From positions 34,825 to 98,824 of the forward strand of contig CANJDH010000004.1 of NCBI GenBank assembly GCA_947473125.1: 64,000 nt of DNA, written 5' to 3'. The notes beneath the pieces are model-generated. The model had not been told where the DNA came from and did not search any database. It worked only from the letters and a program-made list of their open reading frames with translations. Below, piece after piece: positions 1-64,000 of this stretch. A program made the translations under genes and the position numbers. This DNA comes from Burkholderiales bacterium. GTDB taxonomy: Bacteria; Pseudomonadota; Gammaproteobacteria; Burkholderiales; JAEUOS01. The first letter of the stretch is position 1. Each line of letters opens with the position of its first letter.

Positions 1-847
1 CGCCGCACTCCTCAAACACGGCGTCGTAGACCGCGTCTTCACCGGCCAAGGCCGCGGTGTGCGACATCGCTGCGCGCGCGCCCGCCGCGGTGCGCCCGAC
101 CTTGACGATCACCACCGGTTTTTTTGCGTCGCGCGCCGCCAGCAAGGCGTGGCGCAGGCGCGGGCCGTCGCGGCAGCCTTCGAGGTAGGCCAGTATCACT
201 TCGGTCTCATCGTCATGCGCGAACCATTCGATCACGTCGGCCGCCTGCACCCCCGCTTCATTGCCGGTGGTAACCCAGTGCGACAAGCCGAGGCCGCCCT
301 TGCGCGCCATCGAATAGGCATAGCCGCCGAAGGCGCCGCTCTGGCTCACCAGCCCGATCTTGCCGACCGGCGGCACCCCGGCCAGCGGCCCCGGCGAAAA
401 CGTCGCGAACAGGCGCGCACGCAGGTTCATCACGCCCAGGCAGTTGGGGCCGACCAGCAGCATACCGGCATCGTCCGCAATCTTTGCCATGTTGGCCTGT
501 TGCGCGACGCCGTCGCCGCCGACTTCGGCAAAACCCGAGGTGAACATGATGGCCGCCTTGACGCCGGCCTGCACACATTCACGCATCACCTGTTCGGCAT
601 GGGCCACCGGCACCGCGATGATGGCGAGGTCGACCGCGCCACCGGCATCGAGAATGCTGCGCACCGCCGGCAGGCCCTGGATCTCGGACGCCTGCGGATG
701 CACCGGAATCACCCGACCCGCATAACCCAGCGTGCTGAGCAGCGCCACCGGCACGCCGCCGACCTTGTGCTGGTTGGTGGAGGCACCAATGATAGCCACC
801 GATTGCGGGCGCAGCAGGGCATCGAGGGAAAGTGGTGCGTGCGACAT
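1..847 (-). CDS. NDP-forming acyl-CoA synthetase / CoA-binding protein (3' part beyond window edge)
   Basis: This open frame starts at ATG 847 and runs off the left edge, so only about 282 N-terminal residues are visible; the ORF track omits it for that reason. The N-terminus reads SVAIIGASTNQHKVGG followed by IPVHP, the Rossmann-type CoA-binding domain of succinyl-CoA synthetase alpha-like proteins. It continues with VGPNCLG and a stretch typical of the succinyl-CoA ligase-like domain (GLVSQSGAFG). The family makes acyl-CoA from carboxylate, CoA and ATP or ADP. The start lies 7 bp after the stop of the nitronate monooxygenase gene, so the two are probably cotranscribed with the upstream TctC receptor. 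An ATP-grasp domain probably lies outside the window. The family is clear; the substrate is unknown. Confidence 0.85.
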   Translation of the reverse strand, partial: MSHAPLSLDALLRPQSVAIIGASTNQHKVGGVPVALLSTLGYAGRVIPVHPQASEIQGLPAVRSILDAGGAVDLAIIAVPVAHAEQVMRECVQAGVKAAIMFTSGFAEVGGDGVAQQANMAKIADDAGMLLVGPNCLGVMNLRARLFATFSPGPLAGVPPVGKIGLVSQSGAFGGYAYSMARKGGLGLSHWVTTGNEAGVQAADVIEWFAHDDETEVILAYLEGCRDGPRLRHALLAARDAKKPVVIVKVGRTAAGARAAMSHTAALAGEDAVYDAVFEECG

Positions 848-854
848 TGAATCC

Positions 855-1964
855 TTAGCGATAAGAGGAGGACTGCGCAAACGCGGCCCGGGTCTCGCGC
901 ACCAGGCGCTCGACCACCTCGTGCACGGTCGTCAATTCGTTGAACCAGGCGCAGCTTTGCCCGAGCGCTTCATACACCAGCGGTTCCACCTGATGTTCCT
1001 CGATGGCGGCGAGCAATTCACCGGTAAGGGCATGCTGGTAGGGCATCGGCAGTTGTGCCGGGGCGCCCGGCGCCTCCCATTCATCGACCCAGGCGCTTTT
1101 GAGCACGCGGCACGGTTTGCCGCTGTGGGCGCGCGTCATCACCGTGTCTTCGCTGGTGGCCGCCAATACTTTCTTGAGTAACACCGGCGGGGTGTGGTAT
1201 TCACGCGTAGCGAGCCACGCGGTGCCGAGCCATGCGCCCTGCGCGCCCATGGTAAGCGCCGCGGCAATCTGCGCGCCGTGGCCGATGCCGCCGGCCGCCA
1301 GCACCGGGGTGTTGCCGGCGGCCTGGACGATCTGCGGCACCAGCGTGAAGGTGCCGACCGGGCCGGTGTGGCCACCGGCATCGTTGCCCTGCGCAACCAG
1401 CACATCCACCCCGGCAGCGAGCGCGGGCACCACATGGCGTACCGAGCCGATCAGCGCGAAGCTCACCTTGCCGCGCGCTTTTGCCGCGGCAATCACTTCG
1501 CGCGGCAGGCCGACTGCGGTGGCAACGGCGTTGACGTCGGATGCCAGCACCGCCTCGGTCTGGTCGCGAAACAGCTTCTGGTTGCGCAACACATGCGAGA
1601 AAAAATGCGGTTTGGTTTGGTCCGGCACGGCGTATTTTTTGCGCAAGCCTTCTACAAACGCGACGCTGGCAGCCGGCAGCTTGGCCTTGGCAGACTCGCG
1701 GTCCGGTTCGTCCGCCGCCAGCGCCGGATACATGATGTCGACGCCGAACGGCCGTGCGCCGATGCGTGCGCGAATCTCTTTCAGGTCGGCTTCGATCCGG
1801 TCCGGCATTTCGCGTGCCGCGCCGAATACCGGGAAGCCACCGGCCTCTGCCAGCGCCACGGTAACGTCGACCGAATGCGAAAACCCGAAAATCGGCACCT
1901 CGATGCCGAGGCGCTCGCACAGGGCGTTGCGCAAGGCGTCGGGCAAACCATCAGGCAAACCCAC
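855..1964 (-). CDS. nitronate monooxygenase (2-nitropropane dioxygenase family)
   Basis: An FMN-dependent TIM-barrel enzyme of the nitronate monooxygenase/enoyl reductase superfamily, about 369 aa. Supporting motifs are VLVAQGNDAGGHTG (FMN-phosphate loop), PVLAAGGIGHGAQI and the following GAWLGTAWLAT. The track start at 2009 lies inside the preceding TctC gene. I choose GTG 1964 because it sits 2 bp after the TctC stop and leads straight into the conserved LGIEVPIFGFSHS segment, which suggests translational coupling. Known members oxidise nitronates such as propionate 3-nitronate; many homologues beside CoA ligases have no proven substrate. The context (receptor, oxygenase, CoA ligase) suggests uptake and activation of a small carboxylate, which is inference. 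Confidence 0.85.
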   Translation of the reverse strand: MGLPDGLPDALRNALCERLGIEVPIFGFSHSVDVTVALAEAGGFPVFGAAREMPDRIEADLKEIRARIGARPFGVDIMYPALAADEPDRESAKAKLPAASVAFVEGLRKKYAVPDQTKPHFFSHVLRNQKLFRDQTEAVLASDVNAVATAVGLPREVIAAAKARGKVSFALIGSVRHVVPALAAGVDVLVAQGNDAGGHTGPVGTFTLVPQIVQAAGNTPVLAAGGIGHGAQIAAALTMGAQGAWLGTAWLATREYHTPPVLLKKVLAATSEDTVMTRAHSGKPCRVLKSAWVDEWEAPGAPAQLPMPYQHALTGELLAAIEEHQVEPLVYEALGQSCAWFNELTTVHEVVERLVRETRAAFAQSSSYR

Positions 1965-1966
1965 GT

Positions 1967-2935
1967 TCAGTCGAGCTTGATGTTGCCGGCCTTGATCACC
2001 GCGGCCCACTTGTCGGTGTCGGACGCGATCAGCCGGCTCATTTCAGCCACCGTCATCGGTTGCCCGACTTCACCGCCGAGCTTTTCCATTTTTTCCCTGA
2101 CGTCGGGCATCGCCAGCACCTTGGAAAAGTCCGCATTGATTTTGTCGAGCACCTCCTTGGGTGCACCGGAGCGGGTAAAAAACGCATACCAGGGCAATAC
2201 GCCGGCCTCGGCGTAGCCAGCTTCAGCCATGGTCGGCACATTCGGCAGTTGTTTTGAGCGCTGCGGGCTGATCACGCCAAGCGCCTTCAACTTGCCGCTT
2301 TGCACATGCTGTGTGATCAGGCCGATCGAGACGAAGGCCACGTCAAGCTGGCCGCCGATCAGGTCGGTCACCACCTGCGGCTGGCCCTTGTAGCCGATCG
2401 ACGTGAGCTGGATGCCGGCGACCTGCTTCAACAATTCCGTCGACAGGTGAATCGACGAACCGGTACCGGGATTGCCATAGTTCATGCCGGGCTTGGCCTT
2501 GGCCAGCGCCACAAACTCCTTGAGTGTATTGGCCGGCGAGTTGGCCGGCACCAGGATGGCGGAGGTGGTCCAGGCGGCGATGCCGAGTCCGTTGAAGTCC
2601 TTTTTCGGGTCCCAGCCGGCGTTGGTCGACAGACTAGGGTTCGCAGTCAGCGCAGGGCCGGTGATCAGCCAGGTATAGCCGTCGGGTGCCGCCTTGGCCA
2701 CCGCGTCGGTGCCGATGTTCGAGTTGGCGCCGGGGCGCGCTTCGGTGATGAAGGGCTGACCCCACATGACGGAGAGCTTGTCGGTGATGACGCGCCCGAC
2801 CACATCGACAATACCGCCGGCCGGGTAAGGCACGATCACCTTGATCGGCTTGTTCGGAAAAGTGCCTTGTGCCTGCACGCCGCAGGCGCCAAGCGCCAGA
2901 ATCATCGCGCCCGCAATCTTCGCTATGCTTCGCAT
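1967..2935 (-). CDS. Bug/TctC family tripartite tricarboxylate transporter substrate-binding protein
   Basis: A periplasmic receptor of 322 aa with a Sec signal peptide (MRSIAKIAGAMILALGACGVQAQ) followed by the family hallmark FPNKPIKVIVPYPAGG. Later hallmarks are APDGYTWL, NYGNPGTGSS, a YKG loop and LPNVPTMAEAGY. Bug proteins bind small carboxylates or aromatic acids between two lobes. The track ORF begins at 3430, but that extension overlaps the divergent acyl-CoA dehydrogenase; ATG 2935 has a GAGGAG ribosome site just upstream. No TctA or TctB membrane genes are nearby, so it is one of the orphan receptors common in Burkholderiales. It heads a probable operon with the nitronate monooxygenase and CoA ligase. 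Confidence 0.93.
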   Translation of the reverse strand: MRSIAKIAGAMILALGACGVQAQGTFPNKPIKVIVPYPAGGIVDVVGRVITDKLSVMWGQPFITEARPGANSNIGTDAVAKAAPDGYTWLITGPALTANPSLSTNAGWDPKKDFNGLGIAAWTTSAILVPANSPANTLKEFVALAKAKPGMNYGNPGTGSSIHLSTELLKQVAGIQLTSIGYKGQPQVVTDLIGGQLDVAFVSIGLITQHVQSGKLKALGVISPQRSKQLPNVPTMAEAGYAEAGVLPWYAFFTRSGAPKEVLDKINADFSKVLAMPDVREKMEKLGGEVGQPMTVAEMSRLIASDTDKWAAVIKAGNIKLD

Positions 2936-2972
2936 GCTGTGTCTCCTCTTATATTTGGATGGACTATACCTG

Positions 2973-4262
2973 ATGGACTTCGACTCTTCTGCGCGTGCGC
3001 AAGAATGGCTGGGCCGCCTGCAAGCCTTTTTCGACACCGAGATCCTGCCGCGCAATCGCGAATGGATCGAGCATGTGGTGCGGCGCGGTGAACCCGCCCC
3101 CTTCATGCCGGCACTGCAGGCGAAGGCGCGCGCCGCCGGTCTGTGGAACCTGGGTCTGCCCGACCTCGCCCCGGACGAACCGGGCACGCGCCTCACCAAC
3201 CTCGAGTACGCGCCGCTGGCCGAACTGCTCGGGCGCGTGTTCTGGGCCTCGGAAGCCTTCAATTGCCACCCGCCGGACGTGCCCAACATGATCACGCTGC
3301 AGCACGCCTGCACGCCGGCCCAGAAGGAGCGCTGGCTGCGGCCCTTGCTCGAAGGCCGGACGCGCTCGGCCTTCGCGATGACCGAGCCGGCGGTGGCGTC
3401 GTCGGACGCGACCAACATCGCCTGCCGCATCGAAGCACGCGGCGATGACTACGTGATCAGCGGCCGCAAGTGGTTTTCCACCGGCGCCGCGCACCCGCGC
3501 TGTTCGATGCTGATGGTGATGGGGCGCATCGCCGACGGCGCCGGACACGCCGCAGATGGCGCGGCAACCGACGCTGCGGTCGGCATCAACCGCACCAGCC
3601 GCCATTCGATGATCATGGTACCGATGGATGCGCCGGGCGTGCGCCTGGTGCGCAACATCCGCTGGATGGGTTGCGATGACCATGTGGCCCCGATCGGCGA
3701 AATCGATTTTGTCGATGTGCGGGTCCCCAAGGAAAACCTGCTCGGCAAGCCCGGCGACGGCTTCAGGCTGGCGCAAGTGCGCCTCGGCCCGGCGCGCGTG
3801 CACCACTGCATGCGCTCGCTCGGCCTGTGCGAAATGCTGGTGCAGTTGATGATGGCGCGCGCCAGGGAGCGCCGCGCCTTTGGGCGCGCCGTGATCGACT
3901 ACGACACGGTGCAGCGCTGGATCGCCGAAGCGCGCGTTGGCATCGAGCAGGCGCGCCTGTTGACGCTGCGCTGCGCCTGGCTACTGGATCGCGACGGCCA
4001 CCACGGCGCGTGGCGCGACGTGTCGCTGGTGAAAATTGCCGTACCCAACCTGCTGCAGACCATCGCCGACCGCGCCATCCAGGTGTTCGGCGCCATGGGC
4101 GGCTCGGACGACACGCCGATCCACCAGGCCCTCGCCTGGGGCCGCCTGCTGCGCATCGGCGACGGCCCCGACGAAGTGCACTACCGGCAGATCTTCAAGA
4201 TGGAGCCGCCTGCGCCGTGGAGTGTGGCGGACTCTCCCTACGTGATGCCTGGCCCGGCCTGA
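2973..4262 (+). CDS. acyl-CoA dehydrogenase family protein
   Basis: An FAD-dependent acyl-CoA dehydrogenase of 429 aa, most like the ACAD10/ACAD11 branch. Visible motifs are FAMTEPAVASSDATNI (FAD/substrate loop), GRKWFSTGA, the central beta domain ending in VPKENLLGKPGDGF, and the C-terminal helical region RRAFGRAVIDYDTVQ with IQVFGAMGGSDDTPIHQ. The expected product is a 2-enoyl-CoA. ATG 2973 is chosen because the track start (2841) would run into the divergent TctC gene; only 37 bp separate the two starts, so the divergent promoters must be very close or overlap coding sequence. A role in degrading the acid imported or activated by the neighbouring operon is plausible but inferred. Confidence 0.9.
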   Translation: MDFDSSARAQEWLGRLQAFFDTEILPRNREWIEHVVRRGEPAPFMPALQAKARAAGLWNLGLPDLAPDEPGTRLTNLEYAPLAELLGRVFWASEAFNCHPPDVPNMITLQHACTPAQKERWLRPLLEGRTRSAFAMTEPAVASSDATNIACRIEARGDDYVISGRKWFSTGAAHPRCSMLMVMGRIADGAGHAADGAATDAAVGINRTSRHSMIMVPMDAPGVRLVRNIRWMGCDDHVAPIGEIDFVDVRVPKENLLGKPGDGFRLAQVRLGPARVHHCMRSLGLCEMLVQLMMARARERRAFGRAVIDYDTVQRWIAEARVGIEQARLLTLRCAWLLDRDGHHGAWRDVSLVKIAVPNLLQTIADRAIQVFGAMGGSDDTPIHQALAWGRLLRIGDGPDEVHYRQIFKMEPPAPWSVADSPYVMPGPA

Positions 4263-4310
4263 GTGGCCCTGGAGGGTGCGTGCAAGGGGCGGGCGTGCAA
4301 GCCCTGCGCC

Positions 4311-4964
4311 TTAGCGCGGGCCCGTGGCCGCTTCGTTGACGTTGTTCTTGGCCACAAGCGCCTTGATCAGCCCGTCGACGCCATTGGACGCGATCGCGCC
4401 CTGAAACTGGCCCTTGTAGACCTCGACCAGGCGCGCGCCAAAGACGGCGAAATCGATCACCTTCCAGGTGCCGTCGACCTGCTCCAGGTAGTAGTCGATC
4501 GGAATCGGCTCCGCGCCGCCGGCACTCACCAGCGAGCGCACTGTGGCGTCGGTATCGCCGGGCTGCACGCGCAGCGGCCGGTATTCGATCCGGGTGTCCG
4601 GCTTGTAACCGGCGAATGCACCGGCATAGGTGTTGGTCAGCAGGCGTTTGAACTCGTAGCCCAGCGCCTGGCGCTGCTCGGGCGTAATGCGCGACCAGTG
4701 CGGGCCGAGCGTTGCCTGGGTCATGCGCGCAATGTTCACATACGGCATGACCTTGCCGTCGACCAGGGCGTTGATGCGCCGCCGGTCGCCGCCCTGGATC
4801 GCCTTGTCGGCATTGAGCTCGGCCGTCACTTCCCCTACGGCGCGCTTGATGGTGGCATCGGGCGCCTCTTGCGCGATCGCGACACCGCCACACAGTATCA
4901 GCGCCAGACTGGCTGCCACGAGCCGCTTCAGGCTTGGCCGAATTGCATTGAACCAGGTTTTCAT
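4311..4964 (-). CDS. MlaC-type phospholipid-binding periplasmic protein (ABC transporter auxiliary)
   Basis: A 217-aa protein with a signal peptide (SLKRLVAASLALILCGGVAIAQ) and the MlaC/Ttg2D fold signature: YVNIARMTQATLGPHW, TPEQRQALGYEFKRLL, then IPIDYYLEQVDGTWKVIDF and GVDGLIKALVAKN. MlaC ferries phospholipid between the outer-membrane MlaA complex and the inner-membrane MlaFEDB transporter. ATG 4964 is used rather than the track start because it begins the signal peptide. Unlike the usual mla operon, no mlaE, mlaF or mlaD gene is adjacent. It is convergent with the acyl-CoA dehydrogenase. The family is secure; an in vivo role in lipid asymmetry is inferred. Confidence 0.88.
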   Translation of the reverse strand: MKTWFNAIRPSLKRLVAASLALILCGGVAIAQEAPDATIKRAVGEVTAELNADKAIQGGDRRRINALVDGKVMPYVNIARMTQATLGPHWSRITPEQRQALGYEFKRLLTNTYAGAFAGYKPDTRIEYRPLRVQPGDTDATVRSLVSAGGAEPIPIDYYLEQVDGTWKVIDFAVFGARLVEVYKGQFQGAIASNGVDGLIKALVAKNNVNEAATGPR

Positions 4965-5276
4965 GCTTGTTTGCCTACGCTCCAGAGAGATTGCCGACAA
5001 CCCGAAACGGGTTTGTCTGTGACAAACGCCGCAGGGCGGCAATCGGTGCACCAGACTCGGGCGAAAATGGTGTTAACAACTGTGTCGTTGCGGCGCCGAT
5101 GCCCCACGTCTCAGGAAGCAGACCATTGCAGACTCCCGTGGCTGACCGGCGCCACCCGGCGCCCTCGATAAGCGCCGCAAAATACGCAAATTCAATGGAC
5201 GCACAATCGCGTAAGGCCCTATATTCGGGGAAGGCGGGGAAACATGGCGGCGTTGCGCCGCGGGAGAACACATAAC
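4965..5276. other. intergenic region between divergent mlaC-like gene and sensor operon
   Basis: About 310 bp without a convincing gene. It should contain the promoters of the MlaC-like gene and of the binding-protein/kinase operon, but I see no clear sigma-70 boxes or operator. An ATG at 5244 with GGGGA just upstream is an alternative start for the next gene. Confidence 0.5.
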
Positions 5277-6377
5277 ATGCCTCACACCATTGATCGCGTC
5301 CCGGGCGCCGGGGCGCCGCGCGCGGCCGAAGGCACAGGCAGCATCACGCGCCGCGGCCTGCTGCGCGCCATGGGAGGAGTGTCGGCCGCGCTGGCGCTAC
5401 CGACACCGACAATCGGCGTCGCCCAGACCGCGGCGCCCACCCCGGTCACCCTCAGCGTGCCCGGCCCGGGCAACTCGGTATCGATGCCTTTGGAGCTGGC
5501 CGTCAAACTCGGCCTGGATCGCGCCGAAGGCCTTGCAGTGCGCATGCGCTTTGTCGGCGGCGGCGGCGTCGCCATCAAGGAGCTGCTCTCGGGCAACACC
5601 GACTTTGCGGTCTTCGGGCTGCCCGCCGCCATGGGCACGAATGTCGGCGAACGCCGCCTGGTGGCACTGGCCGCGCTGGACGACCTGCCGCTCTACACCC
5701 TGATGGTGCGCGCCGACCTGGCCGGCAGCGTCAAGTCGGTGGCCGACCTGAAGGGGCGCGTGATCGGCATCCACAGCAACTCCCTGTCGACCAAGACCAC
5801 TTCGCATCTTCTCGCCGACCTGGTGCTGCGCACCCACAATGTGGCCCCGGACGGCGTACGTTATATCGCCGCCGGCCAAAGCTGGGAAACCCAGAGCGCC
5901 GCCTTTATCAGCAAGACTGTCGATGCCTCGATGTGCGACGAGCCGTTCGGCACACGTCTCGCCGAGGAGCGCCTGGCATTCCAGCTGTTCAGTACCGGCA
6001 ACCCAGCGGATGCGCGCACCACGCCGGGCGCGGGCTTTTTGCGCGCCACCCTGATCGCACGTGCCGACCTGGTCAGTGCCCGCGCCGGCCTGGCCGAGCG
6101 CATGGTGAAGGTGGTGCAACGTGCACTGGCTGAACTGGCGCGCCGCACGCCCGAGCAGATCGCCGATGTGCTCGAACTCCCCGCTGCCGAACGCAAGGCC
6201 TTCGTCGCCGTGTTCAGGAAGTATCCGCGCCAATACAGCACCGACGGCAAATTTTCGACGGCGCAGCTGCGTGACACCGAAGCCTTCTTTCGCGCCAGCA
6301 CGGCCGGCGACGCGGCGGCACAGCGTTTTGCGCTCGACTCCATGCTGGTAGACCGCTGGGCCGGGCGTAAACCCTGA
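5277..6377 (+). CDS. NMT1/SsuA-like ABC-type substrate-binding protein with Tat signal
   Basis: A protein of about 366 aa. Its N-terminus contains the twin-arginine motif SITRRGLLRAMGG followed by a hydrophobic stretch and QTAAP, so export by Tat is expected. The mature part resembles the NMT1/THI5/SsuA periplasmic binding family: an early GNSVSMPLELAVKLGLDRAEG, then IKELLSGNTDFAVFGLPA and VADLKGRVIGIHSNS. Members bind nitrate, sulfonates, taurine or thiamine precursors. There is no ABC permease or ATPase nearby; a multi-PAS histidine kinase starts 5 bp after the stop, which suggests a sensing rather than transport role (inference). Start choice is uncertain: ATG 5277 follows GGGAGA, ATG 5244 follows GGGGA. 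Confidence 0.82.
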   Translation: MPHTIDRVPGAGAPRAAEGTGSITRRGLLRAMGGVSAALALPTPTIGVAQTAAPTPVTLSVPGPGNSVSMPLELAVKLGLDRAEGLAVRMRFVGGGGVAIKELLSGNTDFAVFGLPAAMGTNVGERRLVALAALDDLPLYTLMVRADLAGSVKSVADLKGRVIGIHSNSLSTKTTSHLLADLVLRTHNVAPDGVRYIAAGQSWETQSAAFISKTVDASMCDEPFGTRLAEERLAFQLFSTGNPADARTTPGAGFLRATLIARADLVSARAGLAERMVKVVQRALAELARRTPEQIADVLELPAAERKAFVAVFRKYPRQYSTDGKFSTAQLRDTEAFFRASTAGDAAAQRFALDSMLVDRWAGRKP

Positions 6378-6382
6378 GAACC

Positions 6383-9300
6383 ATGTTCGCCAAATCCGCC
6401 TCCCTGCGCAGAAGCCTTGCATGGCGCCTGCTGGTCGCCCTGGCGATCGCACTGGTAGTCACTGCGTTAGGGATTGCCCTGGCGTCGCGCCTCATCGGCA
6501 GTTCCGTGGGTCGGCATCAGCTTGATACCGCCGCGGGTCACTTCAAGGCGCGCATCACCGGCATGGAGAGCGATTGGCGCTTACAGGCCGAGGCGTTCCG
6601 CTCCCAACTGCTGGTAAGCCGGGTACTGGAGGAGCCTGACGTGCGCCTCCTGCGGGCACGCCTCACTGCGTTCAGCACGGCCCTCGGCGGGGAAGGCACG
6701 TTCAGCCACATCGTGCTCACGGATGCCGCCAACCACATCGTGCACAGCACACGCACGCGCTCCGCGCAGGATCTCGAACTGCCGGCCGCAAGCGCGCAGC
6801 CGGCCTGGATTTTCGGCCAACTCGACCAAACGCTGTATCGCTCGTTCAGCCTGCCGGTGACCCTGGCGAGCGGCCGCGGCCACCTTTTCCTGTTCGCCCC
6901 GGTCGACAATGCGCTACTCGGGCGCAATGTATATCCCGACACTGCGGTTTGCCTGCTCTGGAAGGGCCAGGTGGTTGCGGAATCCCCTGCCCTGTCAGCG
7001 GCCGGCGATCCGGCTCCGCCGACAACCTCGACGCGCCTGATGAACTGGAGCGACGAACCTGCCGGCCCGCAGATTCGCATTGAGCGGCGCATCATCCTGC
7101 CACTGGGCGTGTGGCAGGTGCTGGGCATTGCGGCGTTGGCGTTGTTGGCCATCGGCCTGCTGGTGTGGTTAAGCCTGGGCCGCTGGCTGGCAAGGCAGTC
7201 GCGGCGCCTCACCGCCCTGGAGCAAGGCACTGCAGATTTTGTCGCGGCCGGCGGGCTCACGGAGGCCGTGCTGCGCAAGCTCGATGAGGCTGCGGACAGC
7301 CGCCGTGATGAAATATCGAAACTGGCCAGTGCAGCACGCAAGGCGATGCAAAACACCGGGCGCCAGGAGAGATTGCTCCAGCAGGAACAGCAGCGCATGC
7401 GCGACATGGCGGAGCTGTCGTCGGACTGGTTCTGGGAGCAGGACGCCGATTACCGGTTTACCTTCATGTCGGAATCCCTGCTGGCAATCAACGGTACGCA
7501 CGCCTCATCCATCGTCGGCAAGTTGCGCTGGGAGTTGCCGGTGTCTGCTGTCGATGACAAGATGTGGGCCGAACATCGTGCCCTGCTGGACCGGCGCGAA
7601 CCGTTCCGCGACTTCGAGTACCGTTTTTTGAACGACAACAGCGAGGTGCGCTGGTCTTCCGTCAGCGGCAAGCCGTTGTTCGATACCGATAGCCATTTCA
7701 CCGGCTATCGCGGCACCGGGCGCGACATCACCGAGCGGATGCATGGCGCCGCCCAATTGCGCGAGAGCGAGAGCCGCTCCCGTGCATTGCTCGAGCTGTC
7801 TTCCGACTGGTACTGGGAAATGGACGCCCGGCACCGCCTGACCCGGCGCGAGGGCGCGGTGCTGTCAAGGTTCGGCGTCAGGGCCGAGCAGGATCTCGGC
7901 AAGACCCATTGGGAGCTGGGCTACATCAACATTGACGACAACCAATGGAGCGCACACCGGGCCCTGCTGGAACGACACGAAGAATTTCGCGAAATGCTCG
8001 TCGGGCGCCCCGGGGCCGACGGCAACCTGATCTGGGCACGGCTCAGCGGCCGGCCGCGTTATGACGATCACGGTGCCTTCATCGGCTATCACGGCGTCGG
8101 CCGCGGCGTCACGGCGCAAGTCAACGCCGAGCGGGCGTTGCGCGACAACGAAGCGGAACTACGCCTCATCACCGACAGCGCGCCGGCATCGATCGGCTAT
8201 TTCGACCGGGATCTGGTCTTGCGATTTGCCAACCGCACCTGGGAAACCGTATTCAACCGCAAGGCAGCCGATACGGTGGGCAAGAACTTTCGCGACTTTG
8301 CCAGCCCGGCCACACTGCAGAAAGTCGATGCGCAATTTGAGAAGGCCCTGGGCGGCACCACGGTGAGTTACCGGCGCATCAATGATGCGCCGGGCGCGAT
8401 GGCAAGGGTTCTGGATTTCAGCCTGGTGCCGCATCGCGACGCGAGTGGCAACGTTGTGGGCTGCTACAGCATCGCGATCGATGTCACTGCCGTGACGGAA
8501 GCTCAGGAAGAAGTACGCAGCCTGCAGCACCTGTTCACGTCGACATTCCAGAATACGTCTGACCTGATGGCGATCTACCGGGTGGAATCGGATCGCCTCA
8601 TCATTGAAGGATTCAACCAGGCGCTCTGGCGTTTCTATGAAGCACGCTATGCGGGCATTGTCGTGTCCGACTGGGCCGGCAAGCCGATAAACCAGTTCTT
8701 GCGTGAAATCGTCGGCCTGACATCGGCGGAAACCGATGCCAGACTGGCCTCGTTCTGGAAATGTGTGCGCACTGCCGAAATGGTGCGCTACCAGACCGAC
8801 CTGCCGACACCGACCGGCACCCACCGGCGCGACTCGCTGCTGGTGCCGATCGCCGATACCACGGGCCGCGTCACCCACGTGTTTTACCGCGCGGCAGACA
8901 TCACCGAGCTGGCCCGGAAGGAAGAAGAATTGCAGGCGCTCAACGCCGGTCTGGAACGCAAGGTGGTGGCGCGCACCGCCGACCTCTCCGCCGCCAATCG
9001 CGAGCTCGAGGCATTCGCCTACGCGGTATCGCACGACCTGCGCACCCCCTTGCGCGGCATCGACGGTTTCAGCAAGCTGCTGGTCGATGAACTCGGCCCC
9101 TCGCTGGCGCCGAGCGGTGCCTCGCACCTGCAGCGGATTCGCCTTGGCATCCAGCGCATGGGCGACCTGATTGACGACCTGCTGCGCCTGTCGCGCGTAA
9201 CCCGTGGCCCACTCAAGCGCAGCCCGGTCGATCTCTCGGCGCTGGCCGCCGAAGTCGGCGCCGAGCTGGCGCGCCAGGCGCCGGGGCGCGATGTGGATTG

Positions 9301-9679
9301 GCGCATCATGCCCGGCATGAGCGTGTCGGCCGACCCGGGGCTGATGCGCTTGTTGCTCGACAACCTGCTCGGCAACGCCTTTAAGTATTCGCGCCACGTG
9401 GTGCACGCGGTGATTGAAATCGACGCGTCCCCCGCAGCCCGGGGTGTCGAGATTCGCGTGCGCGACAATGGCGCCGGCTTCGACATGGCCTACGCCGACA
9501 AGCTGTTCCAGCCGTTTCAGCGATTGCACGGCGTGAAGGAATTCGAGGGCACCGGCGTTGGCCTGGCCACGGTGTTTCGCATCGTGGCGCGGCACGGCGG
9601 CACGATTCATGCGCATGGCGAGACTGGCAAAGGCGCCGAATTTCGGATAACCTTGCCCCACGAGGAGCCTGACACATGA
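6383..9679 (+). CDS. multi-PAS sensor histidine kinase (phytochrome-like kinase core)
   Basis: A 1098-aa membrane sensor. Transmembrane segments lie at about residues 13-32 and 235-258, enclosing a periplasmic region of about 200 aa. Four PAS-like units follow, two of them beginning ELSSDW[FY]WE, with PAC ends such as GYRGTGRDITER and a third ending SIAIDVTAVTEA. A coiled coil (ALNAGLERKVVARTADLSAANRELEAF) leads to the HisKA domain with phospho-acceptor His884 in AVSHDLRTPLRGIDGF, then the ATPase N box (LLDNLLGNAFKYS) and GTGVGLATVFRIVARHGG. This kinase type usually pairs with small Rcp1-like regulators, and exactly such a gene overlaps its stop by 4 bp. The ligand is unknown; the cotranscribed exported binding protein is the obvious candidate partner. 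Confidence 0.93.
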   Translation: MFAKSASLRRSLAWRLLVALAIALVVTALGIALASRLIGSSVGRHQLDTAAGHFKARITGMESDWRLQAEAFRSQLLVSRVLEEPDVRLLRARLTAFSTALGGEGTFSHIVLTDAANHIVHSTRTRSAQDLELPAASAQPAWIFGQLDQTLYRSFSLPVTLASGRGHLFLFAPVDNALLGRNVYPDTAVCLLWKGQVVAESPALSAAGDPAPPTTSTRLMNWSDEPAGPQIRIERRIILPLGVWQVLGIAALALLAIGLLVWLSLGRWLARQSRRLTALEQGTADFVAAGGLTEAVLRKLDEAADSRRDEISKLASAARKAMQNTGRQERLLQQEQQRMRDMAELSSDWFWEQDADYRFTFMSESLLAINGTHASSIVGKLRWELPVSAVDDKMWAEHRALLDRREPFRDFEYRFLNDNSEVRWSSVSGKPLFDTDSHFTGYRGTGRDITERMHGAAQLRESESRSRALLELSSDWYWEMDARHRLTRREGAVLSRFGVRAEQDLGKTHWELGYINIDDNQWSAHRALLERHEEFREMLVGRPGADGNLIWARLSGRPRYDDHGAFIGYHGVGRGVTAQVNAERALRDNEAELRLITDSAPASIGYFDRDLVLRFANRTWETVFNRKAADTVGKNFRDFASPATLQKVDAQFEKALGGTTVSYRRINDAPGAMARVLDFSLVPHRDASGNVVGCYSIAIDVTAVTEAQEEVRSLQHLFTSTFQNTSDLMAIYRVESDRLIIEGFNQALWRFYEARYAGIVVSDWAGKPINQFLREIVGLTSAETDARLASFWKCVRTAEMVRYQTDLPTPTGTHRRDSLLVPIADTTGRVTHVFYRAADITELARKEEELQALNAGLERKVVARTADLSAANRELEAFAYAVSHDLRTPLRGIDGFSKLLVDELGPSLAPSGASHLQRIRLGIQRMGDLIDDLLRLSRVTRGPLKRSPVDLSALAAEVGAELARQAPGRDVDWRIMPGMSVSADPGLMRLLLDNLLGNAFKYSRHVVHAVIEIDASPAARGVEIRVRDNGAGFDMAYADKLFQPFQRLHGVKEFEGTGVGLATVFRIVARHGGTIHAHGETGKGAEFRITLPHEEPDT

Positions 9680-10113
9680 CGCAGGGTACGATTTTGCTGG
9701 TGGAAGACAACGAAGACGACGCCACGCTCACCGTGCTCGCCTTCAAGCGTGCCAACCTGCTCAACAAGGTGGTGGTCGCCGACGACGGCGCCAAGGCGCT
9801 TGATTACCTGTTTGGCGACAATGCCTTTGCCGGCACCGGCGAGCCGATGCCGATTCTGATGATCCTCGACCTCAACCTGCCGAAGGTCTCGGGGCTCGAT
9901 GTGCTCAAGCGGGTGCGCTCTGAAGAGCGCACCAAATACATGCCGGTGGTGGTGCTCACGACCTCGATCGAAGAGGAAGACGTGATCAACAGCTACGCGC
10001 GCGGCGCCAACGCCTATGTGCGCAAGCCGGTGGAGTTCGAGAATTTCCTTGATGCCGCCTCCAAGCTCGGCATGTTCTGGCTGCTAACCAACGTCCAGCC
10101 GCCGATCACCTGA
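9676..10113 (+). CDS. Rcp1-like single-domain response regulator
   Basis: A 145-aa stand-alone receiver domain without an output domain. The acidic pair is in LLVEDNEDD, the phospho-acceptor is Asp65 in MILDLNLPKVSGLDV, the switch Thr is in VVVLTTSIEEED, and the invariant Lys is in AYVRKPVEFENF. This is the Rcp1 type associated with bacteriophytochrome-like kinases. The ATGA overlap with the upstream kinase gene (9676-9679) indicates translational coupling and a cognate pair. The output must run through protein-protein contact or a phosphorelay. Confidence 0.95.
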   Translation: MTQGTILLVEDNEDDATLTVLAFKRANLLNKVVVADDGAKALDYLFGDNAFAGTGEPMPILMILDLNLPKVSGLDVLKRVRSEERTKYMPVVVLTTSIEEEDVINSYARGANAYVRKPVEFENFLDAASKLGMFWLLTNVQPPIT

Positions 10114-10124
10114 CCCGCCAGAAC

Positions 10125-10179
10125 CCGCTCCAGGAGCGGATGTTGGCGGCACCCCACTGAAGAACCGCTCCTGGAGCGG
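10125..10179. repeat. paired REP-like palindromes CCGCTCC-N-GGAGCGG
   Basis: Two perfect 7-1-7 palindromes lie 40 bp apart: CCGCTCCAGGAGCGG at 10125-10139 and CCGCTCCTGGAGCGG at 10165-10179. They directly follow the response regulator stop. Either could form a hairpin in RNA, but neither is followed by a T run, so a REP/BIME-type element is more likely than an intrinsic terminator. Related GGAGCGG(G/A)TTTC-type motifs recur between other genes in the window. Confidence 0.6.
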
Positions 10180-10223
10180 ATTTCATGGCAAGAGCCATGC
10201 AAAATCCTTTGTCGGCCGCTTGG

Positions 10224-10252
10224 TTGACGTTAACGTAAACGTCAAGTAGGCT
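10224..10252 (+). promoter_or_regulatory. promoter with LiuR-like MerR-family operator upstream of icmF
   Basis: TTGACGTTAACGTAAACGTC continues as AA to give a near-perfect 22-bp palindrome (10224-10245, two mismatches). It matches my memory of the ACGTTAACGT-type boxes of LiuR/MerR regulators of branched-chain acyl-CoA catabolism. The left end TTGACG can serve as a -35 box, with TAGGCT (10247-10252) as -10 at 17-bp spacing, so the operator fills the spacer as MerR proteins prefer. The gene downstream is icmF, which fits the regulon logic. No merR gene lies in the window. The palindrome is seen; the regulator is inferred. Confidence 0.6.
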
Positions 10253-10404
10253 TCGTCCTCCGGAGCACAGCACTAATGGCGTCCCGGCGCGCCGTAGGTG
10301 CCTGGAGCGCACGGCATACAATCTTTGCCCGACCCGTTTTCAGAATACCGGCGCCGCTGATCACGCCGGACGATGCAACACTACGCAAGACCACGAGGCG
10401 TGCC

Positions 10405-13400
10405 ATGACCGACCTTTCTGTGCAAAAACAGCTTGAAAGCCCGCGCCTCAAGAACAAGGTGCGCTTTGTTACCGCTGCCTCCCTGTTCGACGGCCACGAC
10501 GCCTCGATCAACATCATGCGCCGCATCCTGCAGGCACAAGGCGCCGAAGTCATCCACCTCGGGCACAACCGCTCGGTCGACGAAGTGGTCACGGCGGCCC
10601 TGCAGGAAGACGCGCAGGGCATCGCGATGTCGAGCTACCAGGGCGGGCACGTCGAGTATTTCAAATACATGGTGGATCTGCTCAAGGAGCGCGGCGGCGC
10701 TCACATCAAGATTTTTGCGGGCGGCGGCGGCGTGATCGTGCCCGACGAGATCCGCGACCTGCATGCCTACGGCGTCACGCGCATCTACTCGCCGGAAGAC
10801 GGCCAGAAACTCGGCCTGGTCGGCATGATCTGGGACATGCTCGAACGTTGCGATGTCGATCTGTCCAGCTACGCGCCCAAGACGCTTGATGCGTTGCGCG
10901 GCCCGGCCCAGCCGCAGCGCCGCGCACTGGCGCAATGGATCACGGCCATCGAAAACGGCAAGGCCGATGCCAACTTGCACAAAGCGATGCTCGACGTTGC
11001 CGCCAAGACCCGGACACCGACGCTCGGCATTACCGGCACCGGCGGTGCCGGCAAGAGTTCGCTCACCGATGAATTGATTCGCCGGTTTCGGCTTGACCAG
11101 GGCGATGGCCTGCAGATCGCCGTAATCTCGATCGACCCGTCGCGGCGCAAATCGGGCGGCGCCCTGCTCGGCGACCGGATTCGCATGAATGCGATCAACT
11201 CAGTTGGCAACCGCGCGAACATCTTCATGCGCTCGCTGGCCACGCGCGAAGCCGGCAGCGAAATCTCCAAGGCGTTGCCCGACGTGATTTCGGCCTGCAA
11301 GGTCGCAGGGTTTGACCTGATCATCGTGGAAACCTCGGGCATCGGCCAGGGCGATGCCGCGATCGTGCCGCTGGTCGACGCCAGCCTGTATGTGATGACG
11401 CCGGAGTTCGGCGCCGCCTCGCAGTTGGAAAAAATCGACATGCTCGACTTTGCCGATTTTGTGGCGATCAACAAGTTCGACCGCAAGGGCGCACCCGACG
11501 CGCTGCGCGACGTGCGCAAGCAATACCAGCGCAACCGTGAAGCCTGGAGCGTTGCCTCCGAAGACATGCCGGTCTACGGCACCATGGCGAGCCGCTTCAA
11601 TGACGATGGCGTGACCGCCCTCTACCAGGGTCTATGCCCGAAGCTCACGGAGCTGGGCCTGACTCTCAAGCAAAGCCGGCTCCCCAAGGTGAAAGTGAAG
11701 TCGTCCAGCAACCAGACGCCGATCGTGCCGCCGGCCAAGGTGCGTTACCTGTCGGAAATTGCCGACACAGTGCGTGGTTATCACGCGCAGGCAAAAGCAC
11801 AAGTGGCACTGGCGCGCGAGGCGCAGCAGTTGCGCGCCTCCAAGGCAATCGCCTCAAAAGGCGCTTCCACCAACGGTTTCAACGATGCCTCTCTGGCAGG
11901 ATTGGAGCACCTCGCTGCCGAGCGCGAAGCACGCCTCACACCCGAAGCCAGGCAACTCCTTGCCCAATGGCCCGAAATGCAGAGAGCCTACGCAGGCGAT
12001 GAATATGTCGTGAAGATTCGCGACAAGGAAATCCGCACCGACCTCACCACCACCTCGCTTTCGGGCACCAAGGTACGCAAGGTGGCCCTGCCGCGTTTTG
12101 AAGACCACGGCGAGCAACTGCGCTGGCTGCTGCTCGAAAACGTGCCGGGCTCCTTCCCCTACACCGCCGGCGTGTTCGCCTTCAAGCGCGAGAACGAAGA
12201 CCCGACGCGCATGTTCGCCGGCGAGGGTGACCCGTTCCGCACCAACAAGCGCTTCCATCATGTCTCCGAAGGCATGGCGGCCAAGCGCCTCTCGACCGCG
12301 TTCGACTCGGTCACGCTGTACGGCAACGACCCGAACCTGCGCCCGGACATTTACGGCAAGGTCGGCAATTCAGGCGTCTCGATCGCTACGCTCGACGACA
12401 TGAAGGTGCTGTACGGCGGCTTTGATTTGACCAGCCCCAACACCAGTGTCTCGATGACGATCAACGGCCCGGCGCCGACCATCCTCGCGTTCTTCATGAA
12501 CACCGCAATCGACCAGAACCTTGACAAGTTCAAGATGGATAACGACCGTGATCCCACTGCCGATGAAGCTGCGAAGATTCGCGCCTGGGTGCTGGAAAAC
12601 GTGCGCGGCACGGTGCAGGCCGACATCCTCAAAGAAGACCAGGGCCAGAACACCTGCATTTTCTCGACCGAGTTTTCGCTCAAGGTGATGGGCGACATCG
12701 CCGAGTACTTTGTCCACCACAAGGTACGCAACTTCTACTCGGTATCGATCAGCGGATACCACATCGCCGAAGCTGGCGCCAACCCGATCTCGCAGCTCGC
12801 GCTGACGTTGTCGAACGGCTTCACCTTCGTCGAAGCCTACCTTGCGCGCGGCATGCACATCGATGACTTCGCCGCCAACCTGTCGTTTTTCTTCTCCTAC
12901 GGCATGGACCCGGAGTATGCGGTGATCGGCCGCGTGGCGCGGCGCATCTGGGCCACCACCATCAAGAACAAGTACGGCGGCAACGAACGCAGCCAGAAAC
13001 TCAAGTTTCATTCACAGACTTCCGGCCGTTCGCTGCACGCACAGGAAATTGCCTTCAACGACATCCGCACCACCCTGCAGGCGCTGATCTCGACCTACGA
13101 CAACACCAACTCGCTGCACACCAACGCCTACGACGAAGCGATCACCACGCCGACCGAAGAATCGGTGCGCCGCGCGATGGCGATCCAGCTGATCATCAAC
13201 CGCGAATGGGGCATCGGCAAGAACGAAAACCCGAACCAGGGCTCGTTCATCATCGAAGAGCTGACCGACCTGGTCGAAGAAGCCGTGCTCAAGGAATTCG
13301 AAGCCATCAGCGACCGCGGTGGCGTGCTCGGTGCGATGGAGACCGGCTTTCAGCGCGGCCAGATCCAGGAACAATCGATGTACTACGAGCACAAGAAGCA

Positions 13401-13704
13401 CGATGGCTCGTACCCGATCATCGGCGTCAACACCTTCCGCAACCCGCACGATTCGGGCATGCCGCAGGCGATTGAACTGATCCGCTCGACCGAGGAGGAA
13501 AAGCAGTCGCAGCTACAACGACTGGCCGATTTTCATGCCCGTAACAAAGACCAAGCCCCGAAGCAACTGCAACGCCTGCAGCAGGCGGTGATCGACAACC
13601 AGAACGTGTTCGACGTGCTGATGGATGCGGCGCGCGTCTGCTCGCTGGGGCAGATCACCAACGCCCTGTTTGAAGTGGGCGGGCAATACCGGCGCAGCAT
13701 GTAG
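10405..13704 (+). CDS. icmF: fused isobutyryl-CoA mutase (IcmF)
   Basis: A 1099-aa adenosylcobalamin enzyme that interconverts isobutyryl-CoA and n-butyryl-CoA and carries its own G-protein chaperone. Domains in order: N-terminal B12-binding domain with [12 protein letters not shown] (axial ligand His31), [11 protein letters not shown] and IFAGGGGVI; a MeaB/MeaI-type GTPase at about residues 205-430 with [12 protein letters not shown] and [12 protein letters not shown] and NKFD; a helical linker; then the substrate-binding TIM barrel from about residue 555 with [20 protein letters not shown] and [13 protein letters not shown]. This domain order is diagnostic for IcmF. ATG 10405 begins the usual MTDLS start after GAGG; the track start 10276 adds unrelated sequence. 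It appears monocistronic behind a LiuR-like operator. Confidence 0.96.
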
Positions 13705-13819
13705 GATGGATCGCCCCATCTACCTACACGTCACCACGGACAGGTCGAGGAGATGTCGGCTGAGCGTCGTGATAACATAAACCCGTGCTACACAGGTTTT
13801 GTGTTTCGGGAGACATCAA

Positions 13820-14050
13820 ATGGCTAATCTGACAATCGCGGTTCCCGACGAAGTGCTCAAGCAAGCGCGTCAGCGTGCCGTGGGGCAAGGCACATCGGTC
13901 AACGCTGTGCTGCGCAATTACCTCGGCCAGTACGCCGGTGTCGAGTTGAAACTGGTGCGCGCGGCGGAGCAGGTGCTGGCGATTTCCGACAAAACCCACT
14001 CCGCCCGGGGACGCAAACGCTGGACCCGTGACGACCTATACCAGCGATGA
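13820..14050 (+). CDS. vapB: VapB-like antitoxin
   Basis: A 76-aa small protein starting at ATG 13820 after CGGGAGA. Its N-terminus, MANLTIAVPDEVLKQARQRAVGQGTSVNAVLRNYL, has the pattern of a ribbon-helix-helix DNA-binding domain, and the basic C-terminus (ARGRKRWTRDDLYQR) would wrap the toxin. The stop overlaps the PIN-domain toxin start by 4 bp, the usual antitoxin-first arrangement. Such antitoxins neutralise the toxin and repress their own promoter. Confidence 0.87.
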   Translation: MANLTIAVPDEVLKQARQRAVGQGTSVNAVLRNYLGQYAGVELKLVRAAEQVLAISDKTHSARGRKRWTRDDLYQR

Positions 14051-14466
14051 AATTTTTCTTCGATACCAACGTACTGGTCTATGTTTTTGACAGGAAGGCA
14101 CCGCAAAAGCGCGACCTGGCGCGCGCGCTGCTGATGCGGCATGCGGGTGACGGCGACATTCTCTTGAGCACCCAGGTGCTGCAGGAGTTTTATGTGACCG
14201 TGACGCGCAAGTTGACGCCGCCGCTTTCTCTGGATGACGCGGAGCGCACCGTCGCGAGCTATACGGAATTTCCAACCGTGCACATCGACAACCGGCTGAT
14301 CCTCGCCGCCATCGGCCGCAGTCAGGCGAGCAAGCTTTCGTTTTGGGATGGCCTGATCGTCCAAGCTGCACTGGCGGGCGGCGCCAGCGTGCTGTATTCG
14401 GAAGACCTGCAACACGGGCAGATATTTGACGGGCTGGCCGTTACCAATCCGTTCAAGACTCCCTGA
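14047..14466 (+). CDS. vapC: VapC-like PIN-domain ribonuclease toxin
   Basis: A 139-aa PIN-domain protein. Candidate metal-binding acidic residues are Asp6 in FFFDTNVLVY, the Glu in TQVLQEFYVTVTR, the Asp in LSFWDGLIVQAA and the acidic pair in LYSEDLQHG. VapC toxins are Mg-dependent endoribonucleases, often cutting tRNA or rRNA. It is translationally coupled to the antitoxin by an ATGA overlap. The frame beyond its stop continues into a decayed metallo-hydrolase tail, which suggests the cassette replaced older coding sequence. Confidence 0.92.
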   Translation: MKFFFDTNVLVYVFDRKAPQKRDLARALLMRHAGDGDILLSTQVLQEFYVTVTRKLTPPLSLDDAERTVASYTEFPTVHIDNRLILAAIGRSQASKLSFWDGLIVQAALAGGASVLYSEDLQHGQIFDGLAVTNPFKTP

Positions 14467-14586
14467 CGCGCCGCGGCTGCCAAGCAGGGTTACCTGGTCG
14501 GGATTGCGCATCTGTCCTTCCCCGGCATCGGGCGGCTGCGGGCGGCGGGCGCAGGCTATACGTGGGTGCCGGTGAATTATTCGTGA
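14467..14586 (+). pseudogene. C-terminal remnant of an MBL-fold metallo-hydrolase
   Basis: Directly after the vapC stop and in the same frame, the sequence reads AAKQGYLVGIAHLSFPGIG, then LRAAGAGYTWVPVNYS and a stop at 14584-14586. The AHLSFPGIG and YTWVPVNY pattern is typical of the C-terminus of secreted or Tat-exported MBL-fold hydrolases. No start or upstream domain exists, so this is a 3' fragment. It is followed by a tandem duplication of TGAATTATTCG. This is recognised by eye and not searched. Confidence 0.6.
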
Positions 14587-14639
14587 ATTATTCGGCGCTG
14601 AAGCAGGCGCCAACTTGTAGAGGGTAAACGGCCTGAGAG

Positions 14640-14665
14640 GCGCTCTGGGAGCGGTTCTTCGGCCT
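14640..14665. repeat. REP-like motif (GCGCTCTGGGAGCGGTTCTTC)
   Basis: GCGCTCTGGGAGCGG followed by TTCTTCGGCC resembles the CCGCTCC-N-GGAGCGG palindromes near 10.1 kb, with mismatches in the left arm. It lies between the metallo-hydrolase remnant and the A/T-rich fic promoter region. Confidence 0.4.
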
Positions 14666-14732
14666 ATCGCGCGAACCCTTTTGGGATATTTCTCAATACA
14701 GAATATTTGAATAATAGTACGCAATAAATGTC

Positions 14733-14759
14733 GCAATATTGCAACAATTCATTGTTGCA
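14733..14759. promoter_or_regulatory. tandem palindromes in A/T-rich fic upstream region
   Basis: A perfect 10-bp palindrome GCAATATTGC (14733-14742) overlaps a second one, TGCAACAAT-TC-ATTGTTGCA (14740-14759, 9-bp arms). They sit 20 to 45 bp before the Fic start, in sequence strikingly A/T-rich for this genome, so they look like binding sites for a repressor, perhaps the winged-helix-like C-terminus of the Fic protein itself (inference). Confidence 0.5.
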
Positions 14760-14778
14760 TCAATAGCTTATATGGTTC

Positions 14779-15993
14779 ATGATGTTAGCAATCATGAACG
14801 CAAAATATAACGCGCCCTACCAATTTGAGCCTTTGCTGCCGGCCGAGGCACTGCAAGAGCCTCTTTTAGCCAAGGCGCACGACCTTACTCGCGCGGCAAC
14901 GCGGCTTGCAGGCCAGTCGGCACCGGTTGAATTGCGCGCCCTGCTGCGCGGAATGAACTCGTATTACACCAACCGCATCGAGGGGCAGCACACACGCCCT
15001 TCGGAAATCGAGCAGGCGCTGCGCAAGGATTTTTCCGCCAACCTCGATCTGGCCAAGCGGCAGCGCCTGGCCGTCGCACACATTGACACCGAAGCTGCGG
15101 TGGAGCAACGCTATCAGGGTATTGACGGTGCGCACCGCCTCTACAGCCCCGAAGCGATAGGCGATTTGCACCGTGAGCTTTTCGCCCGGCTCCCCGCCCC
15201 GGATCTGGCCACGGCGGAAGGCGGCGCGCTGACGCCCGGCGTTTTGCGCAAGCGCGACGTCACGGTGGGCAAGCATGTGGCGCCGGTGCGCGCCAGCGTG
15301 CCGGCGTTCCTGCAAAGCTGGGCGGCTTTCTACGGCAACGTACGTCGCGGCGAAGCGGCGGTACTGGCGTTGGCGGCGGCACACCAGCGCCTCGGTTGGA
15401 TACACCCATTTACCGACGGCAACGGGCGCGTGATGCGCCTGCACACCCACGCCGTGCTGACGGGACTAGGTTACACCGGTGGCCTGTGGTCGCCGCTGCG
15501 CGGTTTTGCACGTTCCACCGACCGCTATTTCGCATTGCTGGCCGATGCCGACGCGCCACGGCAAGGCGACCTTGACGGACGCGGCAATCTTTCCGAAAAG
15601 GCGCTGGCGGCCTGGATCGATTACGTGCTCGACGTGTGCCTCGATCAGGTGCAATTCATGGGCGGCATGCTCAACCTCTCCACCATGGAGCATCGCATTG
15701 CTGCATGCCTTGCTTTCGAAGAGCACACCTTGAAATCGGGCGTGCGCGGCGAAATGCTCAGACCCCTGCATTACCTGTTCGTCACCGGCGGTGAACTCGA
15801 TCGCGGGGCATTCAAGGCGATGACTGGTTTGGGCGAGCGCACTGCCATCAACGCGCTTTCCGCGTTGCTGGTGCGCGGATTGATTCGGTCCGACACGCCC
15901 CAAGGAAAGGTGCGGTTTGCATTTCCACACCATGCGCTGCGTTTTTACTTTCCGGCGCTTTGGCCGGAAGCAGAAGCGGAGGCAGGGGCGTAA
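14779..15993 (+). CDS. Fic family protein with N-terminal autoinhibitory motif
   Basis: A Fic-domain protein of 404 aa, predicted to transfer AMP (or another phosphate-containing group) to protein hydroxyls. The catalytic motif HPFTDGNGR is complete, with His209 counted from ATG 14779. An N-terminal inhibitory helix motif, TNRIEG with Glu68, fits the class II [S/T]xxxE[G/N] pattern, so the enzyme should be self-restrained. The C-terminal 100 residues (GGELDRGAFKAMTGLGERTAINALSALLVRGLI) look like a winged helix, as in Fic proteins that bind DNA. ATG 14779, its neighbour ATG 14782 or ATG 14794 could be used; no strong ribosome site decides. Palindromes directly upstream suggest autoregulation. 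It lies beside vapBC and other toxin-type debris. Confidence 0.92.
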   Translation: MMLAIMNAKYNAPYQFEPLLPAEALQEPLLAKAHDLTRAATRLAGQSAPVELRALLRGMNSYYTNRIEGQHTRPSEIEQALRKDFSANLDLAKRQRLAVAHIDTEAAVEQRYQGIDGAHRLYSPEAIGDLHRELFARLPAPDLATAEGGALTPGVLRKRDVTVGKHVAPVRASVPAFLQSWAAFYGNVRRGEAAVLALAAAHQRLGWIHPFTDGNGRVMRLHTHAVLTGLGYTGGLWSPLRGFARSTDRYFALLADADAPRQGDLDGRGNLSEKALAAWIDYVLDVCLDQVQFMGGMLNLSTMEHRIAACLAFEEHTLKSGVRGEMLRPLHYLFVTGGELDRGAFKAMTGLGERTAINALSALLVRGLIRSDTPQGKVRFAFPHHALRFYFPALWPEAEAEAGA

Positions 15994-16168
15994 CCGGGGG
16001 GCGTAACATCAGGTGTCCCGTCCAACGGAGAAGCGAGCAGGCTCATGAGCGCGCCGCGCGATTTTGCAGAGCGAAATGTTGACTTTGTCGCCACCAGCAG
16101 ACATCGACCGGCGCAGCAGGTAAGGCCGCCTCCCTTGGAGTCTTGCACTACACCCCCCAAATCCTTTC

Positions 16169-16504
16169 ATGCGACAAATCGGCACCCGAGCCGAGAGCCA
16201 ACCCAGCCGGCTTCCCACTGCGGCAGCGCTGCGTCTGGGCGCGATTCATCAGAAGACCGGCGGCGCGCTTGCTGCACTCGCAACCACCGGTGTGGCCAAA
16301 GGCATCTACCGCTTTCGCTCCTACGAGGAAAAAAACCGTCACAAACCCGATGGGCCGCCTGGCCGGTTCAGGTGGCGCGAGCAGATGACGCACCGACTCG
16401 ATCAGGCCGGAGATGGCCGGTGCCCTTCAAACCGCCTCTCAAACTTGAGGTCGCAAATTGCGACCTCAAATTGGCAAACTCGGCATCATTTAACTGAAAC
16501 ATGA
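16169..16504 (+). CDS. small uncharacterised protein, copy 1 of a related pair (possibly decayed)
   Basis: The ORF starts MRQIGTRAESQ and contains GVAKGIYRFRSYEEKNRH, a pattern shared with the ORF at 16557 (GHVKGVYRFKTHEEMNRH). Only the first 60 residues or so match; the rest reads through sequence that on the other strand encodes an ORF6N-like fragment, so the C-terminus is probably not genuine. The DNA before both starts is also similar (TCTTGCA and ATGCGACAAATCGGCAC). I recall similar small proteins beside nucleotidyltransferase-type toxins, but no partner is present. Function unknown. Confidence 0.4.
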   Translation: MRQIGTRAESQPSRLPTAAALRLGAIHQKTGGALAALATTGVAKGIYRFRSYEEKNRHKPDGPPGRFRWREQMTHRLDQAGDGRCPSNRLSNLRSQIATSNWQTRHHLTET

Positions 16505-16538
16505 AATCGGCCCGAAAGCGCGTCAGGTCTTGCAGAAC
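16431..16538 (-). pseudogene. ORF6N-domain protein remnant
   Basis: On the minus strand one frame reads RFRADFMFQLNDAEFANLRS followed by QFATSSLRGG. The RFPxDFMFQL and LRSQxATS motifs are hallmarks of the ORF6N (KilA-N-associated) domain of phage-type proteins. Both flanks lose the domain, so it is a fragment of about 36 codons. The perfect 12-bp inverted repeat TTGAGGTCGCAA-A-TTGCGACCTCAA (16445-16469) lies inside this fragment and may just be a by-product of the LRSQFATS codons. This supports phage-derived debris between the Fic and PhyH genes. Confidence 0.55.
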
Positions 16539-16556
16539 ACGCCGCATAATCCGGTC

Positions 16557-16802
16557 ATGCGACAAATCGGCACTCGAATCCTTAGTCAAGCCGAGCAACG
16601 AAAAAATGCGGAGGCGCTGCGCTCGGCTACATTACAGTTTCCCGCCGCGCAATTCTTGCCGGGGCTACCCGCCACTGGTCACGTCAAGGGAGTTTACCGG
16701 TTCAAAACGCATGAAGAGATGAACCGCCACGACGAGGAGGCGCGGGCGCGCGCCATTGCTGCATACGCCCTCGACACCGCGCAACCCACCGGACAAGACT
16801 GA
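16557..16802 (+). CDS. small uncharacterised protein, copy 2 of a related pair
   Basis: An 81-aa ORF from ATG 16557: MRQIGTRILSQAEQRKNAEA, then a middle segment and GHVKGVYRFKTHEEMNRHDE with an acidic, Ala-rich tail. It is the better preserved of two related ORFs 390 bp apart and has coding-like composition. The layout (MR-IGTR, then a Lys-Gly-[IV]-[YF]-R-F motif, then EE-NRH) resembles small proteins I associate with antitoxin roles beside nucleotidyltransferases. No partner toxin follows; the next gene is a PhyH oxygenase 24 bp downstream. I would not assign a function. Confidence 0.5.
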   Translation: MRQIGTRILSQAEQRKNAEALRSATLQFPAAQFLPGLPATGHVKGVYRFKTHEEMNRHDEEARARAIAAYALDTAQPTGQD

Positions 16803-16826
16803 CCGGCACTATCGGGGAGCCGTTCT

Positions 16827-17660
16827 ATGCCCAAACTTCTCACCCCCAGCCAAATAGAAGCCTGCAAACGTGACGGCTATCTCGCCCCGGTGCGTGTGAT
16901 GTCGGCCGCAGACGCGCACCAATGCCGCGTCGCTCTCGAAACACACGAAGCCAAAACCGGCCAACCGCTGCAGGGCAACTGGCGGCACAAGACGCACCTG
17001 CTGTTCACCTGGGCCGATGCGCTGGTGCACCACCCGGTGATCCTCGACGCGGTTGAAGATGTGATCGGCCCTGACATCCTGTGCTGGACCACCAACTTTT
17101 TCATCAAGGAAGCCAACAGCCCTGGCTTCGTGTCCTGGCACCAGGATTCAACCTACTGGGGGCTGGAGCCGGATGACGTGATCACGGCGTGGATCGCCTT
17201 TACCGAGGTCACGCCCGAGAACGGCTACATGCAGGTGATTCCAGGCAGCCACAAGATCGACCAGTTGCCGCACGTCGACACCTTCCACAAGGACAATCTG
17301 CTATCGCGAGGACAGGAGATTGCGGTCGAAGTCGACAAGACCAAGGCAGTGGGGCTCGCGCTGCACGCAGGCGAGATGTCGTTACATCACATCAAGCTGG
17401 TGCACGGCTCCGACGCCAACCGCACGGCTGACCGGCGCATCGGCCTCGCGATCCGTTACATTCCGACCACCGTGCGCCAGACCAAGGTGCGCGATGCGGC
17501 GATGCTGGTGCGCGGCACCGACAAGCATCGGCACTTTGACTACGAACCGCGTCCCAAGGCTGATCTGGATGAGGCGGCGCTGGAAGCGCATGCCGATTCG
17601 GTGGCGCGCCAGGTGAAGGCACTGTATTCAGGTACGGAGAAGACAGCCTTTCGCGCCTAG
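16827..17660 (+). CDS. phytanoyl-CoA dioxygenase (PhyH) family protein
   Basis: A 277-aa Fe(II)/2-oxoglutarate-dependent oxygenase. The metal-binding His105 and Asp107 lie in SWHQDSTYWGL, the distal His in HHIKLVHGSDAN, and the 2-oxoglutarate-binding Arg in ADRRIGLAIRYIP. The segment TAWIAFTEVTPENGYMQVIPGSHK is typical of the family. ATG 16827 follows GGGGAG. It is a cytoplasmic enzyme expected to hydroxylate a small organic or acyl substrate; the substrate is unknown. It appears monocistronic and convergent with the cupin gene. Confidence 0.92.
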   Translation: MPKLLTPSQIEACKRDGYLAPVRVMSAADAHQCRVALETHEAKTGQPLQGNWRHKTHLLFTWADALVHHPVILDAVEDVIGPDILCWTTNFFIKEANSPGFVSWHQDSTYWGLEPDDVITAWIAFTEVTPENGYMQVIPGSHKIDQLPHVDTFHKDNLLSRGQEIAVEVDKTKAVGLALHAGEMSLHHIKLVHGSDANRTADRRIGLAIRYIPTTVRQTKVRDAAMLVRGTDKHRHFDYEPRPKADLDEAALEAHADSVARQVKALYSGTEKTAFRA

Positions 17661-17718
17661 CGGCCAGACGCGGAACACCGCGCCGCTAAGCTGCGGATGC
17701 TTTGCCCCTGCGGCGAGC

Positions 17719-18114
17719 CTACTTCGGCGCGTCGTACAGGGGCTTGCCCTTGTCGACAATATGCACGGTATAGAGCTTGATGACGACGTCGCCGGCGACC
17801 TTCCATCCGGCGTGCGGTACATCGCGCAGGTTCATGATCGGCGCCCCGGTCGGAAACGGAACCGCGTCTTTGCCGGGGAGCTGAATCATCCCGCCCTGCA
17901 ATACGATGCCGGCTTCGACACCGTGATGAATATGCAGCGGAATCGATTCGCCGGGCTTGTATTCCGAAACCGACGAGACCACTTCCATGCCGGGCGCACC
18001 CGACAAATCCACCCGGCGGATTTCCTTGCGTTGCGGCGAATCCTGCGCCATCGCGCCAAACGGCAGCATCGCTACGCAGGCTGCCGCCAGCAAAACATTT
18101 CGAATTGACCCCAT
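17719..18114 (-). CDS. exported cupin-domain protein
   Basis: A 131-aa protein with a cleavable signal peptide (NVLLAAACVAMLPFGAMAQ) and one cupin barrel: YKPGESIPLHIHHGVEAGIVLQGG carries the His-His-Glu metal motif and RDVPHAGWKV the second motif. ATG 18114 has a strong GGAGGAG ribosome site; the longer track ORF is not credible. Exported small cupins of this type are widespread in Burkholderiales, usually without known substrate. It is divergent from the TctC gene at 18266, with about 150 bp between them holding both promoters. Confidence 0.86.
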   Translation of the reverse strand: MGSIRNVLLAAACVAMLPFGAMAQDSPQRKEIRRVDLSGAPGMEVVSSVSEYKPGESIPLHIHHGVEAGIVLQGGMIQLPGKDAVPFPTGAPIMNLRDVPHAGWKVAGDVVIKLYTVHIVDKGKPLYDAPK

Positions 18115-18265
18115 GTTGACGCTCCTCCGTTGATGGCTTACTGCGGCCGTTGACCCCATTGTTCTGAATCGCATTGTGCGCGCACCATGTGTCCGGCACA
18201 AGGCGCATGCGCTCCGGTGTACCCTTTCGGACTTGCCACCTCGATTGATCTTCTCAAGGACCGCC

Positions 18266-19231
18266 ATGCCTGCCATTCGAATCCTCCGTATTGCACTGAT
18301 GCTGGCGCTTGCCGGCGCCATGCCGTTCGCCACCGCCCAGACCTGGCCGACCAAGCCGGTGCGCATCGTGCTGCAATTTCCGCCGGGCGGATCCACCGAC
18401 GTCGTAGCGCGCATCCTGGCCCAGGCGATGACGACCTCGCTGGGCCAGCCGGTGATTGTGGAAAACCGACCCGGCGCTGACGGCGCCATCGCCGGTGATT
18501 TCGTCGCGCGCTCGGAGCCCGATGGACACACATTCTTCCTTGCCAGCAACACCCCGATGATGCAGGTGCCGCTACTGCGGAAAAATGCCCCTTATGACCC
18601 GGTCAAGAGCTTCACGCCGGTGTCGCTGGTCGGGCGCTACATCTACGTGCTGGTCACCAACCCGACCCTGCCCGTGAAGGACGTCAACGAGCTGCTGGCG
18701 TACGCGCGCAACAACCCGGCCAAGCTGGGCTACGGTAGCTACAGCGGCGTCACGCAGCTGATGCATACGCGCCTCAAATCGGTGGGCGCCGACATGACGC
18801 TGGTGCCTTACAAGGGAGAGGGGCCGACCGTGATCGACATTCTCGGCAACCATGTGCAACTTACTTTCGCCACACCGGCGAGCACGCTCGCCCACATAAA
18901 AGACGGCAGGCTTCGCGCCCTTGCGGTGCTGCTGCCTTCACGCTGGAGCTTGTTGCCCAATGTACCTACCGGCGCCGAAGCCGGCCTGCCGCCGTTTACC
19001 GCGGGCACCTGGGCGGCCTTGTTCGGCCCGGCCCGGCTGCCGCCCGAGATCGCGCAGCGCATGAACAAGGAACTGAACGCCGCCATGAACCGGCCGGACG
19101 TGCGCGAAAAGATCGCGGCACAAGGCTTTGAACTTTCCGGTTCGACACCGGAAGAACTCGGGGCTTACCTGCAAGACCAGTTGCAGGCCTGGGGTCGCGC
19201 CTTCAACGAAGCCGGCATGAAGCCAGAGTGA
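18266..19231 (+). CDS. Bug/TctC family substrate-binding protein
   Basis: A 321-aa periplasmic receptor: signal peptide (ILRIALMLALAGAMPFATAQ), then WPTKPVRIVLQFPPGGSTDVVARI, ENRPGADGAIAGDFVARSEPDG, LVPYKGEGPTVIDIL and LLPNVPTGAEAGL. Start ATG 18266 begins the signal sequence, after AAGGACC. It lacks the GxGSS-type segment seen in the other paralogues (here YGSYSGVTQLM), so its ligand specificity is probably different. No TctAB genes are nearby. It is convergent with the potassium channel gene. Confidence 0.92.
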   Translation: MPAIRILRIALMLALAGAMPFATAQTWPTKPVRIVLQFPPGGSTDVVARILAQAMTTSLGQPVIVENRPGADGAIAGDFVARSEPDGHTFFLASNTPMMQVPLLRKNAPYDPVKSFTPVSLVGRYIYVLVTNPTLPVKDVNELLAYARNNPAKLGYGSYSGVTQLMHTRLKSVGADMTLVPYKGEGPTVIDILGNHVQLTFATPASTLAHIKDGRLRALAVLLPSRWSLLPNVPTGAEAGLPPFTAGTWAALFGPARLPPEIAQRMNKELNAAMNRPDVREKIAAQGFELSGSTPEELGAYLQDQLQAWGRAFNEAGMKPE

Positions 19232-19247
19232 AATCAACCGGACCTTG

Positions 19248-20879
19248 CTACTTCTGCGGAAAGGTCCGGTAAAAGCGCTGGATCGAGTCGCCTCCGCCGC
19301 AAATGTAAACCGCGTCTTCCGGCTGGAACGAGAACGCCGCGTCAAATTCCACCAGCACAGTTTCGCCACGCTCGACCGCGACGACCACGCAACCGGTGTT
19401 CCGAATCCCTTCGCCCTGTTTCGGGTGGACTTTTTCCAGCCCAAGTGCCGATACCTTGGCCACCCGCAGCCGGGCATCGACCTCCACCGCTTGTTTGCCG
19501 AGCAGTTGCCAGGCGAGCAATTGCCCCGATACCTGCGCGATCGACAGCGCGAAATCGGCGCCAGCCACATAGATGCGTTCAAGGTTTTCGGCCAGATTGA
19601 CGCGCGCGATCACCGGCACGTCAGGCGCCAGGTCACGGATGATGACCGCGCTGAACAGCGTCGTCGCATCGGCACTGAGGGCGAGGACCACCGCCTGTGC
19701 GTCGTGCAGGCCGGCCTGCTCCAGCACCCGTGTATCGAGCACATTACCCACCAGGTCGACGCCAGGGCCGGGGCGCTGGTCGATCACGAATGTCTTCTCG
19801 CCACAGTCGTTCAGCAGCTGTGCCACCTTGCGCCCGACCTCGCCACCACCGGCAATCAGGAAGGGACCGTCGCGGCGCAGCCGGCGCGATCCGGCGCAGA
19901 GCGTCATGAAGTCAGCAATACTTGCGTCATTGCCAACCACGACCAGAATGCCACCTGGTTCGAGGCGCATGCCGGCCATGGGCGGCGCGACCAGCTTGCC
20001 ACCTACCCATTGGCCAATGACAGCAACGCCGCTGTGCTGCCCGAGGCCGGCCTCGCCCAGTGTTTTGCCGCACAGTGCGCTGTCGCGGGCAATGCGCACT
20101 TCCGCAACCTGCAGCAGGTGACCGAGATGGGCAATCCCCTCGACCGTGGGGCTGACCTTCTGGCTGGCGCGCGCCGCCAGTTCGGCACCCAGCACATGCC
20201 GCGGCGTGAACGCGCCGCTGGCGCCGGCAAGAATCATCGGCTGGCGATGCAGCGGGTCCTCGACCAGCGCCAGAATCTCGCCTGTATAGCCAAGCTGGCG
20301 CGCCGTCAAAATGGCAGCAGCATTGCGGTCATCACTGCCGTTGACGATCAGGGCACGTGCCTGCAGCAGATTGGATTTCTCCAGCACGCCTTCGTCAAGG
20401 CTGCCGAAAATGACCTGGTGCCCATGCTCGAGCAGATACCGGGCTTCGGTGTCGTTTTCTTCGATGATGACCGTGGGCACGCCGGCCTGGCGCAGCTCGG
20501 TCAGCAGGGTGGCCACGGCCGGCCCGTAGTCGAACACCACCACGTGATCTTTTGCATTCGCCGATTCGTGCGGGAGCTTGGTCTCGAAGCGCTCCTCGAG
20601 CAGAGGCACCAGGAAAATCGGCAGCACCAGAAACACCAGCGTCACCCCCATGAACTGGGTGAAGACGACGAAGATCACCATCACCGGGTGCTTCCACGAA
20701 GTGTCTGCGCCGTAGCCTGTCGTCGAGGTGGTGCCGGCGGCCCATTGCAGCGCCTGCCAGAAGGTGCGCGGCTTCTGCTCGAGATGCTCCATGCCGAGCA
20801 TGTAGAGCAGGGACATCGCCAGCAGAATCGCAATCAGCGTCGCGACCAGAAGGGCGACACGAGTGTAGGTACGCTGCAT
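19248..20879 (-). CDS. potassium channel with two RCK (TrkA-N) domains
   Basis: About 543 aa. The N-terminus has a two-helix pore: TM1 (VALLVATLIAILLAMSLLYML), a pore loop with selectivity filter TTGYGAD, and TM2 (VIFVVFTQFMGVTLVFLVLPIFLV). Two Rossmann RCK domains follow: HVVVFDYGPAVATLLTELRQAG at about residue 110 and FLIAGGGEVGRKVAQLLNDCG at about 340, each with TrkA-C-like regions. The first lacks the classical GxGxxG (GYGPAV), so nucleotide binding there is doubtful; the second is intact. This fits a ligand-gated K+ channel of the MthK/KchA kind. ATG 20879 is my choice; the ribosome site is weak and a slightly longer N-terminus is possible. Confidence 0.88.
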   Translation of the reverse strand: MQRTYTRVALLVATLIAILLAMSLLYMLGMEHLEQKPRTFWQALQWAAGTTSTTGYGADTSWKHPVMVIFVVFTQFMGVTLVFLVLPIFLVPLLEERFETKLPHESANAKDHVVVFDYGPAVATLLTELRQAGVPTVIIEENDTEARYLLEHGHQVIFGSLDEGVLEKSNLLQARALIVNGSDDRNAAAILTARQLGYTGEILALVEDPLHRQPMILAGASGAFTPRHVLGAELAARASQKVSPTVEGIAHLGHLLQVAEVRIARDSALCGKTLGEAGLGQHSGVAVIGQWVGGKLVAPPMAGMRLEPGGILVVVGNDASIADFMTLCAGSRRLRRDGPFLIAGGGEVGRKVAQLLNDCGEKTFVIDQRPGPGVDLVGNVLDTRVLEQAGLHDAQAVVLALSADATTLFSAVIIRDLAPDVPVIARVNLAENLERIYVAGADFALSIAQVSGQLLAWQLLGKQAVEVDARLRVAKVSALGLEKVHPKQGEGIRNTGCVVVAVERGETVLVEFDAAFSFQPEDAVYICGGGDSIQRFYRTFPQK

Positions 20880-21096
20880 CAATGTTGGCGGTCGCGAAGC
20901 GGCACAATCGGATGAGGGACTGAATGCAGAGGGAACGAATGCAATTGAGCGTTGCCGTTCGATCTTACCGGAGCGGCGACGGTGTCCTGCCACTTTACCA
21001 GTCGTGTGTCGCCAGCGCTACGCGGCCAGCCCGGGGACGTGGCGGTTGTGGCCTGGTGCAGTAACATCACGCGCCTGACATAAAGGAGATTTCCCG

Positions 21097-21939
21097 ATGG
21101 CGATCATCGATTCGCAGGTTCACGCCTATGAGGCAAACACCCCAAAGCGGCCTTGGCACAAGGTACCCAATTGGCCCGATCATGTGACCGGCGACGAGAT
21201 GGTGGCGGCAATGGACAAGGTCGGCGTCGACGGAGCGATTTTCATTTCGTCCTTCTCCATGTATCGCTACGACGGCAGCTACGCGGTAGAAGTGCAACGC
21301 GCCCATCCCGGCCGGTTTGGCATCGTCAAGCCGGTCGACCCGGATGATCCGGCGGTGGCTGATGTCATCGCCGACTGGAAAAAAACTCCTGACGCCGTCG
21401 GCATCCGCATCATGATGCCCGAGGAGGCCGGCCTCGACCCGCAGCACCCGGGGCTGGCGCGCATCCTGCGCGAAGCGGTGCGCCACGACCTGCCGGTCAA
21501 CATCCTGTGCTGGGGCAACCTCGCGGCGGGTACCGCCCTGATCGACCGCCATCCCGACACGCGTTTCATCATCGACCACCTGGGCATCCTGCAACCACGC
21601 ACGCCGCCGGCTCCGCTGCAACCCTGGGCCGACCTGCCGCAGGTGCTTGACCTCGCCAAGCGCCCGAACGCCGTGATCAAGGTCAGCGGTGCCTGCACCC
21701 TGTCGCGTGAACCCTATCCGTTCAATGACATCTGGGACCCGCTAGCACGCGTATTCGATGCATGGGGATTCGAGCGCTGCCTGTGGGGCACCGACTGGAC
21801 CCGCGCCTTTGCGGTGGTCAACTACGAACAGGCGGTCGAACCGTTCCGCCAGACCGAGCGCCTCAGTGCAAGTGAACGGGCGATGTTGATGGGTGGTGCT
21901 TGTACCAAAGCCTACGCGTGGTCGCCGAAGAAAAGCTAG
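21097..21939 (+). CDS. amidohydrolase family 2 protein
   Basis: A 280-aa TIM-barrel metal-dependent hydrolase of the aminocarboxymuconate-decarboxylase-like (amidohydrolase 2) family. The N-terminal metal motif is degenerate, IIDSQVHAYE in place of DxHxH. It continues with FGIVKPVDPDDPAVAD, TRFIIDHLG and the C-terminal metal Asp in LWGTDWTRA. ATG 21097 has AAAGGAGA upstream. Homologues hydrolyse lactones (pyrone or 4-sulfomuconolactone types) or decarboxylate; no neighbour fixes the reaction. It is a stand-alone gene convergent with the GIY-YIG ORF. Confidence 0.88.
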   Translation: MAIIDSQVHAYEANTPKRPWHKVPNWPDHVTGDEMVAAMDKVGVDGAIFISSFSMYRYDGSYAVEVQRAHPGRFGIVKPVDPDDPAVADVIADWKKTPDAVGIRIMMPEEAGLDPQHPGLARILREAVRHDLPVNILCWGNLAAGTALIDRHPDTRFIIDHLGILQPRTPPAPLQPWADLPQVLDLAKRPNAVIKVSGACTLSREPYPFNDIWDPLARVFDAWGFERCLWGTDWTRAFAVVNYEQAVEPFRQTERLSASERAMLMGGACTKAYAWSPKKS

Positions 21940-22006
21940 GCCATGCGTGTTGGTCGCGAGCCCCGCCGTGGTGCGAGCATCGACTTTGGCCTGACCCGGC
22001 GCGGCG

Positions 22007-22303
22007 CTACCGACGTTTTGGGGTGGCGCGCTTCGTCTTGACTGCAATCAGTGCGCGCTTGGCGGCACGGGTCATCTGCTTGATGGCGTACTCGCGTTTG
22101 CCGGCTGCCGAACGGTCGGCGGCCGGCTCCTGATACACCAGCTTCACCGGGCGCCGCGCACGCGTGTAGCGCGCGCCCGGGCGCCCTGCGCCGTTGTGTT
22201 CCGCCACGCGCCGCTGGACGTCGATCGCGATACCGGTGTACAGGGTGTCGTCCGCGCAGCGGACGATGTAGACGTGCCATGTCATGGGAACGCAGTCTGC
22301 CAT
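22007..22303 (-). CDS. GIY-YIG nuclease superfamily protein (YhbQ-like)
   Basis: A 98-aa protein consisting of one GIY-YIG domain: HVYIVRCADDTLYTGIAIDV carries the VYIV/LYTG core, followed by RVAEHNGAGRPGARYTRARRPV and YQEPAADRSAAGKREYAIKQ with the catalytic-type Arg and Glu. This matches the short UvrC-like YhbQ family. ATG 22303 is used; TTG 22306 and ATG 22285 are alternatives. The C-terminus is very basic. The biological role of these small proteins is unclear. Confidence 0.87.
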   Translation of the reverse strand: MADCVPMTWHVYIVRCADDTLYTGIAIDVQRRVAEHNGAGRPGARYTRARRPVKLVYQEPAADRSAAGKREYAIKQMTRAAKRALIAVKTKRATPKRR

Positions 22304-22403
22304 CAAATCACTCTTGCACGAGTCTGTCGCTTTTGCCGGCCTCGGCTAGACTCGGGGGCTGAGCACCCACTGCGCCCACTGCGCCCGCTGCGCCGCACAC
22401 CCC

Positions 22404-23321
22404 GTGACCCCTGTCGAATGGCTCTGGATCCCGATCACCATCTGGGCGGCATTTGCCCAGACGATCCGCAATGCCGCCCAGAAAGGCCTCACGGCGTCGC
22501 TGGGTGCACTCGGCGCGACGCTGGTGCGCTTTCTCTACGGCCTGCCGTTCGCACTGCTCTGGCTGTTCGGCGTGAAAGCGCTGGGCAACTTCGCCTGGCC
22601 CGCGTTGAACCTGGCGTTTTTCGGCTGGGTGTTCCTTGGGTCGGTGTCGCAGATCTTTGCCACGGCCTTGCTGCTGCGGGTGATGGCCGAGCGCAACTTT
22701 GCGCTCGGCGTGGCATATTCGAAGAGCGATGTAATCCAGTCTGCGCTGTTCGGCTTCGTGTTCCTCGGCGATGTGCTCAGCCACGGCGCCGGCATCGCCG
22801 TGCTGTTCGGCACGCTCGGCGTGCTGCTGTTATCGCCGCCGGATCGCGAACGCCCGTTTCGCGCTCTCCTCACCGGCTGGACCACGCGCTCGGCGCTGCT
22901 GGGGCTGGCATCGGGCACCTGCTTCGCCCTGTCCACGGTCGGGTTTCGCGGCGCGGCGCTGGCTCTGCCCGGCACGGCGTTTGTGATGGCGGCGGCCTTT
23001 GCCCTGGCAATTGCGCAGGCCCTGCAAACGGTTGCGCTGGGCGGCTGGCTGCTGGCGCGCGACCCCGATGTCGTGACGCGCACGTTTCGCGCCTGGCGCC
23101 CGTCGATGTTGGCCGGCTTCATGGGCGCGGCGGCATCGGTGGGATGGTTCACGGCGATGGCGATCGAGCCCGCCGCGCACGTGCGCGCGCTCGGCATGAT
23201 CGAGCTGCTCTTCAGCTACGTCGTATCGCGACGCCTGTTTCGTGAACGCCTGTCGGGCCTGGAACGGGCCGGGCTGGCGTTGCTCGCAATCGGCCTGGTG
23301 GCGGTGGCGCTGATCCGGTAA
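22404..23321 (+). CDS. EamA/DMT family transporter
   Basis: A 305-aa inner-membrane protein with about ten hydrophobic helices in two repeated halves, typical of the drug/metabolite transporter superfamily. Examples are VRFLYGLPFALLWLFGV and LGMIELLFSYVVSRRLFRE in the last EamA repeat, where the EL-FSY-VSR pattern is typical. It starts at GTG 22404, shortly after a CACTGCGCC-type triplet repeat (22366-22395). The substrate cannot be read from sequence. A REP-like element follows immediately after the stop. Confidence 0.88.
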   Translation: MTPVEWLWIPITIWAAFAQTIRNAAQKGLTASLGALGATLVRFLYGLPFALLWLFGVKALGNFAWPALNLAFFGWVFLGSVSQIFATALLLRVMAERNFALGVAYSKSDVIQSALFGFVFLGDVLSHGAGIAVLFGTLGVLLLSPPDRERPFRALLTGWTTRSALLGLASGTCFALSTVGFRGAALALPGTAFVMAAAFALAIAQALQTVALGGWLLARDPDVVTRTFRAWRPSMLAGFMGAAASVGWFTAMAIEPAAHVRALGMIELLFSYVVSRRLFRERLSGLERAGLALLAIGLVAVALIR

Positions 23322-23327
23322 GTTCCT

Positions 23328-23357
23328 CCGAAACCCGCTTCCACCAAGGGTTTTCGG
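23328..23357. repeat. REP-like element, CGCTTCCACCAAGGG type
   Basis: CCGAAACCC and GGGTTTTCGG form nearly perfect arms around GCTTCCACCAA. A second copy of CGCTTCCACCAAGGG lies at 34203-34217. Both are just after or before stop codons of transporter genes. Confidence 0.55.
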
Positions 23358-23487
23358 CCAGCCGGCCAGTCGCGCATGATCCGGGATTTTGCAATGTTTA
23401 ACGTCGCTCCGGCGGGTCGTCGGTACCCGATCCCCTATACTTGAACGGGAGCAAACCACGTGTCATGACGTGGTCATAATCGAACAC

Positions 23488-25278
23488 ATGAAAAAATCCG
23501 TAGCACTGCAGAACGGCCTGCTTGCGCTCGCCGCGCTGGCGCTGATTGGTGTTCTGGCGTTCCTCTACGACAAGACCCAGGCGAACGACACGCGCGGCCA
23601 GATCGAGGCGCTGAGCCGCCTGCGCGAACTCAAGGACATCGACATCCGCTGGGACGCCGACATCCAGCGTTCAAGCACCGAGCGCGATGCCGCTGGCGGG
23701 CCGGCCCTGGATCGCCGCGCGGCGCTCGACAGCGCGCTGCGGCGCCTGGGTGCCACCGCCAGTGAGGCATCGAGCAAGGCGCTCACGGCGAGCCTGTTGC
23801 AAATTTCCCTGGGCATGCGCCAAAAGGCGCAGCTGGTGGAGGATTTCAAGGCCGAGAATGCGATGGGCAAAGCGGCCCTCGACACGGCCTTGCGCAGCAC
23901 CGCCGACATCAGCGAGCAGTCGGCGACGCTCAAACCCGCCGTGCCCGGGCTCGACGCAGCCCTGGCACGCCTTACGGCAGGCACCCAGCTGTATGCCTGG
24001 CTAGCACGCGAGGGCCAGCAGCGCGAGATTGAAACGGCGCTTGCCGAGGTCCAGGCAGGCGCACCGTCGTTGCCGGAGGTACTGCAGGTCAAGACGGTGC
24101 AGTTGCGCGATGCCGGCATGGCCCTGCTGCGCCACAAACAGGCGGAGCAAAAGCTGGTGGCGCAGATCGCCACCTTGCCAACCGGGGGGCGCATCAACAA
24201 CCTGACGCAATCACTGGGCCGCGAACTCGAGTCGAGCCTGCAGGAGAAGGACGTGTACCGCGCCTACCTGATCGGTTATGCCGGCGCGCTGCTGATCCTG
24301 CTCGGGTGGCTGGTGGCCAAGCTGCGCGCCGCCAACGTCAGCCTTGAAAAGCGCGTGGAGCAGCGCACCATCGAGCTCTCCGACGCACTGCAGCACCTGA
24401 AGGAGTCCGAATCGCAACTGATCCAGTCGGAAAAGATGTCGTCGCTGGGTCAGATGGTGGCGGGCGTGGCGCATGAAATCAACACGCCGCTGGCCTACGT
24501 CAAAAACAGCCTCGGTACCGTCGCCGACAAACTCCCGGCGCTCGGCACTGCGCTGGCGGAGTCCGAGCGGCTGCTTGGCTTGCTGCAAGCCGGGCCCGAT
24601 GCCAATCCGGAGCAGCTCTCGACCCAGTTTGCGCTGGTGTCGCAACAGCTCGCGAAACTCAAGCAGCAGGGCGTGGTCGAGGAATTGTCGACGCTCGTCA
24701 AGGATGGCATCTACGGTACCGGGCAGATGGCCGAGATCGTCGGCAACCTGAAGGATTTTTCGCGGCTCGACCGCAGCAAGGTGACCAGCTTCAACCTCAA
24801 CGACGGTCTCGACAGCACTCTGCTGCTGGCCAAGCATCTGCTCAAGTCGGTCGTGGTCGACAAGAAGTTCGGCGAGCTTCCCGCAGTGGTGTGCTCGCCC
24901 TCGCAGATCAACCAGGTGTTCCTGAACCTGATCACCAATGCCGCCCAGGCACTCGAAGGCTCCACCGGGGCCGTGGGCAAGATCACGCTCACCACCCGGG
25001 CAGAAACTGACGGCGTGACGGTCGACGTCGCGGACAACGGCAAGGGGATTGCCGCAGATGTGCTGCCGAAGATTTTCGACCCGTTCTTCAGCACCAAGGA
25101 AATCGGCAAGGGCACGGGGCTTGGGCTATCGATTTCCTACAAGATCGTGCAACAGCATGGCGGCAGGATCGACGTCGAATCCACGCCCGGCAAGGGCACG
25201 CGCTTTTCGGTAACCCTGCCGCTGAAACCTCCGGCGGAATCTGCGGTACCGTCGTCCGAAGCCGCGCTCGGTGCCTAG
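23488..25278 (+). CDS. membrane sensor histidine kinase
   Basis: A 596-aa kinase. TM1 (LLALAALALIGVLAFLY) and TM2 (AYLIGYAGALLILLGWLVAKL, about residue 257) flank a periplasmic helical region of about 230 aa with no recognised ligand domain. A coiled coil (RVEQRTIELSDALQHLKESE) leads to the HisKA domain with His329 in MVAGVAHEINTPLAYVKNSL, an inserted helical stretch of about 60 aa, then the ATPase domain (INQVFLNLITNAAQAL, GKGTGLGLSISYKIVQQHGG). No receiver is attached. ATG 23488 begins the signal-anchor. The next gene starts 8 bp downstream and encodes a Ser/Thr kinase fused to two receivers, its likely partner. Confidence 0.92.
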   Translation: MKKSVALQNGLLALAALALIGVLAFLYDKTQANDTRGQIEALSRLRELKDIDIRWDADIQRSSTERDAAGGPALDRRAALDSALRRLGATASEASSKALTASLLQISLGMRQKAQLVEDFKAENAMGKAALDTALRSTADISEQSATLKPAVPGLDAALARLTAGTQLYAWLAREGQQREIETALAEVQAGAPSLPEVLQVKTVQLRDAGMALLRHKQAEQKLVAQIATLPTGGRINNLTQSLGRELESSLQEKDVYRAYLIGYAGALLILLGWLVAKLRAANVSLEKRVEQRTIELSDALQHLKESESQLIQSEKMSSLGQMVAGVAHEINTPLAYVKNSLGTVADKLPALGTALAESERLLGLLQAGPDANPEQLSTQFALVSQQLAKLKQQGVVEELSTLVKDGIYGTGQMAEIVGNLKDFSRLDRSKVTSFNLNDGLDSTLLLAKHLLKSVVVDKKFGELPAVVCSPSQINQVFLNLITNAAQALEGSTGAVGKITLTTRAETDGVTVDVADNGKGIAADVLPKIFDPFFSTKEIGKGTGLGLSISYKIVQQHGGRIDVESTPGKGTRFSVTLPLKPPAESAVPSSEAALGA

Positions 25279-25286
25279 ACGCTGCA

Positions 25287-27203
25287 ATGACCCTGCCGCG
25301 CCAAATCGGTAAATACGAAATCCAGGGCGTCCTCGGCGAGGGCGGCATGGGCATCGTCTACAAGGGTTACGACCGCGCCATCGCGCGCCAGGTTGCGATC
25401 AAGGCGATCACCAAGGCCGCGCTGCGGCCGGAACAGATCAAGGACGTGATGGGCCGGTTCCGCCACGAAGCCCAGGCGGTAGGCCGGCTGGTGCATCCGC
25501 GCATCATCCAGATCTACGACTACGGCGAAGACTACATGCTCGCCTACATCGTGATGGAGCTGGTGAACGGCAAGACCCTGCTGCAATACCTCGCGGCGGG
25601 CGACACCTACGATCTGCGCGAAGCCGGCGAAATCATCCGCCAGATCCTCGACGGCATGGGTCACGCCCACAGCGAAGGCGTGGTGCATCGCGACATCAAG
25701 CCGTCCAACATCCTGATCAACAGCGACGGCCGCATCAAGATCAGCGATTTCGGAATTGCCCGTACCGAAGCCTCGGAGCTGACCCAGGTGGGTGATGTGC
25801 TCGGCACCTGGCACTACATGTCTCCCGAGCAATTCCTCGGCATCGAGGCGGACGCGCGCGCCGACCTGTATTCGATCGGGGTGATCGCCTACGAATTGCT
25901 CGCCGGGCGCAAGCCGTTCGTCGGCGATACCGCGGTGATCGTGCAGCAGGTGCTGCACCAGCTGCCGGAGAATCCCTCGCACTTCAACGCCAGCGTGTCG
26001 CCGCTGCTTGACCGGGTGCTGCAAAAGGCGCTGGCGAAAAAGCGCGAAGACCGGTTCCAGACGGCGCGCGAGTTTTCCGATGCGTTGCGCGACGCGATGG
26101 ACGCCACCGCCGCCCTGGCCGGCGACCCGGCCAGGGCGCAGACCCTGCCGCCGTCACCCGCCATCAATAGCGCTGCCTTGCTCAACGCAGCACGCATGCT
26201 CGCGCCGGCAGGCGCGCGTGCGACGGCAACCGGCGGCGATAGCACCGGCGAGTTCGCCGTCGGCGACAGTTCGATTCGCCTCGACACCAGCGTCAAGAAG
26301 GCGCGCCTGCTGTTCATCGACGACGAAGAGCGCATCCTGACGGCGTTGAAATCGCAGTTTCGCGAGCGCTACCACGTGTTCGCCACGACCGACGGCGAAA
26401 AAGCCCTCGACTTCATCACGCGCCACCAGATGCACGTGATCGTGAGCGACCAGCGCATGCCCAACATGGTGGGGGTCGAGCTGTTGCGCCGTTCGCGCGA
26501 GATTTCGCCCAACAGCGTGCGCATCCTGCTGACCGGCTACTCCGATCTTGCCGCCATCGTCGGCTCGATCAACGACGGCGAGGTCTACCGCTTCATCAGC
26601 AAACCCTGGGACAACACCGAGCTGCAGACCATCATCGCCGAGGCCGTCACCATCGCACTCGAGCTGGCCGACACCAACGCCGGCGTACAGACTCTGCCGG
26701 AGCACATGGAGGCGGCGATCCTGGTGGTCGACCAGGGCGAAGAACTGTTCCGGGTGGTACGCGAGCTGATCGGGCCGCTGTGCCCGGTGGTTTTCGCCGC
26801 CAGCGTCGACGACGCCGTGGCGGCCATGCAAAAGCAGGAAATCGCGGTGGTCGTCACCGACGTCGATTTCGGCCAGGGCCAGCTCACCGCGATGCTCAAG
26901 CTGCTCAAGCAGGAAAACCCGCAGATCCTGACCATCGTTGCGACCCATGCGTCCGACTCCGAGCTGGTGATCGAGCTGATCAACCAGGCACAGATTTTCC
27001 GTTTCCTCAACAAGCCGGTCAACATAAAGCTGGTGCGTGGCCATCTGCACGCTGCGCTCGAGCGCTACCTGACTTACAAGGCCGCGCCGCAACTGGTCAA
27101 GGCGCAAAAGGTCGAAGTGGTCGAAGCAGTACGCGAATCGTCCGTCGGGCAGCGTTTTCTTGATGGCATCAAATCGTTGCGCGGGCGCTGGTTCGGGCGC
27201 TGA
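25287..27203 (+). CDS. Ser/Thr protein kinase fused to two receiver domains
   Basis: A 638-aa hybrid. Residues 9-270 form a Hanks-type kinase: Gly-rich loop LGEGGMGIVYKG, catalytic Lys in QVAIKAI, HRDIKPSN, DFGIART and the SPEQF segment. A linker of about 65 aa follows. From about residue 340 comes a complete receiver (LLFIDDEERIL, phospho-acceptor Asp in VSDQRMPNM, LLTGYSD, FISKPWDN) of the RpfG type. From about 473 a second, more divergent receiver follows (ILVVDQGEE, VVTDVDF, RFLNKPVN) that lacks the usual second acidic residue. There is no DNA-binding or HD-GYP output. The likely output is therefore protein Ser/Thr phosphorylation set by phosphorylation of the receivers by the upstream histidine kinase (inference from fusion and adjacency). 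Confidence 0.93.
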   Translation: MTLPRQIGKYEIQGVLGEGGMGIVYKGYDRAIARQVAIKAITKAALRPEQIKDVMGRFRHEAQAVGRLVHPRIIQIYDYGEDYMLAYIVMELVNGKTLLQYLAAGDTYDLREAGEIIRQILDGMGHAHSEGVVHRDIKPSNILINSDGRIKISDFGIARTEASELTQVGDVLGTWHYMSPEQFLGIEADARADLYSIGVIAYELLAGRKPFVGDTAVIVQQVLHQLPENPSHFNASVSPLLDRVLQKALAKKREDRFQTAREFSDALRDAMDATAALAGDPARAQTLPPSPAINSAALLNAARMLAPAGARATATGGDSTGEFAVGDSSIRLDTSVKKARLLFIDDEERILTALKSQFRERYHVFATTDGEKALDFITRHQMHVIVSDQRMPNMVGVELLRRSREISPNSVRILLTGYSDLAAIVGSINDGEVYRFISKPWDNTELQTIIAEAVTIALELADTNAGVQTLPEHMEAAILVVDQGEELFRVVRELIGPLCPVVFAASVDDAVAAMQKQEIAVVVTDVDFGQGQLTAMLKLLKQENPQILTIVATHASDSELVIELINQAQIFRFLNKPVNIKLVRGHLHAALERYLTYKAAPQLVKAQKVEVVEAVRESSVGQRFLDGIKSLRGRWFGR

Positions 27204-27229
27204 GGATCGTCACGTCGCAGCGCCAGGCC

Positions 27230-28069
27230 CTACAGACTGACTACGGCCGCACAACGCGCCGCCAGGGCGCTGAGCACCCCGGCACATTCCTGTTCGATTT
27301 TCAGGTGCAATAGCGCATCGGCGCGGGTCCGGCCCAGATTGATCGCCACCACCGGCTTGGCCAGGGCATGGGCGCGCTCGCAAAAGCGGTAGCCCGAATA
27401 GACCATCAGGGATGAGCCGGCCACCAGCACGGCATCGGCGTTGAGCAGTGCCTGCATGGCCGCATCGGCCCGTGCGCGCGGCACGCTGGCGCCGTAGAAC
27501 ACCACGTCGGGCTTGAGCATGCCGGCGCAGCGCACGCAGCCAGGCACCGCAAACTCGGCAAAGTCGACGGCTTCCAGATCGGCATCGCCATCCGGCGCTG
27601 GCGCCGCGAGGCGACCAGGAAACGCCGGATTTGCCTGCGTCAGGCGCACCTGCAGGTCGGCACGCGCTTCGGGCACGCCACAATCCATGCACACCACCTG
27701 GCGGATGCTACCGTGCAGTTCGGTGACCCGGACACTGCCGGCGTGCTGGTGCAGGCCGTCCACATTTTGCGTGACCAGTTGGCCGATGCGGCCAGCCTGC
27801 TCCAGCCGCGCCAGCGCGCGATGCGCCGCGTTGGGCACTGCGCCTGCCATCACCTCAAAGCCAATCATGCTGCGCGCCCAGTAGCGCTGGCGCACGGCCT
27901 CGCTGCCGAGAAACTCCTGATGGGTCACCGGCTGCTTGCGTTGCCACTGCCCTTCCCGGTCGCGATAACCGGGAATGCCCGAGCCGGTGCTGACGCCCGC
28001 GCCGGTCAGCACAAACAGGCAGGGATGCGCGTCAACAAACCCGGCCAAGGCGGTTATCGGGTCAGGCAT
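27230..28069 (-). CDS. Sir2-family NAD-dependent protein deacylase
   Basis: A 279-aa sirtuin. The NAD-binding GAGVSTGSGIPGYRD is complete, the catalytic region reads TQNVDGLHQHAG and TELHGS (catalytic His), and a zinc site is formed by CMDC and CVRC. Then come LKPDVVFYGA and VAGSSLMVYSGYRF. It resembles the bacterial sirtuins of about 280 aa found in proteobacteria. It would remove acyl groups from lysines, often of acyl-CoA synthetases, and such enzymes occur elsewhere in the window. It is probably monocistronic. Confidence 0.95.
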   Translation of the reverse strand: MPDPITALAGFVDAHPCLFVLTGAGVSTGSGIPGYRDREGQWQRKQPVTHQEFLGSEAVRQRYWARSMIGFEVMAGAVPNAAHRALARLEQAGRIGQLVTQNVDGLHQHAGSVRVTELHGSIRQVVCMDCGVPEARADLQVRLTQANPAFPGRLAAPAPDGDADLEAVDFAEFAVPGCVRCAGMLKPDVVFYGASVPRARADAAMQALLNADAVLVAGSSLMVYSGYRFCERAHALAKPVVAINLGRTRADALLHLKIEQECAGVLSALAARCAAVVSL

Positions 28070-28107
28070 GACAAATCAGGATCAGGTGCCGCCACCGCGC
28101 ACTCGAT

Positions 28108-29136
28108 TCACGCCCGGCTCCCGCCGCGCCCCCGTTCATGGCCGAGCACATCACGATTGACCAGAAATTCGGGTACACCGCCGCCCAACGCATCGACGAT
28201 GCTCTTGAGCCCGATCGAGGCCATGTTGTGAAAGCACTCGTCGGTCCAGCACAGCGAATGCGGCGTCACGATCACGTTGTCCATTTTCAGCAGGGGGTTG
28301 TCCGGCGCCACCGGCTCCTGCTCGAACACATCGGTGGCCGCACCCGCAATCCGGCTGCTGCGCAGCGCCTCGATCAGCGCCGGCTCGTCGACAATCGGGC
28401 CGCGCGCAACGTTGATGAAATAGGCAGAGTTCTTCATCAAGTTGAACTGTGCGGCGCCGACCAGGTGCCGCGTGCTGTCATCGAGCAGGGCGCAGACCAC
28501 GACAAAGTCCGATTCGCGCATCAGCGTCGGCAAATCGACCTTGCGCGCGCCGATGTAGCCGAGCTCGACCTCGCTCACGTTCGGGTCGGCGGCCAGCAGT
28601 TTCAGGTCGAACACCGCAGCCATGCGCAGCAGCTCCTTGCCGATGCGCCCCGCGCCGATGACGCCAAGGGTGCGCCCGGTCAGGCCCAGCCCCATGTTGT
28701 CCATGCGGTCATGCCAGCGGCCGCTGCGCGTCAGCCGGTCCTTGAGCACCATCTTGCCGGCCAGCGCCAGCAAGAACGTCAGGGCAATCGTCGCCACAGG
28801 GCGCGGCATCGCCCAGGGCGTATTGGTCACCAGCACCCCGGCGCGGGTCATCGCCGGCACGTCGACCGAGTCATAGCCGACGCCGTGCCGCGCCACTACC
28901 CGCAGGCGGCAATCGGCACGGGCCACCGCCACCGCCGGCACGCGCGGCGTGTTGACATAGATCGCATCGTAGCGCGCGGCAAGGTCGGGGGTGATCTCAG
29001 CCACCTTGTCGGGGAGGTACTCCCATGCGATGTCGCTCGCGCTGTCGAGGATCGCCAGCGCGACGCGGCCGAATGACGGTTCGCCGCGCGCATCGAGGAT
29101 GTCGCGGGTGATACCAACCTTGAATTTTCCAGCCAC
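28108..29136 (-). CDS. D-isomer specific 2-hydroxyacid dehydrogenase
   Basis: A 342-aa NAD(P)H-linked reductase. It has GRTLGVIGAGRIGKELLRMA (Rossmann GxGxxG), the substrate-binding RHGVGYDSVD, the catalytic Arg in FINVARGPIVDE, Glu in FEQEPV and, unusually, HSLCW where the catalytic His normally sits (TPHS). The start is GTG 29136 preceded by GGAGACA. It lies 28 bp after an HpcH/HpaI aldolase gene on the same strand, so a two-gene catabolic operon (aldol cleavage giving pyruvate-type acids, and hydroxyacid oxidation) is plausible. Confidence 0.9.
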   Translation of the reverse strand: MAGKFKVGITRDILDARGEPSFGRVALAILDSASDIAWEYLPDKVAEITPDLAARYDAIYVNTPRVPAVAVARADCRLRVVARHGVGYDSVDVPAMTRAGVLVTNTPWAMPRPVATIALTFLLALAGKMVLKDRLTRSGRWHDRMDNMGLGLTGRTLGVIGAGRIGKELLRMAAVFDLKLLAADPNVSEVELGYIGARKVDLPTLMRESDFVVVCALLDDSTRHLVGAAQFNLMKNSAYFINVARGPIVDEPALIEALRSSRIAGAATDVFEQEPVAPDNPLLKMDNVIVTPHSLCWTDECFHNMASIGLKSIVDALGGGVPEFLVNRDVLGHERGRGGSRA

Positions 29137-29164
29137 GGCAATGTCTCCTGGTTCGATTAGGGTT

Positions 29165-29938
29165 TCAGCGCAGCCCGCGCAAGTTGTCCAGTCCGGTTTT
29201 CAGCGCGCCCTGCAGCATCAACTGGTCGATGCCGAACGCAAACATGCGGAAACCGTGCCCGGTGTATTCGCGTGACCATGCTTCGTCTGTGGCCAGGAAC
29301 GCCGCAGTCTTGCCGTTGGCTTCGCAGGCGGCAACGATACGCCGGACCCCGGCAAGATAGGCGGGGTGCTGGAACTGCCCGGGCAGGCCGAGAAAATTGG
29401 TCAGATCGAAATGCCCCAGCCACAAGGCGTCTACGCCGGGCACTGCAGCGATGGCTTCGACGTTGCCCAGGCCTTCGGCGGTTTCAATTTGCGGGATCAC
29501 CATGGTGCGGGCGTGAATCGCAGCGATCTTGGCCGCCACGTCGCCGCCCTGATAGTCGTCGTGCGCAAAGCCGAAGGCAGCGCCGCGCCGCCCGAGCGGC
29601 GGGTAGCGCGTGCACGACACGATGTGGGCCGCCTCTTCGGCACTGCCGACCATCGGCACCATGATGCCCAGGGCGCCGATGTCGAGGGCGCGCGCGATGA
29701 AGTGGTATTCGCCGCGCGGCACGCGCACCATCGGCACGATGCCGAGGCCGCGGCACAGGGCGAACTGGGTCTTGAGGGTCTCGAATTCCAGGCCGGTGTG
29801 CTCCATGTCGTAGAGCACGAAATCGGCGCCGGCATTCTTGCAGATCTGCGGCAGGCCCGGCGAGAAAAACTCGAACACCATGGCGCCAAACGCCTTGCCA
29901 CCCCCTGCGACCGCCTGTTTCACCGGGTTGTCACGCAT
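29165..29938 (-). CDS. HpcH/HpaI aldolase/citrate lyase family protein
   Basis: A 257-aa class II pyruvate-type aldolase. Family features are FVLYDMEHTGLEFETLK, VPMVRVPRGEYHFIARALDIGALGIMVPMV, IPQIETAEGLGNVEAIAAVPGVDALWLG and a C-terminal MFAFGIDQLML. The Glu of QIETAEG and the Asp in the LGHFDLT loop are the expected metal ligands. Start ATG 29938 has a GGAAGGGA ribosome site; the longer track ORF is not supported. Members cleave 4-hydroxy-2-oxo acids to pyruvate or oxaloacetate plus an aldehyde. It is followed by a 2-hydroxyacid dehydrogenase, suggesting a joint pathway. Confidence 0.92.
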   Translation of the reverse strand: MRDNPVKQAVAGGGKAFGAMVFEFFSPGLPQICKNAGADFVLYDMEHTGLEFETLKTQFALCRGLGIVPMVRVPRGEYHFIARALDIGALGIMVPMVGSAEEAAHIVSCTRYPPLGRRGAAFGFAHDDYQGGDVAAKIAAIHARTMVIPQIETAEGLGNVEAIAAVPGVDALWLGHFDLTNFLGLPGQFQHPAYLAGVRRIVAACEANGKTAAFLATDEAWSREYTGHGFRMFAFGIDQLMLQGALKTGLDNLRGLR

Positions 29939-30120
29939 GCCGTCCCTTCCCTGACTGCCCGCGACGCCACGCCGCGAGTTCGCCCGAGAGCTTACTGCAT
30001 CTCCGCTTGGGGAAGCACTGAACGAGCACGCATACAACCCAAAGCGACTTTTGCAACGCGCTGAACCGACTCAACACTTCACGCGCGAGTCCGCGTTTCA
30101 GGGGCTGATGCAGCGCTTTC

Positions 30121-30561
30121 TCAGCCCTGTTCCAGCAGTTGCCGGGCACGCGCCTGCAGCTTGGCCAGCGCCCGGTCGAATGTTTCGCGCTCATCGGCAT
30201 CAAGCGCGTCAAGCAGAAACGCCTCGCGCGCTTTGGCCATCGGCACCACCTTTTTGTACAAGGCGCGCCCGGGGGCTTTCAGGCGTACCAGCAGGTTGCG
30301 CCGATCCGCCGGATCGGGGGCACGCTCGACCAGGCCGTCACGCTCCATGCGCGCCAGGGCCCGGCTCACCTGCATCTTGTCCAGCGCACTGCGCACGCCG
30401 AGTTCGGTAGCCGTCACCTCGCGATCTTCGGCGAGCCAGGCCAGCACGCGCCATTCGTCGCGCGTCAGGTCGAACCGGGCGCTGTAGACCGCCGCCAGCG
30501 CGCGGCTGACGGTTTCGGTGGCCACAGCCAGCCGGTAGGGCAGGAAGTCATGCAGGTTCAT
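30121..30561 (-). CDS. MarR-family transcriptional regulator
   Basis: A 146-aa winged-helix protein: RDEWRVLAWLAEDREVTATELG, the recognition helix SALDKMQVSRALARMERDGLV and the wing RAPDPADRRNLLVRLKAPGR are classical MarR. Start ATG 30561 is used; the upstream track extension covers the shared promoter region. It is divergent from a VOC protein/FAD monooxygenase operon and probably represses it, releasing DNA on binding an aromatic ligand. A perfect inverted repeat in the intergenic region is the likely operator. Confidence 0.93.
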   Translation of the reverse strand: MNLHDFLPYRLAVATETVSRALAAVYSARFDLTRDEWRVLAWLAEDREVTATELGVRSALDKMQVSRALARMERDGLVERAPDPADRRNLLVRLKAPGRALYKKVVPMAKAREAFLLDALDADERETFDRALAKLQARARQLLEQG

Positions 30562-30635
30562 TGAAAATTGGCTTTCAGTCAAATTGGTAACAGTGTACAG
30601 ATTTCCACAGGCATCCAAAACATGGTTGTTACACC

Positions 30636-30678
30636 TAGACAATTCCCGAAAATCACCTTATAGTAACTTTTGTTACTA
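30636..30678 (+). promoter_or_regulatory. promoter and MarR-type operator of the oxygenase operon
   Basis: TAGACA (30636-30641) and TATAGT (30659-30664) are spaced by 17 bp and form a good sigma-70 promoter toward the VOC gene. Overlapping the -10 box is the perfect inverted repeat TAGTAAC-TTTT-GTTACTA (30661-30678). A bound MarR dimer here would block RNA polymerase. Further GTAAC/GTTAC half-sites occur near 30585 and 30628. Confidence 0.7.
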
Positions 30679-30701
30679 ATATTAAAACATCCGGAGATCA
30701 C

Positions 30702-31241
30702 ATGAACATCGAGCGCATGCACCACGTCGCCTACCGTTGCCGCGACGCCAAAGAGACCGTCGAGTGGTATCGCAAGCACCTCGACATGGACTTCATGCTC
30801 GCTTTCGCCGAGAACCAGGTGCCGTCCACCCATGAGCCGGACCCGTACATGCACATCTTCCTCGACGCCGGCGGCGGCAACGTGCTGGCGTTCTTCGAAC
30901 TGCCCAATTCGCCGGCGATGGGCCGCGACGCCAATACGCCCGAGTGGGTGCAGCACATCGCCTTCAAGGTCGGCAGCCTCGACGAACTGGTTGCCGCCAA
31001 AACGCGGCTGGAGGCCGGCGGCGTCGACGTGATCGGCCCGACCAACCATTCGCTGTTCAAGTCGATCTATTTTTTCGACTGCAACGGCCACCGGCTTGAG
31101 CTCGCCTGCGACATCGGCACGCCCGAGATGTATACCAAGGCCGATGCGGTGAAATGGGAGATGCTCGAGGAATGGTCAAAAACCAAGCGCGCCCCCAAGC
31201 ATGCGGCGTGGCTGCACGCCACCGAATTTGCCGGTGCCTAG
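30702..31241 (+). CDS. VOC-superfamily protein (glyoxalase/extradiol dioxygenase-like)
   Basis: A 179-aa vicinal-oxygen-chelate protein. Two beta-alpha-beta-beta-beta modules carry the metal ligands: His in MHHVAYRCRDAKE, a central His in WVQHIAFKV and Glu in GHRLELACD. ATG 30702 follows CCGGAGA. The operon continues 22 bp later with an FAD aromatic monooxygenase and a DUF2783 protein, so ring cleavage or isomerisation of the hydroxylated product is a reasonable inference. The exact reaction is not readable. Confidence 0.88.
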   Translation: MNIERMHHVAYRCRDAKETVEWYRKHLDMDFMLAFAENQVPSTHEPDPYMHIFLDAGGGNVLAFFELPNSPAMGRDANTPEWVQHIAFKVGSLDELVAAKTRLEAGGVDVIGPTNHSLFKSIYFFDCNGHRLELACDIGTPEMYTKADAVKWEMLEEWSKTKRAPKHAAWLHATEFAGA

Positions 31242-31263
31242 CTGCTAGCGCGGTGCACTGACC

Positions 31264-32907
31264 ATGCTCAACACCTACAGCTACCCGGAGTTTCCCTACC
31301 GCCAAAGTCCCGAGCAGAAGAACGGCGTGGTGCGGCGCCACCCGGTCGTGGTGATTGGCGCCGGGCCGATCGGCTTAACGGCTGCGCTTGACCTGTCGGC
31401 GCGCGGCCTGCCGGTGGTGGTGCTCGACGACAACAACACGGTCAGCGTCGGCTCACGCGCGGTGTGCTACGCCAAGCGGCCGCTGGAAATCTGGAACCGC
31501 CTCGGCGTGGCGCGGCCGATGGTGGAGCGTGGCGTCAGCTGGAAGGTCGGCAAGGTGTTCTTCAGGGACCAGCTCGCCTACAGCTTCGACCTGTTGCCCG
31601 AACCGCAGCACCGCATGCCGGCGATGATCAACCTGCAGCAGTATTACCTCGAAGAGGAACTGGTGGCCGCCTGCACGCGCCGCGCCAATGTCGACCTGCG
31701 CTGGAAGCACAAGCTTCTCAATTTGACACAGGACAACGATTGCGCACGGCTCACCGTCGAGACCCGCGACGGCGTGTTCCACATGGAGGCCGACTGGGTG
31801 GTGGCTTGCGACGGCGCCAACAGCGACACGCGGCGCATGGTCGGCGCCGAATTCACCGGCCAGTTTTTCCAGGACCGGTTCCTGATTGCCGACGTGGTGA
31901 TGAAGGCCGCGTTTCCGACCGAGCGCTGGTTCTGGTTTGACCCGCCGTTCCACCCGAACCAGTCGGTGCTGCTGCACAAGCAGGCTGACAGCGTCTGGCG
32001 CATCGACTTCCAGCTCGGCTGGGACGCCGACCCCGAAGAAGAAAAAAAGCCGGAAAAGGTGATCCCGCGGATCCAGGCAATGCTCGGCGACAAAGCCGAG
32101 TTCGAGCTCGAATGGGTCTCGGTCTACCAGTTCGCATGCCGGCGCATCAAAGAGTTTCGCGCCGGGCGCGTGCTCTTCGCCGGCGACGCCGCACACCAGG
32201 TCTCGCCCTTTGGCGCGCGCGGCGCCAACACCGGGGTGCAGGACATCGACAACCTCGCCTGGAAGCTCGCGCTGGTGCACAGCGGTGCCGCGCCGATCGA
32301 ACTGCTCGACACCTATCATGAGGAACGCGCATTCGCCGCCGACGACAACCTGAAAAACTCGACGCGTTCGACCGACTTCATCACGCCCAAGAGCCGCAGC
32401 AGCCGGCGCTATCGCGACGCGGTGCTGGAACTGGCCGAAACCGAGGTGTTCGCGCGCCCGCTGGTCAACAGCGGCCGGCTCTCCACGCCGACGCCCTACC
32501 TCGAATCGTCGCTCAACACACCAGATGCATCGGCCTTTGCCGGCCAGATGAAGCCGGGCACGCATTGCGCGGACGCACCGATGAACCGCAAGGGACAAAG
32601 CGGCTGGCTGCTCGAACAGCTTGGTGAAGGTTTCACCATTCTCACCGTCGGTGAGCCGCCCCGGCACCAGACCATCAGGGTGGGCGGCGTCGCTGCGCGG
32701 CTGCTGCGGGTCGGCGTGGACATCGACGACAGCGAAGGGGTCATTACGACGCGCTACGATCTGCAGCCTGGCACAACCTATCTGATCCGCCCCGACCAGC
32801 ACGTGGCGGCGCGCTGGCGAAGCTTTGATGCCGACAAAATTGCCGCCGCGCTGCGCCATAGCCTCGGCATGTCGATCGAAACTGCACTGGAGCCCGCATG
32901 CGCCTGA
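31264..32907 (+). CDS. FAD-dependent aromatic monooxygenase (MhpA/PheA type)
   Basis: A 547-aa flavoprotein hydroxylase of group A. The N-terminal dinucleotide fold is VVVIGAGPIGLTAALDLSARG, the DG motif is VVACDGANSDTRRMVG, and the second FAD motif is RVLFAGDAAHQVSPFGARGA followed by GVQDIDNLAWKLALV. The C-terminal thioredoxin-like region (after about residue 420) matches phenol or 3-hydroxyphenylpropionate hydroxylases. It should use NAD(P)H and oxygen to hydroxylate an aromatic acid or phenol. It sits in a MarR-controlled operon between a VOC protein and a small DUF2783 protein that overlaps its end by 10 bp. Confidence 0.93.
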   Translation: MLNTYSYPEFPYRQSPEQKNGVVRRHPVVVIGAGPIGLTAALDLSARGLPVVVLDDNNTVSVGSRAVCYAKRPLEIWNRLGVARPMVERGVSWKVGKVFFRDQLAYSFDLLPEPQHRMPAMINLQQYYLEEELVAACTRRANVDLRWKHKLLNLTQDNDCARLTVETRDGVFHMEADWVVACDGANSDTRRMVGAEFTGQFFQDRFLIADVVMKAAFPTERWFWFDPPFHPNQSVLLHKQADSVWRIDFQLGWDADPEEEKKPEKVIPRIQAMLGDKAEFELEWVSVYQFACRRIKEFRAGRVLFAGDAAHQVSPFGARGANTGVQDIDNLAWKLALVHSGAAPIELLDTYHEERAFAADDNLKNSTRSTDFITPKSRSSRRYRDAVLELAETEVFARPLVNSGRLSTPTPYLESSLNTPDASAFAGQMKPGTHCADAPMNRKGQSGWLLEQLGEGFTILTVGEPPRHQTIRVGGVAARLLRVGVDIDDSEGVITTRYDLQPGTTYLIRPDQHVAARWRSFDADKIAAALRHSLGMSIETALEPACA

Positions 32908-33098
32908 ACCACCAGCCCAACATTGCCGACCCCGACGGTTTTTACGAAGAACTAATCACGAGCCAGCGCGACCTCAGCGATGAGCAGGCCGAGTTGATGA
33001 ACGCCAAGCTGGTGCTGATCCTCGCCAACCAGATCGGCGATCGCGCCACATTGACCGAAGCGCTGCAGTTGGCGCGTCCACGGTCGCGCCAGGCCTAG
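32898..33098 (+). CDS. DUF2783 family small protein
   Basis: A 66-aa acidic protein: NIADPDGFYEELITSQRDLS, then NAKLVLILANQIGD. I recognise the DUF2783 family, whose members are almost always next to FAD monooxygenases of aromatic degradation. It overlaps the monooxygenase gene by 10 bp, so the two are translationally coupled. A role as accessory or stabilising subunit is a guess. Its TAG stop shares the CTAG tetranucleotide with the stop of the convergent threonine aldolase. Confidence 0.82.
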   Translation: MRLNHQPNIADPDGFYEELITSQRDLSDEQAELMNAKLVLILANQIGDRATLTEALQLARPRSRQA

Positions 33099-34129
33099 CC
33101 GCCCAGCAACTGCGCCAGCACGTCGCCTGCGCGCGCACAATCGGCCCGACTCACGTCGAGGTGGGTCACCAAGCGCAGCTTGGCCGCGCCGAGCGCGGTG
33201 ATCAGCACGCCCTGGGCGCGGGCCAGCGCCACCAGGTCGGCCGGCTTCAGGCGCGCCCCGTCAAGCTCCCACACCACGATGTTGGTGTGCAGGTGTTCGA
33301 GCCGGATCTTCACGCCCGGGCAGGCCGCCAGGCGCTCCGCGACCATGCGCGCGTTGGCGTGGTCGTCGGCGAGGCGCGCGAGGTTGTGGGTCAGGGCGTA
33401 ATCACAGGCCGCGGCAAGCATGCCGATCTGGCGCATCGCACCGCCGAACATGCGCCGGTAACGGATCGCACTGTCGATCAGTGCGCGCGGCCCAGCGAGC
33501 ATCGACCCGGCCGGTGCGCCCAGGCCTTTGGAGAACGCCACCATCACCAGGTCGAACGGTGCGCACAGGCGTGCCGGCGCCAGCCCCGACTGCACCGACG
33601 CATTCCACAAACGCGCGCCGTCGAGATAGGTGGCGAGCCCCAGCGCGCGCGCCGCGGCACACACGCTCTCCACCTGGTCCTGCGCGAAAACCACGCCGCC
33701 GTGGCGGTTCTGGGTGTTTTCAATCTGCAGCAGGGTCGTGACCGGCAGCGGCAGCCCCGGCTGGTTGCGCGGCTTGGCGTGGCGCCGCACGTCGTCGGCG
33801 CTGAACACGCCGCCGCTGCCGATTTCGGTAAATTGCACCCCGGCATTGGCGGCCGAGCCACCGGCTTCGTGCCACACCAAATGCGCTTCGGAGCCGACCA
33901 GCACGTCGTCACCCGGGCGCGTCAGCACGCGCAGTGCAACCTGGTTCGCCATCGTGCCAGAGGGCAGCCACAGCGAAGCCTCCTTGCCGAGCAGCTCGGC
34001 AACGCGCGCTTCAAGGGCGTTGAGCGACGGGTCGTCGCCGTATTGCATGTCGCCCACGGGAGCGGTGGCCATCACAGCGCGCATGGCAGCGCAAGGACGG
34101 GTGACGGTATCGGAACGCAGGTCAATCAT
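33095..34129 (-). CDS. ltaE: low-specificity L-threonine aldolase
   Basis: A 344-aa PLP enzyme of the beta-eliminating lyase/threonine aldolase family. Seen are MIDLRSDTVTRPCAAMRAVM, YGDDPSLNALEARVAELLGKE, LWLPSGTMANQVAL, the PLP Asp in YLDGARLWNA and the Schiff-base Lys in MVAFSKGLGAPAGSML. It cleaves L-threonine or L-allo-threonine to glycine and acetaldehyde. It appears monocistronic and is convergent with the DUF2783 gene, sharing a CTAG stop overlap. Confidence 0.94.
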   Translation of the reverse strand: MIDLRSDTVTRPCAAMRAVMATAPVGDMQYGDDPSLNALEARVAELLGKEASLWLPSGTMANQVALRVLTRPGDDVLVGSEAHLVWHEAGGSAANAGVQFTEIGSGGVFSADDVRRHAKPRNQPGLPLPVTTLLQIENTQNRHGGVVFAQDQVESVCAAARALGLATYLDGARLWNASVQSGLAPARLCAPFDLVMVAFSKGLGAPAGSMLAGPRALIDSAIRYRRMFGGAMRQIGMLAAACDYALTHNLARLADDHANARMVAERLAACPGVKIRLEHLHTNIVVWELDGARLKPADLVALARAQGVLITALGAAKLRLVTHLDVSRADCARAGDVLAQLLGG

Positions 34130-34190
34130 TCTAATTTCTTGCTCTCGATAAGCCGTTCATCGGCCTGCACCAACGGTTTTGGCAGATGAC

Positions 34191-34217
34191 GCCCTAAAAC
34201 TCGCTTCCACCAAGGGC
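34191..34217. repeat. REP-like element, CGCTTCCACCAAGGG type
   Basis: GCCCT and AGGGC arms enclose AAAACTCGCTTCCACCA. The core CGCTTCCACCAAGGG is identical to that at 23335-23350. It ends 1 bp before the stop codon of the MFS gene, so it lies in that transcript's 3' end. Confidence 0.5.
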
Positions 34218-34218
34218 T

Positions 34219-35526
34219 TCAGCGCAGTGCCGTGGCACGGCCCCGCGTCACGTCAATCGGGATCAACACCAGCAGGCCAATGGCAAACAGTACCGCAGTC
34301 GAGAGGATCGCGATGCGCTGGTTGCCGCCGGTGGCCCAGGTGATCGCGCCGTAGGTGAGCGGCCCGATGATGCTGGCGAGGCGCGTCGCGAAGGTCCAGA
34401 GGCCGTAAAACTCGGCGAGCTGTTTTGCCGGGGCGAACATGCCGGCCATGGCGCGCCCGGCCGATTGCGACGAACCCATGCAGGCGCCGGCAATCGCGGC
34501 CGCCCACCAGAACTGGCCCTTGGTCACCGACAGAGCCGCCACCACGCAGGTGACGATCCAGCCGACCAGGGTGATGCCGAGCGCGAGCTTGTGGCCGATC
34601 CTGTCCTGGTAAAAGCCGAACCCAAACGCGCCGATCGCTGCAGCGACGTTGAGCACGAAGATCAGCACCATGGTTTCGGCCTGCTTGAAGCCGATCACCT
34701 GCTCGGCGTAGATTGCGGCGAGCGTGATCGCCACCGCCACGCCCCCCTGGTAGAACACCGCGCACAGCAGCAGCCACATGAAATCCTGGTAGCGCCGTGC
34801 GTTCACGAAGGTTTCGCGCAGGCGCCCGAGCGAAGCCTTCAAGCCACTTTGGCGCAGGGCCTCAGGCTGGGGTTGCGCGCGCTCGGTGAGCAGCGCGAAG
34901 GTGGCCAATGCGGCAGCACCGTAAATCGCCGCAGTAATCATCATGGTGACCGGCACGAACTGCGACGCGGGAATCCCCTGGCCCTGCGCCCACAGCACAT
35001 AGCCCAGGCAAATGCCGAGCGCGAGCATGCCGCCGAAGTAGCCGAAGCTCCAGCCCCAGCCCGACACCGTGCCGAGCGAATCGCCTTGCGCAAGCTCGGG
35101 CAGGAACGCTGCCGAGAGCGATTCGCCATAGCTGTAGAACGCGTTCGACAGGATGATCAGCCCCATCGCCAGCCACACCTGGCCGGGGCCGGCAAAGGCC
35201 AGCGCCGCGGTCGAGAGTACGCAGCCGACGGTAGCGATTGCGAGGAAGCGTTTTTTCGCCGCGCGCAAGTCGGCCAGCGCGCCAATGCTCGGCATCGTCA
35301 ACATCACGATTGCGTACGACACCGACAGCGCTGCGGTCCAGGCGAAGGTGGCCCATTCAGCCTCGCCGGCCACCACGCCGGCGAAATAGGCGGAGAACAC
35401 CGCCGTGAGCACCACCGTGGTGTAGCCAGAGTTGGCGAAGTCGTACATCGCCCAGCCGAACACCTCGCGTTTTTTTACGCCGGGGTTGAGGTGCCGTTGT
35501 GAAAAAAGCGAAGAGAAAAGCGCCAC
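34219..35526 (-). CDS. MFS transporter, UMF1/Atg22-like
   Basis: A 435-aa protein with about twelve transmembrane helices. The N-terminal KKREVFGWAMYDFANSGYTT is the signature of the Atg22-like UMF1 family, followed by the loop DLRAAKKRFLAI. The track ORF reaches 35964, but that part overlaps the ABC permease in another frame. I choose GTG 35526, 14 bp after the permease stop. The substrate is unknown; fungal Atg22 effluxes amino acids from vacuoles. It is the last gene of a three-gene operon with an ABC-2 exporter. Confidence 0.85.
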   Translation of the reverse strand: MALFSSLFSQRHLNPGVKKREVFGWAMYDFANSGYTTVVLTAVFSAYFAGVVAGEAEWATFAWTAALSVSYAIVMLTMPSIGALADLRAAKKRFLAIATVGCVLSTAALAFAGPGQVWLAMGLIILSNAFYSYGESLSAAFLPELAQGDSLGTVSGWGWSFGYFGGMLALGICLGYVLWAQGQGIPASQFVPVTMMITAAIYGAAALATFALLTERAQPQPEALRQSGLKASLGRLRETFVNARRYQDFMWLLLCAVFYQGGVAVAITLAAIYAEQVIGFKQAETMVLIFVLNVAAAIGAFGFGFYQDRIGHKLALGITLVGWIVTCVVAALSVTKGQFWWAAAIAGACMGSSQSAGRAMAGMFAPAKQLAEFYGLWTFATRLASIIGPLTYGAITWATGGNQRIAILSTAVLFAIGLLVLIPIDVTRGRATALR

Positions 35527-35540
35527 GGGCCGCAGCCGGT

Positions 35541-36899
35541 TCAGGTGGCGAGGTCGAGCTTCTGGCCGTCGCTCCAGCGCCAGATGGCGATGCTCCAGGC
35601 CGCTGCCGCCTGCACCGCAAAAATCACTAGTGCGCCGAGCGCCGAGGCGCGCCCCAGCGGAAACACCAGGAACGCGACAGTCTGCAACCCGGCGATGCTC
35701 ATCAATGCCGGGAATACGGCATCGAGCAACACGACGTAGAGCGTGGTGGCGAGCGCCGGCCGGCGCGGAAAGCGTTGCAGCGCAAAAATGCAATAAATGC
35801 CCGTGTCGCGCAACAACATCGCCGCCAGCGCCAGCGGCATGATTTTTCCTTCCGCCGAAATTTCGGCGAGCACGCCGCTCATTTGCCCGGCAAGGCCCGT
35901 CCCCCACGGCATGAGCAGCAGCGCAATCGCACCGACCCAGGCGCAGGCCACGCTGATGCTCCACAGCGGCACGCTCTGCAGCGCACGCTGCGCGCCGCCT
36001 TCAAGCTCGCCACGCAGCGTGCGCAGCACCCGTGCCAGGGTCATCGCACCGGTGCGCTCGGTCAACAGCAGCAGGTAGGAACCGAGCCCGGTCGCAAGGA
36101 AGAAAATCAGCATCACGATCGCCGCGCGGCTGCCTGCTCCCCCGACCTTGGCTTCGATCAGGCCGCCCGCCCAGACGCCGAGGAACAGGCAAAACGCCGG
36201 CCACGCCCACGGCAGCTGGTGCACCCGCAGCTCGCCGGCAAAACTGCGTGCCGCGCCGAGCCAGGCCCACGCGGCAAAGGCCGCCGACGACAGCAGCATG
36301 AACCACAGGTGCGGCGGCCGCAGGCCCCACCAGACCAGGGTTTCACCGCGGCTCTCGCCTGTCATCCACTGCAGCGGCAGCGAGGCCGCCCAGAACACCA
36401 GGAACAGGAACACCGCGCCCGGGTTGCGCGTTGATCCCGCACGGACCGCGAGAATCCCCAGCGTCATCGCCACCGCGTGCAGCGTAATCGTGGCGAACAC
36501 AGCCGATGCGGCAATCAGCAGGGCATCGACGCCTTGCTCGCGAAACCCCGCCGCCAGATAGACCGCCATGAACCAGGCCCCGGCATACCAGCCCACCACC
36601 GGCGCACCGAACACCTTGCCGAAAGCGAGCTCACCCGGCGTCAGCGCCGACATGCGCTGGAAATCCCAGGTGCGCTCGCGCACTTCCTCGGGCATCGCGC
36701 TCATCGCGAGGTAGCCGCCGTACAGGAGCGCGCAGGCGGCAAAGCCGCCCAGCCCGGTCATGGCAAGCGCTGCGGTCGAATAGTGGCTCGATGCCGCCAC
36801 CAGCGCCAGGATCAGCCCGGCAATCGCCGGCGCGGCAATCAATCGATGCGGCGTGAGTTCCAGCCAGCAATAGCGGCGGAATTCGGGATTGAGCTTCAT
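35541..36899 (-). CDS. ABC-2 type transporter permease
   Basis: A 452-aa membrane protein with many hydrophobic helices, starting MKLNPEFRRYCWLELTPHRL. The EEVRERTWDFQRMSALTPGELAFGKVFGAP segment is the cytoplasmic loop typical of ABC-2 exporters, where the coupling helix contacts the ATPase. Its ATG overlaps the stop of the ATPase gene by 4 bp (36896-36899), which supports an obligate partnership. The exported molecule cannot be inferred. Confidence 0.86.
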   Translation of the reverse strand: MKLNPEFRRYCWLELTPHRLIAAPAIAGLILALVAASSHYSTAALAMTGLGGFAACALLYGGYLAMSAMPEEVRERTWDFQRMSALTPGELAFGKVFGAPVVGWYAGAWFMAVYLAAGFREQGVDALLIAASAVFATITLHAVAMTLGILAVRAGSTRNPGAVFLFLVFWAASLPLQWMTGESRGETLVWWGLRPPHLWFMLLSSAAFAAWAWLGAARSFAGELRVHQLPWAWPAFCLFLGVWAGGLIEAKVGGAGSRAAIVMLIFFLATGLGSYLLLLTERTGAMTLARVLRTLRGELEGGAQRALQSVPLWSISVACAWVGAIALLLMPWGTGLAGQMSGVLAEISAEGKIMPLALAAMLLRDTGIYCIFALQRFPRRPALATTLYVVLLDAVFPALMSIAGLQTVAFLVFPLGRASALGALVIFAVQAAAAWSIAIWRWSDGQKLDLAT

Positions 36900-37879
36900 G
36901 CGGCACTCCCCACGACAGGCGCCGGCGCTTCCTGGCGCATCGAACGCAAATAGGATTCGTGCATGTTCTCGCGCACCACGGCGAATTCAACCACCGGGAG
37001 ATCCGCTCCCACCAAGGCTTTCAGGAGCATGGCCTGATCCGCCGCGGAGCCCTTGAAGGTGCCCTGCAGGGCCCAGCCGGCATCGGCGGATGGCGACGAG
37101 GCGGCATGGATCGCGCTCATGCCGTGCACACCGAGCAGCGTGCGCAAGGCCGGATCGTCCGCCGGCGCCTGCGCAAAGCCGATGCGCAGCGTGACGCCGG
37201 TCTCCGCCGTAGCTTCGAGCGCGCGAAATTCGACCGCGCGGCCGTCCTTGATCGCCAGCATGTGGCTGGAGTATTCGTCGAGCTCGGCGAGGATGTGCGA
37301 CGACACGATCAGCGTCATGCCTTCGGCGCGCAACTGGCGGAACAGGATGGAGAGGCCGATGCGCGCTTCCGGGTCGAGGCCGGCGGCCGGCTCGTCGAGC
37401 AGCAGCACCTGCGGCGCGTGCACCATCGCCTGGCCAATCGCGACGCGCTGGCGCCAGCCGCGCGACAGCGTGTCGGTGCGCGCGTCCAGGCGCGAGGTCA
37501 GACCGAGGCGCTCGGCCGTCAGCTTGACGGCCGCTATCTGTTCGGCTTGAGCCAGCGCGCGCATGCCGGCCGCATGCATCAAGCTCTGGCGCACAGTCAG
37601 CGCACCGTACAGCCCGAAGAAGTCGGACAGGTAACCCAGTTTGCGATAGGCCTCGCGTGGCTCGAAAATCACGTCGACGCCGTCGAGCATGATCGACCCC
37701 GACATCGGGTCGTCGAGACCGGCGATGGAGCGCATCAGGGTGGTCTTGCCGGCGCCGTTCGGCCCCACCAGCGCCAGCACCGCACCGTGCGGCAGCGTGA
37801 AGCTCACGTCGGTGAGCGCGCGTTTGCCCGGGTATTCGAACGTCAGGGCCGAAACTTCAAGGACAGGATCGGATTGCAT
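36896..37879 (-). CDS. ABC transporter ATP-binding protein
   Basis: A 327-aa ATPase of the ABC-2 exporter type. Walker A is GPNGAGKTTLMRSI, the Q-loop region is LGYLSDFFGLYG, the signature is LSRGWRQRVAIGQAM and Walker B is VLLLDEPAAGLDPEAR, with the H-loop in IVSSHILAELDEYS. A C-terminal regulatory region of about 100 aa follows. The gene begins the operon that continues with the permease and a UMF1-type MFS protein. Confidence 0.95.
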   Translation of the reverse strand: MQSDPVLEVSALTFEYPGKRALTDVSFTLPHGAVLALVGPNGAGKTTLMRSIAGLDDPMSGSIMLDGVDVIFEPREAYRKLGYLSDFFGLYGALTVRQSLMHAAGMRALAQAEQIAAVKLTAERLGLTSRLDARTDTLSRGWRQRVAIGQAMVHAPQVLLLDEPAAGLDPEARIGLSILFRQLRAEGMTLIVSSHILAELDEYSSHMLAIKDGRAVEFRALEATAETGVTLRIGFAQAPADDPALRTLLGVHGMSAIHAASSPSADAGWALQGTFKGSAADQAMLLKALVGADLPVVEFAVVRENMHESYLRSMRQEAPAPVVGSAA

Positions 37880-37926
37880 GGCGCGCAGTTTACCTGCATC
37901 ACCCTGCCCGGCCCGTGACTCACCAA

Positions 37927-38907
37927 CTATTCGACCTTGATGTTCGCCGCCTTGATCACCTCACCCCACTTGGTGTGTTCCGCCTTGATGTAGGCAACAA
38001 ACGCCTCGGGCGAGGCGCTGGTCTCGATGGTTGCGCCGATCGCAGCAAAACGGTCCTGCACCTCTTTGGTCTGCATGCCCTTGATCAGCGCCTCATGCAT
38101 GCGCTTGACGATCTCGGGCGACATGCCAGCAGGGCCGCCGAGGCCAAACCACGGCGCCACTACGACACCGGGGTAGCCTGATTCTGCAGCAGTCGGCACA
38201 TCGGGCAGCTGGGATGCGCGCTTTGCCGTGAGCACCGCGATCGGCTTGACCTTTCCGGCCTTGACCTGCGGCAACGCCACCACCAGCGAACTCTGGAAGT
38301 CGAGCATGGTCGAGCCGGCGATCAGGTCCTGGATCTGCTGGGTCGCCCCCTTGAACGGTACGTGCAGGAACTGGATGCCGGCAGCCTTTTGCAGCATTTC
38401 CGCGCCCAGGTGCGGCACCGTGGCCACACCCGGCGTGCCGAACGCCACCTTGCCCGGATTCGCCTTGGCATACGCCACCAGCTCCTTGAGGTTGTTCGCC
38501 GGCAGCGCGTTGTTGGCGACGACGATCGGCGTCATCGACACCAGGTTGCTGATCGGCGCAAAATCCTTGAACGGGTCGAACGGCGCGTTGCCCAAGTGCG
38601 GCGCGATCGACAGCGTGATCGCGGTGAGGCCGATGGTGTAACCATCCGGTGGCGACTTGGCCAGCACTTCGAGACCCACCGTGCCGTTGCCGCCGGGGCG
38701 ATTTTCGACGACGACGGCCTGGCCCAGTGCGCCACGCAATATGTTGGCGGCTTCACGGCCAACCAGGTCGGTCGGCCCGCCCGCCGGGAACGGCACGATC
38801 AACCGGATCGGCTTGTTGGGCCAGGCTTGGGCGTGGGCGAATGCCGTCGTGAGCATGCAAAACGCGATAACCCCGGCGCGAAGCAGAATGCAGAAAGAGA
38901 CTTTCAT
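37927..38907 (-). CDS. Bug/TctC family substrate-binding protein
   Basis: A 326-aa receptor with a signal peptide (AGVIAFCMLTTAFAHAQ), then WPNKPIRLIVPFPAGGPTDLVG, ENRPGGNGTVGLEVLAKSPPDGYT, VAFGTPGVATVPHLGAEML, VPFKGATQQIQDLIAG and LPDVPTAAESGYPGV. It starts at ATG 38907 with GGAAATGAG upstream. It lies 17 bp downstream of the PemK-like toxin on the same strand, probably by chance rather than shared function. No TctAB genes are near. Confidence 0.93.
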   Translation of the reverse strand: MKVSFCILLRAGVIAFCMLTTAFAHAQAWPNKPIRLIVPFPAGGPTDLVGREAANILRGALGQAVVVENRPGGNGTVGLEVLAKSPPDGYTIGLTAITLSIAPHLGNAPFDPFKDFAPISNLVSMTPIVVANNALPANNLKELVAYAKANPGKVAFGTPGVATVPHLGAEMLQKAAGIQFLHVPFKGATQQIQDLIAGSTMLDFQSSLVVALPQVKAGKVKPIAVLTAKRASQLPDVPTAAESGYPGVVVAPWFGLGGPAGMSPEIVKRMHEALIKGMQTKEVQDRFAAIGATIETSASPEAFVAYIKAEHTKWGEVIKAANIKVE

Positions 38908-38924
38908 GGTTTACTCATTTCCAA

Positions 38925-39332
38925 TCACGCCAATCGAAGAATCTTGTTTAGCCGCCCAAGCACGTCGGCAAATGGCGCGTCATCCAGCCGCTTGAGCGGG
39001 TGCGCTTTCGCGTGGCGCAAACGCCAATCGAATGATTTTGGCTGATGTACCAGCACATAGCTGGTTTTGCCGGATTTGGCCCCCCGTGCGACGCCAGCAG
39101 CCACGGCGAACGGATTGTCGGCGTTGTACTCGGCCGTGGTCATGGGCAAACCGATCACCAGCGCGGTTTTTTGATTGAACACGCGCGGGGAGAGCACAAG
39201 GAACGGATGGATATCGCGCATTTCGCGCCCGATCTGCGGATTGCAGTCAATCCAGATCACGTCTTGACGGTCCGGCACCCAAGTGCTGCGCGGCGGACTC
39301 CGCCGCTTTCCGGCGGCTGGTACGCTCACCAC
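38925..39332 (-). CDS. PemK/MazF-like mRNA interferase toxin
   Basis: A 135-aa protein whose core DVIWIDCNPQIGREMRDIHPFLVLSP and TALVIGLPMTTAEYNADNPFAV matches the PemK/MazF barrel (Arg in the first loop; Thr-Thr after GLPM). It continues with SYVLVHQPKSFDWRLRHAK. MazF toxins cleave mRNA at short motifs. The start is one of two consecutive GTG codons at 39332/39329, 3 bp after the antitoxin stop, so translation is probably coupled to the antitoxin. Confidence 0.9.
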   Translation of the reverse strand: MVSVPAAGKRRSPPRSTWVPDRQDVIWIDCNPQIGREMRDIHPFLVLSPRVFNQKTALVIGLPMTTAEYNADNPFAVAAGVARGAKSGKTSYVLVHQPKSFDWRLRHAKAHPLKRLDDAPFADVLGRLNKILRLA

Positions 39333-39335
39333 AGC

Positions 39336-39599
39336 TCACCACCGCTCGGCGCCAATCGGCGCAACCGCCATCACCTCACCACCGTGACGGACCGGATCGT
39401 ATGCAGCCAGCATCTGCTCAAGCGTCAACTCCTTGGGGGCAACCGGGGTGATGATCACGCGGTGGTTCTCAACTGCAACCTTCACCCGCTGGTTGGCGCG
39501 CAGATGCGCCGCCCGTGCGACCGCTGCCGGCAAGCGTACGCCCAGATTGTTTCCCCACTGCTTGATATCCAAAATGGCTTCTGACGTGGCTTCTGACAT
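39336..39599 (-). CDS. AbrB/MazE-like antitoxin
   Basis: An 87-aa protein with a SpoVT/AbrB swapped-hairpin domain: ILDIKQWGNNLGVRLPAAVARAAHLRANQRVKVAVENHRVIITP. The acidic tail (LTLEQMLAAYDPVRHGGEV) would occupy the toxin's active site. ATG 39599 is preferred over TTG 39617. It forms a toxin-antitoxin pair with the PemK-like gene 3 bp downstream and should autorepress the operon. Confidence 0.9.
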   Translation of the reverse strand: MSEATSEAILDIKQWGNNLGVRLPAAVARAAHLRANQRVKVAVENHRVIITPVAPKELTLEQMLAAYDPVRHGGEVMAVAPIGAERW

Positions 39600-39682
39600 G
39601 GCAATTGTTCCAGACAAACAGGATGTTTAAACACAGTATAGACAACTGGCAGGGCGTGGTCAACCTGGGCGTGAAGACATCC

Positions 39683-40069
39683 TCAAAACGGGCCGCGCCC
39701 GGACAAGGCAAACCAGGCGCTTGCCGCGATCACGATCGATACGAAGATTTTCACGCCAAGCAGTTTGAACAGTTCCTTGAGGATGGCGGAAAAAGTCGAG
39801 ATGAACCCGATGCGAAACGACTGCGAGACCAGCGCGCCGACGGCGCCGCGGGTACTGGCGGCGCCATGCTCGGCCCGGTGCGAGCGGATGAACTTTACAA
39901 ACTCGGCGCCGATCGCGGCGAGGCCGCAACCGACCAGCGCGCCATAGAACAGCGCCTCACCCCATTTGCCGATGAACAGGTAAAACACACCCGCACAGAT
40001 CGCCGACGCCGCCAGCAGCAGCAGCGCGTCCTGCAGGCGCGGCTTGTCGTAGCGCGGCTCGTCAGGCAT
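39683..40069 (-). CDS. small hydrophobic membrane protein of unknown function
   Basis: A 128-aa protein with three predicted transmembrane stretches: ALLLLAASAICAGVFYLFIG, ALFYGALVGCGLAAIGAEFV and a C-terminal FVSIVIAASAWFALSG. Between them is a basic loop (KFIRSHRAEHG). I do not recognise the family. Its ATG 40069 overlaps the SDR gene end by 8 bp, so it is probably translated from the SDR/cupin transcript. A conventional ribosome site is absent, which fits coupling. Confidence 0.7.
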   Translation of the reverse strand: MPDEPRYDKPRLQDALLLLAASAICAGVFYLFIGKWGEALFYGALVGCGLAAIGAEFVKFIRSHRAEHGAASTRGAVGALVSQSFRIGFISTFSAILKELFKLLGVKIFVSIVIAASAWFALSGRGPF

Positions 40070-40847
40070 CAAGGTTGGGCGCCTCGAACCAGTTGGTCAG
40101 CGAGATGCCGCCGTCAATCACGATGGCGACACCGGTGACGTAGCCGGAGATCCTGTTGGACAACACGGCCAACGCCAGCGGCGCGAGGTCGTCGCTGCGG
40201 CCGAGCCGCCCGAGCGGAATGTGGCGCGCCAGGGTCGGGTCGGCGACAAATCCTCCCGCGGCAATCGCGCCCGGTACCAGCGCATTGACGCGAATCCGGT
40301 AGCGCCCCAGCGTCTTGGCAAACTCCTTGACCATCATCGCCAGCGCCGCCTTTGACGTGCTGTAGTGCGGCAGGTTGCGCGGCGTTTCGGCATGCAGGGA
40401 AGTCAGGTACAGCATGCTGCCCGGCACCTTCGCGGCAATCAAGGCTCGCGAAATTTCGCGGCCGAGGTGAAAACCGGCATCGACATTGACGGCACGCATG
40501 CGCATCCAGGTGTCGTCGGTGACAGCCAGCGCATGGTCGGCCTCGCGTCGCGGTGGCGCGGCGCTGTGGACGAAGTGCGTGATCAGCCCCAAGCTGGTTC
40601 GCGCATCCGCCAAGAGCCGGTCGCACTCGCTGCGCTCGGCAAGGTCGCCAACCCAGGCTGTGGCAAGCGCCGGGTTGGCCGAGGATTTGATGGCAGACTC
40701 GACGGTCTCGGCGTTGATGTCGGCAAACACGGTACGCACGCCCTCGCCAACCAAGGCCTGCGCAATCGCGCGGCCGATGCCGTTTCCGGCGCCGGTCACC
40801 AGCGCCGTTTCGGTGGCAGGGTCGAACGGATGATCGAAAATCGGCAT
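40062..40847 (-). CDS. short-chain dehydrogenase/reductase (SDR)
   Basis: A 261-aa classical SDR. The cofactor loop is ALVTGAGNGIGRAIAQAL, with an acidic residue in VFADINAE that favours NAD(H); catalytic Ser is in LYLTSLHAET, and Tyr and Lys are in LPHYSTSKAALAMM. It ends with YVTGVAIVIDGGISL. It is the middle gene of a minus-strand cluster: cupin, SDR, small membrane protein. AGGAGC precedes the start. The substrate is not predictable. Confidence 0.93.
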   Translation of the reverse strand: MPIFDHPFDPATETALVTGAGNGIGRAIAQALVGEGVRTVFADINAETVESAIKSSANPALATAWVGDLAERSECDRLLADARTSLGLITHFVHSAAPPRREADHALAVTDDTWMRMRAVNVDAGFHLGREISRALIAAKVPGSMLYLTSLHAETPRNLPHYSTSKAALAMMVKEFAKTLGRYRIRVNALVPGAIAAGGFVADPTLARHIPLGRLGRSDDLAPLALAVLSNRISGYVTGVAIVIDGGISLTNWFEAPNLDA

Positions 40848-40868
40848 GGGTACTGCGCTCCTGGAGGG

Positions 40869-41264
40869 CTAGTGCTGGGTATCGGGCTGGTCGAAAAACC
40901 GGTTCGGCTTGAGGAAGAACGCCAGCATCAGGCAGCCATCAACCGAGCGTGCCGTGTGGCGGCTGCCGGCCGGGCGCCAGACGAACTGGCCGGCACGGCA
41001 CACCCCCTGGCTGTCCTCAAACGAACCCTCTAGTACGTAGGTTTGTTCGATTTCGACGTGCTCGTGTTCCGGGAATTCGGTTCCCGGCTGCCAGTACATC
41101 AAGATGGTGGCGAGGCCGCGTTCCTTGTCTTCCATCAGCACCTTGGACTTGATGGTGGGCCAGCGCGTGTCGCGCCACGGCATGCTGTCGATATCGATAT
41201 AGCGCGAAGCCAGTGCAGCCAGCGGCGCGTGCTGGGCGATCAGGTCGGGGGTGACGGCAGGCAT
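40869..41264 (-). CDS. cupin domain-containing protein (ChrR-like)
   Basis: A 131-aa cupin: LMYWQPGTEFPEHEHVEIEQTYVLEGSF carries the His-His-Glu motif and SRHTARSVDG the second His. The layout (PWRDTRWPTIKSKVLMEDKE before the barrel) matches ChrR-like cupins. ATG 41264 has GGGAG upstream; the longer track ORF is unsupported. It is 21 bp from the SDR gene and probably the first gene of that operon. No signal peptide, so it is cytoplasmic. Confidence 0.87.
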   Translation of the reverse strand: MPAVTPDLIAQHAPLAALASRYIDIDSMPWRDTRWPTIKSKVLMEDKERGLATILMYWQPGTEFPEHEHVEIEQTYVLEGSFEDSQGVCRAGQFVWRPAGSRHTARSVDGCLMLAFFLKPNRFFDQPDTQH

Positions 41265-41510
41265 GGCAACTCCCTCAATTGCAGTGAAAAAAAACATCCA
41301 AAATGGACACAACGCGGGCAAAAGGCGTGTCGGCATCATTCTAGGGCGATTTCGGGCAAACCGAGGGCGCAGGCCCCGGTTTGGCGCCCCGCGTGGGCAG
41401 AATGACCCGAAATATCATCAATTGTGAGGATGCGCCACGCGCCAAACCTCGATAAGCTCGGCTCAGGTCTGCGCGGCCCCCCGTCTCCTCGAACGCCGAC
41501 AGATCTTTTG

Positions 41511-41540
41511 CCCGACAGCTCACGCTGCCGGGCTTTTTCT
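41511..41540 (+). terminator. intrinsic terminator-like hairpin without an evident gene
   Basis: CCCGACAGC-TCAC-GCTGCCGGG followed by CTTTTTCTTT has the form of a rho-independent terminator (one mismatch in a 9-bp stem). It lies in a 425-bp gap (41265-41689) between the cupin gene, which runs away from it, and the GST gene that follows. No ORF with coding character precedes it, so a short untranslated RNA starting near 41400 is possible. I see nothing else in the gap. Confidence 0.55.
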
Positions 41541-41689
41541 TTGTGGGCCAGTGTTGCCGGGCGGCGCGCACCCATGCCAAGCGGACGCCGCGCCTGGATA
41601 AGCTGGCACCGCGCCTGCAGTAAGATGCGCGCTCCGATTTCCGGCGATCACCTGTGCCGGATCCCACACCGCTTGTCCGAGGACATTCC

Positions 41690-42310
41690 ATGCTCAAGAT
41701 CTGGGGCCGCACCAATTCGATCAACGTGCAAAAAGTAATGTGGGCGGTCACCGAGCTCGGCGTGGCGCACCAGCGCACCGACGCCGGCCTGCACTTCGGC
41801 GGGGTCAATGAATCGTGGTACCGCGCGATGAATCCGAACGGCCGCGTGCCGACCATCGATGACGACGGCTTCGTGTTGTGGGAATCGAACGCAATCGTGC
41901 GCTACCTCGCTTCGAAACACGGTGCCGGCTCGTTGTATCCCGACGACCTGCAGATCCGCGCCGATGCCGACCGCTGGATGGACTGGGCCACCAGTACCAT
42001 GGCGCCGCTGATGACGCCGCTGTTCTGGGGCCTGATCCGCACTCCGGCGGAGAAACGCGATCCGGCCGCCATCGACGACCTGCGCATCAAAATGGAAGAG
42101 GTAATGCACATCCTCGACGAGCAGTTGTCGGGCTGCCCCTTCGTGGCGGGTGACAACTTCACGATGGGCGATATCCCGGTCGGCTGCTTTACCCAACGCT
42201 GGCTGGCCCTGCCGATCGCGCATGGCGCGCATCCGCACCTGGAGCGCTGGGTGGCGCGCCTTGAAACACGGCCCGGCTACCTCGCGCACGTCAAGCTGCC
42301 GCTCTCCTGA
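41690..42310 (+). CDS. glutathione S-transferase family protein
   Basis: A 206-aa protein with a thioredoxin-like N-terminal domain (LKIWGRTNSINVQKVMWAVTELG, with Ser10 or Asn11 in the glutathione-activating region), the GSH-contact segment NPNGRVPTIDDDGFVLWESNAIVRYL and an all-helical C-terminal domain (PFVAGDNFTMGDIPVG). ATG 41690 follows a GAGGA sequence. This fits the theta/zeta-like bacterial GSTs. A receiver-domain gene follows after 23 bp. Confidence 0.92.
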   Translation: MLKIWGRTNSINVQKVMWAVTELGVAHQRTDAGLHFGGVNESWYRAMNPNGRVPTIDDDGFVLWESNAIVRYLASKHGAGSLYPDDLQIRADADRWMDWATSTMAPLMTPLFWGLIRTPAEKRDPAAIDDLRIKMEEVMHILDEQLSGCPFVAGDNFTMGDIPVGCFTQRWLALPIAHGAHPHLERWVARLETRPGYLAHVKLPLS

Positions 42311-42333
42311 TCGGGCGCGCGGCCCTGCTCGCC

Positions 42334-42804
42334 ATGCACTCCGGGGCGGCCCCGGACGCGGCCGGTGCCGCTTCGGGAACAGGATTTTTCATTTGCCCTG
42401 ACGCGGCACTCGGGCTGTCGGCCGCGCCGCGCGCCTGCATTGCCTCGCACGAGGCCGCGCAATCGCACCTGCTGGCACTGCTGGTCAAGCGCGCCGGCGC
42501 GGTGCCCGACCCGGTAACCACGCGCGAGGCGCTGCTCGCCAGCCTGCGCACAACCCCGTATCCGGACGTGCTGTTCCTCGATACCGACCTGCCCGGCATC
42601 GACGGATTTCACGCGCTCGAATCGATTCGCACCAAGCCGAGCCTGGAGTCGCTGCGGATCGTGCTCGTCGCCGCCACCGGCAAGCGCGCCGACCTGGCGC
42701 GCGCCCTGCAGCTCGGTGCCACCGGCTACATCGCGAAACCCCTGACGCGCGACATCATGGAAGCGGCCCTGCCGCAGATCTTCGGCAAGCGCAAGACAGC
42801 ATAG
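42334..42804 (+). CDS. atypical response regulator receiver-domain protein
   Basis: A 156-aa protein with the second half of a receiver domain well kept: VLFLDTDLPGIDGFHALESI contains a phospho-acceptor-like Asp, then IVLVAATGKRADLARALQLGATGYIAKPLT with switch Ala-Thr and invariant Lys. The first strand lacks the usual acidic pair (TGFFICPDAALGLSA), so Mg binding and phosphorylation are doubtful. There is no output domain and no kinase nearby. Start ATG 42334 has no clear ribosome site and may depend on GST translation. Confidence 0.75.
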   Translation: MHSGAAPDAAGAASGTGFFICPDAALGLSAAPRACIASHEAAQSHLLALLVKRAGAVPDPVTTREALLASLRTTPYPDVLFLDTDLPGIDGFHALESIRTKPSLESLRIVLVAATGKRADLARALQLGATGYIAKPLTRDIMEAALPQIFGKRKTA

Positions 42805-42894
42805 GTTTCGCGCACCTGCATCCGCCGACGCTGTGCCATCGTATGATGTGGCATCCCGTCGAATTCTTGTCGAACCTTTGTGAAGGACTGCACG

Positions 42895-43437
42895 ATGACC
42901 ACCGCCCTCGAAACCGCCACCCTTGCCGGCGGATGCTTCTGGTGCGTCGAAGCCGTTTTCGACGACCTCAAGGGCGTGCACTCGGTCGAATCTGGCTACA
43001 TGGGCGGCAAGACCCTGAACCCGACTTACGAAGACATCTGCACCGGGCGCACCGGCCATGCCGAGGTGATCCGCATCGGCTTCGACCCCGCCGCGGTGAG
43101 CTTTGCCGACATCCTCAGGGTGTTCTTCACAATCCACGACCCGACTACGCTGAACCGCCAGGGCAACGACTCGGGCACCCAATACCGTTCGGCCATTTTT
43201 TATCACTCCGACGCCCAGCAGCAGACCGCGCAAGAGGTCATCGCCGAAGTCACGCGCGAGGGCCTGTACAGCGGCGCCGTCGTCACCGAAGTCACCGCAG
43301 CGTCGACGTTTTACGTTGCCGAAAACTATCACCAGGAATATTTCGCGCGCAACCCGAACCAGCAGTACTGCATGTTCGTGGTGGCGCCCAAGGTGTCGAA
43401 GTTCCGCAAGGAATTTGCGGAACGGCTCAAGAAATAA
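42895..43437 (+). CDS. msrA: peptide-methionine (S)-S-oxide reductase MsrA
   Basis: A 180-aa enzyme that repairs methionine-S-sulfoxide in proteins and free methionine. The catalytic Cys14 is in LAGGCFWCVEAVF; GVHSVESGYMGG, the HDPTTLNRQGNDSGTQYRS segment and NYHQEYFARNPNQQYC are hallmarks. ATG 42895 follows GAAGGA, and the upstream GTG 42880 is less likely. It is a single-domain MsrA without a fused MsrB. It is convergent with the DUF72 gene. Confidence 0.96.
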   Translation: MTTALETATLAGGCFWCVEAVFDDLKGVHSVESGYMGGKTLNPTYEDICTGRTGHAEVIRIGFDPAAVSFADILRVFFTIHDPTTLNRQGNDSGTQYRSAIFYHSDAQQQTAQEVIAEVTREGLYSGAVVTEVTAASTFYVAENYHQEYFARNPNQQYCMFVVAPKVSKFRKEFAERLKK

Positions 43438-43474
43438 CCGGGAATCTCCACAAAAATGGCTACTGGCGCCATTC

Positions 43475-44530
43475 TCAGGCCGCCCGATCACCTTGTACGT
43501 GTGGCTTGGTGGCGAGGATGTCGGCAATCGCCTGCGCCAGTTTGTAAACCGTCAACGGCGCGCTGCCCTCGGCCTTGTTGTTGGCGCTGATATAGACAGG
43601 CTGGCCCGCCTGCGCCGTAGCCGCCGCCACCCTGGCCAGCGTGGCACGCGATTCGGGGTCTTCATCGACCAGGCGGTTGAACGGCGCGTACTGCGTTTTC
43701 GCCTCCTCGTATTTGAATCCCGCATGCAGGTTCCAGCGCGCCACCAGCGGTCCGGGCCACAGTGCGCGCAGCAGCGGCAACTGCTCTTCGGGCGTCGGCA
43801 TGCGCGCATGCACGCCCAGCACGTAGCGCGCCCCGGCATCCTTGAGCGCCTCGGCCAATTCGCGCGTCAGCAGTTCACCGTTGCGCACTTCGACCGCAAT
43901 CAGCGGCTCAACCGAAAAGCCGGTGCACAGGCGTTTCACCGACCACAGAAAGGCATGCAGGCGCGCGACGAAGGCCGGTACGTCGGCGAGTGTGCGTCGC
44001 GACAAGGGCGAGAACTGGAACACCAGCGGCCCGGCCTTTTCCCCCAGGCCCGAAATCGCCGGCTTGATGAATTCGGCGACGGCCGCCTCAGCGTCGAGAA
44101 AGCGCGGATTCATCTCGATGCCGCGGCCACCTTCATCGCGCCGCAATTCGTCAGTGATGAAGGACGGCGCCTTGACCATGAAGCGGAAATGCGCCGGCAC
44201 CTGCGCTGCGTAGGTATCGTATTCGGCGCGCGACAGCGGCGAGTAGAACGAGCGGTCGATGCTCACCGTGCGCAGCAGCGGATGCGCCGAATAGGCCGTC
44301 AGGCCCTTTTTCGACAGCGTGCTTTCGCCGGCCGGCTTGTCGTAGACGATGCCGGCCCATCCGGGGAAGGACCAGGACGAAGTACCGAGGTGGATCGCGG
44401 CAGGCAGTTTCACCGCGAGGGCACGCGTGTCGTCATCCTGCGCGGCCGGGCCGATGCCACGCGCACCTTTGGCGGGAGCGCTCTCGGCAGACTCCTCCGC
44501 GGCGCCGAACAGTCCGATTTGATCGCTCAT
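43475..44530 (-). CDS. DUF72 domain-containing protein (YecE-like)
   Basis: A 351-aa TIM-barrel protein of the DUF72 family. Seen are HLGTSSWSFPGWAGIVYD, the TVSIDRSFYSPLSRAEY segment, FRFMVKAPSFIT, PLVFQFSPLSRR and FSVEPLIAVEVRNGELLT. The N-terminal 45 residues are low-complexity and not part of the domain. The usual C-terminal YVYFNND motif is replaced by VYISANNKAEGSAP. The function of DUF72 is unknown. It is divergent from the MBL hydrolase with only 56 bp between the starts. Confidence 0.9.
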   Translation of the reverse strand: MSDQIGLFGAAEESAESAPAKGARGIGPAAQDDDTRALAVKLPAAIHLGTSSWSFPGWAGIVYDKPAGESTLSKKGLTAYSAHPLLRTVSIDRSFYSPLSRAEYDTYAAQVPAHFRFMVKAPSFITDELRRDEGGRGIEMNPRFLDAEAAVAEFIKPAISGLGEKAGPLVFQFSPLSRRTLADVPAFVARLHAFLWSVKRLCTGFSVEPLIAVEVRNGELLTRELAEALKDAGARYVLGVHARMPTPEEQLPLLRALWPGPLVARWNLHAGFKYEEAKTQYAPFNRLVDEDPESRATLARVAAATAQAGQPVYISANNKAEGSAPLTVYKLAQAIADILATKPHVQGDRAA

Positions 44531-44586
44531 GATGGTGCGTCAAATTATCGGCGAAAATCTCCGTTGGATATAAGTTTCCCTCTTTC

Positions 44587-45540
44587 ATGACCATCGACCT
44601 CATCGACTACGAGCACGGCATCAGCGCGCTCGACTCCGGCTTCTTTCGCAAGCGCCTCGACGCGATCCACTTCATCATCGAGAACGGCCATGTCGCGATC
44701 GTCGACACCGGCATCAACGCGTCCGTCCCGTTGGTTCTGGAAGCCTTGTCCACCAAAGGTTTGGGGCCTAAGGATGTGGACTTCATCATGCTCACCCACA
44801 TCCACCTGGACCACGCCGGCGGCGCCAGCCAGCTGATGCGGCTGATGCCCAATGCCAAGCTCACGGTACATCCGCGTGGCGCGCGCCACATGGCCGACCC
44901 GTCGAAATTGTGGGCGGCCACGGTGGAGGTGTACGGCCTGGAAACAGCGACGCGCAATTACGGCGAGATCATCCCGATTGCCACAGAGCGCATCATCGAA
45001 ACGCCGCACGAATTCACGCTCGACTTCCGCGGCCGCACCTTCACGTTTTACGACACGCCAGGCCACGCCAAGCACCAGGTGGCGATTCGCGACAGCCGCA
45101 CCGGCCACCTGTTTGTCGGCGACACCTGCGGCCTTGCCTATGTGGAAGTCGAAACCGACGGCAAGCGCTATTCGTTTCCGACCTCGAGCCCGTCGCAGTT
45201 CGACCCCGAAGCCCTGCACCGCTCCCTGGAGCTGATCGCCGGCCTCAAACCCGAAGCGATTTACCTCACGCACTACGCGCAAATTCGCGAGGTGCCGCGC
45301 ATTCTCAAGGATCTGCACCGCCTGATCGATGCGCACGTGGCGATGGCGCGCGCGGTCGGCGCCACCGGCGTGAAAGGCGAAGCGCGGCAAGCGCGCCTGA
45401 TGAAAGGCATGGCCGGCATCATCCTCGGTGAACGCGACCGCCATGGCTGGCGCCTTACCGACGCCGAAGCACTCGATGTATTCGTGATCGACCACGAGCT
45501 CAACGCCCAGGGCCTGGGCATCTGGCTCGACACCCTGTAG
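44587..45540 (+). CDS. MBL-fold metallo-hydrolase
   Basis: A 317-aa metallo-beta-lactamase-fold enzyme. The metal motif is MLTHIHLDHAGGASQL, followed by FYDTPGHAKHQVAIRD (third His), LFVGDTCGL (bridging Asp) and IYLTHYAQ (last His). The binuclear site therefore looks complete. Such cytoplasmic members hydrolyse esters, thioesters or lactones; no neighbour defines the substrate. It is convergent with queA across a strong REP hairpin. Confidence 0.9.
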   Translation: MTIDLIDYEHGISALDSGFFRKRLDAIHFIIENGHVAIVDTGINASVPLVLEALSTKGLGPKDVDFIMLTHIHLDHAGGASQLMRLMPNAKLTVHPRGARHMADPSKLWAATVEVYGLETATRNYGEIIPIATERIIETPHEFTLDFRGRTFTFYDTPGHAKHQVAIRDSRTGHLFVGDTCGLAYVEVETDGKRYSFPTSSPSQFDPEALHRSLELIAGLKPEAIYLTHYAQIREVPRILKDLHRLIDAHVAMARAVGATGVKGEARQARLMKGMAGIILGERDRHGWRLTDAEALDVFVIDHELNAQGLGIWLDTL

Positions 45541-45555
45541 GAACGCACCCCGTGG

Positions 45556-45595
45556 GAGCCGGTTCGCGGCCGAAAGATCACCCGCGAACCGGCTT
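45556..45595. repeat. REP-like long hairpin between convergent genes
   Basis: AGCCGGTTCGCGG (45557-45569) and CCGCGAACCGGCT (45582-45594) form a perfect 13-bp stem with a 12-nt loop, preceded by GTGGG. No T tract follows. The GTGGGAGC(C)GG start resembles classical REP sequences of pseudomonads and other proteobacteria. It may act as a bidirectional 3' barrier for the MBL hydrolase and queA mRNAs. Confidence 0.65.
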
Positions 45596-45612
45596 CGCGC
45601 GCAAGCGCGCGG

Positions 45613-46650
45613 CTACAGCCGCTCCCGCTCCAGCAACATTGCGTCGCCGTAACTGAAAAAGCGGTAGCGTTGCGCGATCGCATGCGCATACGCGCGGTGC
45701 ATCAGCTCGTGCCCGGCAAACGCCGACACCAGCATCATCAGCGTCGACTTGGGCAGATGCAAGTTGGTGACCAGCGCGTCGACAACGTTGAAGGCAAACC
45801 CCGGCGTGATGAAAATCGCCGTCTCCGCCGTCCCGGCAGGCACAACCTGCCCCGGGGCCGCGCGCAAAGCCGCCGACTCCAGCGCCCGCAACGAGGTGGT
45901 ACCCACGGCAACGACACGTCGCCCCGCAGCACGCGCCTCAGCAATCCGGTCCGCCGTCACCTGGGGAATCTCGTACCACTCGCTGTGCATCACATGCTCG
46001 GCAATGTTGATGGTGCGCACCGGCTGGAACGTACCCGCACCCACGTGCAGCGTCAGGAACGCCGTGGCGACGCCCTGCGCCGCCAGCGCATCGAGCAAGG
46101 GCTGGTCGAAGTGCAAGCCCGCGGTGGGTGCCGCCACGGCACCGGGCGTCTTCGCGTAAACGGTCTGGTAGCGCGCTTCATCCACGCTCGTGGCTACATG
46201 CTCGATATACGGCGGCAAGGGCAGCGCACCGGCGCGCTCCATCAGCGCCAACACCGGTTCGGTGTCGAATTCGAGCAGGTACAAGGCATCGCGTTTTTCG
46301 CGCACGGTGGCAAGCGCGCCGGCGACGCTGACGGTCGAACCCGGCTTGGGCGACTTGCTGGCGCGAATGTGCGCAAGCGCGGTCTTTTCACCGAGCACGC
46401 GCTCGATCAGCAACTCGATCTTGCCGCCGCTGGCCTTCTCGCCGAACAGACGCGCCTTGACGACACGCGTTTCGTTGAACACCAGCAAGTCGCCCGCCTG
46501 CAGCAGACCGGGCAGATCGCCAAACACCAGGTCGCGCATCGCGCCCGCGCCGGGCACGAGCAGGCGGCTGGCAGCGCGCTGTTGCGTCGGAAACTGCGCA
46601 ATCAGCTCGGCCGGCAGCGCAAAATCAAAGTCGTCGATGGTGTAGGCCAT
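45613..46650 (-). CDS. queA: S-adenosylmethionine:tRNA ribosyltransferase-isomerase
   Basis: A 345-aa QueA, which transfers and isomerises the ribosyl part of S-adenosylmethionine onto preQ1-tRNA to form epoxyqueuosine. Diagnostic segments are [82 protein letters not shown] and the C-terminal [18 protein letters not shown]. Length is normal for the family. No tgt gene follows; the transcript ends at the REP hairpin. Confidence 0.97.
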
Positions 46651-46739
46651 GGGGCGCCGATTGTAACTGCGGCCACTGCGCCGGCAGCGGTCGCGACGTT
46701 GCGCTCGGCTATAATTTGCCCCCTACGCAGATCACCCTT

Positions 46740-46826
46740 GCCGGGATGGCGGAATTGGTAGACGCGCTGGACTCAAAATCCAGTTCTGGCGACAGAGTGG
46801 GGGTTCGATTCCCCCTCCCGGCACCA
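46740..46826 (+). tRNA. tRNA-Leu (anticodon CAA)
   Basis: An 87-nt class II tRNA including an encoded CCA. Acceptor GCCGGGA pairs with TCCCGGC, the D arm contains GAATTGGTAGACGC, the anticodon stem CTGGA/TCCAG encloses CTCAAAA (anticodon CAA), a long variable arm follows (TTCTGGCGACAGAGT), and the T arm is GGGGG-TTCGATT-CCCCC. It reads UUG codons. Its 3' end appears duplicated about 3.1 kb downstream. Confidence 0.97.
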
Positions 46827-46977
46827 GCAAGACCAAGCACTTACGAGAACAAGCCTTGCACCTCGCGGGGCTTTGTCGTTTTAGCGAGTGTGAATTGGGC
46901 GTCACTCATGGATTTAACACCCTGCCTTCGACATAAGGGCCGTTATTCGAGCACGCCTCTCGGATGGGCGATGGCCG

Positions 46978-47232
46978 CAGAAGAATACCTATGTCGAACG
47001 ATTCAACCGGACGGTGCGTTACGAATGGATGTCGCAGCACCACAGGGGCGATCTCGACGAGGTCGGACTATTCGCCACCCAATGGATGCGCCACGACAAC
47101 CATCAGCGTCCACACGTGGGCTTGGTTGGCGGCGCCACTAAACAGCGGCTGGCCATGGCTGCTTGGTTCTACTTGAAATCGCCTCTAAAAATGGAGGGGG
47201 GAATTACCGATCAGCCACTCACCTCGCCATAA
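46978..47232 (+). pseudogene. IS3-family transposase (OrfB) C-terminal remnant
   Basis: The frame reads QKNTYVERFNRTVRYEW, then DLDEVGLFATQWMRHDNHQR and GGATKQRLAMAA. This is the end of the rve integrase domain of IS3-family OrfB proteins, including the last acidic residue region. Upstream sequence (46827-46977) has no catalytic domain, and no OrfA exists. The 3' part, AAAATGGAGGGGGGAATTACCG, resembles the right end of such elements. It is a decayed insertion sequence immediately downstream of tRNA-Leu. Confidence 0.8.
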
Positions 47233-47289
47233 TTTCCGCGTTACAGGGCACAGTGTGGCCTTGATCAAGCTACCACGGAAACCAAGCTT

Positions 47290-47310
47290 ACGCCCGCCTC
47301 AAGCGGGCGT
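47290..47310. terminator. GC-rich hairpin, possible terminator
   Basis: ACGCCCGC-CTCAA-GCGGGCGT is a perfect 8-bp stem with a 5-nt loop, followed by GTTACTTT, a weak T tract. It lies between the IS remnant and the SulP gene and could end transcription from the tRNA-Leu side. Confidence 0.5.
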
Positions 47311-47481
47311 GTTACTTTCAAAGTCACAGCTTGGTCTTCGATGATTGAAAACCCGCTTCGGTCTCGGCAAGTTCACCGGATCCGCTAATATCTTCCGATC
47401 CTCAGGTCCGGATAGAACTTCCCCTTGCGCCCATTTGCCCGAATGGCTCGCATCACTAACTAACGTCATTCAAAACGGTAC

Positions 47482-49716
47482 GTGCGCTCTGTCCTGACCT
47501 ATCCTTGGCTGGCCAATCTGCGTGCCGACGTGACCGGCGGGGTCATGTCGGCAGCGGTAGCCATCCCTCTCGCCATTGGCTACGGCATGTTCGCATTCGT
47601 GCCATTGGGGGACGCTTACTTTGCGGTTGGCGTTCTGGCCGGCCTGTTCGCCGCGTTCATCGTAGCGATCACCAGCGTCGCGCTGGGAGACAAGACCACG
47701 ACGGTATATGCGCCACGTATCGTCACCACGTTCTTTTTGGGCTCGATCATCCTGCACAGCCTGCGCAATTCCGATGCCGCCATTATCCGGTCGGGAAATA
47801 TCGAACTGATGATCGCCATCGTGTTTTCGATCGTGCTGCTCGGCGGGGCATTCCAGATGTTGTTCGGATTTCTGCGTGTCGGCACACTGATCAAATACAT
47901 TCCCCATCCGGTCATGTCGGGCTTTCAGAATGCCGCAGCGCTGCTGCTGTTCCTGGTGCAGATCGGCACCGTGCTCGGTTATGCCGGGCACACGCCCGTA
48001 CCGCATCTTGCGGACAACCTGGCGTCGACCAAACCCCTGAGCGTATTGGTGGCGCTCGTGACCTGCGCCGTGATGTGGAATGCAAAGCGCGTTTTCCCCA
48101 AAGTTCCGCCAGTGCTCGTCGGCCTTGCTGCCGGTACGATCGCGTATTACGCGCTTGTCCTTGCGGGTCATGCTGAAGGGCTCGGCCCGGCAATCGGTGC
48201 CACACCGGTCGCACAGTTGAGCTTGTCCAACCTGCCCGCTTTCGTCGACCTGGCGCGCAATCCTGACCTTTTCGCCGTGCTTCCGACCATCGTCGGCGGC
48301 GCACTCGGCCTCGCCATCATCGCCTCTGTCGACGCACTGTTATGCGCCAGGCTGCTGCAGACACCCCATCGCGCCAGGCGCGATGCCGACCGGCAACTGT
48401 TACGCCTCGGCTTAGGCAACATGCTTTCGGCAAGCTGCGGCGGCATCACCAGCGGTATCAATATCGGGCCAAGCGCCATCAACAAGGCTTATGGTGCACG
48501 CACGCCCCTGTCCGTGCTGGTCAACGCGGGGGTGGTACTGCTCACCCTGACAGCCCTGCTGCCCGCCGTTGGCTATCTCCCACGGGTGGCATTGTCGGGC
48601 GTCATCATGGTCATCGCCATCCAGCACATCGATCCGTGGACCATACAACTGGTAAAACGGCTGTGCTCGCCCGCCGTAGCCAACCGCACCAGAATCGCGG
48701 TCGAACTGTTTGTCATTGCGCTGGTGGCCATCCTTTCGATTCTGGCCAACATCGTGATCGCGGTTTTTATTGGCATCGTCGTTGCGATACTGCTGTTTTT
48801 GCTGCGCATGAGCAGATCCATACTCCGGCGCCACTACCGTTGCGACCATGTCAATTCGCGCAGATCGCGAGCACCATACGAAACAGCGCTGATCAGCCAG
48901 CACGGCAGCAAAATTCTCGTGATGGAGCTCGAGGGAGCCTTGTTTTTTGGCACGGCCGACAGTCTGGAAGGTGAGATCGAGACCGCCTTGCGTGAACCTA
49001 CTTCATTCCTGCTCCTGGATTTGAAGCGCGTCACGGAAATCGATAGCACGGGCGCCAGGCTGATCCTGAACACGCACGACAAGCTGATCAAGGAAGGCAG
49101 GCATCTGCTGATCTCGCATTTGCAGGCTGACACGCCACTGGAACGCTTTCTTCAAGACATGGGGGTCACAACTGCAGTAACCCGTAGCAGAATCTTTGCC
49201 GACACCGACCACGCGATCGAATGGGCCGAAGACCAGCTTATTCTCGGCGAGATAGAGAGTGCCGTAAACAATCAGGAATTTCCCTTCAGCCAGCTTGACG
49301 TGCTGGCAGGGTTTGACCAGACCGACCTTGACACGATCAAAGCCGTGCTGCAGCGCCGGACCTATGCAGGCGGCGAGATCGTGTTCCGTGAGGGGGATAG
49401 CAGCGCGGAACTGTTCATCATTGCGCATGGCAGTGCAAGCGTTCGCATCCGGCTTTCGAAAAATCGTGAAACCCGGCTCATCACTTTCTCGCCCGGGACG
49501 ATATTTGGCGAAATCGCGTTGCTCGACCAGCAAGTACGTTCGGCCAGTGTCATCGCCGATGGAGCTCTGGTTTGCTACGTGCTCGCGCGCACCGAATTTC
49601 TGGAGCTCACGCAGCGGCACCAGCCGGTCGCCATTAAGCTGCTGGCCAATCTGGCGCGCGAATTGTCAGGTCGCCTGCGCCGCGCGAATCGCACCATTCA
49701 CCAACTTGAAAACTGA
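47482..49716 (+). CDS. SulP-family anion transporter fused to STAS and cyclic-nucleotide-binding domains
   Basis: A 744-aa membrane transporter. It starts at GTG 47482 with LRADVTGGVMSAAVAIPLAIGYG, the SulP opening, followed by about eleven helices (IPHPVMSGFQNAAALLLFLVQIG, SGINIGPSAINKAYGARTPL). A STAS domain lies at about residues 465-590 (ILVMELEGALFFGTADSL, LDLKRVTEIDSTGARLIL). The last 150 residues are a cNMP-binding domain (GGEIVFREGDSSAELFIIAHG, GTIFGEIALLD). The domain lacks the PxRSA Arg-Ser pair that binds the phosphate in CRP (here QQVRSASVIADG keeps RSA), so nucleotide binding is possible. Transport of sulfate, bicarbonate or carboxylates is likely. It is the sole intact cargo between the tRNA-Leu gene and its duplicated 3' end. 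Confidence 0.92.
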   Translation: MRSVLTYPWLANLRADVTGGVMSAAVAIPLAIGYGMFAFVPLGDAYFAVGVLAGLFAAFIVAITSVALGDKTTTVYAPRIVTTFFLGSIILHSLRNSDAAIIRSGNIELMIAIVFSIVLLGGAFQMLFGFLRVGTLIKYIPHPVMSGFQNAAALLLFLVQIGTVLGYAGHTPVPHLADNLASTKPLSVLVALVTCAVMWNAKRVFPKVPPVLVGLAAGTIAYYALVLAGHAEGLGPAIGATPVAQLSLSNLPAFVDLARNPDLFAVLPTIVGGALGLAIIASVDALLCARLLQTPHRARRDADRQLLRLGLGNMLSASCGGITSGINIGPSAINKAYGARTPLSVLVNAGVVLLTLTALLPAVGYLPRVALSGVIMVIAIQHIDPWTIQLVKRLCSPAVANRTRIAVELFVIALVAILSILANIVIAVFIGIVVAILLFLLRMSRSILRRHYRCDHVNSRRSRAPYETALISQHGSKILVMELEGALFFGTADSLEGEIETALREPTSFLLLDLKRVTEIDSTGARLILNTHDKLIKEGRHLLISHLQADTPLERFLQDMGVTTAVTRSRIFADTDHAIEWAEDQLILGEIESAVNNQEFPFSQLDVLAGFDQTDLDTIKAVLQRRTYAGGEIVFREGDSSAELFIIAHGSASVRIRLSKNRETRLITFSPGTIFGEIALLDQQVRSASVIADGALVCYVLARTEFLELTQRHQPVAIKLLANLARELSGRLRRANRTIHQLEN

Positions 49717-49900
49717 ATGTTCTCGGTTCACCGTTTTGGGACCAGACCCAGGAGCCGACTCCCATAAAATTAGCAGGCTATTCGGAGTAATTCGCAAGGA
49801 ACGCCAAGATGGCTTGGGTCGGTGGAGACAGTCGTCGTCAGGGTGAAATGTATTGCACTGACTAGGTAAGAGGCTCACAAGCCACAACTCCGGCAACCGT

Positions 49901-49928
49901 GCGGGGGTTCGATTCCCTCTCCCGCACC
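49901..49928 (+). other. tRNA 3'-end fragment (probable attachment-site duplicate)
   Basis: GGGGG-TTCGATT-CCCTC followed by TCCCGCACC reproduces the T arm and 3' acceptor strand of a tRNA, closely matching the intact tRNA-Leu at 46740. No matching 5' acceptor half, D arm or anticodon arm is present. The sequence after it (GGCAAAAGCACATTCGACAC) also resembles the sequence after tRNA-Leu (AGCAAGACCAAGCACTTACG), so the homology extends into the flank. Confidence 0.7.
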
Positions 49929-49957
49929 GGCAAAAGCACATTCGACACCTGAATTGC

Positions 49958-49985
49958 AAAGCCCCGCATATCACGGGGCTTTTTG
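49958..49985 (+). terminator. intrinsic terminator downstream of tRNA fragment
   Basis: AAAGCCCCG-CATATCA-CGGGGCTTT followed by TTG forms a perfect 9-bp stem with a T run. It is probably the original terminator of the tRNA-Leu gene; a degenerate relative (CGCGGGGCTTTGTCGTTTT) follows the intact tRNA at about 46873. Confidence 0.85.
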
Positions 49986-50028
49986 TGTCGCCAAATAGAG
50001 ATAACGGCGCGACGCGCCCGAATACCAG

Positions 50029-50595
50029 CTAGCGCTGCACAGCCGGCGCCTCGCGCTCAATCGCCAAGCGCAATGTCCGAAAGCGCTCCTCCGCTTGCGG
50101 CCCGAACAGCGGGTCATGGCGCGACTTGGCCTCCACGCTAGCGGCGACGTCGGCCCAGTCCGCCGCGTGCAGCGTTGCCGCGACGTGCGGCGCCATCTGC
50201 AGTTCCTCGGCATCGATGTGCGCCCGGTAATAGACCAGATAGGTTGCCGCGGCGGTCTCCAGGTCTGCGCGAGCGACGATGGCCTCGCTGCTGGCGGCTT
50301 CGAGCAGCGCCAGCAGCTGGTCGCCGCAGGCGGCGATCACGCGGTGCTCCTGCAGCAGCCGGACGACCAGCGCCTGCAGTGACGGGTCGCGCTTGCGCAT
50401 GCGCTCGTAGACTTCGTTTTCATACCGGTGATGGTGCACGTCGGGAAAATGGCGCAGGTAATAGACGATGTCGCGCATCAGCGTGTAGTCGGGATCACCA
50501 CCCTGCGCGAACACCGCGAGTTGCTCTTCAAGGAGGCGCAGCAGGCGCGCAAAATTGAGGTGCTCGGCATGCCAGGCCACGATTTGTCGACTCAT
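50029..50595 (-). CDS. hemerythrin domain-containing protein
   Basis: A 188-aa all-helical protein. The di-iron ligands expected of hemerythrins are visible: His in IVAWHAEHLNFARLL, HHHRYENEVYERM (HxxxE-type), His in LLQEHRVIA, and His-Glu in YRAHIDAEELQMAPHV. Stand-alone cytoplasmic hemerythrins bind oxygen or take part in iron or nitric oxide handling. ATG 50595 is clear. It is followed on the same strand, across the terminator, by nothing, so it ends a transcript that may start at its own promoter. Confidence 0.88.
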   Translation of the reverse strand: MSRQIVAWHAEHLNFARLLRLLEEQLAVFAQGGDPDYTLMRDIVYYLRHFPDVHHHRYENEVYERMRKRDPSLQALVVRLLQEHRVIAACGDQLLALLEAASSEAIVARADLETAAATYLVYYRAHIDAEELQMAPHVAATLHAADWADVAASVEAKSRHDPLFGPQAEERFRTLRLAIEREAPAVQR

Positions 50596-50689
50596 GGGGA
50601 TACCCTTCGGGTGTGCGATGCCTCAGTGTGGTCGATTTGCGGCAGCAGGTTTTGATCCAGCGCAACAAGCCGGCGGCGGCGCCGTCGGG

Positions 50690-51451
50690 TCAGGTTTTCT
50701 CCGCGGGATTGCCGAGCCGTGCCTCGATTGCGCCGAGGCGCTCGTGCAGGGCATTGACCTGCGTGAGAATCTCCGACTCCTCGCGTTCGATTTTTTCCTC
50801 TTCGTCGCCCAGCACCGACGCCGAGACGCCGCCGACAAAGGCCCCGAGCAGCACGAAGCCGGTGATCGACAAGGCCGCCGCCAGCAGCCGCCCTTCCACG
50901 GTCACCGGGTTGTACAGGCCCGAACCCTGGCTGATTAGCATCTCAAACGACCACCACAAGGCGTCGCTGGCGGTGTGAATCTTGACCGCCGGCCCATGCT
51001 CGAGGTTGAGGATGGCAATCGCCGAGCCGATCACCAGGAGGAAGCTGGCGATGCCGGTCGTCACCAGCAAGCCGGCTGCACGCCGTGCAAACACGATCGC
51101 CAGCAGGGTGCGCACCGATCGCACTGCGCGCAACACGCGCAGGATGCGCAGCACCCGGACTGCGCGGCCCCAGCGCAGCATGTCGACCGTGGGAATGCTC
51201 GAGACCAGGTCGACCCAGCCCCACTTGAGATAGGCCCGGCGGTCCGGCGCGCTGGCCAGGTGATAGACGAAATCACCCAGGAACACCACGCAGATCGCCG
51301 TGTCGGCCCAGTCGAGCAGGCGCACGACCTCAGGGTCGAGGGCCCAGAAGGTCTGGGTGAACAAGGCCCCCAGCACGTACACCGAAAGCACCAGCAGCAC
51401 TATCTGCCAGAGCGTCAGTTCCGGTGGAGTAGCTTCCGCCTTGTCGATCAT
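50690..51451 (-). CDS. voltage-gated-type ion channel with divergent pore
   Basis: A 253-aa membrane protein with six-helix channel layout. S1 is WQIVLLVLSVYVLGALF, S4 is the Arg-rich RAVRVLRILRVLRAVRSVRTLL, S5 is GLLVTTGIASFLLVIGSAIAIL and S6 is LLAAALSITGFVLLGAFVGGVSASVL. The pore loop reads LWWSFEMLISQGSGLYNPVT, where potassium channels have T-x-GYGD, so ion selectivity is uncertain. A C-terminal coiled coil (EEEKIEREESEILTQVNALHERL) may assemble the tetramer. Start ATG 51451 lies 23 bp after the glutamate dehydrogenase stop, so they may be cotranscribed. Confidence 0.83.
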   Translation of the reverse strand: MIDKAEATPPELTLWQIVLLVLSVYVLGALFTQTFWALDPEVVRLLDWADTAICVVFLGDFVYHLASAPDRRAYLKWGWVDLVSSIPTVDMLRWGRAVRVLRILRVLRAVRSVRTLLAIVFARRAAGLLVTTGIASFLLVIGSAIAILNLEHGPAVKIHTASDALWWSFEMLISQGSGLYNPVTVEGRLLAAALSITGFVLLGAFVGGVSASVLGDEEEKIEREESEILTQVNALHERLGAIEARLGNPAEKT

Positions 51452-51474
51452 CACGTTTCGAGCCGCACGCGGTG

Positions 51475-52755
51475 TCAGGGATACAGGCCGCGTTGTTCGC
51501 GCGCCGAGAGCACGCGACGGCAAGCGACCACGAAGGCCGCGGTGCGTAGCGACGCGCCCAGTTCGGTCGCGGTGCGCCAGATATGGTCGAAGGCGCCGGT
51601 AAGGATGCTGTCCATGCGGCGCGTGACTTCGTCTTCGGTCCAGAAAAACGAATTGAAATCCTGCACCCACTCGAAGTACGACACGATCACGCCGCCGGCA
51701 TTGGCGATCACGTCGGGCACCACCGTGATGCCGCGTTCGGCCAGCACCAGGTCGGCGGCGGGCGTGGTCGGGCCGTTGGCGCCTTCGAGCACCAGGCGCG
51801 TGCGCACCCGTGCGGCGCGCTCGGCAGTCAGCGACCCTTCGAGCGCAGCCGGGATCAACACGTCCGATTCGACCGACCAGAACGCTTCGCGGTCGATGGC
51901 TTCTGCCCCTGCGCAACCGGCCAGTGAACCGGTGCGTTGCTTGTGCGCCAGCGCCGCCGCGACGTCGATGCCGGCCGGGTTGAACAGCGACGCGCCACGG
52001 TCCTGCAAGGCGACAATGCGCGCGCCGTTCTCGACAAAGGCGCGTGCCGCCACCGCGCCGACGTTGCCGACGCCCTGCACCACAACCCGTGCGCCGGCCA
52101 GATGCAGGCCGATGCGCCGCGCCACCTCGCGGCCGATCACGTTGACGCCACGCCCGGTGGCATCCTGGCGACCCAGCGAGCCACCCAGCGCCACCGGCTT
52201 GCCGGTCACCATGCCGGTGGCCGAGGTGCCGGTGTTCATGGCGCAGGTGTCCATCATCCAGGCCATGATCTGCGCGTCCGTGTTCACATCCGGCGCCGGG
52301 ATGTCGCGATCCGGCCCGATCAACAGGCCGATCTCGCTGGTGTAGCGCCGCGTGAGGCGCTCGAGTTCCTTGCGCGACAGCCCCTTCGGGTCGACGCGGA
52401 TGCCGCCCTTGGCGCCGCCAAACGGCAGGTTGACGGCGGCGTTCTTGATCGTCATCCAGCCGGCCAGCGCCATCACTTCTTCGAGGGTGACGCCGGCGTC
52501 ATAGCGCACGCCGCCCTTGCCGGGCCCGCGCGACAGGTTGTGGTGTACCCGATAGCCCTCGAAGTGGGCAATGCGGCCGTCGTCCATTTCGATCGGGATG
52601 TCGACAATCAGCGCGCGGCGCGGCCGGCGCAGGGTTTCGGCAAAGCGCGCCAGCGGCCCCAGGTGCGGCGCGATGCTGTCGAGCGTCGCCAGGAACGTGC
52701 CCCACGGGCTGTCGGCGTGCGGCGTGATGAAGGAGAGCGACGGATACGAAGTCAT
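51475..52755 (-). CDS. Glu/Leu/Phe/Val dehydrogenase (glutamate dehydrogenase)
   Basis: A 426-aa enzyme that deaminates glutamate oxidatively (or aminates 2-oxoglutarate). It shows [19 protein letters not shown], catalytic-Lys segment [42 protein letters not shown] and the cofactor fold [17 protein letters not shown]. Length and motifs fit the hexameric NAD-type bacterial GDH. The acidic residue after the second cofactor strand (IVALQDR) is Asp, favouring NAD. An ion channel gene follows closely downstream. Confidence 0.94.
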
Positions 52756-52916
52756 GGGGGCGAATCGGGTCTGGGTACGACCGGAGCGATGCGGCGATCA
52801 ACCCAGTATAGGCAGGCGTTCGCCATGGCGGTTGACTTGCATCAATCCTGGTTCGCGGCATTTTTCACCAGGTTGAATCGCCGAAACCGTTGGTGGACAA
52901 CGGTTTTATGGTATCA

Positions 52917-52950
52917 CCCCTTCAAGGGTCGCTCCTGAAGCGGATCTCCG
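52917..52950. repeat. REP-like motif (CGCTCCTGAAGCGGATCTCCGG)
   Basis: CCCTTCAAGGG is followed by TCGCTCCTGAAGCGGATCTCC, an imperfect version of CCGCTCC-N-GGAGCGGATTTC seen near 10.1 kb. It is intergenic, between the gdh start and the cytochrome c stop. The rest of this 245-bp gap holds no visible gene. Confidence 0.4.
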
Positions 52951-53001
52951 GATGTCGCCTTGGCCGGTTTTTGGCTGTGCGCGGCAACATGCACGGTGCC
53001 G

Positions 53002-53313
53002 TCAGCCCTTGCCGGTCGTCACCGGATACTTGTAATAGAGGCGGTTCAGGTGCTGCACCACTTCTTCGATATCGGCATCGCTCCAGCTCTGGCCGATATT
53101 GCCCTGCCAGCGCCGCACCTGCGCCCGCAAACCCGGCAGGTCCGCGGCGTTGCGCTTGTCGCGCCAGTGCATTTGCGTGGTGTGGCACGCCACACAGAAC
53201 GTCGAGTAGAGCAGTTCGCCGCGCGACCGGGCTGCCTGATCCTGCGCCATGACGGGCACGCTCAGGGCCGCGAGCAATCCGAATGACAACAGAAGTGTGC
53301 GGATCGGACGCAT
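53002..53313 (-). CDS. small periplasmic c-type cytochrome
   Basis: A 103-aa protein with signal peptide (TLLLSFGLLAALSVPVMAQ) and a single haem motif STFCVACHTTQMHW. No clear distal Met in the usual place is obvious; candidates are M in TTQMHW. It has the short C-terminal helix EEVVQHLNRLYYKYP typical of class I cytochrome c. ATG 53313 has GAAGG upstream. It lies 74 bp downstream of the hydroxyacid dehydrogenase on the same strand and may or may not belong to that operon. Confidence 0.88.
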   Translation of the reverse strand: MRPIRTLLLSFGLLAALSVPVMAQDQAARSRGELLYSTFCVACHTTQMHWRDKRNAADLPGLRAQVRRWQGNIGQSWSDADIEEVVQHLNRLYYKYPVTTGKG

Positions 53314-53387
53314 GATATTGGTGCCTTCAGTGCAAGTGGATTCCCGATGATGGTACATCCACCCGAGAGCGTATAGTAATCCGCGCC

Positions 53388-54431
53388 TCAACCCTCCCAT
53401 GCCGCAACAGCTGGCGCATGGGTCTGACGCGTGTGTTTCATCACCTCCGGGTTGAGCAGATGCGCCGGGTGATCTCCCCGCATGATGTGGATCACCTGCT
53501 GTGCGCTGAGGATGGCTCGCTCGCGATGGGCCTCGCGCGATGCGCCGGCCACATGCGGGGAGAGCAGGACGTGGTCCATGCCAAACAAAGCGTTACTCGA
53601 TCCAAGCGGCTCGTGCTCGAAAACGTCCAGCGCAGCACCAGCGAGGCGACGCTCGCGCAACATCAGCTCGAGCGCAGCGTGATCCACCAGACTGCCCCGC
53701 GATACATTAATCAGAAACGCGTGGGCAGGCAAAGCCGTCAGTTGCGCCTTTCCGATCAGGTGGCGCGTCGCCGGCGTCGCCGGCGCGGTGATCACCAGAA
53801 AATCGACCTGCCCGCACAGTGCTGCAAGGTCGTCCACGCGTTCGGTCTCCAGTGCGTCAAAGCGCGACGCGGGCGTGGTGGGACTGTAAGCAACAATGGT
53901 CATGCCAAACCCGTCACGGCAAATCCGCGCAACGCGGCTGCCAATCGCTCCCAATCCGACGATGCCGAGGCGCTTGCCGGACAATTCCGGGCCTGGCTCG
54001 CTAAAGAATGCCTCGCGACACGACCAGCCGTCACGACGCAAGGTGCGGTCTGCCAGAGCCAGGCGCCTGGCCAGGCCGAGCATCATGCCGACCGCATGCT
54101 CGGCCACCGCTCCCGCGCCCACGCCGGGACAGTTCACCACGGCAATGCCAAGGTGTGAGGCAGTCTGCAAATCGATGTTATCGATACCGGCCGAGGCGGC
54201 TGCAATCACGCGTAACGCCGGCATGCGTTGCAGCAGATCGGCCCCCACGGCACCGGGCAGGCGTACGCACAGCACCTGCGATTGTGCGAGCGTCAGCGCA
54301 TCGGCATGCGGTGTAGGTGCCGCTGGCACACACCGGATACGCGCCCCAGCCGACGCAAGCATGGCATGCCCGGCCGGATCGCCCATGGCATTCAACAGCA
54401 GGGCGTTGAATGCCTTCGCGTGGCTGCTCAC
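53388..54431 (-). CDS. D-2-hydroxyacid dehydrogenase family protein
   Basis: A 347-aa NAD-dependent dehydrogenase: AASAGIDNIDL (substrate loop), GKRLGIVGLGAIGSRVARIC (NAD fold), catalytic Arg in FLINVSRGSLVDHA, Glu in FEHEPLG and His in LLSPHVAGAS. All three catalytic residues are kept, unlike the homologue at 28108. GTG 54431 is chosen since it overlaps the TauD stop by 4 bp (GTGA); the track ORF starts 99 bp further upstream, inside TauD. It ends the long IclR-side operon and probably oxidises or reduces a hydroxy/oxo-acid intermediate. Confidence 0.89.
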   Translation of the reverse strand: MSSHAKAFNALLLNAMGDPAGHAMLASAGARIRCVPAAPTPHADALTLAQSQVLCVRLPGAVGADLLQRMPALRVIAAASAGIDNIDLQTASHLGIAVVNCPGVGAGAVAEHAVGMMLGLARRLALADRTLRRDGWSCREAFFSEPGPELSGKRLGIVGLGAIGSRVARICRDGFGMTIVAYSPTTPASRFDALETERVDDLAALCGQVDFLVITAPATPATRHLIGKAQLTALPAHAFLINVSRGSLVDHAALELMLRERRLAGAALDVFEHEPLGSSNALFGMDHVLLSPHVAGASREAHRERAILSAQQVIHIMRGDHPAHLLNPEVMKHTRQTHAPAVAAWEG

Positions 54432-55327
54432 ACCGGACGCGTGCCCCGGATCGTGGTGCGATGCATGTGCCGACGCAGTGGCAATTGGTAGTCGCCAATT
54501 GCCTGGTGCATCGACGAGCAGTTGTCCCACATGACCAGGTCGCCCAGCTTCCAGCGATGCCGGTAAACATACTGGGGTTGAATGATGTGGTCGATCAGGC
54601 TTTTGAGAAGCGCACGTCCCTCTTCGAGTGGCATGCCGACCACCTCGCTGGTAATCAGTTCGCTTGCATAAAGGGACTTGCGCCCGGTAATCGGATGGGT
54701 GCGCACCAGCGGATGGTCGACGTCCGGCACTTCGACCTTGGCCTTGTCGCGCTGCGCCTTGAGGTGGGCGAGCGTGGCGGAGTCAATATTCCCAGGATCC
54801 GCCTCCGCCTGGGCGGCCGCTGCGGCGGAACGCGCGCTGAAACTGTTGACAGCGCGCAGGCCGGTGATGCGTGCCTTCACGGAATCAGGCAGACCGTCGT
54901 AAGCCGCAGCAGTGCTGGCGAACAGGGTATCGCCAAGCGGTTCGCCGTTTTGCATTGGCACTTCAAGCGCATACAGGAATGCCCCGCGGGAGGGCTCCGG
55001 CATGAAGCACATGTCGCTGTGCCACATCCGCCCGGCATCGGCCATGCCGATCGGCTTGCCGTTTTCAATGATGTTTGAGACCACGAAAATTTCCGGGTTG
55101 CCCGGCAGGTTGTACGCATCAATGACGAATTTTTCGAGCCCGCCAAATCTGCGACTGAACGCCAGTTGTTGCTCCGGCGTGAGCGTCTGGCCGGTCACGA
55201 CCACGACGCCGTAGGTGTTCCATGCGTCTTCAATCGCCTTGAATTCGGCATCGCTCAAATTGGCCAAATCAACGCCATGGATCTTGTGGCCCAGCGGGGC
55301 AGAGGTGTATTCGATGCGCAGGCTCAT
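54428..55327 (-). CDS. TauD/TfdA family Fe(II)/2-oxoglutarate dioxygenase
   Basis: A 299-aa oxygenase. The iron ligands are His103 and Asp105 in MWHSDMCFMP and His274 in SSMHQAIGDY; the 2-oxoglutarate Arg is in the terminal LRRHMHRTTIRG. N-terminal IHGVDLANLSDAEF is typical of TauD/TfdA. Start ATG 55327 replaces the longer track start. Members oxidise taurine, 2,4-D, and other sulfonates or ethers, usually releasing an aldehyde or keto acid. Here it is cotranscribed with a class II aldolase upstream and a hydroxyacid dehydrogenase downstream (4-bp overlap), so substrate hydroxylation within that pathway is likely. Confidence 0.93.
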   Translation of the reverse strand: MSLRIEYTSAPLGHKIHGVDLANLSDAEFKAIEDAWNTYGVVVVTGQTLTPEQQLAFSRRFGGLEKFVIDAYNLPGNPEIFVVSNIIENGKPIGMADAGRMWHSDMCFMPEPSRGAFLYALEVPMQNGEPLGDTLFASTAAAYDGLPDSVKARITGLRAVNSFSARSAAAAAQAEADPGNIDSATLAHLKAQRDKAKVEVPDVDHPLVRTHPITGRKSLYASELITSEVVGMPLEEGRALLKSLIDHIIQPQYVYRHRWKLGDLVMWDNCSSMHQAIGDYQLPLRRHMHRTTIRGTRPV

Positions 55328-55402
55328 GACAGGGTTCCCATTTGAGATGATTGGAATCGAGATGGATGGAATCGAATTGATGGAGCCAGCGGCCACCGGG
55401 GT

Positions 55403-56185
55403 TCAATCTCGGTACGAACGATCCTCGCGATCAATCGCACGCAGCATCGCCGGCCACTCGAGCTCACCATAGGTGCGCCGCACCCCGGGGGTATAGAGCG
55501 TGGCGGTCTGTCTGGCAACTTCTTCGTCAGGCAAATTGAGTTCGGTGCGCGCACTCATGGCGTCAACCTGCGCCTTGCATGCCATCTCGAGCCAGTACAT
55601 GTTGTTGAAGGCCTCGGCAATGCTGCGACCGGCAGTCATCAGGCCGTGGTTGCGCATGATCATCACATCGGTGCTGCCCAGATTGTTGATCAGGCGCACG
55701 CGCTCAGCCACGTTGATGGCCGGGCCTTCGTAGTCGTGGTAACTCACCCGCCCGTAAAAGCGCATCGCAGTCTGCGTCAAGGGCAGAAGCCCGCACTTCA
55801 TGGCCGACACCGCCATGCCGGCGCGCGTGTGGGTGTGGATGACACAAGCCACATCCGGCCGTGCCGAATGCACGGCGCCGTGGATCACGAAGCCGGCCGG
55901 ATTCTGGTCGTAGGCCACGTCGGGCCGGAGGATGACCTTGCCCTCCAGGTCAATTTTGTACATATCCGACGCACGCATTTCGTCGTACAGCATGCCGTAG
56001 GGATTGATCAGTACCTGGTCATGGTGGCCGGGAACACGCACCGTGATGTGGTTGTAGGTGAGGTCGGACATTCCGTATTTGGCGATCAGCCGGAAACAAG
56101 CGGCCAAATCCACGCGGGCGTTCCATTCTTCTTCGCTCACCTGCTGCCGGATCGTCAAGGTGTGTGCTGCCGGGAGTACGGACAT
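55403..56185 (-). CDS. class II aldolase/adducin family protein
   Basis: A 260-aa zinc-dependent aldolase or decarboxylase. Metal ligands are in VIHTHTRAGMAVSA (two His) and the third His in MIMRNHGLMTAG; YNHITVRVPGHHDQVLINPYGML and the GFVIHGAVHSARPDV segment are typical of the family. ATG 56185 has AAGGAGA upstream. Cytoplasmic. It may cleave a sugar- or hydroxyacid-type intermediate. It is the fifth gene after the IclR-side promoter, between the D-glutamate-cyclase-like and TauD genes. Confidence 0.92.
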   Translation of the reverse strand: MSVLPAAHTLTIRQQVSEEEWNARVDLAACFRLIAKYGMSDLTYNHITVRVPGHHDQVLINPYGMLYDEMRASDMYKIDLEGKVILRPDVAYDQNPAGFVIHGAVHSARPDVACVIHTHTRAGMAVSAMKCGLLPLTQTAMRFYGRVSYHDYEGPAINVAERVRLINNLGSTDVMIMRNHGLMTAGRSIAEAFNNMYWLEMACKAQVDAMSARTELNLPDEEVARQTATLYTPGVRRTYGELEWPAMLRAIDREDRSYRD

Positions 56186-56213
56186 GACTTTCTCCTTGGA
56201 GGGTTCCACAGAC

Positions 56214-57227
56214 TCATGCAGTCAGGCGGGCCATCTGCAGGACCTCCCGCACGAGCGTAAAAATGGCATGGTTGCCGTCGAGCGATACGTCGTCAACGCT
56301 GGGCACGGCCAGTCCGGTGTAGCCGTCAAAAGCGCCACCGGCAAGCGCCCCATGGATGGCCGCTTCGGCAGCATCCCATTCCGGCATGAGGTCCAGGCGC
56401 CGGAGCGCAATGCACAGGGCAGCCGCGATCGCGTAGGCGCCCCAGTTAGACACGGAGGCCGGCAGCATGTAATCCACATCGGTGGCATTGAGAATGCCGC
56501 CTTTGCATGGGCAACCGCAATCACGGCCGTAGGGGTGGGTCGCCTCAAGAAAGCTGCGCAGACGCCCGAAGCCAATTTCATTGCCGCCATCTCCCACCGC
56601 TACGGTGAGGATGCCGCGCGCGCGGGCCGCGTCGGCAAGCTGGTGCGCGTGGGCGACCCAATCGGGCGCCTTGGGTTTGCCCGTGCTGTTGTGAAAAATA
56701 CCGTGCGCATTGGGGCCCGGCTTTTCAATGAAAAATACGGCAGCGATATTGGTGTGCTGCCCGAGGAACGCATCAACAAAGCGCTGGCCGGCCTCGGCAC
56801 CGGTCGGATAGGCCAGTACTTTCGCGGCATTACTGCGTTGCTGCCACGCCCCCGGCTCCAGAACCGGCGAGCCGGCAGCTTCGACGGAACGCCGCACGCC
56901 ATCTTCGAACGGCGCTTCGGTCAGCACGCAAGAACGCACACCGAGCGCGCCAAAGACACGGCACAGCAGCGCCACGCCGGGCGGGCCATCGGTCTCGCCC
57001 TTTGGCAGCCAGACCGGATTGCCGGTTCCGGTGACCAGCACCACGGTGCTGTCCGGCCTGGAGATCGCCTGTTCCAATGCCTGCGCAATCTGGCCGCACA
57101 GGGGAGCGTCGCCATGCGCCTGGCGTGCCGCCTGATAGCGCAACCGCGTGCCGCCTTGCTGGGTCGGTTTTTTCTTGAACTCGAGGTTGGCGATCTGATC
57201 GAGATACTCGTAATACCACTGCGTCAC
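56214..57227 (-). CDS. D-glutamate cyclase-like protein (DUF4392)
   Basis: A 337-aa protein whose second half matches DUF4392, the catalytic domain of D-glutamate cyclase: VTGTGNPVWLPKGETDGPPGVALL, FIEKPGPNAHGIFHNSTG, TVAVGDGGNEIGFGRLR and NWGAYAIAAALC. In mammals the enzyme interconverts D-glutamate and 5-oxo-D-proline. GTG 57227, 4 bp after the upstream stop, is the only in-frame start that avoids overlap with that gene; the track ORF adds unrelated sequence. Placement between a 3-hydroxyisobutyrate-dehydrogenase-like gene and a class II aldolase is unexpected and points to a ring-opening or cyclisation step in an unknown catabolic route (inference). Confidence 0.82.
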   Translation of the reverse strand: MTQWYYEYLDQIANLEFKKKPTQQGGTRLRYQAARQAHGDAPLCGQIAQALEQAISRPDSTVVLVTGTGNPVWLPKGETDGPPGVALLCRVFGALGVRSCVLTEAPFEDGVRRSVEAAGSPVLEPGAWQQRSNAAKVLAYPTGAEAGQRFVDAFLGQHTNIAAVFFIEKPGPNAHGIFHNSTGKPKAPDWVAHAHQLADAARARGILTVAVGDGGNEIGFGRLRSFLEATHPYGRDCGCPCKGGILNATDVDYMLPASVSNWGAYAIAAALCIALRRLDLMPEWDAAEAAIHGALAGGAFDGYTGLAVPSVDDVSLDGNHAIFTLVREVLQMARLTA

Positions 57228-57231
57228 GGCA

Positions 57232-58128
57232 TCATTCCTTTGGCGGAGTACCCTGGAAGGAAATGTCGAGCCAGCGCTCCCATAACTTTGAAATCGAGGC
57301 GTAGTCGAGGCCGGCCAGCCCTTCACCCATCGCCATTTCGTAGACGCTGTGCGAGGCCTGCAATGTGAACAGGGGTACGCCCATGGCACGCCCAAACTGC
57401 ATGGCCAAAGCGGAGTCCTTGCACGCATTGGCGGTATTCATGCCGCCTTCAAAATCCTGGCCAAGAATGCGTTCGCCGAGCCGATGCGTGAGCGGCCGCA
57501 GCAAGCCGGACTCGCGGCGCATCAGTTTGTAGAACAGCTCGATCGGCATGCCGGCCTTGACGCACATTGCCCCTGCTTCGAGCAGCATCACCATCGTGGT
57601 GTGGGCCACGGCATTGACCACCAGTTTGGCGCGCATGCCATTGCCGGTCGGGCCGAGGAAGAAAATCTCCTCGGCGATCGACTCCAGTATCGACTTGACG
57701 CGGTCGTAGTCGGCTTGCGATCCGCCAACCAGAAACGTGGTCTGCCCGCTGGTCAGCTTTTTCACCCCGCCCACGATCGCCGAATCCATGACCGTCGCGC
57801 CATGCGGCGAAAAGAACGTCACCAGGGCATCGATGTCGTCCGGACCAACCGTGCTGCTCTCGACGATCAAGCGACCTTGGAGCGCCCCCTCGGACAGACT
57901 GCGTGCTGCTGCTAGCGATGCCTCAGGCGTGGGCAGCGACAGCAGGATGATGTCGGTGGCATTGGCGACACCGGCGGCGGAGTCAACAACGCGTACACCG
58001 GCATCCCGGGCCAGCGCGCATCGGGCCGCGTCACGGTCGTAACCGACGACGTCGCATTTTTTCAGGAGGGCAGTTGCCAGGCTCAGCCCGGCATTGCCCA
58101 GGCCAATCAGGCCAACCAGCGGTTTCAT
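57232..58128 (-). CDS. NAD(P)-dependent oxidoreductase, 3-hydroxyisobutyrate dehydrogenase family
   Basis: A 298-aa beta-hydroxyacid dehydrogenase. The cofactor fold is VGLIGLGNAGLSLATALLK, the substrate motif is VMDSAIVGGVKKLTSGQTTFLVGG (replacing the usual DAPVSGG), the catalytic Lys lies in GNGMRAKLVVNAV, and EGGMNTANACKDSALAM follows. The Asp-Arg after the first fold (VGYDRD) favours NADP less clearly. It overlaps the MBL hydrolase gene by 4 bp upstream and is 4 bp from the DUF4392 gene downstream, so it is firmly in the operon. Confidence 0.92.
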   Translation of the reverse strand: MKPLVGLIGLGNAGLSLATALLKKCDVVGYDRDAARCALARDAGVRVVDSAAGVANATDIILLSLPTPEASLAAARSLSEGALQGRLIVESSTVGPDDIDALVTFFSPHGATVMDSAIVGGVKKLTSGQTTFLVGGSQADYDRVKSILESIAEEIFFLGPTGNGMRAKLVVNAVAHTTMVMLLEAGAMCVKAGMPIELFYKLMRRESGLLRPLTHRLGERILGQDFEGGMNTANACKDSALAMQFGRAMGVPLFTLQASHSVYEMAMGEGLAGLDYASISKLWERWLDISFQGTPPKE

Positions 58129-58934
58129 GGGTTTTGCTGCTCCGTAGAAGATTGACGTGCGTCGTCATACAGCGATGCATCGTGTTCGAGCCACCAGGTG
58201 GGGAAAAAGGGCACGCGGGTTGCGACCACGTCGGTCCAGTTGCCGGAGAGCTTGCGCTCGAGAAGAGCAACATGCGCGAACGCCCGCGACATCACAAAGT
58301 GCTTGTGGCCGGGTAGCAGCACGTCCACCTTGAGCCGGTCGAGACGGCGTACCGAATCGCGGTAGGCACGAAAATCGGTTTCAGCATTGACCGTACCGTG
58401 TCCGCCCTCGGCAAAGCAGGTATCGCCACCAAAGAGCACGGTCCGCCCGTCGAACCTCGTTACCAGGGAAATTGAGTCGTTACTGTGCCCGGGCGTGTGG
58501 ATAACCTCGAGCTCGAGCGCACCGACCCGGATGACATCTCCATCGTCGAGCGGGTACTCCACCTGCGCCGCCTCCGAAGGAATACCGTGTTTCTCGACAT
58601 GTGACGTGGGCCACTTTGTTTTCTCGAGCGTGTCGACACCTAGGCGATGCACGGCCAGGGCCGCACCGGTCTCACGCTTCCACCAAGCCGCGCCACGCCC
58701 ATGATCCCAGTGGGAGTGGGTCAGGATGAGCTTTTTGATGGAAGCGAGCGCGATGCCGTCGGCAAGGATGCGCTCTTTCATCAACTCCGGTTCAATGCCG
58801 CTGCCAACGTCAATCAGTGCCGCTTCGCCGCTACTTTCGATCAAATAGACGTGCGAGTCGCACGGATGCGACAAGCCCACGCCACCACCGCCGACCATAT
58901 AGATCGCCGCATTCGGCGCCGACATGATTTTCAT
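58125..58934 (-). CDS. MBL-fold metallo-hydrolase
   Basis: A 269-aa metallo-beta-lactamase-fold enzyme: LILTHSHWDHGRGAAWWKRE (HxHxDH), IHTPGHSNDSISLV (third His), VLFGGDTCFAEGGHG (bridging Asp) and VLLPGHKHFVMS (last His). The active site is complete. ATG 58934 (or 58925) lies 11 bp after the TctC stop; the track start at 59168 is within that receptor gene. The enzyme probably hydrolyses an ester, lactone or thioester in the pathway. It overlaps the next gene by ATGA. Confidence 0.9.
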   Translation of the reverse strand: MKIMSAPNAAIYMVGGGGVGLSHPCDSHVYLIESSGEAALIDVGSGIEPELMKERILADGIALASIKKLILTHSHWDHGRGAAWWKRETGAALAVHRLGVDTLEKTKWPTSHVEKHGIPSEAAQVEYPLDDGDVIRVGALELEVIHTPGHSNDSISLVTRFDGRTVLFGGDTCFAEGGHGTVNAETDFRAYRDSVRRLDRLKVDVLLPGHKHFVMSRAFAHVALLERKLSGNWTDVVATRVPFFPTWWLEHDASLYDDARQSSTEQQNP

Positions 58935-58945
58935 GTTGAACGTGG

Positions 58946-59929
58946 TCAGTTGACGACGGCACCGGAGTACTTCACAACCTCGGCCCACTTCTTGATTTCG
59001 CGCTGGATGTGTGCCGCCAGCTGCGCCGGGCTCGAGCCGATCGGCACCGCCCCCTGCCCCATCAATTTCTCGCGAACGTCGGGCATGGCCACGACACGCG
59101 CAACGTCGGTCGAGATTTTCTGGATGATGTCCTTGCTGGTCCCGGCGGGAGCAAGCACGCCGTACCACGAGCCGACGTCATACCCGGCCACACCGCTCTC
59201 CTGCATGCTGGGCAGGTCCGGCAGTGCGCGATTGCGCTCCGGGCTTGTCACGGCGAGCGCCCTGAGCTTGCCCGATTTGATGTGCGGCAGTGCCGATGGC
59301 AGGGCATCGAAAGTCATCTGGATCTGGCCTGACAGCAAATCCGTGAGCATGGTCGAGGTGCCCTTGTACGGTACGTGGACAGTCTTGACGCCGGCGAGTG
59401 CATTGAACATTTCGCCGGCAAGGTGGTGCGAGCTGCCATTGCCGGACGAGCCGAAATTGACCTTGCCCGGATTGGCCTTGGCAAAAGCGATCAGCTCGGC
59501 AACCGAGCTCACCGGCAGAGAAGAGTGAACCAGCAAGACACTGACTGTCGAAGCGGCAAGCGATATCGGCTCAAAATCCTTGACCGGCTCATAGGGCAGC
59601 TTGGCAAACAGGCTTGGATTGATGCCGTGCGTCCCGACGGTCGACATGAGCAGGGTGTAGCCGTCGGCCGGCGCCTTGGCACCGGCCTCTACCCCGACGT
59701 TGCCACCGCTCCCGCCGCGGTTGTCGACGATCACCGCCACTTTCCACAGTTCGCTCAACTTCGCTGCGACGATCCGGGTTACCGCATCGCTTGCGCCGCC
59801 TGCCGTGTAAGGCACAATGAACCGGACCTGCCGCTCCGGATAATCAGCAGCACTTGCCGCGCCGCCCATCGCGAGACAAGCGGGCAGGACAAGACCCCAA
59901 AGCAGATTTACCAGAAAATGCGGGCGCAT
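58946..59929 (-). CDS. Bug/TctC family substrate-binding protein (IclR-linked, left arm)
   Basis: A 327-aa receptor with signal peptide (LWGLVLPACLAMGGAASA), then YPERQVRFIVPYTAGGASDAV, TVGTHGINPSLFAKLPYEPV, NFGSSGNGSSHHLAGEMFN, VPYKGTSTMLTDLLSGQIQM and LPDLPSMQESGVAGYDVGSW. ATG 59929 has AAGGAGA. It is strikingly similar to the receptor at 61024 on the other side of iclR, sharing whole stretches such as SSGNGSSHHLAGEMFN. It is the first gene of the left operon and defines the pathway's uptake step; no TctAB is present. Confidence 0.94.
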   Translation of the reverse strand: MRPHFLVNLLWGLVLPACLAMGGAASAADYPERQVRFIVPYTAGGASDAVTRIVAAKLSELWKVAVIVDNRGGSGGNVGVEAGAKAPADGYTLLMSTVGTHGINPSLFAKLPYEPVKDFEPISLAASTVSVLLVHSSLPVSSVAELIAFAKANPGKVNFGSSGNGSSHHLAGEMFNALAGVKTVHVPYKGTSTMLTDLLSGQIQMTFDALPSALPHIKSGKLRALAVTSPERNRALPDLPSMQESGVAGYDVGSWYGVLAPAGTSKDIIQKISTDVARVVAMPDVREKLMGQGAVPIGSSPAQLAAHIQREIKKWAEVVKYSGAVVN

Positions 59930-59995
59930 GTTTGTCTCCTTGATGGTTGTGTTGAGGCGCATCGGCGTTCCGGATTTCACTCACGCCATGCCCTT

Positions 59996-60016
59996 ATGTG
60001 CATATTGTGAACAATG
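59996..60016. promoter_or_regulatory. IclR-type operator, copy 1
   Basis: ATGTGCATATTGTGAACAAT followed by G is a 21-bp site repeated nearly exactly at 60106. Inside it TGTgCA and TGaACA form an imperfect dyad (TGTNCA-N5-TGNACA), as expected for an IclR-family dimer. It lies 67 bp upstream of the left TctC start. Confidence 0.72.
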
Positions 60017-60105
60017 CCGAAATTTGTCCTTGCCGGGCACTTGCTGTTATGGGATCGCATTCTCGTCGTTTTGGCAGCAGCTTGCAAATGATAGTTCGCG
60101 GTAAT

Positions 60106-60126
60106 ATGTGCATATTGTGAACATTG
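60106..60126. promoter_or_regulatory. IclR-type operator, copy 2
   Basis: ATGTGCATATTGTGAACATT followed by G differs from copy 1 at one base. The two copies are 110 bp apart in direct orientation, close to an integral number of helical turns, which would suit looping or co-operative binding. It covers the TTG codon at 60124, arguing that the regulator gene really starts further down at GTG 60148. Confidence 0.72.
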
Positions 60127-60147
60127 CACTTCGTGAGGCAAACTGTC

Positions 60148-60954
60148 GTGCCGGCGCCTGGCAACAGCCCAACTACCAGTAGGGTCAGCGGTACCCAGAG
60201 CATCGCTCGTGCGGTTGCGCTGCTACGCGCTGCAGCCCAGAGCAATCGCCAGGGCAGCACGGTCGCGGAACTGGCCAGCCGGACGGGAATTGACCGCAGC
60301 ACCACCCACCGCATGCTCAAGTGCCTGGCCAAGGAGGGACTGCTCGGCAGCGCCGAGGAGCCTATGCGCTATTTTCTTGGCCCACTTGCGTATGAACTCG
60401 GCCTTGCAGCCGCCGAACGCCTTGACCTGCGCAAGCTGTGCCGCCCGGCCATGGCGCGCATTGCCGAGTTGACCGGTGATACCGTATTTCTAATGCTGCG
60501 CGATGGCTATGACTCGGTTTGTGCCGACCGGCTCGGCGGCCATTATCCGGTCAAAACGTTCGTGGTTGACGTCGGTACGCGCCGCCCCCTCGGCATTGGC
60601 GCCGGCAGCTTGGCCATTCTGGCCTCGCTGCCCCCTGAAGAAGCGGAAGCCGCGATCCTTGCCAACGAATGCAGGATCGATCAGTTTGTCGGCATGAGCG
60701 CAGCGCATCTGCGCAGGCTGGCGGCCAAAGCACGCACCGAGCAGCGCGCCATCATGGACGTGATTGACGTCAAGGACGTACAGGCGATCGCGGTTCCGAT
60801 CCGGGCACCGAGCGGATATGCGGTCGGTGCGCTCAGCATTGCGGCCATCGCTTCGCGCATGACGGCCCGAAGGCGCACAGAGTTGTTTGGCATTCTGCAA
60901 CGTGAAGCCGGCCTGCTGACCGGGACGCTCGGCTCCAGCGCCTGGCTTGGCTGA
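60148..60954 (+). CDS. IclR-family transcriptional regulator
   Basis: About 268 aa. The N-terminal winged helix is GTQSIARAVALLRAAAQSN, then VAELASRTGIDRSTTHRMLKCLAKEGLL; the C-terminal IclR effector domain follows (LGPLAYELGLAAAERLDLRK, MLRDGYDSVCADRLGGHYPV, PLGIGAGSLAILASLPPEE and a terminal VGALSIAAIASRM). I choose GTG 60148 (GAGG upstream) over the track TTG 60124, which lies in an operator. It sits between two divergent arms that each start with a TctC receptor and is their probable regulator, likely responding to an acidic metabolite. Confidence 0.92.
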   Translation: MPAPGNSPTTSRVSGTQSIARAVALLRAAAQSNRQGSTVAELASRTGIDRSTTHRMLKCLAKEGLLGSAEEPMRYFLGPLAYELGLAAAERLDLRKLCRPAMARIAELTGDTVFLMLRDGYDSVCADRLGGHYPVKTFVVDVGTRRPLGIGAGSLAILASLPPEEAEAAILANECRIDQFVGMSAAHLRRLAAKARTEQRAIMDVIDVKDVQAIAVPIRAPSGYAVGALSIAAIASRMTARRRTELFGILQREAGLLTGTLGSSAWLG

Positions 60955-61023
60955 TGTGGACATGCCCGGCCCTCACACCAATCACCCCAGTACCTGCACC
61001 TGCATTCCCCTCAGGAGACTCGA

Positions 61024-61998
61024 TTGAAACTGACCCGCTCGTTCCGGAACTGCCTGACCATCATTGCAGCGCTTGCGAGCGTCCCACTCGCCAGCGCGGA
61101 CACCTTTCCTGCGCGCCCGGTGCGCCTGATCGTGCCCTTTGCCACGGGTGGCACCAGCGACATCGTTTCGCGCATGCTCGCCAAGGAGTTGAGCGATGAG
61201 TGGAAGATGTCGATCGTTGTCGACAATCGGCCTGGTGCCGGGGGCATTCTCGGATCAGAAATAGTGGCCCGCGCCGCTCCGGACGGCTACACCCTGCTCA
61301 TGGGCACGGTGGCCACCCACGGCATCAATGCCAGCCTCTATAGCAAGCTACCTTACGATACAGTCAAGGACTTTGACCCGGTGTCACTGGTGGCATCGAC
61401 CCCCAGCGTGCTGATGGTGCATCCGTCCGTTCCGGTCAGTAGCGTTGCGGAGTTCATCGCCTACGCCAAGGCCAACCCGGGCAAGCTCAATTTCGGATCG
61501 TCCGGAAACGGTAGTTCGCATCACCTCGCTGGCGAAATGTTCAATTCCGAGGCCGGCGTGAAGATGGTCCATGTGCCCTACAAGGGCACGGCAGCCGCAA
61601 TTACAGACCTGCTTGCCGGGCAGATCCAGTTGACCATCGATACGCTTCCGTCTGCGATGCCCTATGTAAAGTCGGACAAGCTCAAGGCTCTGGGTGTGAC
61701 CAGTACCCAGCGCTATCGCACCTTGCCAGACTTGCCGGCGATTGCCGAATCGCTGCCAGGCTACGAAATTGCCTCCTGGTATGGCATGCTGGCCCCGGCC
61801 GGCACGCCGCCGGACGTGATCCGGAAAATCGGCGAAGATGTCGGACGCATCGTGCGTCGGACTGATTTTCGCGACAAGCTGCTCGCACAAGGCGCCACCC
61901 CGGTGGGCAGTACTGCCGAGCAATTCCGGACCCACATCCAGAACGAACTGGCAAAGTGGGCCAAGGTTGTGAAGAGCTCCGGCGCGCGCGTCAACTGA
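61024..61998 (+). CDS. Bug/TctC family substrate-binding protein (IclR-linked, right arm)
   Basis: A 324-aa receptor. It starts at TTG 61024 with a strong AGGAG 7 bp upstream, so the rare start codon is well supported. Signal peptide (RNCLTIIAALASVPLASA), then FPARPVRLIVPFATGGTSDIVS, TVATHGINASLYSKLPYDTV, NFGSSGNGSSHHLAGEMFN, VPYKGTAAAITDLLAGQIQL and LPDLPAIAESLPGYEIASW. It is the closest relative in the window of the receptor at 58946. It is 69 bp after iclR and 19 bp before an FAD monooxygenase. Confidence 0.94.
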   Translation: MKLTRSFRNCLTIIAALASVPLASADTFPARPVRLIVPFATGGTSDIVSRMLAKELSDEWKMSIVVDNRPGAGGILGSEIVARAAPDGYTLLMGTVATHGINASLYSKLPYDTVKDFDPVSLVASTPSVLMVHPSVPVSSVAEFIAYAKANPGKLNFGSSGNGSSHHLAGEMFNSEAGVKMVHVPYKGTAAAITDLLAGQIQLTIDTLPSAMPYVKSDKLKALGVTSTQRYRTLPDLPAIAESLPGYEIASWYGMLAPAGTPPDVIRKIGEDVGRIVRRTDFRDKLLAQGATPVGSTAEQFRTHIQNELAKWAKVVKSSGARVN

Positions 61999-62017
61999 AC
62001 CCTCTTTTGCTTTGTCC

Positions 62018-63292
62018 ATGCATATCGTCATCCTCGGCGGCGGCATCGGCGGCCTGACAACCGCGCTTTCCCTGCACGCTGCCGGCATCGCCTGCAAAGT
62101 GTATGAAGCCACGACAGAGATCAAGCCGCTCGGTGTCGGCATCAACGTGCTGCCGCACTCAGTGCGTGAGCTCACGGAGCTCGGGTTGTTGCCCCGGCTC
62201 GATGCAATCGGCATTCGCACCGAAGAGCTGGTGTATGCCACCAAGCGCGGCGAAATCATCTGGCGCGAGCCGCGCGGCACCTTTGCCGGCTACCGCTGGC
62301 CGCAATTTTCAATCCACCGCGGCGACTTGCAAATGCTGCTTTTCGATGCGGTGGTCGAGCGCATGGGACAGGACGCAGTCGTCACCGGGCACCGTGCCAC
62401 GGCAGTCACCCAGGATGGCGCGCGCGCCACAGCGCATTTTGTCGATGTCGCTGGCAAGGCCTTGCCGGATGCAGGCGCCGACCTGGTGGTCGCCTCGGAC
62501 GGCATCCATTCGGCGATCCGCACCCAGTTCTTCCCCAACGAAGGCCCTCCGGTGTGGAGCAAGCGCATTCTCTGGCGCGGTACCACGGTCGCCAAGCCGT
62601 TCCTGACTGGCGCGTCGATGATGCTGGCCGGCTACGCCTGGAAAAAATGGGTGTGCTACCCGATCCGACAGCTCGAGAGCGAGAACGGCGAGCCGCGCCA
62701 ACTGATCAACTGGATCGCCGAACTCACCTTTGACTCCACCGACCTGCACGCCCCGCAAGACTGGAACCGCCTCGGCAAGCTCGAGGACTTCATGCCCGAT
62801 TTCGAAAAATGGAATTTCGGCTGGATGCATGTCGGCAAGATGATCCGCGATGCGCAGGCGGTGTACGAATACCCGATGAGCGACCGCAACCCGGCGCCCA
62901 CCTGGGTGCAGGGCCGCTGCGTGCTGCTCGGCGACGCTGCGCACGCGATGTACCCGATCGGCTCGAACGGCGCCTCGCAGGCGATCCTCGATGCGCGCAA
63001 GCTCGCGCATGCACTCGCTACCCAACCCACCATTGAGAGCGCACTCGCCGCCTATGAGGCGGAGCGCCTGCCTGCCACCGCGAAACTGCTTGAACTAACG
63101 CGTGCAGAGGGACCGGACGCCGTGATGCAGCGGGTTGAAGAACGCGCGCCAGGCGGGTTTGACGATCTGGAGAAGGTGTTGCCCCTGGCCGAACGCGAGG
63201 CGATTGCGGCGCGCTACAAGCTCGCAGCCGGGTTCGACATGCAGACACTCAACGGCAAACCCTCGTTGTCGGTGATACGCTCCACCGGGTAA
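62018..63292 (+). CDS. FAD-dependent monooxygenase (salicylate hydroxylase-like)
   Basis: A 424-aa group A flavoprotein: HIVILGGGIGGLTTALSLHAAG, DG motif LVVASDGIHSAIRTQFF and the second FAD motif CVLLGDAAHAMYPIGSNGASQAILDARKLAHAL. The last motif, with YPIGSNGASQ, matches the salicylate/6-hydroxynicotinate hydroxylase-like flavoproteins. ATG 62018 is chosen over TTG 62012. It would hydroxylate an aromatic or enol substrate using NAD(P)H. It is probably cotranscribed with the TctC gene upstream, and a membrane sensor fragment follows after 3 bp. Confidence 0.92.
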   Translation: MHIVILGGGIGGLTTALSLHAAGIACKVYEATTEIKPLGVGINVLPHSVRELTELGLLPRLDAIGIRTEELVYATKRGEIIWREPRGTFAGYRWPQFSIHRGDLQMLLFDAVVERMGQDAVVTGHRATAVTQDGARATAHFVDVAGKALPDAGADLVVASDGIHSAIRTQFFPNEGPPVWSKRILWRGTTVAKPFLTGASMMLAGYAWKKWVCYPIRQLESENGEPRQLINWIAELTFDSTDLHAPQDWNRLGKLEDFMPDFEKWNFGWMHVGKMIRDAQAVYEYPMSDRNPAPTWVQGRCVLLGDAAHAMYPIGSNGASQAILDARKLAHALATQPTIESALAAYEAERLPATAKLLELTRAEGPDAVMQRVEERAPGGFDDLEKVLPLAEREAIAARYKLAAGFDMQTLNGKPSLSVIRSTG

Positions 63293-63295
63293 ATC

Positions 63296-63889
63296 ATGAG
63301 CAACGACGCGACGACACGGCCCGACGCCACCGGGAAAAACCGGGACAACGAGAACCCGATCTACTGGGAGCCTTCCCTCGCCTACCTGAAACTTACCTGC
63401 GGCCTCTTGTTCATTGGCGCCATGTGCTTCATGCTCATGATTCGCGTCGTCGCACCGGACCAGACCGGGCGCTACCTTGCGTCAGCGATTGCGGGCGTGG
63501 TTGCCCTCTCAGCCTGGCTCCTGGCCGCGCAAGGACAGATCAAGACGGCGGTCTATATGCTGGCTATCGGCGCATGGATTGTCATTACCGGCATCGCCTT
63601 CTTCTTTGGCGGCGTGCGCGCGCCGGTCATTTATGCCTACCCGATCAGCATCGTCCTGTTTGGCTGGCTGATCAGTTCCCGGCTGGCAATATGGCTGGCG
63701 GGGCTCAGTGCCACAATCATTATCGGATTCGTCTATGGTGAGTCTTCGGGCTTTCTGCCGACGCAACCACCCACCCCCGCCGCTCTGCACGGCGTCGTGC
63801 AGGTACTTGTCATGGCCTTGTCCGCGGCACTCATTCACTATTTACTTCGGGCCAGTAGTGTCCGGTTAAATCAGGGTGTATCGGCCTGA
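63296..63889 (+). CDS. membrane sensor N-terminal fragment, apparently truncated
   Basis: A 197-aa ORF with about six hydrophobic helices (YLKLTCGLLFIGAMCFMLMI, AIAGVVALSAWLLAA, AVYMLAIGAWIVITGIAFFFGG, PISIVLFGWLISS, LAIWLAGLSATIIIGFVYG, GVVQVLVMALSAALIHYLLRA). The pattern resembles the integral membrane sensing part found before PAS/GGDEF or kinase domains, and ends just where a cytoplasmic domain would begin. The last nine residues (VRLNQGVSA) are read from sequence that looks like an insertion element end (TAGTGTCCGGTTAAA). I infer a gene broken by an IS. Confidence 0.6.
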   Translation: MSNDATTRPDATGKNRDNENPIYWEPSLAYLKLTCGLLFIGAMCFMLMIRVVAPDQTGRYLASAIAGVVALSAWLLAAQGQIKTAVYMLAIGAWIVITGIAFFFGGVRAPVIYAYPISIVLFGWLISSRLAIWLAGLSATIIIGFVYGESSGFLPTQPPTPAALHGVVQVLVMALSAALIHYLLRASSVRLNQGVSA

Positions 63890-64000
63890 GAGCCAATACA
63901 GGAGCGGGTTTCGAAGGATTTAGAGGTGTCCACGATTTGAATTTTTCCAGATGGATTTGCGATGCTTCCGGGGTTAACGGACCGGGGGTATGGCATGAAC
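63856..64000. mobile_element. probable left end of an insertion sequence (IS4-like), continues beyond window
   Basis: From TAGTGTCCGGTTAAATC the sequence changes character and no longer fits the upstream gene. I remember TGTCCGGTTAAA-type termini from IS4-family elements, but the transposase would lie outside the window. No coding frame can be assigned in the last 110 bp. Confidence 0.4.

Follow-up and report, generated by a model that had tools for sequence, protein, structure and literature searches.

A candidate LiuR operator at the icmF promoter probably links the fused isobutyryl-CoA mutase to leucine breakdown in a Burkholderiales bacterium

In a Burkholderiales bacterium, icmF, the gene for the fused isobutyryl-CoA mutase, is a well-supported predicted target of LiuR, which very probably controls both icmF and the leucine-breakdown genes of this genome. 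On genomic sequence, icmF thus appears as a new target of a known system, a solid extension and not a novel type of system. The prediction centers on a 22-bp dyad, TTGACGTTAACGTAAACGTCAA, situated before icmF in the window, the 64,000-nucleotide stretch of DNA that was analyzed (Table 1). The site is repeated in the genome, co-occurs with LiuR in other genomes and is kept there at icmF; from this we infer that the dyad is bound by LiuR as its operator, and that LiuR represses icmF until branched-chain acyl-CoAs relieve it. The probability of this reading is put at about 0.88.

Table 1. Features of the icmF upstream region (window coordinates) and of the boxes and regulator gene elsewhere in the genome (contig coordinates).
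Feature	Position	Strand	Basis or remark
Candidate LiuR box before icmF	10224..10245	+	TTGACGTTAACGTAAACGTCAA; motif rarity, recurrence and conservation
-35-like hexamer TTGACG	10224..10229	+	Left arm of the dyad; consensus match only
-10-like hexamer TAGGCT	10247..10252	+	17-bp spacer (10230-10246)
Presumed untranslated leader, ~140-150 nt	10253..10404	+	Alignment of three family members
icmF, fused isobutyryl-CoA mutase/GTPase, 1099 aa	10405..13704	+	NCBIfam NF045497
liuR, MerR-family regulator	C19:11174-11578		Pfam MerR_1/MerR-DNA-bind
Box before liuR and, divergently, the MBL-fold hydrolase gene	C19:11594-11615		15 bp before liuR
Box between liuR and the thioesterase gene	C19:11111-11132		ivd-like gene next
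Box before liuB	C7:39207-39228		22-mer identical to the icmF box; 26 bp before liuB

Ten of the 11 base pairs of the dyad match, so the near-perfect palindrome claimed in the sequence-only reading is present. It had been placed exactly between TTGACG and TAGGCT; the 17-bp spacing between these hexamers holds, but TTGACG is itself the left arm of the dyad. Palindromy by itself is not significant, as three equally symmetrical 22-mers occur in the window against about one expected. This expectation is what speaks for a chance palindrome, with icmF transcribed from elsewhere. Such a coincidence is nevertheless extremely improbable, given that liuB has the identical 22-mer and that the box recurs in about half of 106 icmF upstream regions and is kept at icmF in the three genera compared within the family. 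The motif TTGACGTTNACGTNAACGTCAA occurs once in the window, where 0.00 matches are expected (none in 100 shuffles), and the 4.88-Mb genome contains four matches in all, three of them exact and the fourth with one mismatch, against 0 for the reversed control. Further upstream, between a response-regulator gene and the box, two near-identical perfect inverted repeats, CCGCTCCAGGAGCGG and CCGCTCCTGGAGCGG, are found 40 bp apart at window positions 10125-10139 and 10165-10179 and are followed by CATGGCAAGAGCCATG. Two repeats of this type were found against 0.04 expected, and the element at 10125-10179 is possibly a terminator or a repeat element.

All four strong copies in the genome lie beside liu, ivd or liuR genes or icmF. 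The copy identical to the icmF box precedes an operon that begins with liuB (methylcrotonyl-CoA carboxylase (MCC) carboxyltransferase-like) and also contains liuC (enoyl-CoA hydratase), liuD (biotin carboxylase) and liuE (HMG-CoA lyase). On contig C19, boxes flank on both sides a MerR-family gene that we assign to liuR from its Pfam domains and gene context, no LiuR model having come up in an NCBIfam scan of the protein. One of these boxes is followed by genes for a hotdog thioesterase and an isovaleryl-CoA-dehydrogenase-like protein (ivd), the latter assigned from Pfam domains, context and sequence reading, as it reached no NCBIfam equivalog cut-off. The same order of liuR, thioesterase and ivd-like acyl-CoA dehydrogenase genes is found in G051, G002, G048 and G066, and we take it to be the typical gene context of LiuR in liu loci. 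The box motif also appears to resemble the LiuR operator motif. The expectation that a LiuR homologue would be encoded in the genome is thus borne out. The motif had also been expected upstream of liu, ivd and mmsA genes; it was found before liuB and ivd, whereas mmsA (contig C135) has no box in this genome. The proposed tie of isobutyryl-CoA isomerisation to valine/leucine control therefore comes down here to the leucine branch plus icmF, with the valine gene mmsA unboxed. Weak matches to the 16-mer motif number 21 in the genome, compared with 32 for the reversed control; those on C3, C8, C2 and C5 do not look placed before branched-chain genes, and neither does a three-mismatch match on C16.

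The box on the other side of liuR is shared with a divergent gene pair that encodes an MBL-fold hydrolase and, after it, a class I PHA synthase (L006:11594-14581, C19). This arrangement is kept in G051, an MBL-fold hydrolase gene is also located by liuR in G002, and in G066 icmF, the MBL gene and liuR adjoin one another. Through this box, leucine breakdown may be coupled to the storage of PHB.

Conservation of the box was assessed in 106 distinct icmF upstream regions, taken from named genomes and from the order. The box is present with at most four mismatches in 54 of them, 36 of these having at most one, and starts 37-237 bp (mostly 55-110) before the icmF start codon. The remaining regions have at least five mismatches, mostly 8-11, which is the range of shuffled palindromes, so that the distribution is bimodal. 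In three genera of the family to which the window belongs, GGTTGACGTTWACGTAAACGTCAAGTA is kept before icmF in an alignment in which the flanks have diverged, and the site in G051 is a perfect palindrome. Among 30 icmF-containing genomes of the order, the box precedes icmF in 18 of 24 with LiuR and in none of six without it (p 0.0016, uncorrected for phylogeny); one of the six LiuR-bearing genomes lacking an icmF box is represented by a contig-end fragment with just 71 bp upstream. About half of the icmF genes are boxless, for example those of the LiuR-lacking L134, L135 and L138. The box spans many Burkholderiales and some gammaproteobacteria, which places icmF in branched-chain amino acid breakdown.

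The motif and the regulator also go together across the order. In a scan of 150 genomes, with a site defined by at most one mismatch and a LiuR homologue by E < 1e-20, sites were found in 27 genomes and LiuR in 56, and all 27 site-bearing genomes encode LiuR (Fisher p 1.7e-14, 150 genomes, uncorrected for phylogeny). Half of the 46 sites (23) fall within 400 bp of liuR, a further 13 precede icmF by 65-237 bp and 10 are found elsewhere, so that at this site strength only the liuR locus is targeted more often than icmF. The 10 other sites include liuB (boxed in each of the three members of the family to which the window belongs) and thioesterase-ivd, acyl-CoA dehydrogenase and thiolase genes; liuR, ivd, liuB and icmF are targets common to the three family members. 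ACGT-rich palindromes are used by many regulators, and the icmF box could in principle belong to a different regulator with a similar palindrome. This is very unlikely, however, in view of the presence of LiuR in every site-bearing genome and the location of half of the sites next to liuR. In addition, a homologue search with LiuR in the present genome gave a single strong match and only one other, 27% identical (E < 0.001).

The position of the dyad suggests how LiuR would act on icmF. By consensus scoring, TTGACG/TAGGCT is the top-scoring sigma-70-like pair within 10164-10404 and is thus a predicted promoter, although TAGGCT matches only three of six positions of the -10 consensus and the pair was absent from the output of a general promoter scan. 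The -10-like hexamer is again TAGGCT in G051 and is TACTCT in G002, both relatives in the family. Of 54 icmF boxes, 22 have a TAnnnT at spacer 17, compared with 0-10 at other spacers, the 10 at spacer 12 lying partly within the box sequence itself. The best sigma-70-like pair starts exactly at the site in 29 of 55 icmF upstream regions, and at the inner repeat, +6 bases, in 12 more, counts that are partly built in because the motif brings its own TTGACG. At liuB, a conserved TACAAT leads straight into the box, which overlaps the -10/start region. A normal 17-bp spacer under the operator, together with the different placement at liuB, suits a repressor that blocks the polymerase.

The alternative is that LiuR is a classical MerR-type activator that untwists the icmF promoter for the polymerase. 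LiuR has a MerR helix-turn-helix whose closest solved relatives are CueR and CadR, and the dyad overlaps the -35 hexamer, as is generally known for MerR-type promoters. MerR-type activators act on spacers of 19-20 bp, longer than the 17-bp spacer here, which is also the exact length at which TAnnnT is enriched among icmF boxes. The box following TACAAT at liuB likewise fits a simple repressor with variable placement, and activation is regarded as unlikely. LiuR has been described as a MerR-family protein that represses branched-chain amino acid use (PMC3223726), in line with repression at icmF. In this repressor mechanism, a LiuR dimer would bind the dyad and cover the -35 hexamer and the entire 17-bp spacer, keeping RNA polymerase off the icmF promoter. 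Accumulating branched-chain acyl-CoA intermediates, the putative inducers, would relieve LiuR, and icmF would be switched on together with thioesterase-ivd, liuBCDE and liuR, and probably also with the divergent MBL/phaC pair. IcmF would then interconvert isobutyryl-CoA and n-butyryl-CoA, and isovaleryl-CoA and pivalyl-CoA.

The start codon of icmF is the ATG at 10405, where similarity to two family members begins (MTD-SVQK); nothing upstream of it is kept. The reading frame is open from 10276, and this extra, non-conserved stretch up to the ATG is probably untranslated. The site starts 181 bp before the ATG, compared with 55-110 bp in most relatives, and given this unusually long leader another transcription start for icmF is possible. 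A start elsewhere has gained no support, the best predicted sigma-70-like promoter upstream coinciding with the box. A weaker alternative -10 candidate is TACAAT at 10317-10322. A further promoter, some 65-70 bp past the box, was also considered but dropped, since G051 has the same TAGGCT as the window and the main support for such a promoter fell away.

The identity of the enzyme is clear from its sequence. IcmF scores 1918.5 bits against NF045497 (cut-off 1500) and combines a B12-binding domain (PF02310), a MeaB-like GTPase (PF03308) and a mutase (PF01642) in a single chain. It aligns with PDB 4xc6 over residues 16-1099 (1859 bits), and the residues aligned to Phe598 and Gln742 of that structure, presumably the positions of isobutyryl-CoA specificity, are F and Q. 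No other PF01642 acyl-CoA mutase was found in the genome, and no methylmalonyl-CoA mutase, so propionyl-CoA probably exits by another route. A full-length 3-hydroxyisobutyryl-CoA hydrolase was likewise not found, whereas 49 of the 150 order-wide genomes encode one; these absences are less than absolute in a genome that is ~97% complete. BCKDH, which forms the branched acyl-CoAs, was not identifiable among the PF00676 hits.

It is suggestive only that IcmF might take valine carbon to butyryl-CoA and so bypass a broken normal route; a PHB synthase gene next to liuR would be in keeping with such a bypass. Of the LiuR-bearing genomes, 19 of 23 that lack the hydrolase contain icmF, compared with 11 of 33 that have it (p 4e-4), an exclusion that is weak with one genome per family (median p 0.10) and is therefore treated as a lead only. 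Tentatively, and with the odds against it, IcmF in LiuR-bearing, hydrolase-lacking bacteria may be a LiuR-controlled, B12-dependent detour that replaces the canonical valine route, in which isobutyryl-CoA would be converted to n-butyryl-CoA and then enter beta-oxidation or PHB storage. An alternative role is the isovaleryl-/pivalyl-CoA reaction, as the remaining LiuR targets here are leucine genes. With the box conserved before icmF, simple assays of growth and expression could show whether valine or leucine carbon takes a B12-dependent route.

The LiuR regulon was reportedly founded in a paper by Kazakov et al. in 2009. No paper naming both icmF and LiuR was found in a search that lay outside RegPrecise and this founding paper, either of which may list icmF, and none was found on icmF gene regulation or on the branched-chain acyl-CoA substrate of IcmF in vivo. 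LiuR regulons are well described, with 671 sites in 103 genomes (PMC5343134). As in the known regulon (PMC5343134, PMC3223726), liuR adjoins ivd and is itself boxed, ivd and liuBCDE are targets, the operator is an ACGT-rich palindrome and its geometry is that of a repressor; in contrast, icmF is added here, probably with the divergent genes for the MBL hydrolase and the class I PHA synthase, and mmsA is unboxed. In Rhodospirillum rubrum, the LiuR or ILV box similarly precedes branched-chain degradation genes and is linked to butyrate metabolism, but that organism was judged unlikely to possess isobutyryl-CoA mutase (PMC7238569), whereas in the present genome IcmF exists and its gene has the box. 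IcmF is structurally well studied, and the Cupriavidus metallidurans enzyme (PDB 4xc6) is the same fused protein; the difference of interest is in the regulation rather than in the enzyme, and what is new here is the gene as a predicted LiuR target.

Follow-up and report, generated by a model that had tools for sequence, protein, structure and literature searches.

A conserved pair of predicted IclR-family operators between divergent iclR and tctC genes in a Burkholderiales bacterium

Two near-identical repeats that separate divergently oriented iclR and tctC genes are very probably operators of the adjacent IclR-family regulator, which would likely repress both divergent units. The repeats lie in a window of 64,000 nucleotides, the whole stretch of DNA that was analyzed, and the joint control of both arms by IclR that the initial annotation had proposed is well supported by comparative sequence evidence, namely a conserved pair of sites within one clade of the regulator. 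For an IclR subgroup that had not been characterised, the analysis yields an operator definition (TGTKCAYAWTRTGMACA-like) and predicts a minimal regulon, which makes the regulator readily testable. The subgroup is predicted to control a TctC-linked uptake/catabolic cluster.

Table 1 Predicted operators and neighboring genes in the window
Feature	Position	Strand	Remarks
Operator 1 (predicted), TGTGCATATTGTGAACA	59997..60013	.	Centre 60005, tctC side, 76 bp upstream of tctC ATG
Operator 2 (predicted), TGTGCATATTGTGAACA	60107..60123	.	Centre 60115, iclR side, abuts TTG 60124
iclR-family regulator	60124..60954	+	Start TTG 60124, GTG 60133 or GTG 60148
tctC, Bug-type periplasmic solute-binding protein, first gene of divergent operon	58946..59929	-	Pfam TctC 8.3e-70
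Metallo-beta-lactamase-fold hydrolase, likely in tctC operon	58125..58934	-	M at 58934; Pfam Lactamase_B 8.9e-27
3-hydroxyisobutyrate-dehydrogenase-like enzyme, likely in tctC operon	57232..58128	-	Pfam NAD_binding_2
D-glutamate-cyclase-like (GLUCM-like_C) protein, likely in tctC operon	56214..57428	-	Pfam 2.4e-50; N-terminal part of ORF uncertain
Class II aldolase family protein, possibly in tctC operon	55403..56209	-	Pfam Aldolase_II 2.3e-51
TauD-family dioxygenase, possibly in tctC operon	54428..55396	-	Pfam TauD 1.4e-66
Second tctC paralog, downstream of iclR	61024..61998	+	Possibly co-transcribed with iclR, gap ~70 bp

The pair of 21-mers picked out by the initial annotation, ATGTGCATATTGTGAACA[A/T]TG, is real and found exactly where it was placed (59996-60016 and 60106-60126), and the two copies do differ at a single base. 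The full repeat spans 23 bp and has a single mismatch (TATGTGCATATTGTGAACA[A/T]TGC, at 59995-60017 and 60105-60127, a spacing of 110 bp); the flanks outside it are unrelated, and similarity ends abruptly. The dyad recognized in each copy is also genuine, reading TGTGCA-TATTG-TGAACA with 6 of 8 positions symmetric. The sites had further been described as directly oriented, which holds as they are read in the window; however, the orientation of a near-palindrome says little, and it varies among relatives, as expected of a palindrome. We give practically no weight to the idea that the two repeats are a chance similarity or a dispersed repeat, as 100 dinucleotide shuffles returned no match to the repeat with up to 3 mismatches allowed, and a pattern search of the 4.88 Mb genome finds exactly two copies of the 17-bp core TGTGCATATTGTGAACA, both adjoining iclR. 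Conservation of the pair in relatives argues the same way. The genome contains six further scattered matches to the 17-mer, each with three mismatches; a match of this kind at position 17751 of the window sits within a cupin-like frame.

The protein encoded next to operator 2 belongs to the IclR family, with Pfam matches to HTH_IclR (1.9e-11) and IclR_C (1.6e-17). No NCBIfam equivalog reaches its cutoff for this protein, and a literature search found no paper on the regulator. On the other arm, tctC starts at ATG 59929 and is preceded by an AAGGAGA ribosome-binding site. The tctC-led divergent cluster is retained in several relatives: a tblastn match to the metallo-beta-lactamase-fold hydrolase adjoins tctC in L031, L032 and L070, the 3-hydroxyisobutyrate-dehydrogenase-like gene is syntenic in L025, L026, L028, L029, L031, L032 and L066, and the D-glutamate-cyclase-like gene is syntenic in L025, L026, L028 and L029. 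The regulator gene is flanked by two tctC paralogs, one on each strand, and the gap between iclR and the downstream paralog contains no operator match at up to 3 mismatches. The downstream tctC (61024) matches the divergent tctC genes of Achromobacter/Bordetella at ~67-71%, and the divergent tctC of the window matches them at ~59-62%. The divergent tctC of L025 is closer to that of the window (67%) than to the downstream paralog (57%).

We drew 24 relatives of the regulator from one scan of named genomes and further orthologs from whole-genome searches. The locus is rare, with a close ortholog in 6 of 269 genomes of one relative's family, and a search of the family to which the genome itself belongs returned no orthologs of the regulator. 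Sites were scored with a symmetrised weight matrix in leave-one-out fashion, using 399 segments of 300 bp as controls. In each of the 13 motif-bearing loci (the window, L025-L032, L034, L036, L066 and L070), the interval from iclR to the divergent gene contains two strong sites and no more, both scoring at least 16.8, and the third-best position never exceeds 11.3; in the control segments the best score is at most 11.5 and the second-best at most 7.1. In a separate mismatch count, none of 396 control segments had a match at 4 mismatches or fewer. At every locus one of the sites is close to iclR and the second is close to the divergent gene, which is tctC in 10 of the 13; the divergent gene is a different one in L027, L030 and L036, and the second site is nonetheless kept.

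In a protein tree, the pair is carried by 13 of the 15 members of one IclR clade (support 92/82), the pair not being seen in members L033 and L084, and none of the tree rows outside the clade is scored as carrying it. The motif also goes with the recognition helix, which reads D/N-R-[STA]-T in its carriers; relatives with Q-R-P-T lack the motif, and it is absent from the order-level relatives L010-L024 (44-51% identity). Such covariation of paired sites with clade and helix is the signature of a regulator with its own operators. It also bears on whether the sites might belong to another regulator, such as a CRP-like protein, whose half-site TGTGA is present in the motif, or a second paralogous regulator. 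We judge this highly improbable, as the sites track both the IclR clade and the recognition helix, exact sites in the genome are confined to the iclR locus, and the TGTGA-N6-TCACA arrangement of a CRP-type site is absent when read from the sequence. Upstream of iclR in L010-L014, a different conserved palindrome (approximately TGTCCAGATACCGGACA) accompanies the QRPT helix, and it is possible that this represents a natural specificity switch among related IclR proteins.

If the sites are operators of IclR, each 17-bp imperfect palindrome would be bound by an IclR dimer, with the iclR-side operator providing autoregulation and the tctC-side operator controlling the divergent operon. Besides tctC, this operon would encode the metallo-beta-lactamase-fold hydrolase, the hydroxyacid dehydrogenase and the D-glutamate-cyclase-like protein, and probably further proteins. 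IclR is likely to repress both units rather than activate them; a substrate or intermediate of the cluster's pathway may be the effector that lifts repression. A search for a sigma-70-like promoter, against which the sites could be placed relative to -35 and -10 elements, found none. Alternatively, effector-bound IclR could activate the tctC operon from operator 1 while repressing its own gene from operator 2. The IclR family comprises repressors, activators and dual regulators (PMC8222616), and operator 1, centred 76 bp before the tctC start codon, could lie upstream of its promoter; yet the distance from this site to the divergent start codon ranges between 25 and 106 bp across relatives, a spread more in keeping with steric repression than with the fixed position of an activator. 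We consider activation from operator 1 rather unlikely, and favor repression of both units.

At 10 of the 13 loci, an in-frame iclR ATG or GTG begins exactly 2 bp past the centre of the iclR-side operator; in L028, L031 and L032, there is no other ATG, GTG or TTG between the operator start codon and the aligned domain start, and at several loci the operator-embedded start has no obvious ribosome-binding site. In most of the subgroup, the start of translation thus appears to fall within the operator. Relative to the start codon, the site centres of IclR-family regulators peak at -22 and between -3 and +1 (PMC8222616), and the overlap fits the second of these peaks. The overlap suggests that IclR, once bound, would block its own gene right at the beginning. 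The window differs: the GTG at the equivalent position (60117) is not in frame with iclR, and a stop codon (TGA 60118) interrupts the iclR frame within operator 2, so iclR must start at 60124 or later. Of the candidate starts, GTG 60148 lies 33 bp downstream of the centre of operator 2 and has a GAGG at 60135-60138, 9 nt before it. More tentatively, and less likely than not in our view, the iclR-side operator and the translation start may form one element in this subgroup, in which IclR on the start codon controls a leaderless or near-leaderless transcript; if so, the palindrome would be constrained by both functions.

A spacing of about ten and a half helical turns had been taken to suggest DNA looping. 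The figure is right at 10.5 bp per turn, at which 110 bp corresponds to 10.48 turns, but this half-integral value puts the two sites on opposite faces of the DNA and so disfavors simple looping. Across the 13 loci, the inter-operator spacings are 86, 89, 95, 100, 100, 108, 110, 119-121 and 128 bp, and the spacings show no significant clustering by helical phase (p about 0.14 once close relatives are collapsed, over helical repeats from 10 to 11.5 bp); the preferred phase shifts with the helical repeat assumed. A model in which IclR tetramers bridge both operators, closing a 110-bp loop that would lock both promoters in a repressed state, would account for two strong sites always occurring together. 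Tetramers are possible in IclR-family proteins (PMC8222616), and at a helical repeat of 11.0 bp the spacing of 110 bp is an integral 10.0 turns. The variable spacing and the out-of-phase value at 10.5 bp per turn weigh against such a loop, as does the published distance of 18-22 bp between tandem IclR sites attributed to tetramers (PMC8222616), compared with about 110 bp here. We find the loop improbable and looping as first suggested to be unsupported; the pair is accounted for by one site for each divergent unit, with no need of a loop.

Other candidate sites were observed away from the locus. A third near match in the same genome, AGGGCATATTGTGCACA at C112:473, lies upstream of another tctC and near a GntR-like gene. 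It lies in a composite GTGCACA repeat. The sequence GTGCACAATTGATCGCATATTGTGCACAATATGCCC (L073:454-489, C112 of the same genome), a composite of alternating boxes upstream of another tctC with a GntR-like gene nearby, is possibly a third regulon target or another regulator's site. Three Alcaligenaceae genomes carry GTTCATATTGTGCTC / GAGCACAATATGAAC off the iclR locus (G402:C19:129213, G403:C13:937768 and G407:C30:118066), perhaps representing another IclR operator.

The predicted operators resemble those already described for the family. In general, a regulator of the IclR family controls its own gene along with one or two neighboring operons (PMC8222616), and the group 1 IclR operators of Suvorova and Gelfand 2021 (PMC8222616), with the consensus GKTYCRYW3-4RYGRAMC, are likewise 17-bp palindromes adjoining the IclR gene, through which the regulator would control its own expression and that of one neighboring operon. 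On its reverse strand (TGTTCACAATATGCACA), the present operator agrees with this consensus at 14 of 17 positions, counted by hand. The half-site TGTKCA, in contrast, is particular to the present subgroup, and while published tandem sites are 18-22 bp apart, the pairs described here are separated by 86-128 bp, one site per divergent unit. The NpdR operator GTTCMRYATMRTGAWS also resembles the present motif (PMC8222616). The MhpR operator of E. coli, GGTGCACCTGGTGCACA, shares the 17-bp frame and has similar half-sites (GTGCA / TG-ACA); however, the MhpR regulon, that of 3-hydroxyphenylpropionate, differs, and the present protein falls below every NCBIfam equivalog cutoff. TtgV, an IclR-family member with structures (2xrn/2xro) related in sequence to the present protein, covers adjacent sites within one operator region, whereas the palindromes here are 110 bp apart and unlike a TtgV-type tetramer operator in this respect. 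The pair is an ordinary divergent arrangement, standard for the IclR family, in an uncharacterised IclR subgroup.
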